The notes under the pieces: generated by a model | Database searches by the model: none | What the model was told of the DNA's origin: nothing | The model's input: the letters and a program-made list of their open reading frames with translations, nothing else | IMG/VR virus record: IMGVR_UViG_3300017963_000391 | Span: 1-43,667 of that record | DNA: 43,667 bases | Strand: one strand, 5' to 3' | DNA from: a virus | Shown: positions 1 through 43,667 of the stretch, piece after piece | Layout: each line of letters begins with the position of its first letter | Position numbering within the stretch: position 1 is the first letter of the stretch | Translations under genes and position numbers: made by a program

Positions 1-2
1 AG

Positions 3-1238
3 AACATCAAGACTAAATCTCCGTATATCTTTACCTACAAAGACGGTCGTAAGGTAATTAAAAATAAGTGGATCGACCACAAGGATACGAAGGTTATACG
101 GATGGTGTTCCGGGAGGTGCCTTACAAACTTGATGGCATGGGCTTTAAGCCGCTACCTAAAAGCAAGACTAAGAAACACACGGATGAGAAGCCGTTTTGG
201 GCTGTTGATAAGGGTACTCTCTCGCAGTTAAAGACTCATACCCATGCACAGAAGGCTGTTATTAAGCTGCTCCTTAAACGATCAGCAATATATAAGGTAC
301 GAACTACGTTTGCTAATGATGAGACAGGGACGGGCCTTAACAACAAGGTAGCGATGGACGGGAGGCTACACACCAACTACAATCAAACTGTTACGGCAAC
401 GGGTAGGCTATCAAGTTCAGATCCTAACAGCCAGAATCTACCAAGAGGTAACACAAGTCCAATTAAGCGGTGTATCATTCCGACACTCGATGGGATAATG
501 AACGCGGATCTTAGCCAGATTGAGTGGCGTGTACCAGCACAGCTAAGTCATGACCAAACTATGATCCACGAAATTAATAGTGGGATTGACCAGCACGTTA
601 AGGCTTGTACAGATCTTATGAAGCTACCGTTTATATCTAAATCGGATCCACATTCCAAGCGTAACAGGAATCACGCAAAGACGTTTAACTTTCGTATGAT
701 TTACGGTGGAACTGAATACGGATTCTTCAAAGATCCGAACATGCCGTCCTTCGATCTTAAGAAGTGGGGGCAAATTATCCGGTCCTTCTTTAAGAAATAT
801 GCTGGACTTGAGAGATGGCACAAGAGAAACATCAAGCACGTTATACAGGGCGATGGTACATTTGTGTTGCCTACTGGTAGACGCTTCCTATTTAAACCGA
901 CTGGTTGGGGAGGTAAGTATAATGAACGGGAGATTAAGAACTATCCGGTGCAAGGTATGGCAGGAGGTGACATCCTTCCGTTAGCCGCTGTAATTATACG
1001 AAAGAAAATGCGTCGCCGAAAATTTAAATCTAAAATGATTCTAACTGTGCACGATTCTATCGTGTTTGATTATCTTGAAAGCGAAAAGAACGACCTAGCC
1101 AAGCTTTGTTTACAAGTGTTTAGTGATTTACCTAAATACATTAGGCAATATTGGGGCATTAATTGGATCGTTAATTTAGAAGGTGAAACAGAAATAGGAG
1201 AAAATTATGGAAGTCAGACTGAATATCACCCGATATGA
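3..1238 (+). CDS. Family A DNA polymerase, C-terminal part (5' end outside window)
   Basis: This is the polymerase domain of a DNA polymerase I-type replicase. The reading frame is open from base 3, so the gene starts upstream; the first in-window Met is at 102. Counting from that Met, the motifs are: the conserved TGRLSSSDPNSQNLP segment (residues 100-114); motif A, ADLSQIEWR (135-143), with the metal-binding Asp; motif B on the O-helix, KTFNFRMIYG (193-202); and motif C, VHDSI (316-320). The residue equivalent to E. coli F762 is Phe, as in many virulent phages. Motif C reads HDS where most family members have HDE; the catalytic Asp is kept. The 3' end overlaps the next gene by 32 bases, which indicates one transcript. 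Identification is firm; whether an exonuclease domain precedes it cannot be seen. Confidence 0.95.
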   Translation, partial: NIKTKSPYIFTYKDGRKVIKNKWIDHKDTKVIRMVFREVPYKLDGMGFKPLPKSKTKKHTDEKPFWAVDKGTLSQLKTHTHAQKAVIKLLLKRSAIYKVRTTFANDETGTGLNNKVAMDGRLHTNYNQTVTATGRLSSSDPNSQNLPRGNTSPIKRCIIPTLDGIMNADLSQIEWRVPAQLSHDQTMIHEINSGIDQHVKACTDLMKLPFISKSDPHSKRNRNHAKTFNFRMIYGGTEYGFFKDPNMPSFDLKKWGQIIRSFFKKYAGLERWHKRNIKHVIQGDGTFVLPTGRRFLFKPTGWGGKYNEREIKNYPVQGMAGGDILPLAAVIIRKKMRRRKFKSKMILTVHDSIVFDYLESEKNDLAKLCLQVFSDLPKYIRQYWGINWIVNLEGETEIGENYGSQTEYHPI

Positions 1239-1812
1239 TGATCATGTTGTTGATGAGCCTGTTAGGTATACTGACTTACGGACTCGACCAGATTGTCAAG
1301 AATATTGGGAGGGACACTACGTTGAAATAAACGGGGAGAGGTACATTAAGCAAGAGACTGCCGATAGAATTATTCTGGAGAACCACGATCTCAGAGAGAC
1401 CTTGTATATGCAAGAGGCAGAAGAAACACAACACGCATTTGATTTGTTTGCACGAGGTGTTGGGCAAGGGACCTATGATACTAAACGAGTGGTCAGCTAC
1501 ACGGCAGGGGTACTAAAGACAACTGAACGCGAGGTATATAAACTTCTGTATAAACACATGGAGATTATGCTTGATATAGATTTTGACGAGTGTCCATCTG
1601 GTAAATCTAAGCTCAACTGGATATGGGAACACGGGTGGCTTCCGCACGTGAACGTATACTTACATGCTATTTGTGATCTGGCTCGATTCTTTCGACATCG
1701 TGCACCAACTGAATGGGACGACTTATTAGTAAAATTAATGGGACCTCATCCAGCGACCACCAAACGAGCAGCACGAAGCCCGCTATCAGTGGCAACGTGT
1801 ACAAAACCATAA
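1207..1812 (+). CDS. Hypothetical protein, 201 aa
   Basis: I do not recognise this protein. It starts at an ATG preceded by a clear AGGAG ribosome-binding site lying inside the end of the polymerase gene, so it is probably translated from the polymerase transcript. The sequence is soluble-looking, with no signal peptide or membrane segment. The middle (about residues 55-115) is predicted largely helical and rich in Glu and Arg. The C-terminal half is rich in Trp, His and Leu, and the last 30 residues are basic and Pro/Thr/Ser-rich. Its position between the polymerase and an SSB-like gene suggests a replication accessory, but nothing in the sequence proves this. Confidence 0.75.
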   Translation: MEVRLNITRYDDHVVDEPVRYTDLRTRPDCQEYWEGHYVEINGERYIKQETADRIILENHDLRETLYMQEAEETQHAFDLFARGVGQGTYDTKRVVSYTAGVLKTTEREVYKLLYKHMEIMLDIDFDECPSGKSKLNWIWEHGWLPHVNVYLHAICDLARFFRHRAPTEWDDLLVKLMGPHPATTKRAARSPLSVATCTKP

Positions 1813-1843
1813 ACCTGTACTATATTAATCTACGGAGGGAGTG

Positions 1844-2530
1844 ATGCACAAGAACAGAAACGGCTTTAGAGATGGCGTCTTTCAAAAGATGCCGTGGTCA
1901 GCGCGGAAAAAATGGAGGTTGTACCGTTACCGCGACTCCATGTTTGGTATATCTCCAGCTGTGTCTGGCCGCAGTGAAGGAGTCAATCATTCAGTACCAT
2001 TTAATTTAAACCCTTGGGGAGGTAGCACATTGAAAATTAAGTTCGATCGTTACGAAGTTAAGGAACAAACTAGCGCCAAATCTAACAAACCCTATAAGAT
2101 GTGCCACGTACACGGTGTAGCTGTTGGGGGCAAGTTGGATGGGCAAGATTACACAACCAAGTTCTTTGGTAATAATAAAGAACTGTTAGGACAAGTGGAA
2201 GGACTTATACCGGGAGAGATTGTTGATGTAGAGATGAAAAAGAACGGCCAATACTGGAACCCTGTTGGTTTTAAGGGAGAGGGTATTCCTGCGGCCGGAG
2301 GTGCCACTGGAGGATCAGGTGCTGTAGCTATGGTCGAAAATCCTCGACTTACTAATCTCAAGATAGCTATTGACATCTTGGGATCTATTGGTACAGATCA
2401 GGAACCCTTCGACTATATCCAAGACGCCGCAGGCGTAGCCGATCTTATCCAGCACTACGTAGACGAGACAGGAGCCTTTCAGTTCGCTAATACTACGGAT
2501 GAAATTCCGGGAGACGATGAGGACGATTAA
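1844..2530 (+). CDS. Putative single-stranded DNA-binding protein (OB-fold-like, acidic tail)
   Basis: Role inferred as a phage SSB that coats single strands during replication and recombination. The core begins with LKIKFDRYEVKEQ and continues as alternating beta-type segments with aromatic and basic residues, typical of an OB fold. A Gly/Ala linker follows (about residues 150-165 from the upstream start). The protein ends in a strongly acidic tail, EIPGDDEDD, the hallmark by which SSBs and T7 gp2.5-like proteins bind partners. The start is ambiguous. An upstream GTG/ATG pair at 1841/1844 has GGAGGG only a few bases away. An in-frame TTG at 2030 has a perfect GGGGAGGT seven bases upstream and would give a 166-residue protein starting exactly at the core. 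No stop separates the two. The neighbouring polymerase supports a replication role. Confidence 0.7.
   Translation: MHKNRNGFRDGVFQKMPWSARKKWRLYRYRDSMFGISPAVSGRSEGVNHSVPFNLNPWGGSTLKIKFDRYEVKEQTSAKSNKPYKMCHVHGVAVGGKLDGQDYTTKFFGNNKELLGQVEGLIPGEIVDVEMKKNGQYWNPVGFKGEGIPAAGGATGGSGAVAMVENPRLTNLKIAIDILGSIGTDQEPFDYIQDAAGVADLIQHYVDETGAFQFANTTDEIPGDDEDD
2016..2032 (+). promoter_or_regulatory. Strong internal ribosome-binding site and TTG start within the SSB-like gene
   Basis: GGGGAGGT at 2016-2022 followed by TTG at 2030, in frame with the longer reading frame. Spacing is ideal. Translation from here would yield only the OB-like core and acidic tail. Either this is the true start, or two isoforms are made. 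Confidence 0.6.
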
Positions 2531-2538
2531 GGGTTAAT

Positions 2539-2625
2539 GGGAGTCTGTTGGAATGGTATACATCTCGTGTTTAAACCGCGAGGCCCGATAAGGGATTAAG
2601 GGTTCGACTCCCTTGGCTCCCACCA
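2539..2625 (+). tRNA. tRNA-Leu (UAA)
   Basis: Full cloverleaf with the CCA end encoded. The acceptor stem is GGGAGTC/GGCTCCC (seven pairs including one G-U). The anticodon stem TCGTG/CGCGA closes the loop TTTAAAC, with anticodon TAA at 2572-2574. The T arm is AAGGG-TTCGACT-CCCTT. A 16-base variable region (2582-2597) contains a CCC/GGG stem, as expected for class II tRNA-Leu. The D loop has the Leu-type GGAATGGTA pattern. It reads UUA codons. Confidence 0.93.
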
Positions 2626-2634
2626 CAATAGCAT

Positions 2635-2712
2635 GGCCGTCTGATGGAAACTGGTATACATACGTGGCTTAGACCCACGGTTTTCCGAGTTCGAATCTCG
2701 GGGCGGCTACCA
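2635..2712 (+). tRNA. tRNA-Leu (UAG), unusually short variable loop
   Basis: The cloverleaf has acceptor stem GGCCGTC/GGCGGCT (two G-U pairs), anticodon stem CGTGG/CCACG, loop CTTAGAC with anticodon TAG at 2670-2672, T arm CCGAG-TTCGAAT-CTCGG, discriminator A and encoded CCA. The D arm is Leu-like. The variable region is only five bases (GTTTT), whereas bacterial tRNA-Leu normally has a long class II arm. The anticodon reads CUA (Leu); it is not an amber suppressor. Confidence 0.88.
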
Positions 2713-2717
2713 ATTAG

Positions 2718-2791
2718 TGCGGGGTAGAGTAGTGGTTACTCATGAGTCTCATACGCTCACCACGCGGGTTCGAATCCCGCCCCCGCCTCCA
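2718..2791 (+). tRNA. tRNA with CAU anticodon (Met or Ile2), initiator-like features
   Basis: Cloverleaf: acceptor TGCGGGG/CCCCGCC, with a T1-C72 mismatch and six good pairs; D stem GAGT/ACTC; anticodon stem TGAGT/GCTCA around loop CTCATAC (anticodon CAT at 2750-2752); a four-base variable loop; T arm GCGGG-TTCGAAT-CCCGC; discriminator T; encoded CCA. The unpaired 1:72 position and A11:U24 pair resemble bacterial initiator tRNA, but the three consecutive G-C pairs typical of initiator anticodon stems are absent. It could be initiator Met, elongator Met, or lysidine-modified Ile (AUA). Confidence 0.88.
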
Positions 2792-2812
2792 CAACTAAAG
2801 GAGGTGTCTACA

Positions 2813-3085
2813 GTGTATCCTAATCGTACCCTTTGTCAAGTCCTAGAAGAACTGCGATCGTGTTACGAAACACGTAACTTCGCGTCCTTTCTAGGGCTTA
2901 TTGAGGAAGTACAAAGCATGGCTAATCGGATGGAGTCCGCACTACAAGACCAACGAGATATTAATGCTCTAACTGATCGTAGAGCAAAACTGTACGACGA
3001 GGTAGAGGCTCTTAAAAAGGAACGTAAAACATTACGACCCGACGCTGGTGAAATCGAGTGGGTCGAAGACTGGGAGGAGGACTAA
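2813..3085 (+). CDS. Small coiled-coil hypothetical protein, 90 aa
   Basis: I chose the GTG at 2813 because AAAGGAGGT lies seven to eight bases upstream and because any earlier start would run back through the tRNA just before it. The protein is mainly helical: residues about 40-75 have a heptad-like Leu/Ala/Lys/Glu pattern consistent with a short coiled coil, and the C-terminus is acidic with three Trp/Glu-rich clusters. No enzyme motif, signal peptide or membrane segment is seen. It sits directly behind the first tRNA group and just before another small gene whose ribosome-binding site lies in this gene's last codons, so the pair is probably translationally coupled. Function unknown. Confidence 0.72.
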   Translation: MYPNRTLCQVLEELRSCYETRNFASFLGLIEEVQSMANRMESALQDQRDINALTDRRAKLYDEVEALKKERKTLRPDAGEIEWVEDWEED

Positions 3086-3090
3086 TATCA

Positions 3091-3312
3091 ATGGCTTTTC
3101 CAAAGGCATCAGAAGCCCGTAAACTATCGGAAGTACCCGCTAAGATGCGTCAGTTAGGAGATAACATTCGCTCAGACGCGACTATCGGTAAGACAGAACT
3201 CACACTTAACATGGTTCTTCCAGGACACATTGTGGAAAAGATTGAGGACTATGGTTACGCTGTATTCATAGATCTTAATCATAATACCACAACTATTAAT
3301 TGGGAGGTGTAA
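3091..3312 (+). CDS. Small hypothetical protein, 73 aa
   Basis: The ATG at 3091 is preceded by GGGAGGAGG ten bases upstream, at the end of the previous gene. The product has a basic helical N-terminal third and a C-terminal part that alternates hydrophobic and polar residues like a small beta sheet (around LTLNMVLPG to the end). No known domain is recognised. It ends two bases before the GTG of a secreted protein, whose Shine-Dalgarno sequence overlaps its last codons, so the two are likely co-translated. Confidence 0.68.
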   Translation: MAFPKASEARKLSEVPAKMRQLGDNIRSDATIGKTELTLNMVLPGHIVEKIEDYGYAVFIDLNHNTTTINWEV

Positions 3313-3313
3313 C

Positions 3314-3745
3314 GTGTTTAAGAAACTAACAGCTATACTTTTAGGAGTAATGATGTTAGCTGCCCCTGCTTTGGCTGTTGACCAATGGCACACAGCAAAT
3401 GGAGTGACAGTTAAATGGGATCCAGTAACGGCCTACTGTTGCGATGATCCTCCTGTATCTATTAACGAAACCGAGACTATTACCTATCGTGTTTATCGTG
3501 CCGATATGAATAAGGGTAACATGGAAGTCGTGTGGGAGGGTACAGATGTATCGTGCTATATTATCCTATCGAGGCCGGGAAGACACTTGATAGGGGTTGA
3601 TGCACGTATCGTAGCAGAGGGGATTGACTTCGCACCGTCTGCTATAGCGTGGTCTGATGACCCCGCAGTAGTAGATCCGACTGCAGGAACATTTGCCGTT
3701 CTTTATTTTGGCAGACCTAATCCACCTATTAATCTAAGTAAGTAA
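3314..3745 (+). CDS. Secreted protein with signal peptide, beta-sandwich-like, 143 aa
   Basis: The GTG start at 3314 follows GGGAGGT. Residues 1-21 form a classic Sec signal peptide: Lys-Lys near the N-terminus, a hydrophobic core, and an Ala-x-Ala cleavage site (PALA/VDQW). The mature part of about 120 residues looks like a fibronectin type III or Ig-like sandwich, with spaced segments such as VTVKWDPV, TYRVYRAD and HLIGVDARI. Three cysteines (Cys-Cys about 43-44, and Cys about 81) could form a disulfide in the periplasm. An exported protein in the early region, between two tRNA groups, suggests envelope modification or superinfection exclusion rather than lysis; this is inference. Confidence 0.75.
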   Translation: MFKKLTAILLGVMMLAAPALAVDQWHTANGVTVKWDPVTAYCCDDPPVSINETETITYRVYRADMNKGNMEVVWEGTDVSCYIILSRPGRHLIGVDARIVAEGIDFAPSAIAWSDDPAVVDPTAGTFAVLYFGRPNPPINLSK

Positions 3746-3750
3746 CTATT

Positions 3751-3826
3751 AGGGGTGTAGCACAGTAGGTTAGTGCGCGTGGCCTTGGCCCACGTGACCT
3801 AGGTTCAAATCCTAGCGCCCCTTCCA
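3751..3826 (+). tRNA. tRNA, probable Gln (UUG), atypical anticodon loop
   Basis: Cloverleaf: acceptor AGGGGTG/CGCCCCT, D stem GCAC/GTGC, anticodon stem CGTGG/CCACG, T arm CTAGG-TTCAAAT-CCTAG, four-base variable loop, discriminator T, encoded CCA. The seven-base loop is CCTTGGC, placing TTG (3785-3787) at the anticodon, but position 33 is C instead of the near-universal U. A one-base shift would read TGG (Pro) with U33, but the stem then fails to pair. Isotype uncertain. Confidence 0.8.
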
Positions 3827-3834
3827 TCCCAATA

Positions 3835-3908
3835 GCCGGTGTAGTCTAACGGTAGGGCTGCGGTCTTGTAAACCGCTTATCGGGGTTCGATTCCTCGCAC
3901 CGGCTCCA
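3835..3908 (+). tRNA. tRNA-Thr (UGU)
   Basis: Cloverleaf with acceptor GCCGGTG/CACCGGC (seven pairs), D stem GTCT/GGGC (with G-U pairs), anticodon stem GCGGT/ACCGC around CTTGTAA (anticodon TGT at 3867-3869), four-base variable loop, T arm CGGGG-TTCGATT-CCTCG, discriminator T and encoded CCA. It reads ACA codons. Confidence 0.93.
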
Positions 3909-3931
3909 CTCACACACTAAAGGAGATATTT

Positions 3932-4162
3932 ATGGCAAGATTATCAGATGAGCAGCAGAAACGACGGGAAAGATACCAAGCTAATAAAGAGGAGATCATT
4001 AAGAAGCAACTCGCCTACTATGCTCGAAAGAGATCGGAACGTCAGGAATATCAACGTACCTATAACGCGGCGAGACGACGCGCTGTAGCAGAAGTTAGAC
4101 TATTGGTGGATGAGAACGGTACTGTTCTTCGTTCGTACTCTAAATCTATTAAGAAGGGATAA
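3932..4162 (+). CDS. Small basic hypothetical protein, 76 aa
   Basis: ATG start with AAAGGAGAT upstream. The protein is very rich in Arg, Lys, Glu, Gln and Tyr (roughly residues 8-52), with repeated Tyr-containing helical units (RYQAN, YYARKR, YQRTYNAARRR). Such sequences are common in small phage proteins presumed to bind nucleic acid. The last 24 residues look like a beta hairpin followed by a basic tail. No catalytic motif is present. It is the first gene after the second tRNA group and lies five bases from the phosphoesterase gene. Confidence 0.75.
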   Translation: MARLSDEQQKRRERYQANKEEIIKKQLAYYARKRSERQEYQRTYNAARRRAVAEVRLLVDENGTVLRSYSKSIKKG

Positions 4163-4167
4163 TAATA

Positions 4168-4920
4168 TTGATTAGAACAGCACTAATATACGATGTCCAT
4201 TGTCCATTTCATAATAAGCCTGCGTATGAACTGGCGCTGGATTATCTCCTTAGTCTAAAGCCTCGCGTAAACCAAGTTATTCTTGGTGGAGACTTTGTAG
4301 ATTTTCACAAGATTTCTTTTTGGAAGAACGCAGTGCGAATGAGTTTCGAAGAAGAGGTTATGGAGTGTCGGCAAGAACTCAAGAAACTTAAGCAACGCTT
4401 CTATCGTCGAGACATTATTTATCTTGAGGGAAATCATGAACAAAGGCTACACAAATACAACATTGAAAAGAATGAAGACTTGGCATACCGAAATGGTATT
4501 CAAGATGTGCTTGGACTCAAGAAACGAAGAATTACTTATGTATCTAATATCGATCGGATGTGTGCCGGTAAAGCACCGTTGCGATTGGGCAAGCTTTATG
4601 TTCTACATGGACACGAGAAAAAAGTGTCCTTTGGGGCCATCAACCTCGCCCGCCTTTACTATACTCGATCTAAAACCAACGTCATCGCTGGACACCACCA
4701 TAAAAGTGATTACACCCTAGTAAAGAAACTTGATGGTAAACACGAAGGTGCGTGGACGGTAGGCACTCTAGGACAATTAAGTGAACCTTATCAACCTATC
4801 AATGATTGGAACTGGGGCTTTGCTTTTGTCGATCACGATGAAGTAACTGGTGATTTTGAAGTTCACAATAAAATTATTCTCCCTGCGAGTGATGGAAAGT
4901 TGAGGGTTGTAAATGGATAG
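4168..4920 (+). CDS. Calcineurin-like metallophosphoesterase
   Basis: A two-metal phosphoesterase of the calcineurin/Mre11-type fold, about 250 residues. The metal-binding motifs are in the expected order: D9-x-H11 (YDVHCP), GGDFVD with D42, GNHE with N89 and H90, H147 in LHGHE, and GHHH at 175-178. It begins at TTG 4168, just before the strand carrying the first metal ligands (MIRTALIYDVH). The ribosome-binding site is weak (AAGGGA). Substrate cannot be deduced; phage relatives include nucleotide phosphatases, 2'-3' cyclic phosphodiesterase-like enzymes and nucleases. It overlaps the sigma factor gene by eight bases, so the two are probably co-translated. Confidence 0.9.
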   Translation: MIRTALIYDVHCPFHNKPAYELALDYLLSLKPRVNQVILGGDFVDFHKISFWKNAVRMSFEEEVMECRQELKKLKQRFYRRDIIYLEGNHEQRLHKYNIEKNEDLAYRNGIQDVLGLKKRRITYVSNIDRMCAGKAPLRLGKLYVLHGHEKKVSFGAINLARLYYTRSKTNVIAGHHHKSDYTLVKKLDGKHEGAWTVGTLGQLSEPYQPINDWNWGFAFVDHDEVTGDFEVHNKIILPASDGKLRVVNG

Positions 4921-5686
4921 CTATCAGACGTACATGCGATCTATACAGAAGTACCCAACGTATTCGCACGCTAACAGCACACAGCATTACGAAACAATAG
5001 AGCAAGAGTATGATTCACTTATTCACGGTAATCTTAAACTAGTAGCTAAGATCGCCAGTGAGCATGCTAACTTGTGGCCTTCCTTTGATATTATGGATTT
5101 AATCCAAGAAGGTAACATGGCGTTAGTGAAATGTGTAAAGAGCTATAAGAAAGAGCGTGGTTCTTTCCCTACTTTTCTTGGCTTTTGTGTTCGTGTTGCT
5201 ATAATGCGTTACATTAAAGATAATACAGGGGCGCTGCGGCTCTATAAAACAAAGAGCCAACGTACTATCTTTAATAATCTAACTACTATCTATTCTAAGT
5301 ACAAGGAGTCTGGCTCATCACTATCGGAATTAGCTGATGAGTTCGATGTAACTGTACCTGATCTAGAACTTATCTTAGGAACATACAACCCAGTAGATAT
5401 TGAATCTATTAAGATAGATAGTCCTGAAGATAAGATGATTGTAGATGAAGACGTTATGGTAATACGTACCAGGATTAGTGATTTCAGGGATACACTAACA
5501 CGCGCGCAGAAGGAGGTGTTTGATAGAACTATGTATACTGGTACGGAATCCCTACAGTCATGTAGTGTTTCAATGGGTACAAGTAGGGCTGCAGTGTGGA
5601 ACATCAAAAGGCGTATCCTAAAGAAAGCTGTAGACTTCTTTACTACTGCTGACCTTAAGCGGATACAAACTGGGGAGGTAGACTAA
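4913..5686 (+). CDS. Phage-encoded sigma-70-family transcription factor
   Basis: This protein should bind host core RNA polymerase and redirect it to phage promoters. Region 2 spans about residues 33-104 and includes DLIQEGNMALVK (62-73), the hallmark core-binding helix, and SFPTFLGFCVRVAIMRYIKDN for regions 2.3/2.4 (-10 recognition). A region 3-like helix-turn-helix (SLSELADEFDV, 136-146) and a region 4-like one (about 195-241, ending AAVWNIKRRILKKA) follow. At 257 residues it is the size of alternative factors such as RpoH, and it lacks region 1.1. With no phage RNA polymerase in view, it is the best candidate for switching on the minus-strand late genes. The start overlaps the phosphoesterase; the end abuts the ATC-started nuclease gene. 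Confidence 0.88.
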   Translation: MDSYQTYMRSIQKYPTYSHANSTQHYETIEQEYDSLIHGNLKLVAKIASEHANLWPSFDIMDLIQEGNMALVKCVKSYKKERGSFPTFLGFCVRVAIMRYIKDNTGALRLYKTKSQRTIFNNLTTIYSKYKESGSSLSELADEFDVTVPDLELILGTYNPVDIESIKIDSPEDKMIVDEDVMVIRTRISDFRDTLTRAQKEVFDRTMYTGTESLQSCSVSMGTSRAAVWNIKRRILKKAVDFFTTADLKRIQTGEVD

Positions 5687-5688
5687 TC
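5672..5688 (+). promoter_or_regulatory. Ribosome-binding site with apparent ATC start codon
   Basis: GGGGAGGT at 5672-5679 is followed six bases later by ATC at 5686, which overlaps the sigma factor stop as TAATC. That is the position where a TAATG start-stop would be expected. The downstream frame is conserved-looking coding sequence without any ATG, GTG or TTG for 50 codons. Confidence 0.6.
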
Positions 5689-6567
5689 GACCAGATTGAA
5701 AAAGATATTCTAAAGTGGTATAACAATAATACATATAGTAGACTTGGTAATGATCTCAGTGTAACCGAGCTACTTCGTTCCCCAAGAATCAATCACCTAA
5801 CGAATCGTTATCGCAAGCGCGTAAATAAAGATAGCATGGATCAAATTATTGCCGCGCTTAAAGGTAACGGTGTTCACGATCAACTACAGAAATACCTTAG
5901 ACAAGAGAACCTTGTGTCTGGTAAGTGGATGATAGAAAGGAGGTTGTGTACTGTAATTGAAGGGCTTCGTGTTTCTGGTAGATTTGATGCTATGTACAAT
6001 ATGGAAGACCTGTACGATATTAAAACTACTAAGGTCTATAAGATTTTAAAAGGAGACTATAGCGAGTGGGAAGCGCAGCTAAACGCCTACGATTGGATGC
6101 TCTACAAAGATGGTATCGAGATCAAGAATTTAAAAATTTATGCTTCGATATCGGATTGGAACAGGGGAGATACATGGCAGTCGGGGTATCCAAAAAGTCA
6201 ACTCTTCACTATTACCATTCCAAGATGGGATAGGACTAAACAGGAGGCATGGATAACGGATAAAGTACGATTGTGGAAATCTACCCAGCACCTTCCGGAT
6301 GACAAGCTTCCTCTTTGTACTAAGGAAGAGCGATGGGCAAACGCTACCATCTATAAGCTATTTCGTACACCGTCATTAAAGAAAGCTAATAAGACCTTTC
6401 CTATTAAATCTAGGGCCGAGGCTTACATGAACGCGTGTAAGAAAAAGGAACCAGCTAAATGGAAAGACGCCCTCATTCGTGAAGAAACTGCAAACGAATG
6501 GCGTCGATGTGGATGGTGTGACGCTGCGGATTACTGCAATCAATTTCAACAGAAACTGGAACCGTAA
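5686..6567 (+). CDS. Cas4/RecB-like PD-(D/E)XK exonuclease, apparent ATC start
   Basis: A DNA exonuclease of the RecB/Cas4-like PD-(D/E)XK superfamily, likely acting in recombination or replication. Numbering from the ATC at 5686: LSVTELLRSPRINHL (about 25-39) matches the usual N-terminal segment, GNGVH gives His64, GRFD gives D101, and DIK gives D111 and K113. Cys211 (LPLCTKEERW) and the C-terminal Cys275, Cys278 and Cys284 form the four-cysteine pattern that holds an iron-sulfur cluster in Cas4 and AddB. The first ATG (5836) would delete the conserved N-terminal segment, so I extend to 5686, where the Shine-Dalgarno is ideally placed although the codon is ATC (ATT at 5695 is an alternative). 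No CRISPR array or cas1/cas2 is nearby. Confidence 0.85.
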   Translation: MDQIEKDILKWYNNNTYSRLGNDLSVTELLRSPRINHLTNRYRKRVNKDSMDQIIAALKGNGVHDQLQKYLRQENLVSGKWMIERRLCTVIEGLRVSGRFDAMYNMEDLYDIKTTKVYKILKGDYSEWEAQLNAYDWMLYKDGIEIKNLKIYASISDWNRGDTWQSGYPKSQLFTITIPRWDRTKQEAWITDKVRLWKSTQHLPDDKLPLCTKEERWANATIYKLFRTPSLKKANKTFPIKSRAEAYMNACKKKEPAKWKDALIREETANEWRRCGWCDAADYCNQFQQKLEP

Positions 6568-6568
6568 T

Positions 6569-7120
6569 ATGAATGTATTAGTTGCTTGCGAATATAGCGG
6601 AAGGGTCCGAGAAGCTTTTAGAAAGAAAGGACACAGAGCGTGGAGTTGTGACTTACTTCCTACTGAGCAAGGGATACATCACTTTCAAGCGGACGTTTTC
6701 TCAATACTGAATAAATTTAGTTGGGATCTTATGATAGCCCATCCACCATGTACAGCACTCTGTGTTAGTGGCAATAGATGGTACGCTAATACACAAGACA
6801 GAATAGATGCAATCCATTTTGTAGAGCGTCTGTGGAATTGTGGTATACCTAAAGTCTGTATTGAGAACCCTGTTGGTGTTCTATCAACTCAATCAATGCT
6901 TGGCAAAGCAACGCAGTATATTCAACCTTGGCAATTTGGACATGGTGAAACTAAAAAGACGGGGCTATGGCTTGATGGCCTAGCCCCTCTACAACCTACA
7001 AACATAGTCAATGGTCGCGATAACCGGATCCACCGCATGGCTCCTTCGAAAGATAGAGGTAAGTTACGGTCACTAACTTACCAAGGTATCGCAGACGCAA
7101 TGGCAGATCAGTGGGGGTAA
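6569..7120 (+). CDS. Small cytosine-C5 methyltransferase-like protein
   Basis: 183 residues with the catalytic-half motifs of cytosine-C5 DNA methyltransferases. The SAM-binding motif I-like segment is ACEYSGRVREAF (6-17), an acidic motif II-like CDLLP follows (27-31), the motif IV-like loop is HPPCT with Cys61, and IENP (98-101) stands for the ENV motif VI. It is far shorter than a typical Dcm and lacks an obvious target-recognition domain. Either it works with a partner, modifies a nucleotide or small target, or has lost specificity. I use ATG 6569, one base after the nuclease stop; an upstream in-frame ATG would run inside the nuclease gene. Confidence 0.8.
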   Translation: MNVLVACEYSGRVREAFRKKGHRAWSCDLLPTEQGIHHFQADVFSILNKFSWDLMIAHPPCTALCVSGNRWYANTQDRIDAIHFVERLWNCGIPKVCIENPVGVLSTQSMLGKATQYIQPWQFGHGETKKTGLWLDGLAPLQPTNIVNGRDNRIHRMAPSKDRGKLRSLTYQGIADAMADQWG

Positions 7121-7121
7121 A

Positions 7122-7436
7122 ATGCACTACACTATAGAAGTTAACTATCAAACTGGAAATAGTTTCGGTACGGAGGAATGTACCGAGATACTAGATAGGG
7201 TTTGGCACAACTTAGAAATGTGTGAAAAGAGTCTAGAGCGTATTAATAATCATTACAAATACTATGAAAAACATTCTGATATGTGGTCTAACCCCAAGGG
7301 TAAGAAACCCGAGGGGGTTGTGTGGGATGATAAGTATCGAATGATTATGTTAGAGTTACTCGATGATGACGGCAAACCTTTTCTTTATCATCCAGATTGG
7401 TGTGGTTACTTGAAAGTCTGTATTATGCTGAGGTAA
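7122..7436 (+). CDS. Conserved-type phage hypothetical protein, 104 aa
   Basis: ATG start with GGGGGT overlapping the end of the previous gene. The pattern, starting MHYTIEVNYQTGNSFG followed by a helix with Trp, Leu and an HYKYYEKH segment, resembles a small protein found in many marine phages, recalled from memory and without known function. The C-terminal part (WDDKYRMIMLELLDDDGKP to the end) looks like beta strands with a conserved-looking Trp-Cys-Gly-Tyr patch. There is no signal peptide or enzyme motif. Confidence 0.78.
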   Translation: MHYTIEVNYQTGNSFGTEECTEILDRVWHNLEMCEKSLERINNHYKYYEKHSDMWSNPKGKKPEGVVWDDKYRMIMLELLDDDGKPFLYHPDWCGYLKVCIMLR

Positions 7437-7461
7437 AAGCTCTAGGAAAGAGGTATGAATA

Positions 7462-8070
7462 TTGAAAACTTGTAAAAAGTGTGGTAAGAAGTACAACCCA
7501 AAGCATCCTAAGCAGGAGGACTGCTCGGAGGCTTGTCTAGCATTTCGCTTCGATGAGAGGACTAAGAAGACGCGTAAGCTAGCTCGTATCTTTGCCCAAA
7601 CTATGGGATATAGAAGCATGGGTGAAGTGCGCTACGCTGCGAATCTTCAAAAGGCTCGCCTTAACTTCAGCTACGAGACAGACCATTGTAAGTATCAGTA
7701 TGATCCACAAAAGTACATCGTAGATTTTACTATACCGATAAGTGCACATGAAAAAATCTTCATAGAGTACAAAGGTAAACTCGATAGCCCAACTCGTAAG
7801 AAGATGCGAGCAATTAAGAAGTCTAACCCGGATATGGACCTTCGCATTGTATTTGAGAAACCTAATAATAAACTTTATCGTGGTGCTAAAATGCGGTATT
7901 GGGAGTGGGCTGAACGGTGGGGTTTTAAATGGTACGATGTTAGGGACATTGATAAACTAAAAAGAGACGTAAGGGAGGAGAGCCAACGTGCGAGGAAGCT
8001 TAGCAAAGCGTTTGCGAAAGCACGCAGGGCACACGCAAAAGCAGTGGAAGATGCAGCCTCTAAGGGATAG
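7462..8070 (+). CDS. T7-like endonuclease I (Holliday junction resolvase) with N-terminal zinc finger
   Basis: A branched-DNA endonuclease that would resolve recombination junctions and debranch DNA before packaging. The core (about residues 50-155) matches T7 gp3: catalytic E55 in RSMGEVRY, D88 in IVDF, and E102 and K104 in IEYKGK, followed by the RKKM...NPDMDLRIVFEKPNNK segment and the WAERWGFKW end. A four-cysteine finger (C4, C7, C21, C25) precedes the nuclease and is not part of T7 gp3; it may aid DNA binding. A basic, Ala-rich helical tail follows. The TTG at 7462 has AAAGAGGT seven bases upstream; a nearby out-of-frame ATG at 7455 gives only a six-codon peptide. Confidence 0.93.
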   Translation: MKTCKKCGKKYNPKHPKQEDCSEACLAFRFDERTKKTRKLARIFAQTMGYRSMGEVRYAANLQKARLNFSYETDHCKYQYDPQKYIVDFTIPISAHEKIFIEYKGKLDSPTRKKMRAIKKSNPDMDLRIVFEKPNNKLYRGAKMRYWEWAERWGFKWYDVRDIDKLKRDVREESQRARKLSKAFAKARRAHAKAVEDAASKG

Positions 8071-8215
8071 GTATAATGTCCAAACCCATGAGTGCTATAG
8101 ATGGATTGTTGTAGATAACAAATCCAAGAAGCAGTTCTATACACGCCAACAGGTATGGGTAAGAGGTTCTCGTGAATTATATCTAACTTACAAGAAAGGA
8201 TATAAACAACGATGA
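7988..8215 (+). CDS. Small basic hypothetical protein, 75 aa
   Basis: The GTG at 7988 has GGGAGGAG seven bases upstream. It overlaps the endonuclease gene by 83 bases in another frame and its end overlaps the next gene by four (ATGA), filling the space between them. The protein is strongly basic (pI clearly high), with a helical N-terminus (AKRLRKHAGHTQKQWK) and a C-terminal half that looks like beta strands with aromatic residues. No known domain is recognised. Tight coupling on both sides argues that it is real. Confidence 0.62.
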   Translation: MRGSLAKRLRKHAGHTQKQWKMQPLRDRYNVQTHECYRWIVVDNKSKKQFYTRQQVWVRGSRELYLTYKKGYKQR

Positions 8216-8568
8216 AAACTAAGGTCTATTTAGCAAGTCCATATGACCATGAAGATGAGGCCGTTAGGAAGGAGCGTTTCGAGATAGCCAGTAAGGCAGC
8301 CGCTATCATGATGAAGCATGGGTATATTGTGCACAGTCCAATCGCCCACAACCATCCTATTAATAAATTTATATCTCCTCCTCGTGGATATGAGTTCTGG
8401 TTAGAGCAAGACTTCGCGTGGTTGGATGCGTGTGACGAGGTGTGGGTGCTGTCTCTAAACGGATGGAAAGACTCGTACGGAATTAAAGAAGAGGTCTATC
8501 GCGCCTTACTGAAACGTATCCCCGTACGTATTGTACCTATGGCTGAACTCCAAAGTTGGGAGAGATAA
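8212..8568 (+). CDS. DUF1937 / nucleoside 2-deoxyribosyltransferase-like protein
   Basis: 118 residues in the DUF1937 family, related to nucleoside 2-deoxyribosyltransferases and Toprim-like folds. Features are the N-terminal strand KVYLASPYDHED (3-14), a helix with Arg/Phe/Ala, GYIVHSPIAHNHP (36-48), the FWLEQDFAWLDACDEVWVL block (62-80) with D and the paired CDE, and the GWKDSYGIKEE segment near the end. The first and last of these hold the nucleotide-binding and acidic residues in relatives. Function is likely in nucleotide salvage or modified-base metabolism, which fits the nearby ribonucleotide reductase. It starts at ATG 8212 overlapping the previous stop. Confidence 0.85.
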   Translation: MKTKVYLASPYDHEDEAVRKERFEIASKAAAIMMKHGYIVHSPIAHNHPINKFISPPRGYEFWLEQDFAWLDACDEVWVLSLNGWKDSYGIKEEVYRALLKRIPVRIVPMAELQSWER

Positions 8569-8570
8569 CA

Positions 8571-9194
8571 TTGATTAGACACTGTAAAGATATTGGGATG
8601 TTCGCCCTCGATAGGGGGCGTTCAACCTGTAAATTTTCGACTGAGTTCTGTTCCGAGAGGTGTTACAATAATAAATTCTATACCATGAATATCGGATTAG
8701 ATAAGCGAGATCACAAGAACGACGCTTATTGGGATGCCCTCACTTCTGAGCAATTTAAAAAGGAATTATATCGGAAACGGCTATCTACCAAAAGGTTCAG
8801 GTTCTGCACGAGAGGGGAACCGTTTAGTGTAAGTTCCGATGTGTTTCTTATCGCTGAGATTGCTAAGGCTTGCCCGCAGACAGACTTCTGGGCACCAACA
8901 AGAGCGTGGAGAAACAAAGCCCTCCGTAGTATCATTGAGTTCACCCTTTTCCGTATGCACAATGTATACATAACTGCATCTGTGGATCCTAGCAATACCC
9001 AAGAAGAAATAGATATGCTAGTAGATAGGGGGTGGTCAACTCACTTCTTTGGTAACGACGAACAATATCCGTTTGTTGTTCCTTCCAAAATTATTAAGTG
9101 TCCGTCTAAATGGCATCACAGCATTACGTGTGTGGATTGTAATGTTGCTTGCTTTAATAAACAACAAACCCATTCATGGTTAAAGGAGCACTAA
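8571..9194 (+). CDS. Gp88-like cysteine-rich phage protein, 207 aa
   Basis: The TTG at 8571 is preceded by GGGAGAG at six bases. An N-terminal cysteine cluster, TCKFSTEFCSERCY (about 19-32), and a second near the C-terminus (ITCVDCNVACF) suggest metal or cluster binding. The middle has an RFRFCTRGEPFS segment, a PQTDFWAPTRAWR segment and a NVYITASVDPS segment. This order resembles Gp88-type phage proteins, which look radical-SAM-like but have no established activity. That assignment is by motif resemblance only. It ends directly at the ribonucleotide reductase start, with the latter's AAAGGAG inside its last codons. Confidence 0.72.
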   Translation: MIRHCKDIGMFALDRGRSTCKFSTEFCSERCYNNKFYTMNIGLDKRDHKNDAYWDALTSEQFKKELYRKRLSTKRFRFCTRGEPFSVSSDVFLIAEIAKACPQTDFWAPTRAWRNKALRSIIEFTLFRMHNVYITASVDPSNTQEEIDMLVDRGWSTHFFGNDEQYPFVVPSKIIKCPSKWHHSITCVDCNVACFNKQQTHSWLKEH

Positions 9195-10877
9195 TTGAAA
9201 TTATCCGATAAAGCACAGGAGATCGCTACTAAGCGATACTACTATGACGATGAATCCCAATGGAGCCAACTCGCCAAAAGGGTTGGCTTCGGTGTAGGAG
9301 ATGCAGAATATGGAGAAGCTTTTGCATCCGCTATTAACGATCTCCTTTTTATCCCCGGAGGTCGCATCCTTCGTAACGTTGGTCGTTCTCGAGGAAGTCT
9401 TTTTAATTGCTACTGTTTACCGATAGGAGATAGTCGTGAAGAGATTGGAGAACTTTTTAAAAATGCCCTCATATTATGGGGAGAGGGAGGAGGAATCGGT
9501 ATTAACTTTTCTACCCTTCGACCGATTGGCTGGCCCATTAAGGGAGCTGGAGGAGAATCTTCTGGATTGGTATCATTTATGCGCGCCGTTGACGGAATTG
9601 CATCCACCATCGAGAGTGGCGGACAACGTCGTGCTGCAAGTCTTGGGTTGTGCGAAGTATCACACCCTGAAATTGAGGGGTTCATTGACGCTAAATCAAC
9701 AGATGGTGCTATTTCGTACTTCAACATTTCGGTTGGAATTAATAGACAATTTCTGGATGCGGTTCGCGCACAAGCGGATTGGCCCCTACATTTCAACCAG
9801 TTGGAGTCGAGGCGAATTGCGAGTGGAGATCTATGGCAGCGAATTATCAACGGGATGCATAAGAATGGAGACCCAGGTCTTTTAAACATGACTAATTTAC
9901 GGAGCAATAACTCTTGGTACTTTGCTCCAATCGTTGGTACTAACCCTTGTGGAGAAGCATGCTTGGAGGAGTATGGTGTCTGTGATCTTGGCAGTTTGGT
10001 GCTCAGTAATTTCGTTAGTTCTAGTCGTTTCCAATGGAGTAAAATGGAAGGGGTCATTCGTTTGGCGGTACGCTTTCTTGATAGCTGTATTGACCTCAAT
10101 AAGTATACTCTCGCTCCTATAAAACAGAACGCCCTTCGAGGACGAAGGATCGGGCTTGGGTTTATGGGTGTATCTGATATGCTATTCGCTATGAAGATGC
10201 GGTATGGATCCAGACAAGCCTTGGATTTTATGGAGCGTATTACTAAATTTACAAGGAACATTTGTTATGATGAATCTATTAAGTTGGCTACAGAAAAGGG
10301 GTCTTTCCCCGCGTTCGACTCTACGAACTACTGTAAATCGTCTTTCATACGTAGTCTTCCCCCATCCATGCGCCAATCCATTCGTAAGCATGGTGTACGT
10401 AATGTTACTACAATGGCTATGGCTCCTACCGGGACTATTAGCCTTATTGCAGAGGTTACTAGCGGGATAGAACCTCTTATGTACAAGGGTTATATCCGGA
10501 AGGATAGGGTGTCCGAACGTATTTATATCCATCCGCTCTACGAGGAAGCTAAGGACGAAGACTGGTATGTTGACTCTACAGATCTCTCACCAGAAGATCA
10601 CATTAACATGCAGATAGCCGTTCAGAAGTACACAGACGGCGCTGTTAGCAAGACTATCGTAGTACCTAACGACTATGACGTAAATGATTTAAGCGACGTT
10701 CTACTAGAATCTATGGATGATTTAAAGGGGGTTACAGTGTACAGGGAGGGATCACGTGACGGACAAATCATTACACCGCTTACAGACGCAGCCATTACAA
10801 GTACGTTGGTTGAAAACGCGTCAAGGGAAAGCGATGAAGGAGATGTGGCTTGCGCAACAGGGGCGTGTTCAATCTAG
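9195..10877 (+). CDS. nrdJ: Class II (adenosylcobalamin-dependent) ribonucleotide reductase
   Basis: Reduces ribonucleotides to deoxyribonucleotides for phage DNA synthesis, using a radical generated from adenosylcobalamin. The core motifs are NCYCLP with Cys72, the GEGGGIGINFS loop (96-106), NPCGE (250-254) with the radical Cys252, GVCDLGS with Cys263, and APTGTIS...VTSGIEP. The latter sequence is typical of class II rather than class I. The C-terminus CATGAC (553-558) is a likely redox-active cysteine pair that regenerates the active site. No nrdB or activating protein is seen, consistent with class II. At 560 residues it is compact. TTG start after AAAGGAG. Phage class II enzymes are frequent in marine podoviruses; the host must supply B12. 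Confidence 0.93.
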   Translation: MKLSDKAQEIATKRYYYDDESQWSQLAKRVGFGVGDAEYGEAFASAINDLLFIPGGRILRNVGRSRGSLFNCYCLPIGDSREEIGELFKNALILWGEGGGIGINFSTLRPIGWPIKGAGGESSGLVSFMRAVDGIASTIESGGQRRAASLGLCEVSHPEIEGFIDAKSTDGAISYFNISVGINRQFLDAVRAQADWPLHFNQLESRRIASGDLWQRIINGMHKNGDPGLLNMTNLRSNNSWYFAPIVGTNPCGEACLEEYGVCDLGSLVLSNFVSSSRFQWSKMEGVIRLAVRFLDSCIDLNKYTLAPIKQNALRGRRIGLGFMGVSDMLFAMKMRYGSRQALDFMERITKFTRNICYDESIKLATEKGSFPAFDSTNYCKSSFIRSLPPSMRQSIRKHGVRNVTTMAMAPTGTISLIAEVTSGIEPLMYKGYIRKDRVSERIYIHPLYEEAKDEDWYVDSTDLSPEDHINMQIAVQKYTDGAVSKTIVVPNDYDVNDLSDVLLESMDDLKGVTVYREGSRDGQIITPLTDAAITSTLVENASRESDEGDVACATGACSI

Positions 10878-10968
10878 GGAAGTTGTAATTAAGCATATGT
10901 ATGTGGATATGATTGTAGACTATTACTTAGGATGGGAGGTAATGGATGATGCCGAAGATGATGATTAA
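10756..10968 (+). CDS. Small hypothetical protein overlapping nrdJ, 70 aa
   Basis: The GTG at 10756 has GGAGGG about six bases upstream, inside the end of the reductase gene, and overlaps it by 122 bases in another frame. Its last 90 bases lie outside any other gene, which makes it likely to be real. The product has a basic N-terminal half, a hydrophobic stretch (VDMIVDYYLGW) and an acidic end (DDAEDDD). No known family is recognised. It overlaps the next gene start as well. Confidence 0.55.
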   Translation: MTDKSLHRLQTQPLQVRWLKTRQGKAMKEMWLAQQGRVQSREVVIKHMYVDMIVDYYLGWEVMDDAEDDD

Positions 10969-11293
10969 GAAGAAAGATGGGAAAGAACGCATGCGCGAAT
11001 TGATAAAAGCTGAATGCGCGAACATATCTAATATGCTGTTAGATAAAAATGAGTCGTATGGTAACTCTGTGTGCACTCCTTGTAATATCTTTTCCCCGCT
11101 ATCGCCCGAGGATCAGTTGAATGTACGCATAGACGATAAACTAAATCGTATTATGAACGGACGTGAATACGGGCAAGAGGATACAGAACTAGATCTTATC
11201 GGGTATCTTATCTTAAAACGATGTGTTACAGCTTATCTAGAAAGAGGTGATGATTACAGCGATGATGAACTTTTTGAAACGATTATTAAATAA
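10946..11293 (+). CDS. DUF1599-like (nucleotide-modification-associated) protein
   Basis: 115 residues. The segment MLLDKNESYGNS, the LSPEDQLNVRIDDKLNRIMNG block and TELDLIGYLILK follow the pattern of DUF1599/Nmad1-type proteins, which occur next to modified-base synthesis genes in phages. The Asp/Lys-Ile-x-Arg core is typical. It is all-helical, with no membrane segment. Two adjacent Met codons (10946 and 10949) follow GGGAGGT; either may be used. It lies downstream of the reductase, so a role in nucleotide metabolism is plausible but unproven. Confidence 0.75.
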   Translation: MMPKMMIKKKDGKERMRELIKAECANISNMLLDKNESYGNSVCTPCNIFSPLSPEDQLNVRIDDKLNRIMNGREYGQEDTELDLIGYLILKRCVTAYLERGDDYSDDELFETIIK

Positions 11294-11495
11294 GAGTAAG
11301 AAGCACCAAGAACAAAGTGCGATGTTCATCAAAATCCAGAACACGTGCAACCACTCTCGTAAGCTACAACACAGAACGGAATGTGACCTTAACGGAAAGG
11401 ATTGTTGTGAAAAGAACTGCATAGCCTTTTATATTCTAAAGTTTAATTGGCCTACACCACCTATCGACCACGAACGAATTAGAAAGGGGAGGTAA
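11262..11495 (+). CDS. Small cysteine-rich hypothetical protein, 77 aa
   Basis: The ATG at 11262 follows AAAGAGGTGAT; upstream in-frame GTG 11247 and ATG 11250 lie inside that Shine-Dalgarno and are less likely. The N-terminal third is basic and helical. Five cysteines (in NTCN, TECD, DCCEKNC) could bind zinc or a cluster. It overlaps the end of the previous gene and is the last plus-strand gene before the convergent terminator. No family is recognised. Confidence 0.62.
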   Translation: MMNFLKRLLNKSKKHQEQSAMFIKIQNTCNHSRKLQHRTECDLNGKDCCEKNCIAFYILKFNWPTPPIDHERIRKGR

Positions 11496-11502
11496 GTTAA
11501 AG

Positions 11503-11522
11503 AGCGCCCCGAAAGGGGCGCT
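11503..11522. terminator. Bidirectional Rho-independent terminator between convergent arms
   Basis: The perfect eight-pair stem AGCGCCCC/GGGGCGCT closes a GAAA tetraloop. T-rich sequence follows on the plus strand (ACTTTTTA), and AAAG precedes it, giving a U-rich tail (CTTTAACTTA) in the minus-strand direction. It lies exactly between the last early gene (ends 11495) and the last late gene (ends 11532). Confidence 0.92.
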
Positions 11523-11531
11523 ACTTTTTAA

Positions 11532-11663
11532 CTATTTCCTATAGAGACCGGTTCCCATCTTCATACCCTTCTTAGGTTTCAGCCAATCTCCTGCATCTTT
11601 CATATCCTTTTCCCGCTTCTTTTTACCTTTCTTAGTGTATCCACCAGCTTTACCGTATGGCAT
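11532..11663 (-). CDS. Very small basic protein, 43 aa
   Basis: The ATG at 11663 follows a perfect AGGAGGT on the minus strand. The product, starting MPYGKAGGYTKKGKKKREK, is extremely Lys- and Gly-rich, with no hydrophobic segment. Similar tiny basic proteins starting MPYGK occur in many podoviruses (recalled), where they may be virion or DNA-associated. It overlaps the preceding membrane-protein gene by 14 bases and is the last gene of the late operon. A longer in-frame start would run into the upstream gene and has no better ribosome-binding site. Confidence 0.7.
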   Translation of the reverse strand: MPYGKAGGYTKKGKKKREKDMKDAGDWLKPKKGMKMGTGLYRK

Positions 11664-11991
11664 TATGGTCACCTCCTGTAGAGTTATCAATACTGTAGAA
11701 GTGCACCCTATCTTCTTTATGGGCGTGCACGGCGTCGTGTACAGATGTAGTGTATGCAAAACTAGCTAGAATTACACCTAGAACTATTGACATTATTCCC
11801 ATAAATATTTTCCAAGGTACTCTCTTATTAACTTCTTCCATCATTACTTTGGTGTGTGTCTCACAAGGGAGCGCCTCCACCTTTTTATCCGTGTGTCGTA
11901 CTCTCTCACAAAGCATAGTGAGTTTAACATCTATCTTTCCTAACAGTTGCTTAGTCTCTACGATGTGAGCTTCTATTTGTTCAGGGGTCAT
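11650..11991 (-). CDS. Coiled-coil protein with one transmembrane segment, 113 aa
   Basis: Residues 1-60 are helical with heptad-like spacing (EQIEAHIVETKQLLGKIDVK) and two cysteines. Residues about 63-84 form a single membrane-spanning helix (IFMGIMSIVLGVILASFAY). The tail (about 30 residues) is polar with several His. This layout resembles XhlA-type hemolysin/holin-accessory proteins, so a lysis role is possible; it could also be a virion or membrane-anchoring protein. The start is two bases after the giant gene's stop, so translation is probably coupled. Not assigned further. Confidence 0.78.
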   Translation of the reverse strand: MTPEQIEAHIVETKQLLGKIDVKLTMLCERVRHTDKKVEALPCETHTKVMMEEVNKRVPWKIFMGIMSIVLGVILASFAYTTSVHDAVHAHKEDRVHFYSIDNSTGGDHNAIR

Positions 11992-11993
11992 AG

Positions 11994-14900
11994 TTATTGT
12001 TCCCTTCCCTTGCGTATAAATTGAACGCCTCTAGATATTTCAGCATAGTATTTCATGGCACTATCCCACTGCTTAACACCACGTTCTGTGGACCACAGTT
12101 TCGCAAAGAAGAGTTGCCTGTGCGTTTCGTTTAGCGATGCACCTGGAGCTAGCTTCTCCCACTGGGCTCGAATCATGCGGTCGAAACTAACGTCCTTCAG
12201 TTGTTCAGAACTTAACAGAACATACTCAGCTAGATACTTAGAGAAAGCTTCCGCATCTCCATACCTCCAACCAAGGCCCATATTATAAAGAGCCGTTCCG
12301 GCCTCCGTTACCATGAACCCCTTGGTATCTAGCTTGTTCTCTTCCTGATAACGTGCAATTTCTTGTTGCACCGCTAACCACCCTAGCCTATCTTTATCAT
12401 CACTATACGCAAAGTTCTTTAGCACGGATTGTTTGAGCCACACAGGTTTCATAGGACGCCCAGTAGCTTTGTTATACATCGTTGTGGCCCACGGTCCTAC
12501 TTGATCTGCTATCCACTTACCGTAGTCCGTTATGGGTTGCCGATTGTAAATACTAGGGAACATCTTCTCGCCAAGGACAGCCTCAGTCGGAATCTTAATA
12601 GCCGGTCCAGCACTCTGAGCAACCTTATTTATAATTCGTTTCAGGTTCTCTTTACCGTAATCGTACTTACCGAATATCTTATAGATATCCTTCCTCTGTT
12701 GTTCCCAAGTCTTTTCTCCATACATTATCTTTGCGATGTCACGAACATCACTGGGAAGAGTTTCTATCCCTCCCCACTCAAGAAGATCACCGGCTACCCC
12801 GATACGAGGAAAGTAAAGGACTTGTGTATCCTCTCCACCCCACTTACCTAGAATGATGTGGCTTCTAGATCGCATCTCTTCGGGCAACCTATCTTCTTCG
12901 TCTTCGAAAAATGACTCATTCCATACTTGCATTAGCGCGCTAGCAAACATAAACTTCAGACCTAGCGCACCTAGTTTCAACGCTATGATCCCACCCTTAG
13001 CCCCTAGTTTTCTACCTATGTGCATCTTGATGTCATCATTATACAACGCGTTTCTAAACATCGTTTTAGAGCGGGTAAAGTTCACCTCTTGGAAACTCCA
13101 AAACGGAATTAGATATCTACGTAACCATTCACCACCCTGACTGATTCTATCGTAAGCACCAAGAAGATCGTTAGCCATAGTGAACGCACGTTCGTCCACA
13201 TCTTGTATAGCTTGTATCTCCTCGGGATACGACGCGTCATAGCTAAAAGGAAGTCCATTGTTCTGGTTCATTTCCTTTTTGTATCGCTTGAATGCCGCGT
13301 ACCTTAGAGTCCACTCACGTAGATCACTACCTGTTCTAGCAGCCTCAAAGTATCTATTAACCCACGAAATAGGGTTAGCACTAAAGCTAGACTTACCCAT
13401 CTGTTCCCTAAATTCGGGAGTGTTAACGGCCTCATAAATATCCTGCGCTTGGAAGGTACTTTGTATCCCACCTAGATCGAAGAATATCTTAAGGTCGCCA
13501 GTAGGTGCTTGCCCACTTTTACGCCACTGATATAGATCTCTAATGGCTTCTGGTACGTGCATAAATACCTTGGGATTACCCACAAAGATAGCCTCGGCAT
13601 CACCCGTTAAGTTTCGTAGGTTGTACTTAATGAAGCGGTGCGGAGCTAGTAACTGATAAGCTTTCCACCCCTTCTGGATAGTACTCATTAACTTACCTAA
13701 CGGAGTCTTAGCCTGATTATCCATGGCTGTTTCTAGCGTGTCGGCTAGTTTTTCAGGTAGATAGTATCCAGCATACTTACCACCAAATGCCAGAGCCTTA
13801 CCTATTTTTTCAGTAGGCACCTCCATTTTAGTTAGCCCCTTTTCAAAGGCTTTGTTAGCGATCCATCCCGGCACAGTGTGCGCCATATAGAATATGTTAT
13901 CTTCTCTATTTCTAAACAGCTTATAACCTTTTAGTGGATCCTCACTACCGTAATTTTCCATGACGTACTGCAGAGTATCAGCTATTTGCGTATCGTACAC
14001 CATCTGAGACATAACTTCGAACTCAGTTTGGATGTAGTTTAGACTAATAGGTAATCCCTTTTTATCGCCACGTTTCTTAAGGTGCGATCGACTAGTAGGA
14101 ACTGCCAATCCCTTTGATCCCTTAACGCCATGAAACCGTCTCTTGGCATCTAGGATGTCCATGACTTGGTGACGGAAATAGTAGGCTCGCTGTAGTCGGG
14201 CAGCTACATTAAACCCGACCGCAGACATGGAATCATTATAGGTCTTACGTAATTTAAACCAAGCGTTCTGCCTAGCCGTCCACGCTGTCCACAGTTTAGG
14301 GTCACTCTTCACAATATTAAAGACTGCGCCACACTCATCTAGGATTCTTTGATCAGACCACCCAAAAGGATTAGCGGGTAACTCATCTATATCTGCGCCC
14401 TTGGCTACCTTGTCTTGATTAATAAGAACTTGCTCGCGCATATCCATAAGGAACGCTAGGCTTTCTAAGTTCTTATATTGATCTCGATTAAGATCTCCAA
14501 TAACGTTATTAAGAATCTCCACGGCCTTCTGAGCCGCCATCTGTTGGCCCTTACGTAACTGCCGCAGTTTAGATTGCACATCTCCGTACTCAGCACGTTT
14601 AAGGTGCTCGAATTCCCGTACCTGTGCTACTAAATGTTTACCAGCCTCCATGATTTTCTCGACAACAGTAGGTGCGTGTACACCCTCTCGATACTTATCG
14701 ACATCCTCTTGCATTTGTGGATCACTAAAGCGGTGTTCCTTAGACGCAAAGTAATCTTCAAGAGAATCAAGAGCATCGTTGGGATCAACGTCTCCTTCTT
14801 CTTGTTCCAGTTGCTCTTCCATTTCCGCAAACGCGTCTCTCCACCTGTCAACAGTCTCCGCAGGATCTGCGGCTTCCTGAGGTGAAACCAGAAGATCATC

Positions 14901-17900
14901 CTCTAACACTATACCATTAGAGATCTTTTGAGCTAGTTCTTCAAATAGAGTCGGCGTAAGTTCGTGAGTTTCTAACTTAGTTCGATCCCCATAGTGCATG
15001 TGATGACCGAATACCTCAACAGTCCGTCCAGATTGTAGAATACTTAAATCATAATAGTATTCCCCATCAGCTTCAGACTGATACAGAAACTGATCATTCC
15101 CTTCTATGAGATACGCACGTTGTCCAGGCCTACTCTTAGCCGCAATAACTTCGTTCGCAATAGTTTGTTGGGCCTTTTCTAGAGTCAACTGTTCTAGTAG
15201 GGGCGAGTCATAATCATCATACTCACTCGTCCTAGACTCGTTCACCCTCTCGATATCTTCATCTGTAATAACGGGATCAGGTTCAACTAGAAAAAATCCA
15301 TCTTCATTTACTGCACGCTTCCATCCTAATACCTTAGCCATTCTCTTCGATTGGTTATCGTATAATCTCGTCTTTTTATTATCACCGGGAGTCGTAAGGA
15401 AATGGATGACGTGCGGCTTTCGAGCTTTAAGATTCTCCTCTATGACTTGTCTTGTTAGTAGTTCTTTAATCTTATTGAATGCACCAATAGCTAGACTAAA
15501 CGTCTTCTTGGTATCCTTTTTAGATTTTCCAGTATCATCTAAGTCACGATCATATGTAGGTTTTCCTCCCTTTTCCGCATAGGTCCACGATACGATAGTC
15601 TTCTTGGCACCCAAGGGAACTGTAACACTGGGACTGCCAGGATTCTCGATAGTTTGTCCATGACTTCCAACGTGTTCCAATTTTACAGCGACCTGATTAA
15701 GTTCCTCATCAGGAATGCTTTCGATGTACGTAACATTGGATCCATCATCTAGTGCTCCCCATTGTACGGGCGCAGCTTGACGGTCCTCTTTGGTGTAGAG
15801 GGTATTTATTTGTTCGAACTTCTTTTCGATCGTAGAAGGTTCAAGATTCTCAACAGCAAATGTACTTCTAAATGCCGGATGATTCCTGTCAGCGATCGTA
15901 AACATATAACCAGACGGTACATAACCTTCATCCCTAGAGTGGTACGCATCAAAGGTTACCTTAACGGGAAACAGATCATTCATACGTTTCTGAATGGTGT
16001 TATCTGCACCTAGAGGAGGAGCTTGGAAAGACTCCTCAGTATCTATCGACATCGCACGCGCCATGTTTTCTAGCGACGTGTTATATTCTTCATCCGTAAT
16101 AGCATTAAAGGTTTTCGCTTGTAGCAGTACCTTAGAGTATCGTTCATCAACCATCTCTGTAGAGATAGGTACATTGTTAGCGAGAGCTTTATCGATCTCT
16201 GCATTCATAGCGTCGAATAGGCGCTTAGCTTCTTCGGGACTTTCAGCAACAGCCCACGCTTCCTCATCACCTACACCTTTTTGAGCTTGGTCAGCTTCTA
16301 CTTCGGTGGGTGTAGGAATACGTTGAACTTTAACCTCGGGTGTAAAGACAGCGTCCCGCTGCATAGTACCAAACTTCTGTGCCGTAACTTCTTTAGCGTA
16401 AACATTACCAAGTAGCAGAATAGGCATGGAGGTTTCCCCATCCTTAACGTGCGTAGCTGCTCTGTGTCGCCCATCATGCGCTGTAACTGTACCATCCTTA
16501 CCAATAACTAGTAAGGGCGCACCACTAGTGTCCAACTCGCGCTGGTTAATAGTATCAGGACTAGTCTCGAGTATTGTCTTAAGACGCCTATCGGATCCAG
16601 TAGTTAGTTGCAAATAAAGAGCGGGGCTAATATCTACCTCACGATATTTAGTATCCCTGTCAACGCCAGCTTCATCCATGGCGCTTTCTATTTGTGCAGC
16701 ACTAAAGGTTTGTGTAGGCTTTAACTCAGCCTTAGGAGCAGTCGCTGGTGCTGCTTTAGTTTCTGCCTTCTCCGTGGTGAATCCCAACTGCGCAGCTAGT
16801 TTAGCACGAGCAGTCTCACTTATTAGAGGAACCTCACCACTCCACTTATAGAAGTCTTCACCTATAAGATTAACTATTTGCGTCTTGTGAAATTCAACCG
16901 CTTCATAAGGAGCGTTCATTTTCCGTAGACGTTTATATTCACGCTTAAAGAAAGCTAGTTGTTGGGCCTTAGTAGTACCGGCCTGTTTCTTCATAGCTCT
17001 CTCGGCCTTCGCTTGTTTACGTTTCTGGCGAATAGCGCGGGTCTCTTGGATAGTCTCGATGGTGTTTTTACGGACTTGCCAATAGACAAGTTGGTCACTA
17101 GTCTTGTGACCCAGTTGTGTCAGTCTATCTATTTCAGCATCAGCCTTATCGAGTTCCTTTTGTAGGGCTGCCGGAGTCCTATGTACAAGACCCTCTACAG
17201 CGTTACGTGTATTCCAACGACCACGTTTAGCCCCCTTTTCAGCTAGAGCCATACGTTCGAGGTTACGCTTAGCCCTAGCGCTAGCCTCTTGGTTAGGTTC
17301 TCTATCATCTGCCCACTTATCTACAGGAGCTACACCACCACGTTCTTCTTTACGTCGCGCCAATAAGTCTATATCGGCTTTAGATAGGTGCCTCTTTTTA
17401 GAGGCTTGTTGCTGTTCTTCAACAGCCAGTGTATCCGTTACGGTAGTGGGTACGTTCGGAAAACTTAGCTTATCCTTCGCAATCTCCCCAACATACTTCT
17501 TGTGCACATCAAGGACATCATCCATTACAGACCGGGATACACCCAGTACATTTTCAAGCATCTCGGCCAGCACTTCCATAACACGGCCGAGTACAGTTTT
17601 AGATTCGTGCTTAGTTCCGTCAGCTTTACGGGAAGGTATCTGACTAAGCATCTCAGCAACGTGAGGGGAACTAAGGGCCATAGCCATAAGTTCATCCCAC
17701 ATCTTAGAATCTTCAGGCGCACCTTTTAAAGCCGCAAAAAGATTATGAAGCTCAGCACGCCGAGTCTTTTCGTAGTTAGGCAAGGTGTTAAAATACTCTA
17801 CCACCTCAGGGATCTTCTGTAAGTACGCTTCGTACTCTATTACTAGCTCTTGAAACGGGGCCATATCCCTAGCATTTATACTCTTCCAGATCTTACTAAG

Positions 17901-20900
17901 ATCCTTGGCATACGCTTTGTATTTTGTAGAGTTAAGTTTTCCAATAGCCATAGAGTGCAACGCGTGTACAAGTTCGTGCACCATGGTAACTTCCGGAGAA
18001 CTCATCTCATCGAACTCGCCATAATGATAACCTAGATCAAGAGACAAGATGTGTCGAGAGATATCACCATTAGCCTGATATTTCGTACGTAATAGTCCAC
18101 GAGATAAATCGTCGTGATGTTTGATTCCAACCCTAAGCTCGAGGTCGGGGCTATTAGCAGCCACCCGATCAAAGAGCTCTTGGAATGCCCACGTACCATT
18201 GGCAATCTCTTGCTCCATTCTGTCAACGTCTTGACGCAGATATGCATACCGATTGTGCTGCTCTTCGGCTACGTTCTGCGGATCCGGAATGATCCTTAGG
18301 TCCGCGTTCTTAGAATTTTCGAGATTGTGTAGTCGATTCTCTCTGTTACCTACGCGCGTAAAGATAAGACCACCACGCATAGCTTGTTCTTTAGTTAGCT
18401 TTTGGCCCTTGGGTTGACGAAGATTAGTATAGCGTACTCTGTCCGGACGTACATCTTTATTCGGGTCGTCCGGTATATCAACGTTACGCTGTTGATTACT
18501 AATCACTAGACCTTCCGGAGTATATAGCTCTCCTATTGTACCAGGAGCGGGTCCAGGAGTCATGGCCTTAACAAATTCCGCACTCTCTTTATCCATACGC
18601 GCCAGTTCTTTCTTGCGGCGCTTAAGAAAAGCAAGGCGTTGTTTCTGAGGCTTATTCAGTTTCTCTAGTGATTCAAACTTAGCGATAAGGTCGTCTACCG
18701 CTTGTACATTTACATCCAGACCACTTTCTTTCCAGTACTTAATGGTCTGTTTCTTCCAAGCCATGTCCGCTAGTTTCTCTTTAGCGGTCGCTGGTTCGCT
18801 CTTCTTTTTGGGAGCAGCTTCCGGTATAGCTTCGGCTACTTGCTCTTCAGGAGCGGCTTCTGCGGCAGCTTCTTGTTTGGCTTTGGCGGTTGCTTCTTCC
18901 TCTCCAACTTTAAATTCCGCATCATATCGAGCTTGCTCTTTCTCGGCGTGCTCTTCTAGTGTCAATGTTTGTGCGAATACAGGATCATTAACGACACGTT
19001 TAGTATCGGCGATACCTTCGCGCGCTTTAGTAATCGTATCTAAAGTTGCCTGAATTCTTTTGTTATCCGGAGCTTGCTCTAGTTGTTTCTTAAGTTCCTC
19101 TTCAGTTTTATCTAGACTAGCTAGCTCTTTATCTAGGTTCATATTGAGTTCGCGTTGGGCCTTCTTACGCGAGCTAGTTTCTTTGGCACCTCTAGCTAGA
19201 GTCACAGCACCACCCATAAGGGGGAACGCAGCAGCCACTAGACCTTCATAAGCGCCTTGCTCACTGATCTCAATGAACTTATCAGCGTACTCTTGAAGTA
19301 GCTTTTCTTGACCGGCCGTTGGATTCTTAGCCCACAAAGCGGTAAGAGCATCAGGATGGGCCTGCAGAAACTCCGTACCAAACTCAGTACCCATAGCTAC
19401 GGCTACCTTACGAGCAGCGTGAATAAACCCACGTCGAACTTGGAACAGCTTTAGCATCGGTGTAAGACCAAGTTGCTCCATGGGAGCTTGTGTGATCATG
19501 TTCCAAAGACCAGCGGTCATAGCTGTATCTTCATCCACACCCTCTTCAACAAGACGTGTGAAGGTAGAACCAGCAATCATAGATCCGATAGCTGCAGTAC
19601 TAGCTGCTGGACCACCCACAGCAGTAGCTGTCACTGCCATAAAGATTTGCGGGGTCATTTGAATAACGTCTTCAAAGAAGCCAGCGGTAGTCGTATATCT
19701 AGGATCTTCTTTAAGAGCTCTGTTAGTTGTTGCTGTTACATCTTTTAGATGGGCCTCTCTATCCAGAGAGTCTTGGTATCGTCGGGACGCACGTAACCAT
19801 CCCATCTCTTGACGAGTAGCTGGTCTACCAGCCTGCTGTTCAAAATATGCTAGGTCTTCTTTGAATACACTTACCGGACCAAAGGGTTTATCACGATAAG
19901 ATTTTAATTTGATTGGATCCAGTCCTGCTTCCCTAAGTCCGTTTAGCTCTTGCTGTTGGAGATTACGTTCGAAGAACGCCCCTGCTTGCATGGCACCAGC
20001 AACTACATCTTTTCGAAGAGACTTCCAACCTTCTTTAAGTACGGGTAGAATACGATCAACACTATACTGGGCGCTAGGTCCCTTCATGTGTCCCGGCATT
20101 ACTGGAGCTACGGGATTAATAGGCAACGCATCAGGGCCTTGCTTAACTTCGTAAGTACGTAGAGCTTGTGTAAAGATCTCTTTGTTGATTTGGTATTGAG
20201 CTAGGTCTTCGTTATATTCGCTCTCCTGTCTAGCACGATCAAATTCCCGTTCCTGTTGGCGCATCCTATCTGTGATCATCTTGTGTTCGGCGCTAGTTAC
20301 AGCTTCGAGCAAACGGTTCACCACTCCGTCTCGATGGGCATCACTGTATGCTCTACCGACAGTCTCATTAATAACAGATAGTTTAGCGTTACGTTGTTCC
20401 TCAGGAGCCATATCTTGGTACTCGCGACTACGAAGTAGGTCGCTCATACTAGTTTTGTATTGGTCACTGTAGGGATTGATAGGTTGTTTAGGAGCGTAGG
20501 GCTCCGAAAAGAATCGTTGAACCTTGGTTACGTAGTTCTTTGTTTCTTCGAAGGGCACCTTTCCATTATACTTATCCACGTTACCGGGACCAGCATTATA
20601 GGCTTGGAGAGCTTTGTTCATATCACCATCGTATCTATCTAGCATCTTGCGAAGATACTTAGCTCCACCATCGATGTTTTGGGCGGGATCGAACGGGTCT
20701 GTTACTCCCATCTCCTTGGCAGTCTCGGGCATAAGTTGCATTAATCCCTGCGCGCCCACGGGAGATTGGGCCTTCGGATCGAAGTTAGACTCCGTTTGTA
20801 TTACACTCTTAATGAGACGCGGATCCAGATCGTACTTAACCGCAGCATTAGAGATGTGTGTATCAATAGTAGGCGGACCTTGTACAGGTTTCTCGCCTTC

Positions 20901-21077
20901 TTTAAGGGAGTAAGGGTTCTCGTAATCAATAAACCTCGAGCTCACCACCCCCATGGTTTCAGCTACTTCTGCTGTAGTGTATTTAGGAAAATGAGTTTTC
21001 TGTAGAGACTGTACAATCTCATCATCACTGTATTTATTGAACTGGGGATATGTACTACGGAACGCTTTTATATCCAT
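11994..21077 (-). CDS. Giant internal virion protein (3,027 aa): lytic transglycosylase, zincin-like, ParB-like and polyvalent domains
   Basis: Probably an ejected core protein that digests the cell wall and conditions the host during DNA entry. Domains: an SLT lytic transglycosylase at about 72-195 (catalytic E96 in [15 protein letters not shown] 108-117, AYNAGPGNV 159-167); two helical hydrophobic stretches at about 470-640; a long Lys/Glu/Ala coiled coil (about 640-870); a zincin metallopeptidase motif HELVH (1034-1038); a ParB-like segment with DGRHR (1535-1539, domain about 1480-1560); a phage module near 1880-1930 (KPHVIHFL to GFFLVEP); and a C-terminal region around 2470-2900 ([12 protein letters not shown]) like the LPD38 part of polyvalent proteins. 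This layout recalls DarB-type proteins. The gene is 9.1 kb, a fifth of the window. ATG start two bases downstream of the 426-residue gene. Confidence 0.9.
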
Positions 21078-21079
21078 CT

Positions 21080-22360
21080 TTATCTCTTTCCGAATTGTGC
21101 AGCTAAATCAGCTTCCATTGCGGATACATCAATTCCGCCACTGGGTTGTGCCTGCTTCTTAGCCTTCTTTGTTAGATTGGGAGCAAACCCCGGAGCATCT
21201 TTAAAGTTCGCCATATCAGCCGCAATAGCTTGATACCAGTTTTGTTCTACTGCATCACTGTCTTGACTAATAAGGTCCATCAGCCTTTCAACTTCTTCAG
21301 TACCACTAGATGTCTCGAGAATTTGTCGAACTCGTCCCTCTTGTTTTGAAGCAAGCGCGGCAGCCAGAAACTTATCATAGTTCTGCGCAAATTTAGTATT
21401 AATTAATTGCCACTTAGCTGGTGTGATATCAGCAAATTTATCACCCGTAGCTACGTCGGCAGCGTTCTTGATGCTATTTCTAGTGTAAGTTTTCCCACCT
21501 ATAGTGTAAGACTGCGGTGCATTATTCGCTTGTTGCCACGGTAGATATTTCGTTTGCTCATATATCTGACCAGTATTAGGATCTTGGTACGAATACGTTA
21601 CTGCCTTGACGTTCTTACTGTCGACACCTTTTGATAACAACGCTTTGATTTGGTCGTTCGTGTGCGTCTGAATAAGATCAAGCCGCTTGTACACTTCGTC
21701 ACCAATGTTAGGATCCGACATAGCAGCCAGTTGCATATCAGTAATACGCTTACTAGTATCAACAAGACGCGTATACTGCTGGTTAGGATCGTCACGTTGC
21801 GCCACGAGTTTCGCAAGCTTCTCTTCCTTCATTCTTGTTTGAAGTCCGTACATCTTATCCTTGGGGTGTTTACCAGACGCCGGATACTTTTTCTTATCAG
21901 CTACAAGTTCCTCTGAAAGTCTGTCGATATCCATATCCAGTTCTGAATGGCCTAACCGAGATGCTTGAGTGACCAATGCTAGTTTATTAGCTAGTGCTTG
22001 AGTTACATATCTTGGCCGTGTAGCAACAGAGTCAGTACCTTGGTCTACGATCCTACCATCGTCGGCAAGTTCCATACCTTCATCCGCAAGAACACCGACA
22101 ATCTCGCCTTTGGTATATCGATTAAAGAACTCACGATCCCTATCGTTATCAAACTCCCCGAGACTATACTTAATTGGAACATCCTCGAGTTGTCGGGCAG
22201 CTTGCATACGTGCTAGTTTCCGCCGGGGATCGTTCATCTCCGCGTCTAGCTTATCTCGTTGTAGCTTAATTCCAGCCATACGTTCATCGTGCTGTTGTCT
22301 ATCAGTACGAATCTGCCGTATGGATTGATTAAGCATTGCAAATCCATTTAGTATACTCAT
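21080..22360 (-). CDS. Putative internal virion protein, 426 aa
   Basis: Located between the 465-residue protein and the giant transglycosylase-bearing protein, the usual place of ejected core proteins in short-tailed phages. The first 80 residues are a charged coiled coil rich in Gln, Arg and Asp. The centre (about 150-250) is again helical with several [16 protein letters not shown]-like stretches. The last 60 residues are Ala/Ser-rich and amphipathic. No enzyme motif is visible. Its ATG has an AGGA element close upstream. Function is inferred from position. Confidence 0.78.
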
Positions 22361-22363
22361 AGT

Positions 22364-23761
22364 TTATCCTAATCCTGTAGTCTCTGGGCTATTTTGCTCT
22401 TTTTTAAAGTTACGATAATCGGATTGTAGTCGCCTACCACCAGCATCAATATCTGATAGAGACATTCCAGACGAAGCCATCATGCCTCTGGGGTTCATAC
22501 CTTGATACTCTATGCGCTTCTCACGATCCCCGATCCTACGGGAAGCTGCCTTTTCCTGGGATCTTCTACCAGCTTCTCTGTACTTTTCTAGAGACTCTTC
22601 CCCAAGAGGTATCCATCTGTCTTTGCCAGTAGCCTCTTTAAAGGTCTGGTCGTACACATATTGATTGCCCTCTTCATCCTGCTCGACGCGGAAGTCTTTC
22701 CCACGGGTATCCTGTCCACCACCTTCAGCGGCAGTAAGCACATCACGATACGAATAAGAATCGGGCTTCTTGTCTTGCATATGCTTATAACCACCGTAAA
22801 TCATCTTACCGGCTGTTAGAGCTAGGCCAATAGGACCAGCAGCTTGGGCAAGACCACCACTAAGAAGACCAGTACCAGCAGCTGAGGCTGCGCCTTGTTG
22901 TGCTAGACTTTGGGCGGCAGCTACGTTAAGTGCACCTTCTCCCATGGCAGCGGCAGCACCTACAGTTGTAGGAGTGATACCAGCGGCCGCTAGAGACGCA
23001 GCATGCGTTATACCTAGGCCAGGAGACCCACCTAGTGCGCTAGCTGTTTGGATCCCCTCAGCGCCTTCTAGACCCGCATACGGATTAGCTGTAGGGCCTT
23101 CTGACATACCGCTAAACTCTGGGGGAGCTTCAAACGATTGGCCTGTAAGTGGATCCGGAGGATCTACAGATTGCGGTCCAATAAGCGGATCAGCTTTCAT
23201 TTGACCAGAAATCTCTGCTAGTTTAGCATAACTCGCTGGTTGAAAATCACCGCCTAGTTGTCCGTCTGTACGTAGGTCTTGGGCACCCTCTCCTCGCATT
23301 TCTTTAACAGCTTTTAGACCAGACTTCAAAACATTGAGGGCACCGGCTGCACCAGCAGCACTCTTCGGCGTCATCATTGTAGATGTAGATCTCATACCCG
23401 TAGCGGGGGTTCTAGTTCCAGCTACAGATCTAGCCCTAGCTAGGGCACTGGGCTGTTGCTCTTCGAATCTAGATCTCTCGTCAATACGAGATTGTTTAGA
23501 GCGCTGGACATTAGGTACGATTAGACTATCTCCACTGGCTAGCTGCGAACCAGCTTCGCTAATCATGGCTTCCTCAATAGCTTTTCGTCCACCAACTCCT
23601 ATGGCACCAGTAGTTCCCGTCACACCGCCAGCACGTTCGGATCTACCCACTCGTTGGAGAGCGATCTGTTGTTCTGGCGTTAGTTTACTTTCGTCTAGTT
23701 GCCCACGATCCGAAAATAGTGTAGATTCAGATAGCAACTTATCTAAGCTTCTTCGAGCCAT
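22364..23761 (-). CDS. Putative internal virion protein, Gly/Ala-rich, 465 aa
   Basis: The N-terminal region (1-90) is charged; the middle (about 190-330) is rich in Ala, Gly, Ser and Pro, with long small-residue stretches such as AAQSLAQQGAASAAGTGLLS that could insert in membranes. The C-terminal 130 residues are charged. This is characteristic of ejected core proteins, which must be soluble in the capsid and membrane-active outside. GGAG ribosome-binding site before ATG 23761. It lies in a run of five such genes upstream of the giant protein. No known domain. Confidence 0.75.
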   Translation of the reverse strand: MARRSLDKLLSESTLFSDRGQLDESKLTPEQQIALQRVGRSERAGGVTGTTGAIGVGGRKAIEEAMISEAGSQLASGDSLIVPNVQRSKQSRIDERSRFEEQQPSALARARSVAGTRTPATGMRSTSTMMTPKSAAGAAGALNVLKSGLKAVKEMRGEGAQDLRTDGQLGGDFQPASYAKLAEISGQMKADPLIGPQSVDPPDPLTGQSFEAPPEFSGMSEGPTANPYAGLEGAEGIQTASALGGSPGLGITHAASLAAAGITPTTVGAAAAMGEGALNVAAAQSLAQQGAASAAGTGLLSGGLAQAAGPIGLALTAGKMIYGGYKHMQDKKPDSYSYRDVLTAAEGGGQDTRGKDFRVEQDEEGNQYVYDQTFKEATGKDRWIPLGEESLEKYREAGRRSQEKAASRRIGDREKRIEYQGMNPRGMMASSGMSLSDIDAGGRRLQSDYRNFKKEQNSPETTGLG

Positions 23762-23773
23762 TCTTATAGTCTC

Positions 23774-24175
23774 CTAACTCCAGAAAGAAGATAGCCAGTC
23801 CATCCCACCGAATGCGTCAAATAGATTAGCGGCTGTACTAATACCACCTAGGATCATTTGCTGCTGTTGGGCTTGGTCGGCTATTGATTGTTGTTCACGT
23901 TGAAAGTCCATTTGGGCATCGAACTGTCGTTGCTGCATAGCTTGTTCAGCTTGCCATTGTTCATCCGCCTGGGCCGCCTGTTCTTGTTGAAAAGAGAACT
24001 GATCTTGCTGAAACTGTTGGGCAGCTTCTGTTTGTTCCTGCTGCTTACGAGCGATAACAGCTTGCGTACCCAACCCTTGTGCTGCTTGTTCTTGTACCAT
24101 GGGAGCGTAGAGATTCTTCTTTTTCTTCATACCTCTCGCGCGTGTAACAGCGCTGTATTGGTCAGATACTGCCAT
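23774..24175 (-). CDS. Gln-rich small virion-type protein, 133 aa
   Basis: Residues about 45-105 are exceptionally rich in Gln (QFQQDQFSFQQEQAAQ, WQAEQAMQQRQFDAQ), a pattern known from helical, ejected virion proteins. The C-terminal 28 residues are hydrophobic (ILGGISTAANLFDAFGG then DWLSSFW) and could be a membrane-active amphipathic helix. The start overlaps the upstream gene's stop as TAATG, so translation is coupled. No catalytic motif. Confidence 0.72.
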   Translation of the reverse strand: MAVSDQYSAVTRARGMKKKKNLYAPMVQEQAAQGLGTQAVIARKQQEQTEAAQQFQQDQFSFQQEQAAQADEQWQAEQAMQQRQFDAQMDFQREQQSIADQAQQQQMILGGISTAANLFDAFGGMDWLSSFWS

Positions 24176-24798
24176 TAGTCTTTCCTCCTAGTCCAATAGT
24201 TGTTACTCTCTAATGGAGCTATATCCCCAAGATCAATAAGAGGACGGTCTTCATCTGCTTGACCTTGTGTTTGAATCTCTTCTTTACTGGCGAATTTAAC
24301 TCCCATTTGATCAAGAGAATATTGTCGCATTTGCGTCATCATCTCTTTGTGTTGTTGATTACTTTTATATCCAGAATAGAGATTAGCACCTACACTCAAT
24401 AGACCCAGTCCCATCTCTAGACCAGAATATTTATTCTCGCTACCAGCACGTTGAAGTTCTAGCTTATCGTAGAATTGTTGGTCTCTTTGCGCTAGTTCTT
24501 GTTGACGTTGTCCGAGATCAATTCCGAAACGTTCCTTCTTAAATTCGTGTGTCTTTCGTTGGAACGCCAGATCGTCTTTACGCATTGCCAACTCACGCCC
24601 AACACGATCCATATCCATTAGTCTCTTACCTTCACCAGCCATCATTTGGCCCATGACTTGAGACTCATTTGAAACAGCACGGTTATCCCTACCAGCAGTA
24701 GCATCACGTAGCATCTTCTGCTTTGCGGGATCTTCCATCATCTTAGATGCCATGGCACTAGTAGCGTATGCCGGTGGCATTCCTTTAGGTGTAGCCAT
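24175..24798 (-). CDS. Putative internal virion protein, 207 aa
   Basis: ATG start with AAGGAG upstream on the minus strand. Residues 1-60 are Met/Ala/Gly-rich. Residues about 60-125 form a charged, Gln-rich helix (FGIDLGQRQQELAQRDQQFYDKL), followed by a hydrophobic, Gly-rich patch (YSGLEMGLGLLSVGANLYSG, about 124-143) and a polar tail. It resembles the small ejection proteins of podoviruses in composition but has no recognisable family. Coupled to the next gene by TAATG overlap. Confidence 0.72.
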   Translation of the reverse strand: MATPKGMPPAYATSAMASKMMEDPAKQKMLRDATAGRDNRAVSNESQVMGQMMAGEGKRLMDMDRVGRELAMRKDDLAFQRKTHEFKKERFGIDLGQRQQELAQRDQQFYDKLELQRAGSENKYSGLEMGLGLLSVGANLYSGYKSNQQHKEMMTQMRQYSLDQMGVKFASKEEIQTQGQADEDRPLIDLGDIAPLESNNYWTRRKD

Positions 24799-24807
24799 AG
24801 TATCTCC

Positions 24808-26259
24808 TTATAATTCTGCGTCAGCTGTCCACTGCCATGCTATATATTGCGTACTTGCCGTTAAAAGAGGCCCACAATTACCACTTGAGCCTTGATTATA
24901 TATGCCAGATATACCAGTATCTGCTGAGTGGGCCATGCTAGTGGTAACTGCAGACACAGATGAAGCGGTACCGACTAACGAATAATACTCTACTGTTGGG
25001 GTCTTTCGCATTTCTACGGGGTATCTCACGGGAACCCAGTGTCCAGCTAAAGCTGATGCATACCTATTAGCGTATGCACCTACGCTTGTGGACGAGCCTA
25101 CAGCTGTTGCTAACGAATAGCTTTTACTGAAGTAACGTTGGCACATAGCAACCTCTTCAGCCAGGTGTCTGGCTACAAATGGAGTAGCTACAGAGCCCTT
25201 TTCCAGCTTCAAACTGGCAAACCGAAACGTGGTATTTTGATGGCCGATACTACCTGACCGTACATCATACGTTGATCCAGCCGATAGCCAGATAACCATC
25301 CCCATATTATTGTCAGTTCCGATCGTCTTACCGACAACCGATGGTACGTCGAACGTGATGCTATGGTTTTCCCATACAGCGTCTGCACAGCTGATAGTGC
25401 CACAGTGGGTAAATACTGCAGTGGACCCACCTGATCCGAAGTTCTGCCCAATCTCTATCCCGAGCGTAACAGCGCCGGTCATGTAGGACCAAAAGGATAG
25501 TGTGAGCGTCTCACCGGCGTACTTCGTGACATCCTCAATTTTCTGCTGAATCAGGGCATAATCGCCGACGTTAGTTTTACCAGAGACCGTATTAGTCACG
25601 TAATAGCTTGCACCCGTAGCCATGAGTTCAGCCTGAGTCTGATTGAGGGCAAGTCTTTGTGTACTCTGTGAGCCACCAACGAAATCAAACTTCCAGCGGT
25701 CTGCGCTACCGTAGCCAGAGGTGGTCTGGCTAGTTGCTCTCTGCCAGATATCGAGGTTACCGTTAATAAGTATGTTAGCGTTGGCCTTTTGGTCAACGTA
25801 AGTTTTAACAGCTTTTTCGGTAGGAACAGCTGTATCGCTATCTCCAGCCATGGTGCCGTCAGTAGAAAACTCTGTAGGTACAGCACCGCTTCCCCCTAAC
25901 TCTAGCGAGGCTGCGGTAAGTGCTCCATCGACAACAGCTGCACCATCTACGTTTAAGTCACCGTCGATGTCAGCATCGTTTTGGACAGACAGGTTGTTCC
26001 CAACTGTCAAATCGTACGAATATACATCTTCCAGAACCCACGCACCAGTACCCGTAGAATTAGAGTCCGGGATAATAAGGTCCGGACTAGACTCCCCTCC
26101 TGCTTCACTAGCATCGTACTTATAAAAGGTTACCAGATCAGTACTAGCATCAATGACGAGAGCTATATTACCATCTTCTAGCGCGGTGTGATTGATATCA
26201 TCAAGGGCACCAGCAACGCCGCCAGTTAGTTTATTTGCGGCAAATATTTGTTTAGCCAT
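24808..26259 (-). CDS. Tail adhesin 2 (receptor-binding-like, paralogue of the next gene upstream)
   Basis: 483 residues, starting MAKQIFAANKLTGG after TAAGGAT. The N-terminal ~80 residues (with HTALEDGNIA) resemble the collar-like part of the upstream paralogue and probably attach to the tail. Next comes a low-complexity beta region (about 85-120), a VPTEKAVKTYVDQKANANI helix (trimerization-like), and then the NGNLDIWQRAT...DRWKFDF block (about 164-190), which in phage fibre proteins begins a carbohydrate-binding-type domain. The MCQRYF segment also recurs in such proteins. It likely binds a surface glycan. I rejected an upstream extension that runs into the neighbour. A beta-structured C-terminus ends in ADAEL, as in the paralogue. 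Confidence 0.85.
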   Translation of the reverse strand: MAKQIFAANKLTGGVAGALDDINHTALEDGNIALVIDASTDLVTFYKYDASEAGGESSPDLIIPDSNSTGTGAWVLEDVYSYDLTVGNNLSVQNDADIDGDLNVDGAAVVDGALTAASLELGGSGAVPTEFSTDGTMAGDSDTAVPTEKAVKTYVDQKANANILINGNLDIWQRATSQTTSGYGSADRWKFDFVGGSQSTQRLALNQTQAELMATGASYYVTNTVSGKTNVGDYALIQQKIEDVTKYAGETLTLSFWSYMTGAVTLGIEIGQNFGSGGSTAVFTHCGTISCADAVWENHSITFDVPSVVGKTIGTDNNMGMVIWLSAGSTYDVRSGSIGHQNTTFRFASLKLEKGSVATPFVARHLAEEVAMCQRYFSKSYSLATAVGSSTSVGAYANRYASALAGHWVPVRYPVEMRKTPTVEYYSLVGTASSVSAVTTSMAHSADTGISGIYNQGSSGNCGPLLTASTQYIAWQWTADAEL

Positions 26260-26270
26260 AGTTGTTATCC

Positions 26271-27677
26271 TTATAGTTCCGCGTCCGCATACCAAGGAAA
26301 AGCACAACCAACAACAGTTGCGCCACCTCCACTAGTCCCGAGATTGACTACCGCACGTACACGATTAACTGCACCAAATGTCAAGGAATTATTATTACCA
26401 TAGTATGTAACAGTACCATTAGTCATCGATGGTGTATATCTCATCCGGCCAGCAAATTGTATCGTGTCATATGTAGTAACGGCTGTAGACGTAGCCCCAA
26501 TTCGTACTTGATAATTACCCCTTTGATAGTATCGCTCGCACATAGCTTCTTCCTCGGCAACCAACCGAGGCACATACGGAGTAGCCACTGAGCCAAGTTC
26601 TACCTTTGCTTGGGCAATCGAGAAAGTGTCTGCTTGACTACCAAGTGAGTCTGTATCAGCATTAAAGGACGTGCCTGCAGAGCACCACAGTTCGATAGCC
26701 AGAAAATCGTCGTCACCGGTCCCTAAAGTTTTACCTGACACAGATGGTAAAGTAATCGTGGTCGAATATCTGGCCCAGCTTGTAGTGGTTGTTATCTTCT
26801 GACCAAGGGTTCTCACTGAAGAAGATGGAGATCCACCGGTACCGAAGTTTTGCAGCGCAGTTATGGACATGTCACTACCTCCAGCTGATTTCGCCCAAAA
26901 GGAAATCGTAATGTCACCACCAGCGCCACTCTCCACGCTCTCAATCCTTTGTTCGATAATAGCGTATCCACCAGTACCAGCTGCACCGCTTGTAACGTAT
27001 TGAAGATAGAACTCTGGATTGTTTGGGACATCAGTTTGACCAAGTGTGAAGCTCTGTTGAGTGAACGTCCCTGAGACAGTTCCTAGTTCATTGTACCATC
27101 TGTCAGCAGAACCATACCCGTTAACGGCGTGCGTCGTAGCCCTTTGCCAGATATCGAAATTACCATTTATCAGGAGATTTGCCTTACTCGGCATATTTTG
27201 ATCTACGTACTGCTTAGTAGCTTGCTCTGTTGGTACAGCAGTATCAGAGTTTCCAGCTAGAGTTTCATCAGTGGATATCTCGTCTGCTGTTGCACCCACT
27301 CCACCTAGTTGTAAATCAGCGGCCGTAAGAGATCCAGTCACACCAACATCGCCAGCGGCACTAACATTTCCAGTTAGAGTAGATGTTCCGTCAACAGTAA
27401 GGGTTCCTTGGCTGTCTAGGGTAGCACCCACGTATCCTTCTAGGATCCAAGCCCCTGTTCCAGTACTGTTATCATCTGGGATAATGACATCTGGACTAGA
27501 CTCTGGATTAGTAGTGTTATTATTAGACGCGTTATATTTATATGTATACGTCTTATTATCACTACCCTGAATAGCAATCGCGATATTACCATCTTCGAGG
27601 GCAGTATAACTAATGTCATCCAGAGAACCAGATACACCACCTGTCAGCCTGTTAGCTGCGAATATCTGTTTAGCCAT
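26271..27677 (-). CDS. Tail adhesin 1 (receptor-binding-like)
   Basis: 468 residues, MAKQIFAANRLTGG. Same layout as the downstream copy: attachment-like N-terminus (1-80) with YTALEDGNIA, beta region, VPTEQATKQYVDQ helix near 148-160, then NLLINGNFDIWQRAT (167-181) opening a beta-rich domain with Trp and Gly. The end of the domain has MCERYYQR. The two paralogues share the N-terminal attachment part and several linker motifs, but their C-terminal recognition parts diverge, which suggests duplication followed by specialisation for two receptors. It is separated from copy 2 by 11 bases. Confidence 0.85.
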   Translation of the reverse strand: MAKQIFAANRLTGGVSGSLDDISYTALEDGNIAIAIQGSDNKTYTYKYNASNNNTTNPESSPDVIIPDDNSTGTGAWILEGYVGATLDSQGTLTVDGTSTLTGNVSAAGDVGVTGSLTAADLQLGGVGATADEISTDETLAGNSDTAVPTEQATKQYVDQNMPSKANLLINGNFDIWQRATTHAVNGYGSADRWYNELGTVSGTFTQQSFTLGQTDVPNNPEFYLQYVTSGAAGTGGYAIIEQRIESVESGAGGDITISFWAKSAGGSDMSITALQNFGTGGSPSSSVRTLGQKITTTTSWARYSTTITLPSVSGKTLGTGDDDFLAIELWCSAGTSFNADTDSLGSQADTFSIAQAKVELGSVATPYVPRLVAEEEAMCERYYQRGNYQVRIGATSTAVTTYDTIQFAGRMRYTPSMTNGTVTYYGNNNSLTFGAVNRVRAVVNLGTSGGGATVVGCAFPWYADAEL

Positions 27678-27837
27678 TCTTCCTTACCGCCTTTATTTGT
27701 CCACTAGATACGAACACTTCTTTATTTGGTTCTCGTTTAAGTTTATTAGGGCGTCTAGCCGGTTCGAAGTCGATCTTCTCCCCGGCTTTAATCTTATCGC
27801 TTATCCTCATCCACTCATCGGTCATAAGTTTCTTCAT
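27670..27837 (-). CDS. Small basic hypothetical protein, 55 aa
   Basis: The ATG at 27837 overlaps the stop of the 923-residue gene as TAATG with AAGGA just upstream, so it is translationally coupled. The product is polar and basic, with a Pro/Arg-rich centre (EPARRPNKLKREPNK) and no hydrophobic helix. Its last seven bases overlap the next gene. It may be a tail chaperone or a minor component, but nothing specific is seen. Confidence 0.65.
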   Translation of the reverse strand: MKKLMTDEWMRISDKIKAGEKIDFEPARRPNKLKREPNKEVFVSSGQIKAVRKNG

Positions 27838-30608
27838 TAGTAATCCTTCCGTGTCACATCGAACTGGACACCCCACATAATAGGTTGCATACCTTTGGGA
27901 GTAGAGGCACTAGAGTACACGAACTTAAAGCTGTGCGCCCATCCAGTCTCGTTAAAGATGTTCGTAGCCCTTACTATACGAGTATCACCACTCTGGCTGA
28001 TGTCGATAGATTCGGGACTATCGGCGTTAAAGAAATAACCGTCCTCCCCAGAGGATGTTGTTATACCTTCACTAACGTCTACATCTGTGAATGCGAAGCC
28101 GACACTACTGCTTTGGCTATAACTCGCAGACACATCGATGAAGTTTACAATAACACCAGTCGCAGCATTAGTATCCACATAGTGAAAATAGTTTACGTCT
28201 GTGTTATTCTCATTAGTTCTTTTACAAACGAACTTAAGTCGACGTATTCTAGTAATATCCCATTCGGATCCACTTGGAAATATATCAGCTGTTTGAACTT
28301 CGTTATCAATATTAGACCCGCCCCAACTAGTACCAAGCTCGAGTTGAACCATCTTACCGATAAGAGTTCCACCATAGATATATTGATCGCCGTTTACCGC
28401 GCTTACTCTCCAACCGCACTGGATTCTATCACCATTACCGGTATCTTTCCGGAACCATTTCTTCCTAACTAGGTCGTACACTAGCCACGTATTTAGGGTC
28501 GTAGAGTTAGCTGTCGGAATGAGCATGTTATATTCTTTATAACTAGCATCAAACCATCCCTTAGAAATATTTAACGCGTCGAAGTTAACCGCGTTATTAT
28601 CATTTGGATCAAAGTATTCTTCGACACCACGAATAGGATACAGCACCGCTCCATCAAACATCATTGGTCCTGAGTTAGATACAAATATAGAGACGTTTCT
28701 TTGAACGTCTTCACCGAGCTCGAAACCAACCTCAGCTGTAACTAGACTTTGAGGTGCAGGGCACCCAATAGAATACGATACTGGAAATAGTTGATAGTCT
28801 ATCGGACTATCGCCAGTTAACAGATACAGTTCACTATTCTTGAATATAGCTAACGAGCTAAATAAGTTAGAACCAAACCTGTTGTAAAGCTGGCTCGCAC
28901 ACGTTATGTATTCAGACCCACCAACGTAGATACTCTGGAAGCCGTCAAGACTAGAACTATCGCCATTAAAAATATCCGGTGCGTTATCAACACTAAAGTC
29001 TATCCTATTACCCTCGTTTCCCTGAGAGTAATTACAAAGAAACAACTTAGATTTATACTGTGTCGGAAACTGAAATGTAGGTATTGATCTCTGAAACGGA
29101 ATACCAGTAATTAAATCAATTACCACATCTTCGGTAGACTTACCAGAAGTTGCATCCGTTAGAGTAGCACTAACCTTTATTCTGTACGAGTAACCACTAG
29201 TACCAAACACAGACAGCCGCTTTTCATCAGAGGGAGGATTCCACGTAATGTTACCGGTCTGCGCCATGGTTATTGAACCAGAGGCCGTACCGTCCACCCA
29301 ACCGTGCGTACCAGATGTTAGGTTAGTCCAAGCGGTTCCGTTCCAATAGGCCATTGTCATAGTGGACGTGGCCTTATTAATAAGATTACCAAGCATTACA
29401 AATCTAATACCAGCCATTGGCTCATCAAACGATAGGTAGAAATTATCGCTGGATGTCATACCGTCCATAATCGCGCCAACAGGTAGAATAGGCGTAGAGC
29501 TTTCCGCTACTTGTAACGTGTAGTCCTCATAAGCCGTCGCACTTTGATCGTAGAACTGTGCCTGAATCGGAGTTCTGTAGATACCATCCCACACATTAGT
29601 AGGTGTTTGCATAGGATAGTCAACAGTAACTTCGTATATCTCAGCATTGCCAGTATTAAGATAAACTTGATACGCGTACAGGTATCTATCCTGGAAGTGA
29701 TGCAATTTAGCTACACTTACAGTAGAGTCAAACGTTATCGTTCCGGTTTGAGCCAGAGCAATACCAGTACCAGGATCCGTACCATCAGAGGGATTGGTTA
29801 CCGCTTGATACGCGGTTCCATCCCAGTATTTTACAGTAAGGGTACTAGAGGACGTATTAGCCGTCTTTACGTAGAACTTAATACCTTGTATAGGACGTGT
29901 TGTAAGAATAGTCATATAGTCATAGGTGGTACCTAAATCTACTATATTACCGCTATCCTGTAATGAATTAATTAGTTCATCGGTTACATCGATCGGCGTA
30001 GCCTCCGCCGCATCGCTAGTTGTGAATGCACTACCTATCGTAGCCTCAGGGCCGCTATACAGAAGGACTTCCTCTCCGTTAGCCATGGAGACATTTTCGC
30101 CTGGAGCCTTAGAGAAACGTTGGATGAGATCTACACTAGAGTCCTCATGTAAGTAGTCCGGTTTAGTTCCAGAACTCTGCGTACCTATGCCAGTAGCAAA
30201 ATCACCAGTAGTTCCAATAGCTGTGTTATTAAGATATGTACGACCTTGTCTTGTTGCAGGATCTACCGCACATACTAATATGTGAGATTCGATCGTACGT
30301 CCCTGTGTAACGAGGTGCACACCACCTTCTATGCTAGTGTACGTAGCGATTCCTGTACTGTTCCTGAACGTGTACCCATTCACACCTTCGATTGCGCCGT
30401 CGTTATACCTCATATTAACGAGGTCTTGAAAGTTTTCCCCACCGATTAGAGTAGCGTCTACCGTAGGTACCCATCGCCCGTTGAACGGAAACATGACCTC
30501 GGCTTGCTCTACATCCGCAATTCCCTCAATATCTAGTAGCCCCCTAAGAGCTTCGAGTCTCGGCTCTATATTAGAGGCTTCTTGTTCCGGCGATACGTTT
30601 TCGGTCAT
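27837..30608 (-). CDS. Tail nozzle-like/tail tubular protein B-like structural protein, 923 aa
   Basis: Its place directly after the adaptor genes and before the adhesins is that of T7 gp12 or P22 gp10-type nozzle proteins, which continue the tail channel and carry fibres. The sequence is almost all beta: polar, Thr/Ser/Asn/Gly/Asp-rich, without cysteine-rich motifs or hydrophobic helices. Two internal repeats share a KYWDGTA or AYWNGTA core flanked by LAQTG or MAQTG segments (about 250-290 and 410-450), probably duplicated Ig-like insertions. YLLTGDSP and MFDGAVLYPIRGVEEYF in the second half match typical nozzle-type segments. The ATG has a weak ribosome-binding site and lies two bases from the previous gene. 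Confidence 0.75.
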   Translation of the reverse strand: MTENVSPEQEASNIEPRLEALRGLLDIEGIADVEQAEVMFPFNGRWVPTVDATLIGGENFQDLVNMRYNDGAIEGVNGYTFRNSTGIATYTSIEGGVHLVTQGRTIESHILVCAVDPATRQGRTYLNNTAIGTTGDFATGIGTQSSGTKPDYLHEDSSVDLIQRFSKAPGENVSMANGEEVLLYSGPEATIGSAFTTSDAAEATPIDVTDELINSLQDSGNIVDLGTTYDYMTILTTRPIQGIKFYVKTANTSSSTLTVKYWDGTAYQAVTNPSDGTDPGTGIALAQTGTITFDSTVSVAKLHHFQDRYLYAYQVYLNTGNAEIYEVTVDYPMQTPTNVWDGIYRTPIQAQFYDQSATAYEDYTLQVAESSTPILPVGAIMDGMTSSDNFYLSFDEPMAGIRFVMLGNLINKATSTMTMAYWNGTAWTNLTSGTHGWVDGTASGSITMAQTGNITWNPPSDEKRLSVFGTSGYSYRIKVSATLTDATSGKSTEDVVIDLITGIPFQRSIPTFQFPTQYKSKLFLCNYSQGNEGNRIDFSVDNAPDIFNGDSSSLDGFQSIYVGGSEYITCASQLYNRFGSNLFSSLAIFKNSELYLLTGDSPIDYQLFPVSYSIGCPAPQSLVTAEVGFELGEDVQRNVSIFVSNSGPMMFDGAVLYPIRGVEEYFDPNDNNAVNFDALNISKGWFDASYKEYNMLIPTANSTTLNTWLVYDLVRKKWFRKDTGNGDRIQCGWRVSAVNGDQYIYGGTLIGKMVQLELGTSWGGSNIDNEVQTADIFPSGSEWDITRIRRLKFVCKRTNENNTDVNYFHYVDTNAATGVIVNFIDVSASYSQSSSVGFAFTDVDVSEGITTSSGEDGYFFNADSPESIDISQSGDTRIVRATNIFNETGWAHSFKFVYSSASTPKGMQPIMWGVQFDVTRKDY

Positions 30609-30610
30609 GA

Positions 30611-31240
30611 TTACTCTATCCTAAATAGCCGTGAAGGTTGAACGCCACGTTGTAGACTATCTTGTCTAGCAAACGCAATGTTATTAATATAGTTCTGATA
30701 ATATATTTGCGCCTCTTGATATTGACGCTCTCTCATCTTAGCCTTAGAAGCAGCGAAGAGAAAGATGTGGGGTTGATATTCGTACGGGATCATAGTTATA
30801 TCATCAGTACGTTTAGCGAAATACAACGTAACAGTCTGACCATCTTCAGTTGCGCTTGGAGTTGGACCAATGTGCACAGTGAATTGGGTAGAGTTATAGA
30901 TATCAAAATAGTACGACGGAGTCTTAGTAGTCGCAAGTGCACGGGCGTTGTGCCCTTTTATTTGTTCGTACGACACACGCTGCAAAGCAACTCCATTATA
31001 CTCCGCATGGACAACTCTAATAGCATCATCAATTTCACTACTAGCACTAGTAGTATAAATCGTTGTTCCTGACGATAAAGTAATAGTATCTCGTTTAGTG
31101 TGCAGAAGGGATTTTTCAGACCAGTCTAGGCATCCTTGTTTAATCCACTCTTCAATGTCGTCGTCGCTCCAGAAAGCGGGCGTATCCTCATTAATGAGAG
31201 TCCGTATTTCTGTAGTAGCGGAACTAACTGTATATGCCAT
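30611..31240 (-). CDS. Tail adaptor protein (gp4/gp11-like), 209 aa
   Basis: The ATG at 31240 lies one base after the stop of the preceding adaptor gene. The start (MAYTVSSATTEIRTLINE) followed by FWSDDDIEEWIKQGCLDW (about 22-40) fits the helical N-terminus of phage head-tail adaptor proteins (P22 gp4 or T7 gp11 type, phage adaptor gp24 family), which form a ring below the portal. The rest alternates beta strands and a C-terminal helix (EAQIYYQNYINNIAF). It shares the plan of the neighbouring 206-residue protein, suggesting two stacked rings or a duplication. A longer start would run inside the neighbour. Confidence 0.75.
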   Translation of the reverse strand: MAYTVSSATTEIRTLINEDTPAFWSDDDIEEWIKQGCLDWSEKSLLHTKRDTITLSSGTTIYTTSASSEIDDAIRVVHAEYNGVALQRVSYEQIKGHNARALATTKTPSYYFDIYNSTQFTVHIGPTPSATEDGQTVTLYFAKRTDDITMIPYEYQPHIFLFAASKAKMRERQYQEAQIYYQNYINNIAFARQDSLQRGVQPSRLFRIE

Positions 31241-31241
31241 A

Positions 31242-31862
31242 TTAAAAATCCAATCTATAAGTTTTCTTTTTCCAAGTACGATTAACAACATCGTGTTTTA
31301 CAATGTTATCAAAGATCCTTGCATACGCAGCATCGGCTTGAGTAGGGTTCTTGTACTTCTTGGATTGACAAAGAAGAACAACAGCTTCCCTTAAAGCGTC
31401 GTCGTATTTTCCGTCATACGGCATATCGTTAGTTTCAGCAGTTAATACTGTAGATGCCTTATCATAGAAACAAGTAATCGTATAGTCTTGGTCTGCCGCT
31501 ACTTCAAACCTAATGTAATCTCCATCGTGACACCAGAAGTTAGGTTCTGCCGAATCGGTTGATCTGAACTGTGCCCGATAATAAATATCCATGATGTCTA
31601 GGTTTTCTTTACGATCTTGTTCAACCCAAACCTCTCGAATGTTAAGTGCACCAGTTGGGACTGCAGCGGTGCTACCCCCAGTAGATAGAGTTGTGTCGCC
31701 TTTGTTAAGTGTTTGGTCAGAATTGTGTGCCATTAACGTATAGTCCAGCGTCTTAATCGCCCTGTTCAGATAATGAATCATAAGTTCAGAATCGAAATCT
31801 ATATCGCTGTAGTTACGTAAATCGTAACGCACACCATTTAAAACGCTAGATACTAGACTCAT
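31242..31862 (-). CDS. Tail adaptor protein, first copy, 206 aa
   Basis: An N-terminal helical region (about 5-45, including DFDSELMIHYLNRAIKTLDY) leads into beta strands with DNIREVWVEQDRKE-like segments and then a C-terminal helical part (YDDALREAVVLLCQSKKYKN). This is the usual pattern of podovirus adaptor/tail tubular A-type proteins. It follows a terminator-like hairpin (31881-31898), so its expression is set apart from the capsid genes. It precedes a second adaptor and the nozzle-like gene, as in P22-like tail modules. Confidence 0.72.
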   Translation of the reverse strand: MSLVSSVLNGVRYDLRNYSDIDFDSELMIHYLNRAIKTLDYTLMAHNSDQTLNKGDTTLSTGGSTAAVPTGALNIREVWVEQDRKENLDIMDIYYRAQFRSTDSAEPNFWCHDGDYIRFEVAADQDYTITCFYDKASTVLTAETNDMPYDGKYDDALREAVVLLCQSKKYKNPTQADAAYARIFDNIVKHDVVNRTWKKKTYRLDF

Positions 31863-31880
31863 AGTTACTCCATATAGAAA

Positions 31881-31898
31881 AGGGGCCCGAAGGCCCCT
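31881..31898 (-). terminator. Hairpin terminator after the 196-aa gene
   Basis: On the minus strand, AGGGGCC/GGCCCCT (seven pairs) closes a TTCG tetraloop, followed by TTTTCTATA. It lies between the 196-residue structural gene and the adaptors, and probably attenuates transcription into the tail genes. Confidence 0.85.
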
Positions 31899-31904
31899 GT
31901 AGAA

Positions 31905-32495
31905 TTAAGATAGTGCAGGGTGACCGTACAGACGAATGATTAGCTGACCAGCGTTGTACACACCAGTTGTAGCAGCGGTGTCACCTTCCACTAGATATAG
32001 ATAGTCAGTAGACGTAAGTGCACAAGCTTCATCGACAAATACGCCACCTTTAACGTGAGTACCAAGGGCGATCTCAGCAGCACCAGCAGCACCATCGTAG
32101 GCTAGAAGAGCCGACGTGTTACCAGCGATATCGATATTGGCCGTGATAGTGGCTGTACCTTGACCGGGAGCCTCAACACAAATGGCCTCAGCCCGATATA
32201 CAATACCGTGCGTAGACTCTACATACTGATCAATGTAAGCGGCTCCACCAGCAGCCAAGCCAATGACATCATTAGCGGCGTCACCCTTACAGGCTAGTCC
32301 AGTAAGGTCAATCTGATACTCGGTAATAATATCTGCCCCTAGAGTATACTGATACTTTCTGGGAGCAACACCGGTTCCCTTTGCACCAGCACCGGTAGAC
32401 CAACCATAATACTTCGAGTGCTCTTTACCACGGAAGTCAGCACTACGGAGGGTCCGCAGTGTGTTGCATTTGATATTAGAAATTCTTTTACCCAT
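31905..32495 (-). CDS. Putative capsid-associated structural protein, 196 aa
   Basis: It lies just downstream of the major capsid gene and its 150-residue neighbour, between two hairpins, as is common for abundant small capsid decoration or head-fibre proteins. The first 45 residues are basic. The rest is rich in Ala, Gly and Thr with beta-type alternation (ITANIDIAGNTSALLAYDGA, VYNAGQLIIRLYG). No known family is recognised. The ATG is preceded by GAGAGGA. It could also be a neck protein; the inference rests on position and composition. Confidence 0.7.
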   Translation of the reverse strand: MGKRISNIKCNTLRTLRSADFRGKEHSKYYGWSTGAGAKGTGVAPRKYQYTLGADIITEYQIDLTGLACKGDAANDVIGLAAGGAAYIDQYVESTHGIVYRAEAICVEAPGQGTATITANIDIAGNTSALLAYDGAAGAAEIALGTHVKGGVFVDEACALTSTDYLYLVEGDTAATTGVYNAGQLIIRLYGHPALS

Positions 32496-32527
32496 TGTTA
32501 AATCCTCTCATGTGATTAGACACTTAA

Positions 32528-32544
32528 GGGGGCTCGAGGCCCCC
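32528..32544 (-). terminator. Hairpin after the 150-aa gene
   Basis: GGGGGC/GCCCCC around a TCGAG loop, flanked by TTAAG/CTTAA-type bases on both sides. On the minus strand the tail is TTAAGTGTC, less U-rich than a strong terminator, so it may be partial, tuning expression between the 150- and 196-residue genes. Confidence 0.6.
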
Positions 32545-32556
32545 ATTTAAGAGTTA

Positions 32557-33009
32557 TTAGGTGTACAGATCGTCTTCTCCAGGAGCGACTAGGATCTCAA
32601 GGCGGACTTCAAGAGTACCGTCGTCGACGGCAGCAGTGTTGAAATCGAACCAAATGAAACCATCTGCAGAGATAAGGATCGGTGTACCAGCCACCAGAGT
32701 ATCCATCGCTGTCCAAGCGGTAGCTTGGGTAGATAGATCGATAGCGGTGTCTAGTTCAGTACCATCCTCAGCAGTACCGATATCCAGAGTAGCGGTAGAG
32801 GTGGAAGCCACCGGCACACGAGTGTGACCGTTAACTAGTTGCCAACCGTTACCCAGTTTAAGAACCTTCCAGTTATCGCCAGCAGCGGCAACCGGGGTCT
32901 TGGAAAAGTCAATCTTAATCCGGACAACGTTAAGGCCGGGGTAAATGTTCCCACCCAGTACCTCAAGTTGACCAGTCGGATTAGTCTTGTCATAAGTAGT
33001 TCCAGCCAT
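32557..33009 (-). CDS. Putative capsid decoration/structural protein, 150 aa
   Basis: A small, acidic, beta-rich protein directly downstream of the major capsid gene, ending at a hairpin. It has many Ala, Thr, Val and Asp residues and Ig-like strand spacing (LNVVRIKIDFSKTP, STATLDIG, LISADGFIWFDF). This is the usual site and composition of decoration or head-fibre proteins that bind the capsid surface. AAGGAG precedes the ATG. Family not recognised. Confidence 0.72.
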   Translation of the reverse strand: MAGTTYDKTNPTGQLEVLGGNIYPGLNVVRIKIDFSKTPVAAAGDNWKVLKLGNGWQLVNGHTRVPVASTSTATLDIGTAEDGTELDTAIDLSTQATAWTAMDTLVAGTPILISADGFIWFDFNTAAVDDGTLEVRLEILVAPGEDDLYT

Positions 33010-33063
33010 TTTTAAATCTCCTTATTGTTAGGGTATGAGGTTGCTATAAATTCTTATCGACGC

Positions 33064-34134
33064 TTAGTGAGCGGCGGCGTAAGAACTAATAACGATGGTA
33101 GCGTAATCCTTGGAGTTGAACGTAGCTTTGTTCACACCAAAGATACAACCAACGGCGATGCCGTTCTCATTCCCATAGTCATCACTGTCTTCGTACCAAG
33201 ACATCAGATTGTCCTTGCCAGAGCGACCTTGCTGCATCTTACTGTAGGCGTTACCAACAGCAAAGACACCAGCCTGCGAGCCGAGAAACAGATTACGTCT
33301 AACGTTAGAGGTAGGCTCATACAGACGCGTATTCTCATACATAATCATGTTATTGTACACACCCAAGGAACCGTCAAAGATCGGGTTCTTAAGGCCACGT
33401 TTATTGGCGTACATCTGAATATCCGGCCAAGAGGTATACGCGGAGTTCGCAACGTCCAGACGAATGTCGGTCACAGAGTAGGGATGCAGAACAACCACAA
33501 AGTACTCACCGCCATCAATCATAACGGGACGAATCAGAGGACTAAGAACTTTAGCCTTCTCTTTCGCGAAGTCCATGTCGGCCAACTGGATCTGATCATT
33601 ACTGGAAAGGTTACCCTCATCAGTAGCGATAGTACCGGTGTTAGTCACATCACCAGACACGACGTAGTGATCAGCATCCGGAGCAGTGGCAGCCTGACCA
33701 AAGCTGTGACTGGTGTTACCACACAGACAGTTAAACATGTACGTATCCATCTTATCGGCGAACCAATCGGACAGATTAGCTTTGGCGTCCATACGTAGAT
33801 CGTGGATAGTCCGTTGCTGGCTCATCCGACGAAACGCGTGGGCGTTACGAAGCTGGTCGATGTTAACGGTATCTTGGTAGTAAGTCAGCGCTTCTTCATT
33901 TCCACGCATGCGGTTATCACCAGTAACACCGTCATTACCCATCTGCATCAGCAGATCATACTTAATTTGATCACCAGCGCTGGACTCAAGATCAGTCAGA
34001 CGTTGGATGATGCTCTTCTTGCCGGTTCCAAGAAACTTATAAAACAGTGTAGCTTTAAGAGCTTCACGGAAAGTCATTGCAGACCAGATCTTAACAGTCT
34101 GGGCGTCATTAGTTCCAAATGCGGTAATAGCCAT
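33064..34134 (-). CDS. Major capsid protein (N4 gp56-like, DUF4043 type)
   Basis: 356 residues. The N-terminus (TVKIWSAMTFREALKATLFYKFLG) and the segments DIRLDVANSAYTSWPDIQ and GLKNPIFDGSLGVYNNMIMYEN are the recognisable pattern of the N4 gp56/DUF4043 major capsid family (HK97 fold). The C-terminal half has the beta-rich NGIAVGCIFGVNKATFNSKDY segment. It stands right after the scaffold gene, which matches assembly order. AAGGAG ribosome-binding site before the ATG. It is expected to be the most abundant late product. Confidence 0.93.
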   Translation of the reverse strand: MAITAFGTNDAQTVKIWSAMTFREALKATLFYKFLGTGKKSIIQRLTDLESSAGDQIKYDLLMQMGNDGVTGDNRMRGNEEALTYYQDTVNIDQLRNAHAFRRMSQQRTIHDLRMDAKANLSDWFADKMDTYMFNCLCGNTSHSFGQAATAPDADHYVVSGDVTNTGTIATDEGNLSSNDQIQLADMDFAKEKAKVLSPLIRPVMIDGGEYFVVVLHPYSVTDIRLDVANSAYTSWPDIQMYANKRGLKNPIFDGSLGVYNNMIMYENTRLYEPTSNVRRNLFLGSQAGVFAVGNAYSKMQQGRSGKDNLMSWYEDSDDYGNENGIAVGCIFGVNKATFNSKDYATIVISSYAAAH

Positions 34135-34148
34135 TTGCTATTTCTCCT

Positions 34149-35225
34149 TTAGTTGCTTTTCATTTCCTCCCGCAGCAACATGGCCTCAATCTTTGCAACT
34201 TCCGCATCACTCAGATCTTCCATATCGGAAACTGATAGGCTGGCTATACGTCCAATTAAATCGCCGTTGTCTTCGCCATTTTGGTTACCATGGTTAGCGA
34301 GTCCACCAGGTTTACTTTGAGCGGCTTTTAATTTTTCGTCTAGCACTCCACCCTTATCATCGTCGTCTTTGACGCCGATTTTAAGAGTATCAGCGAGATG
34401 CTTTAGGCCGATCCTAAGATCAACCTTAGAATTGAGTGCGCGTGCTACGCGGGTAGAATCAATTCCGGGATATTCCTTAAGGAACTCCTTCTCTTCGGGA
34501 GAGCCAATGAAAAGTTCAAGAGCCCTATCTTGCGACAGAGTTCCATCTTCATCCACCTCTCCAGTTCTTTCCTGTAATTCGATGACCTTATCATTAAGGT
34601 CTTGATAGATCTTCGTTAGTTTCTGGTACGCTTCACCAAAGACTTCCCGGTTCTCGTCTACGACGGACATAACATTTGCTTGGAAGGCTTGCTTAGCAGC
34701 TTCGATTTCACGCTCTTCTCGAAGTGCTTTGATTTCTTCCTTGGTAGATGCGGTCTCTTTAGTTAAAGCTTCCTTTACTGCTGATAGATCTACATAGGCA
34801 CTGTCACCACTCTCGTCAAACTCGACCTTAGCTTTGGGATCGGATAACGGTTCCTTTTTCTCCTCGTCCGCGAGGGCGTCCTTTACCGCAGAACTACGTT
34901 GCGCCAGCAGGCTACTAACAGCCTCCTTCAAATCGCTTAGCTCAGACTTGAAACGAGCACGTTCCTGTCTGGATTTGACCACAGAGTCGAGCTGTCCTTT
35001 ACGCTCACGCTCCATCTCTGCAATCTTTGCTTTGAGGGACTCAACGGTCTCCTCATCATCTTTGTTCTCCGCTGCAGAGTTGGGCGAATCTTTCTCGGTT
35101 TTAGAGTCGGCCTCTTTCTCGTCCTTGGATTCTGCATTCGGGTCAATTTCTTCTTTAAGTAGTTTTTCGAAGAAATCCTCTTCCGGTTCGACATCTTCTA
35201 GTTCATCAACGACTGTCTTAGGCAT
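34149..35225 (-). CDS. Capsid scaffolding protein
   Basis: 358 residues, highly charged and helical, located between the portal region and the capsid gene. The N-terminal 60 residues are acidic (Glu/Asp/Lys-rich), followed by long coiled-coil stretches (about 60-100 and 150-175) and a helical C-terminal region ending MEDLSDAEVAKIEAMLLREE, the usual capsid-binding helix-turn-helix-like tail of scaffolds. The C-terminal third has a flexible Gly/Asn-rich segment (PGGLANHGNQNGED). It would guide procapsid assembly and then leave or be degraded. No protease domain is seen. Confidence 0.83.
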   Translation of the reverse strand: MPKTVVDELEDVEPEEDFFEKLLKEEIDPNAESKDEKEADSKTEKDSPNSAAENKDDEETVESLKAKIAEMERERKGQLDSVVKSRQERARFKSELSDLKEAVSSLLAQRSSAVKDALADEEKKEPLSDPKAKVEFDESGDSAYVDLSAVKEALTKETASTKEEIKALREEREIEAAKQAFQANVMSVVDENREVFGEAYQKLTKIYQDLNDKVIELQERTGEVDEDGTLSQDRALELFIGSPEEKEFLKEYPGIDSTRVARALNSKVDLRIGLKHLADTLKIGVKDDDDKGGVLDEKLKAAQSKPGGLANHGNQNGEDNGDLIGRIASLSVSDMEDLSDAEVAKIEAMLLREEMKSN

Positions 35226-35363
35226 AAGTGTTATTCCTCTCTCCCTCTTATAGATATATACTTCCCCCTAGTGTGTAAGGGAGATGGGCATTCGTAGGTA
35301 CCCACCTCCCTTTTTAAGTCAAAGACGCGCGGGGGAGGAGACGCGCCCATGACAAAACCCGCT
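35226..35363 (-). other. 138-base intergenic region with two hairpins before the scaffold gene
   Basis: This is the longest gene-free stretch in the late arm. In the minus-strand RNA, GGGAGGTGGG pairs with CCCATCTCCC (positions 35301-35310 with 35279-35288; ten pairs including one G-U) around a 12-base loop. On the plus strand the same stem carries an A-C mismatch. Farther upstream, GCGCG/CGCGC (35325-35346 region) forms a second, weaker hairpin after the 48-residue gene. A TTGACT hexamer and AT-rich TATATATCTATAAG lie between them and the start, but their spacing does not make a convincing sigma-70 promoter. It may hold a late promoter, processing site or attenuator. Confidence 0.45.
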
Positions 35364-35510
35364 TTAGAATTTATATGTGGTCTTGAAAGGTGTCTTAATA
35401 ACTTCTTTGGGTTTAGCGGCATTGATACCAAAGCCAGCTTTATCGTAGTTCTTAGCGATAGCTTTGAATCCTTCCCACACATACCCCTTGTAACCTTTCA
35501 TGTACATCAT
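35364..35510 (-). CDS. Small basic hypothetical protein, 48 aa
   Basis: The ATG at 35510 follows AAAGGA and lies one base after the portal stop, so it is probably coupled to the portal. The product has several Tyr, Lys and Gly residues, with a helical middle (YVWEGFKAIAKNYD). It has no hydrophobic segment. It could be a minor virion component. The region's further upstream extension overlaps portal sequence and is not preferred. Confidence 0.6.
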   Translation of the reverse strand: MMYMKGYKGYVWEGFKAIAKNYDKAGFGINAAKPKEVIKTPFKTTYKF

Positions 35511-35511
35511 C

Positions 35512-37917
35512 TTAAGTCTTTCCTTTTGTTCCGGCACTTTCCTTTTCCTTTCCCCCAGCTTTAGCAGCCGCACGTTCTGCTAGTTTACCTTTAATAATTT
35601 CTGTTGCTACTGCTGTACTGGCCTTACGTTTAGAGTCATCGACCTTAGACATAGCATCGATACTCTTCTTGAGTAACTCTACCTTACGATCACGTTCGGC
35701 ACTCTCAGCGTCCATAGTAGCAAGAAACATATCCTTAACCAGATTTATCTTAAGCTCATCACCAGCGAAAGCTGCCTGAGCCATAACCTCCATCGTGTCT
35801 AGAATCAGTTTCTTTTCGTCGTGCTTGGCATCCAGAAGCACCTTGAGCATTTCGCGTTTCGCATTTTCATCACCCAGTGCTGCGTTAGACATAATCTGCA
35901 TGTACTTAAGTTTCGCTGACTGGTCATCTCTGGATATAACTGCCTTAAGTTTCTCTGCATCGTTTGCGATTTTGAGATGAGTGGCTTCTTCAGACATTTT
36001 GAGTTTAGCCATTTGTAGTTTGAAGTCGTTTTCAATTTTAGTCATCTCCCTTTGATGCTGCATCTCAAGCTTCTGCTTTTCCATATCAGCCTCACCTTGG
36101 GCTTGTTTGGCAGCAGATTCTTGTTGTTGCTCGAGATAATCTATCCACGATAGTTTCTCATCACTGGGTAGATTAGTCTTACTGATGATGACCTTTGGAT
36201 CCACTGGCATACCAGCTTGCTGCAACTCCATGAAGGTAGCCATCTCCAGCGCGTTCTGAGTCATGCTATCACTCTCAGGATCCGCATACACATCATACTG
36301 AATGTTGTCGACGTTTCTAAAATCTGCCTCCAACTTAGTCATGGTGTCTACAATCATAGGACCATCTATTTGATATCTATCCCCCTCACCTAGGATCCTT
36401 TTAATTTGCGCACTGGGCATATGCGACATAATGATAGCTAGCTGCCGCTTAAAAAGTTCCTCCCGCATTTCAGAATAAGCTTTAAAAACTGGTTTGAGAA
36501 TAGCCATGCCCTGTTGCTGTCGCAGTTGAACTACGATACCAGCCTCTTTTCGCTTATCATTCATTCCCATAAGGTCAGGGTTAATACCAGTAATGATACG
36601 CAGCATTTCCCTAGCGTACTCACTCATTTGCATAACCGCATTCGGAAATGTTGGTACTTGCCGCTCCATAAATTTATTCTGAGAGAGTGCACCATCTTGC
36701 ACGAATGTAATAGACCCAGCTTCTTTCATACTTTGTTCGGCTTGGTCAACATTGACAAACGCGCCAACCTCAGCGTAAACTCCCGGTTGTACCTGTTGGT
36801 TAAAAAGATTCAGTGTTTGCGAGGTACGTTTGTTGATCTCGCGTTGGGCATCCTTCATAATCTCCACAATACCGAAGTGGTTGGGAGATCTACGAGAAGG
36901 ATCACCAAACATAAAGCACGGCACGATGCTAAAGCCAGGATAGTTAATCGGACTCGGGGCGTGTACTAGAATATCTTCGCCACAGAACTGCAGCCACCAT
37001 AGTTCCTTTTGTATCGCACTCTCTAGTATCAGACGTTGATCCGGAAACAACGCAGACCACTTGGCTTCGAAGTCTTTCTTATTACCGGGAACTTCATTCC
37101 ACTCTCTGTGCTGTGGATGCCAATAGAACCATTTCTTTACGTGCTTCCAATATTCCATGTGGCATGTACGTATGCGATTCTTTTGCGTATCAAAATAGTT
37201 AACATCCAGAGGATCCGAATAATCACTCTCATCGTTGATGTCGTTCTGCATTTGACCGCCAGAATCCTCGGCGGGTAGAAGGATATCGTTCTCCTTCACC
37301 CACCGTCCAGTCTCCATAGCTAAACCAGCTCTCTGTCTCATCTTGGGATACTTGACCACAAAATCCTCTAGGCTTAGCCACCTATCCCAAATAATGTAAC
37401 TAGCGTCGCTTAGATCCCGTTTACGAGACGCAGGATCAAACTTAATCTCATGTACAGGGATGGATGTCTGGGTGATCTTAATGTCGCTCAGACGCTTCTC
37501 ATCGATGTCATAATCGATATTGACCCAACCTCGTCCACAGATAAGGGAACTTTCAAATGCGTTGTTCTCTTCACTTGTCCAGTCTTGCGTTTGATAAAGC
37601 CAATAGTCCACAGAATTAAGTACGTCGCACAGGAATGCGTCCTCAGTAGCGACGGGCTTAGCTGTGTATCGTTTTCGAAGATCTTCATTTAACCCCATGA
37701 TGAGATCAATGTGAGCCTTCACAACGTTAAAAGTTAGAGCCGGTCGACGTTCCTGTTCTAGTATATCCCTCTCGCCTTTTTCCCACTGCTCATTATTCCT
37801 GAAGTTAAAGGATTCGCGAGCTTTCATTTGGAAATTGCGGTCTACTCCGATGCTGTCATCAAAGGCTTCTTTAGCATTTTTAAGCAGATCGCGATTATGT
37901 TTAACCGTCTCAAACAT
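35512..37917 (-). CDS. Portal protein (P22-like)
   Basis: 801 residues. This is the dodecameric portal through which DNA is packaged and ejected. The N-terminal region (VDRNFQMKARESFNFRNNEQWEKGE, RRPALTFNVVKAHIDLIMGLN) matches P22-like portals, followed by segments such as SEENNAFESSLICGRGWVNIDYD and VHEIKFDPASRKRDLSDASYIIWDRW. The last ~190 residues are a long charged helix-rich region (EQQQESAAKQAQGEADMEKQK) that corresponds to the crown/barrel. It lies between the terminase group and scaffold/capsid genes. Start ATG is unambiguous. Confidence 0.93.
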   Translation of the reverse strand: MFETVKHNRDLLKNAKEAFDDSIGVDRNFQMKARESFNFRNNEQWEKGERDILEQERRPALTFNVVKAHIDLIMGLNEDLRKRYTAKPVATEDAFLCDVLNSVDYWLYQTQDWTSEENNAFESSLICGRGWVNIDYDIDEKRLSDIKITQTSIPVHEIKFDPASRKRDLSDASYIIWDRWLSLEDFVVKYPKMRQRAGLAMETGRWVKENDILLPAEDSGGQMQNDINDESDYSDPLDVNYFDTQKNRIRTCHMEYWKHVKKWFYWHPQHREWNEVPGNKKDFEAKWSALFPDQRLILESAIQKELWWLQFCGEDILVHAPSPINYPGFSIVPCFMFGDPSRRSPNHFGIVEIMKDAQREINKRTSQTLNLFNQQVQPGVYAEVGAFVNVDQAEQSMKEAGSITFVQDGALSQNKFMERQVPTFPNAVMQMSEYAREMLRIITGINPDLMGMNDKRKEAGIVVQLRQQQGMAILKPVFKAYSEMREELFKRQLAIIMSHMPSAQIKRILGEGDRYQIDGPMIVDTMTKLEADFRNVDNIQYDVYADPESDSMTQNALEMATFMELQQAGMPVDPKVIISKTNLPSDEKLSWIDYLEQQQESAAKQAQGEADMEKQKLEMQHQREMTKIENDFKLQMAKLKMSEEATHLKIANDAEKLKAVISRDDQSAKLKYMQIMSNAALGDENAKREMLKVLLDAKHDEKKLILDTMEVMAQAAFAGDELKINLVKDMFLATMDAESAERDRKVELLKKSIDAMSKVDDSKRKASTAVATEIIKGKLAERAAAKAGGKEKESAGTKGKT

Positions 37918-37929
37918 TTAACTATTCCT

Positions 37930-38412
37930 TTATTTAACTAGCGGTACATCATCAATAGATTTACCAGCAGCTTCCATAGCTAGTTCAACCTCGCGCTTTT
38001 TAATCAGAGTGCTTCGCGCGTCGCACTTATTACACTGCTTATAGTATCTATTGACCCCGCTAACAATTTGTGTCACGTATTCGAATTGAGTAGGATCGCT
38101 GAAGTCGTGCCGACATTTTTCCTTAACGGGTTCCTTCACGTCCTTATCGCCAACCTCCCTAGGCACGTGCTTCTTGACATCGATATTACGAGTGTCATCA
38201 AACTTTTCTTCATCCTTGTCACTGTAAAACATGGCGATATCTTTGACTTGGATCCGCCAATCACTTACTGCACCCTTAGATTCACCTCGCTGCATGTACC
38301 AACCATTAGTTTGACCACGTTTAACACGGGCCTTTAGGTTGTTAAAGTCTAGCTCCGAGATTTCAAACACCTTACTAGTTGTAGTTTCTACAAAGAACTT
38401 GCGTTTTGCCAT
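37930..38412 (-). CDS. Hypothetical protein with Cys residues, 160 aa
   Basis: Between the terminase and portal genes. Highly charged and Lys-rich. A KCRHDFSD segment near residue 100 and a CNKC pair near 128 give three cysteines and one histidine, which may bind zinc. The N-terminal half has ordinary mixed secondary structure (FFVETTTSKVFEISELDFNNLKARVKRG). ATG preceded by GGAAGA. Its location suggests a packaging or head-completion helper, but no family is recognised. Confidence 0.72.
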   Translation of the reverse strand: MAKRKFFVETTTSKVFEISELDFNNLKARVKRGQTNGWYMQRGESKGAVSDWRIQVKDIAMFYSDKDEEKFDDTRNIDVKKHVPREVGDKDVKEPVKEKCRHDFSDPTQFEYVTQIVSGVNRYYKQCNKCDARSTLIKKREVELAMEAAGKSIDDVPLVK

Positions 38413-38449
38413 AATATTTTCTTCCTCTCTTCCCCTTGATTTATCCTAT

Positions 38450-40105
38450 CTAAACAGCCATCCAACCTGTAACTCCTCGGCTGCGTCGACGATTGAAGTA
38501 TCTATTAATTATCGCGTTGTCACTCTCGATACCGCATCTCTCAGATGCTAGTAGCGCGTAGTTAAGCGCGTGTCTGTAGTGATCGGGACCACTAATGTCA
38601 TTTCCTAGTTGTCGGTAACGATATATCTTACCGCCGTAGGCATCATCCTCCAGCTTCTTAGCTATGTTGCACATCTCAAAGGCGAATTGCTCGAGCTCTT
38701 TGTTACGTGCTGGTAATTCCAGTCTACCAGGAGTAATGACAAGTTCGTGCGTTGCATCACAAATCTCTGTACGATTGGCTTTAACAGTTTTACCGCGCTC
38801 GTCCCAAGTAGCGCCACCAATCTTACGCTCTACATAATCAGCAGCCCAAACCGTGTACGGCTCTTGGGCTTGAAAGTCTCTTACTTTGTGAATCTCTGGT
38901 TTGTAATCAATCACACATGATGTCACATTAAAGCGTTGATTAAGATCATGAAGCTCGTTCCAATTATCAAGTCGACTAACGTTGAGGATCTTTAACAGGT
39001 TACGTGTTTTCCTGATCCCAACAATTGCGTGCAGCTTCTTACCAACGTCAACCCCACAGAAACAAGGACCGTCAGAACGCTGTTTCATAGCATCTTGGCT
39101 AGTACATTGCCAAATCATATTTTGCGTAAGACGATTCTCTTGGGCAATATACGCGCGCCCAAGTTTGGAGTTCATAACTTCGCTTAGATCACCATTAGGT
39201 GGATTGTTATACAAATCTAGAATCTTACCAGGATCTATATACATAGAGTTAAGTTGACTAATCCACCAACCAGTAATGTCGGCCTTTTCTACGGCGCTTA
39301 CCCAGTGCCCGTCTCGCGGAAATATTTCCTTATCACACTTCATACAGGCCCGATAACGTCTACCAGACTTATAATCAACTTTAATGCAATTAGGAAACTC
39401 CGCTTCGAGACACGTCTCGTGCCCACACGCTTTGCACCTGATGAACCACATATTCTGCGTGCTCTTCTTGTACGCTGCGTCTACCCCAATATCTGGAATA
39501 GTAGGTGTTCCGAGAAACATTAACTCTTGTACCTTACTGTGGCTAACGCGCTCTTCAGCTAGCGTCACCATGTCATCAGCCATTTCGTCTCGTTCGTCAA
39601 AGACGATTCTGTCTACCGGAATAGACTTAAGCTGTGCACTAGATTTCTTCTCCCCTCCAATAGCTTTCGTAGCTCGCGCTCCACGAAGATAAAGAAAGCC
39701 TTCATGAATGCGTTTAATAAACTGTGAGTCTGTGCTGTTAACGTACTTACCTATCGAAGTGTTACCGTCGATAAGTGGATCAAACCTAGCCTTTGAAAAG
39801 TCACCCACATCGTTCTGAGTTGGGAACAGGTAAAGCGCTCCTTGGGGATATCGTCCATGAATCATACCCCAAAGTGTCTTTAGTACCCACACCTCAGTAA
39901 TACCCATCTGGGCACCCTTGATGCAAACCTGGACTCTATCATTACAGCCTAGGATATCAGCTTGATACTCATGGTCTTTAATCTGATACGTGTGTCCACC
40001 AAGTTTGATTTTATTACTAACCACCCAGATCAACGGATCAATAGCTCCCATTACTTGGAGTTGATCCGCCTCACTCAGCTTCGTAAAATCAACTTGTTTA
40101 TTCAT
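38450..40105 (-). CDS. Terminase large subunit (GpA-like)
   Basis: The ATP-driven DNA packaging motor and nuclease. A Walker A-like segment CIKGAQMGIT (61-70) and a Walker B-like DRIVFDERDEM (165-175, D170/E171) are present. A zinc-ribbon-like pair of CxxC motifs sits at C224/C227 and C254/C257, as in lambda GpA-type terminases. The nuclease part begins at GVDVGKK (D353), with later CVIDYKPE and DHYRHALNYALLA segments. It is 551 residues, in the family's range. A small subunit is not recognisable, but the 58-residue protein just upstream or genes beyond the window could fill that role. It overlaps the preceding gene by eight bases. Confidence 0.92.
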   Translation of the reverse strand: MNKQVDFTKLSEADQLQVMGAIDPLIWVVSNKIKLGGHTYQIKDHEYQADILGCNDRVQVCIKGAQMGITEVWVLKTLWGMIHGRYPQGALYLFPTQNDVGDFSKARFDPLIDGNTSIGKYVNSTDSQFIKRIHEGFLYLRGARATKAIGGEKKSSAQLKSIPVDRIVFDERDEMADDMVTLAEERVSHSKVQELMFLGTPTIPDIGVDAAYKKSTQNMWFIRCKACGHETCLEAEFPNCIKVDYKSGRRYRACMKCDKEIFPRDGHWVSAVEKADITGWWISQLNSMYIDPGKILDLYNNPPNGDLSEVMNSKLGRAYIAQENRLTQNMIWQCTSQDAMKQRSDGPCFCGVDVGKKLHAIVGIRKTRNLLKILNVSRLDNWNELHDLNQRFNVTSCVIDYKPEIHKVRDFQAQEPYTVWAADYVERKIGGATWDERGKTVKANRTEICDATHELVITPGRLELPARNKELEQFAFEMCNIAKKLEDDAYGGKIYRYRQLGNDISGPDHYRHALNYALLASERCGIESDNAIINRYFNRRRSRGVTGWMAV

Positions 40106-40274
40106 TATCGTTTTTCTTAAATAGCCGTTTGTTTATTTCATCTCGTCTTGCCTTCTCGTTTTCGATAGCCTCTGATAATGAGTCGAGGTCAACTTCAATC
40201 CCGCGACTATTATACATACTAATAATATCTAGTATCAGGGCTGCAACGATGGCAGCATCTGCAATAGCAGTCAT
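40098..40274 (-). CDS. Small membrane-anchored-type protein, 58 aa
   Basis: The ATG at 40274 is one base after the lipoprotein gene's stop, with GGGGAGA upstream. Residues about 3-20 (AIADAAIVAALILDIISMY) form a hydrophobic helix, followed by a charged coiled-coil-like segment (EVDLDSLSEAIENEKARRDEINKR). This one-TM-plus-coiled-coil layout is reminiscent of i-spanins, and the neighbour upstream is a lipoprotein, as in spanin pairs; the helical part here is short. It overlaps the terminase start. A role as small terminase is less likely because of the hydrophobic helix. Confidence 0.65.
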   Translation of the reverse strand: MTAIADAAIVAALILDIISMYNSRGIEVDLDSLSEAIENEKARRDEINKRLFKKNDNE

Positions 40275-40275
40275 A

Positions 40276-40701
40276 TTAGAATTCAATCTCCCCGCTCTCG
40301 ATAGCAGCATCGAGCGCTAGCAATAGAGTTAAAATAGCATCCGCATACTCATCCATTTTTTCCGGTGCCTTTTCAGGAATCACACCAACTTGGGCGAATC
40401 CCTCCCACATCATCAGGACATCGTCCATCTCGCCAAAGATGGTAATTACATATCCGTGCTCTGTCGGGAAGTTAGTTTCCATATAGCCAGCATACTTAAT
40501 GTACCGATCGGCTAGGTCGTTATACAGCCTCAGAGCGTCGAGATAAGCAGCTTTCGCGAGAACGTTAGGATCCTTGGTTTGTTCCGCAATCTGGGCTGTA
40601 GCCGTACTAGATGGTGCGCAACTAATAACCGCAGCGCCCGCACTAATAACTAGAAGTCCCGCACACAAGATACTAGTCAGGTTCTTTAGTAGATGTTTCA
40701 T
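40276..40701 (-). CDS. Phage lipoprotein, 141 aa (possible outer-membrane spanin or exclusion protein)
   Basis: The N-terminus is Lys-rich and hydrophobic and ends in the lipobox VISC at about residues 25-28, so the protein should be lipid-modified and anchored in the cell envelope (outer membrane in Gram-negatives). The mature part (about 113 residues) is helical: DPNVLAKAAYLDALRLYNDLADRY, WEGFAQVG, and an acidic Leu-rich C-terminus. With the holin-like gene before it and a small membrane protein after it, it may be an o-spanin or an envelope-acting protein. It overlaps the preceding gene by 29 bases. Confidence 0.78.
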   Translation of the reverse strand: MKHLLKNLTSILCAGLLVISAGAAVISCAPSSTATAQIAEQTKDPNVLAKAAYLDALRLYNDLADRYIKYAGYMETNFPTEHGYVITIFGEMDDVLMMWEGFAQVGVIPEKAPEKMDEYADAILTLLLALDAAIESGEIEF

Positions 40702-40876
40702 TTTTTTCTAGCCCTGCCTCCTTTCTTAGTTTACGGTAAAGCTTGTCATCTTTCTTACTCGGCGTTAGCCAAACAATGGCCCCAATCAAAATAGCATTAC
40801 CGGCCAAGAACTTAGCAATGGCGATATTAGTGCCTGTGTTAAGTAAGTACATCCAAATTGCCAACAACGTTTCCAT
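40673..40876 (-). CDS. Holin-like small membrane protein, 67 aa
   Basis: Residues about 3-37 are hydrophobic (LLAIWMYLLNTG, then AIAKFLAGNAILIGAIVWL), enough for two short or one long membrane segment, followed by a charged tail (SKKDDKLYRKLRKEAGLEKN). Size and layout fit class II-type phage holins. It lies at the head of a small envelope-protein group (lipoprotein, 58-residue protein), though no separate endolysin gene is seen nearby. Only a suggestion; other small membrane functions are possible. Confidence 0.62.
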   Translation of the reverse strand: METLLAIWMYLLNTGTNIAIAKFLAGNAILIGAIVWLTPSKKDDKLYRKLRKEAGLEKNETSTKEPD

Positions 40877-40886
40877 TATTCCCCCT

Positions 40887-42131
40887 TTAACTTTTTGGAG
40901 TGTGTTCGTACCACTCTAATCTAATTTGGCCGCCTTGCACGCTAGTCTCGTTATTAGTCAGTACGAACGTGTAATTAGTGTTCGTCTTCATGATTACTTC
41001 AGCCCTACGCGCTCCGGATGTACCTTCGTTCCTTGTCGCGTAGTTTCTCTTAAGACTTATAATAGATCCATTAGCGTACGTGGCGTTCTTTGTTACGTAA
41101 CCCGCAGTATCTGTGGCTTGTCCTACTCCAAGGAGCATGCTAGTGTTTGTGCTGTTCCGATTAGAGTTCTGGCACGCAACATCCGTCCCTGTACTATTCG
41201 TTAGCGTGGTACCCTCTAATACAGACATCGTCATGTCACCTTCGTGCACAAACTCCCACAGCATGTGGGCTTCCTTGGTTGTATTCGGAGTTCGAAAACT
41301 TATCGTTAAAGTACCACCATTACCAATAGCATCATCATACGCCTGGACCCGATAGTTAGAGCCAGCGTGTATCTCGTGGTGGGCGTAATCAACCGTGCGT
41401 ATCCCGTTAGTAATACCATCCGCAGCTATTGGTTCCCACGCGGCTGTGGTTGCGTTGTACGCATAGCCGTTGCTCTGCGGTAAAGTAATAGTGCTTTCTA
41501 TCTCCTCGACGCTAACTTTAAGGTTACCACCAGCGGTGGCTTGGATATTAGTATAAACGTCTGGAGTGCCACCGGCACGCTCTGCAGCCAGAATAGCTTT
41601 GACTAGTTCAGCGTCATCCTGTCCTTTAATATCGTCTGCCATCCTGTGACTTGAGCCCTTAACATTAGAGCTATGTAGTCGGGTTGAGATGTGCAGAGAT
41701 GTCGTTGGCGTAGCACCATTCGTATAAAGGACTCTAAAGTATTGGTCAACAGGTTGAAAGCTATACGTCTTATAAGAACCAGCCTCGTACGTGTACTCGT
41801 CAGCAGTGTGCCAGTCGTAAGGATCATTGGAGTTACTGAACTGCACGACCAGACCGTTAGTAGCGCTGTCCTGATCGCTGAAAATTGTAATTAGGATAGT
41901 GGCGTACCCGTTAAGATCTCCACCAGCTCCAGTGAATGTTGCCCCGCCAGCTAGTTGATCTGCCGTAGTATTATTAGTGCAGAGCTTACTAGTACCGATC
42001 GTTACAAGTGCCCCATCTTTAACACGTTGCATACGAACAGCGCCGAGAGTTTCGTCCCAGACCATTTGGACGTAATTCCCGTTAGCTTCCTTCCAGGCGC
42101 GTTCGTTATTTCCTTTGACTTTGTATGGCAT
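40887..42131 (-). CDS. Putative virion structural protein, 414 aa
   Basis: A beta-rich protein with Thr, Asn, Ser and Gly abundance and few charged helices, starting MPYKVKGNNERAWKEANG. There are several segments of the kind found in phage fibre or head-fibre domains (FSNSNDPYDWHTADEYTYEAGSYK, VLYTNGATPTTSLH) and a C-terminal jelly-roll-like region (TNYTFVLTNNETSVQGGQIRLEW). It is located in the distal late module, next to the envelope-protein trio. Function unknown; a virion or adhesion role is inferred from composition. Confidence 0.68.
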   Translation of the reverse strand: MPYKVKGNNERAWKEANGNYVQMVWDETLGAVRMQRVKDGALVTIGTSKLCTNNTTADQLAGGATFTGAGGDLNGYATILITIFSDQDSATNGLVVQFSNSNDPYDWHTADEYTYEAGSYKTYSFQPVDQYFRVLYTNGATPTTSLHISTRLHSSNVKGSSHRMADDIKGQDDAELVKAILAAERAGGTPDVYTNIQATAGGNLKVSVEEIESTITLPQSNGYAYNATTAAWEPIAADGITNGIRTVDYAHHEIHAGSNYRVQAYDDAIGNGGTLTISFRTPNTTKEAHMLWEFVHEGDMTMSVLEGTTLTNSTGTDVACQNSNRNSTNTSMLLGVGQATDTAGYVTKNATYANGSIISLKRNYATRNEGTSGARRAEVIMKTNTNYTFVLTNNETSVQGGQIRLEWYEHTPKS

Positions 42132-42432
42132 CTTTTAGAAACTCTTTCTGATCCGAGCTAAAGCGGTGTTTATTCTTATTTAGGAAGGCCAATAGATCCT
42201 TCCTCTTACCCGCACGTAGCTTCTTCTCTGCGTACTTTAGAATGTCCATAGTTAACTCTAGCTGCTTACTCTCGTCATTATCGTCGGTTGACATGAGACG
42301 CAACTCTAGATCTTCAGCAGCACGATCGACAGCCCTAGCTGCAGCAGCTTTGACACTGGACTCTTGGACGGGATTAACATTAATTGTTATGGTCCCGTCC
42401 TTAGAGATCTGTATTTTAATTGGGAGTTTCAT
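42106..42432 (-). CDS. Small charged hypothetical protein, 108 aa
   Basis: The ATG at 42432 follows a GGGA element and begins a protein with a beta-hairpin-like N-terminus (PIKIQISKDGTITINVNP) and an extended helical C-terminal part rich in Lys, Asp and Glu (AAARAVDRAAEDLELRLM, then TMDILKYAEKKLRAGKRKDLL). There is no signal peptide. The upstream in-frame Met overlaps the previous gene and is less likely. It overlaps the 414-residue gene by 26 bases. Family not recognised. Confidence 0.68.
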   Translation of the reverse strand: MKLPIKIQISKDGTITINVNPVQESSVKAAAARAVDRAAEDLELRLMSTDDNDESKQLELTMDILKYAEKKLRAGKRKDLLAFLNKNKHRFSSDQKEFLKDAIQSQRK

Positions 42433-42442
42433 ATTAAATTCC

Positions 42443-42838
42443 CTAGGGTAACGACGTTTGATTGACCAGCGAGCCACTATCAATACGTTGTAGCGTCCAT
42501 TGTCCTGTAAGCGGCGAGGTACTGCTCAACTGAAAGCACAGAGTTCCCACCACAACATCGTCACTTGTATCGCTAGCTGTACCACTATCATACATTACCG
42601 TATAACAAGAGGTATCTGCTGTAGTCGCCAGTGGACTTCCCATAATAACAGCGGCCGCCATCTTGACATCACCGTCCGGTGTAACCTCAAAGTCAGGCGT
42701 ACCATCTTGGTCACCATCAACTGCGAAACCCACTGTTGCATCGTTAGTTGTTTTAACGGGAGAATTTCCAGGAGGCGCAGCTACAGCGGAGCCCACGATA
42801 AAAAGTCCCACGATTAAACTAAAAAGTATCTTTTTCAT
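42443..42838 (-). CDS. Secreted protein with signal peptide, 131 aa
   Basis: Residues 1-20 are a Sec signal peptide: Lys-Lys, a hydrophobic core and AVA/AP cleavage (SAVA/APPGNS). The mature part is acidic with beta-type alternation and a DGDQDGTPDFEV segment that resembles thrombospondin-type/calcium-binding Asp repeats. Two cysteines (in SCYTV and TLCFQ) could pair in the periplasm. It lies between the beta-helix gene and a small protein gene. A late secreted protein could act in envelope disruption or as an exported factor; unknown. Confidence 0.75.
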   Translation of the reverse strand: MKKILFSLIVGLFIVGSAVAAPPGNSPVKTTNDATVGFAVDGDQDGTPDFEVTPDGDVKMAAAVIMGSPLATTADTSCYTVMYDSGTASDTSDDVVVGTLCFQLSSTSPLTGQWTLQRIDSGSLVNQTSLP

Positions 42839-42840
42839 TA

Positions 42841-43667
42841 TTACTTAGCCTCTGAGTTTACAATTGAAGAGTTTACAGTTATTTCTGCATGGTCCGGATT
42901 AAGATATAACGTACCATCACCGACAGGAAACGCTACACCACCTACGGCTCCGATAAAGTTAAATCGCTGGGTGACTCCGTAATAGTCAGTACCTAGAGCA
43001 TCTGAAGAGCCACTTGAAAACAGCGTCCACGGATCGCTACCAGAGGGACGATAATAAACAGAGTCGAGTTCCGGATTTGAAGTAAGATCATTAGATCCCG
43101 CTGATGGACTTGAAGTCCCACCGTAAGCAGCTACTGTTTGTCCATACGTGAGATTGTAATCGTTATTCATGGTGCCGCCGTTCTGAGTAACTCCGGTTCC
43201 ACCTCCAATAAAGATGTTATTGTAGACATCATTCGTTCCGCCAGACATGTAATACGGACCATCGGCATAAGCAGACTTATTCCAAACAGTACAGTTTAAG
43301 AGATCATTATCTCCGGTTCCAGAAAAAGCTACTAACGGTTCCGTGGCGTCGACATCCTCTTGAATAAAGATGCTAGTGTCCACGACAAAAGCTGAAGTAT
43401 CAACGTTTATGAGTTGATCTTTAGCATTATCCTTAAAGAACGATTGCTGAATGGTTCCAGTACAGGAATTATGAAAACTAATCCCATCGGCTAAATTTAG
43501 AGAAGCGCTACAATCAACGACGCTAATTGATGTAATAGCGCCTTTGCCATTGATTCCATCATTAGCGTTCCCGTTTGCAGTACATCGAGTAAGAGTAACG
43601 TTAGATCCTTCGCTATCGGCATCCCCGATCTTAATACCATCAGATGTAAGATCACCATTACAAGTAG
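42841..43667 (-). CDS. Right-handed beta-helix protein, C-terminal part (5' end outside window)
   Basis: The reading frame is open to the right edge, so only the C-terminal 274 residues are present. An internal GTG at 43383 could be mistaken for a start. The sequence consists of short repeating strands separated by Gly/Asp/Asn turns (TLTRCTANGNANDGI, SISVVDCSASLNLADGI, NSCTGTIQQSFFKDNA), typical of parallel beta-helix (PbH1-like) proteins such as phage tailspikes and pectate-lyase folds. The last 80 residues are less regular and may form an attachment or folding domain. It could be a tailspike with glycan-binding or cleaving activity. Confidence 0.8.
   Translation of the reverse strand, partial: TCNGDLTSDGIKIGDADSEGSNVTLTRCTANGNANDGINGKGAITSISVVDCSASLNLADGISFHNSCTGTIQQSFFKDNAKDQLINVDTSAFVVDTSIFIQEDVDATEPLVAFSGTGDNDLLNCTVWNKSAYADGPYYMSGGTNDVYNNIFIGGGTGVTQNGGTMNNDYNLTYGQTVAAYGGTSSPSAGSNDLTSNPELDSVYYRPSGSDPWTLFSSGSSDALGTDYYGVTQRFNFIGAVGGVAFPVGDGTLYLNPDHAEITVNSSIVNSEAK

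Follow-up and report, generated by a model that had tools for sequence, protein, structure and literature searches.

A probable ATC start, overlapping a sigma factor stop codon, in a phage Cas4/RecB-like exonuclease gene, and a second case in the same family

Where does a phage exonuclease begin if its reading frame looks coding for 50 codons before the first ATG and offers neither GTG nor TTG on the way? This question is raised by an early gene of the window, i.e. of the complete 43,667-base IMG/VR record that was analyzed here. The exonuclease frame (5659-6567, plus strand) opens after the TAA at 5656-5658 and closes with a stop codon that ends at 6567. Inspection of the sequence places its first in-frame ATG at 5836, with 59 open codons before it, 50 of which lie between the ATC at 5686 and this ATG. 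The relevant features are the following.

4913..5686, plus strand: phage RNA polymerase sigma factor, sigma-70 region 2 (Pfam Sigma70_r2, E 1.3e-10; phrog_351, E 7.6e-26)
5659..5835, plus strand: open stretch before the first ATG, with the family N-terminal block NNNTYSRLGNDLSVTELLRSPRINHL...KD from 5704 on (HMM match, E 5.6e-11)
5672..5679, plus strand: Shine-Dalgarno (SD) site GGGGAGGT, 6 nt before ATC (duplex energy -12.6 kcal/mol)
5686..5688, plus strand: proposed exonuclease start codon ATC, the only near-cognate codon properly spaced from the SD
5686..6567, plus strand: Cas4/RecB-like PD-(D/E)XK exonuclease, 293 aa from ATC (phrog_2139, E 5.7e-42; AlphaFold2 pLDDT 93.5)
5836..5838, plus strand: first in-frame ATG, an internal Met 51 and not the start, after the SVTELL helix and Asp 49 and with no clear SD upstream

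The openness of 50 codons is by itself weak evidence, as we estimate that it would arise by chance in about 9% of cases. The translation of 5659-5835 alone matches an HMM of the family N-terminus, built from the first 62 residues of 79 homologues with the window left out, at E 5.6e-11, while of some 1,100 further open pieces of the window the best unrelated one reached 0.23. The aligned part starts at 5704, six codons past ATC 5686, and the N-terminal block holds a Thr (27) and an Asp (49) that are near-invariant in a 64-sequence alignment. Judged from its sequence, the stretch 5' of Met 5836 is coding, and since it carries the family N-terminal block, the protein cannot begin at 5836. The original prediction, which had described 50 coding-like codons without GTG or TTG before this ATG and had placed the N-terminal block of the family within them, is borne out by the sequence and by the HMM match. 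The AlphaFold2 model of the whole protein has helices at residues 26-30, 33-41 and 50-78, with confident helices throughout the region 26-78, and its best PDB match in Foldseek is SSO0001 (4ic1; E 4.5e-8; TM 0.45 by query length and 0.62 by target length), a Cas4 nuclease that is also found by sequence with an alignment profile (E 8.6e-4). The conserved block, the predicted helices and the match to 4ic1 together imply that a start at 5836 would remove a conserved part of the fold. One could argue that translation nevertheless begins at Met 5836, which is the first canonical start and the choice of standard gene callers, and that the upstream homology is a relic, as the catalytic residues all lie downstream of this Met. 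Such a protein, however, would be without Asp 49 and the conserved SVTELL helix, conservation of the upstream block is strong, no clear SD precedes 5836, and a look for homologues that begin at this position, which had been proposed as a check, found none among 133 frames. We therefore regard this explanation as very improbable.

In itself, the gene product is unremarkable, a Cas4/RecB-like phage exonuclease of phrog_2139 that matches no Pfam family at E 0.001 or better. With its phrog_2139 relatives and with Cas4-like nucleases such as 4ic1 it shares the fold, the catalytic motifs and the C-terminal Cys cluster. The PD-(D/E)XK motifs are present (the His in GxxxH, the Asp, D-x-K, and Q-x-x-x-Y as QLNAY), and in the 64 sequences G60, H64, D101, D111, K113 and Q131 are invariant. 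C211 is likewise invariant and C275, C278 and C284 are at least 90% conserved, a set that is consistent with a putative Fe-S cluster. Differences to the phrog_2139 relatives are the low identity (at most 33% to any relative found), the absence of the N-terminal pentapeptide MK[I/L]TN, and the ATC start.

The start codons of the family were surveyed in 133 homologous frames from IMG/VR, GTDB genomes and named phages. ATG (107), TTG (10) or GTG (9) serve as starts in 126 of them, all no more than six codons away from a single alignment column, which is the Met of MK[I/L]TN...LP. Four frames are cut by contig ends, and the exceptions are the window and two frames termed L104 and L025. Canonical starts thus occur in 98% of the scorable homologues, and two probable ATC starts stand among about 129 scorable frames. 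A search of about 1,170 GTDB genomes gave further homologues, every one with a canonical start. In L025 (1797-1995), the open frame runs well upstream of the family start and there is no ATG, GTG or TTG near the usual position; as a third ATC-like case it was rejected, the frame having an N-terminal extension and no ATH at the family start. Besides the window, only L104 among the 133 frames has neither a canonical start nor such an extension. The window has TGG 5671 at the family start column, and ATC 5686 lies five codons downstream, so that an ATC-initiated protein would be five residues shorter and lack MK[I/L]TN; without this start peptide, its N-terminus is not fully family-like.

ATC 5686 lies at the gene junction. 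The SD GGGGAGGT sits within the last codons of the sigma factor gene, a spacer of 6 nt (5680-5685) separates it from the ATC, and the sigma TAA (5684-5686) shares its A with this codon, which results in a TAATC junction with a one-base overlap. This is the arrangement that had originally been described, an ideal SD six bases before ATC 5686, and the sequence agrees with it. The alternative near-cognate codon, ATT 5695, is 15 nt away from the SD. Among the listed starts of its own genome, the SD is the second strongest. Strong SD-like hexamers are frequent within the genes of this phage, about 20 of them near an ATH or CTG codon, and what makes this pair of SD and ATC informative is solely that it stands in frame and no more than five codons from the family start column. 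RNA structure near the start showed nothing unusual (z -0.76 and +0.62).

Given the -1 offset of the exonuclease frame relative to the sigma frame and the presence of an SD-like element, it could also be imagined that the two proteins are made as a fusion by -1 frameshifting within the 28-nt overlap, with the SD acting as stimulator. We rejected this candidate for want of a slippery site, as the sigma frame contains no X_XXY_YYZ heptamer through the overlap (5640-5686); in addition, the spacing of SD and ATC suits initiation, and a sigma factor homologue was found at none of the fetched homologue loci. A fusion is thus extremely unlikely.

As regards other starts in this genome, early genes on the plus strand often begin with TTG (4168, 7462, 8571, 9195) or GTG (2813, 3314), and for the late genes on the minus strand all listed starts are ATG. 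A second odd start that had been considered, at TTG 8556, was rejected, as the canonical TTG at 8571 has its own SD. The minus-strand region 11994-21077 encodes a single protein of 3,027 aa whose N-terminal part, when the translation is read by eye, resembles a lytic transglycosylase, and which is probably a virion-internal protein.

The second ATC case, L104 (IMGVR_UViG_3300005235_000134), is a separate contig, and its exonuclease is about 30% identical to that of the window. Its start reads ...CAACAGAAAGGAGGTGCCCA-ATC-AAG-ATA-ACA-AAC..., i.e. [M]KITN, with the ATC (1980-1982) exactly at the family start column. The frame opens just ten codons upstream of this ATC, the first canonical start is TTG 2073 within the SVTDL block, and the SD AAGGAGGTG is a perfect match of 9 nt. 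With the window it has in common the ATC start, an SD of top strength, and a start that falls within the 3' end of the upstream gene; it differs in that the ATC lies at the family column with MKITN kept, in that the upstream gene is a different one, and in the length of the overlap, which is 10 nt compared with 1 in the window. In a tree of 123 sequences, L104 clusters with the ATG-starting frames L012 and L080 (support 0.93), apart from the window, and the two ATC starts are therefore separate events. The exonuclease of vir555, whose host is given as Methanomicrobiales, is 41% identical to that of L104 and starts with ATG.

The strength of the SDs, taken as duplex energy with the anti-SD, was compared over 113 distinct homologous initiation regions. 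L104 ranks first (-12.9 kcal/mol) and the window second (-12.6 kcal/mol), and the ATG starts have a median of -7.3 and a best value of -12.1 kcal/mol. The chance of two random regions taking both top ranks is 1.6e-4, a value that is optimistic because the window was noticed partly for its SD and its start was chosen partly by SD spacing, and the comparison is based on only two ATC cases. L104 is free of both selection biases and by itself ranks first of the 113 regions. With the cruder measure of a contiguous match of at least 6 nt in both, the joint chance is 0.033. Base-calling errors would not be expected to produce ATC codons with top SDs, but such a pattern should arise if a weak start codon can persist only when its SD makes up for it.

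This bears directly on the possibility of an assembly or sequencing error, which had originally been named as the main rival, namely that the true codon at 5686 is ATG and that one consensus base, at 5688, is wrong. TAATG is the usual junction form, 98% of the scorable homologues have canonical starts, and the contig is metagenome-derived with no near relative found that could be consulted. Scans of IMG/VR with protein patterns of the exonuclease, sigma factor, RNR and DNA polymerase yielded no close relatives of the early region, nor did the DNA pattern of the junction or blastn of phage records, and with the terminase two kin contigs were obtained, L102 (about 77% nucleotide identity) and L103, which cover late genes only. 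The DNA polymerase of the window, a family A enzyme (1-1238, plus strand) that is cut by the left end of the contig, is nearest to those of Methylophilales phages, HMO-2011 and a Manatee Spring metagenomic phage (about 32-36% identity). Against an error speaks that a homologue on a different contig likewise has ATC at the family start, that errors should not land on the two strongest SDs of 113, and that the main genes of the 43.7 kb were not seen to contain a frameshift or an interruption. L104 and the SD ranks thus greatly weaken the error explanation, which for the window itself is unlikely.

It may further be asked whether the ATC is a recent start codon mutation, i.e. a variant within the population that reduces the expression of the exonuclease, or ends it, and has not been selected. 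Such a variant would be present in the DNA and yet be without consequence. Against this speak the intact frame, catalytic residues (H64, D101, D111, K113, Q131) and four Cys residues, the strong SD, and the second ATC case, which is just as intact. That no orthologue with a conserved ATC was found and that MKITN is also absent from the window protein would agree with such a mutation, which we nonetheless consider quite improbable.

The best explanation, to which we assign a probability of roughly 0.78, is genuine initiation at AUC 5686, helped by a near-maximal SD and by coupling to the sigma factor gene, with a low yield of the nuclease. A rare ATH start at a coupled junction had been suggested from the window, and this idea gains support from the ATC of L104 and from the top two SDs of 113. 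As an unrelated virus carries this rare arrangement in the corresponding gene, the ATC start is probably a real means to limit the amount of the enzyme rather than an error of sequencing. Mechanistically, we infer that ribosomes that end the sigma cistron at the UAA (5684-5686) would be held by GGGGAGGU in the last sigma codons and would reinitiate with fMet-tRNA on the overlapping AUC, while fresh ribosomes could also bind the strong SD directly. AUC pairs with the CAU anticodon at the first two positions only, which is disfavored by IF3, and inefficient initiation is expected from this two-position pairing; the near-maximal SD might partly offset the weak codon. In this way, only a little of a potentially self-harmful DNA exonuclease would be made, coupled to sigma, and harm from such an enzyme is easy to imagine as the reason for a low dose. 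A low, IF3-sensitive expression is plausible, but the suggestion that the gene regulates itself in an IF3-sensitive manner finds no support for a nuclease, and an autoregulation of the infC type has left no sign in the window exonuclease.

A wider idea is that AUC together with a maximal SD is a recurrent, independently evolved dose control of phage recombination exonucleases, perhaps helped by the phage's own CAU tRNA, and that such starts have been overlooked because gene callers disallow ATC; this we regard as tentative and rather doubtful. The tRNA with a CAU anticodon (2718-2791, plus strand) shows two features typical of initiator tRNAs, a U-C mismatch at 1:72 and an A11:U24 pair, but the three G-C pairs of the anticodon stem are missing and its discriminator is U73; it could be an initiator-like or a degenerate tRNA.

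Natural AUC starts are hardly documented in phages, and in the literature searched, which was covered in part, none was found. An AUC start has reportedly been described for an IF3 gene of Myxococcus. Near-cognate AUH starts as such are already known, and what is added are two independent ATC examples in one phage exonuclease family. Standard gene callers would shorten such genes, and both the window and L104 would lose the conserved N-terminal block. The coincidence of ATC with the strongest SDs of the family leads to a simple testable rule, in which weakness of the start codon is traded against SD strength.

AUU starts are found in infC and pcnB of E. coli and in cvfC1 of S. aureus, and AUA starts in infC and ccpN of S. 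aureus (PMC13009471). The S. aureus AUU and AUA starts give about 10% of AUG expression, and up to 30% in case of ccpN in rich medium; extended SDs are present at the non-canonical starts of infC, cvfC1 and ccpN, and in the studied AUU/AUA genes the start codon limits the protein yield (PMC13009471). From these yields and the disfavoring by IF3, a low exonuclease output that is tied to sigma factor translation would be expected. The window exonuclease gene has in common with infC, pcnB, ccpN and cvfC1 a near-cognate AUH codon, a strong or extended SD, and the absence of a canonical alternative, and it differs from them in that its putative start codon is AUC and in that it encodes a phage nuclease and overlaps a sigma factor gene.
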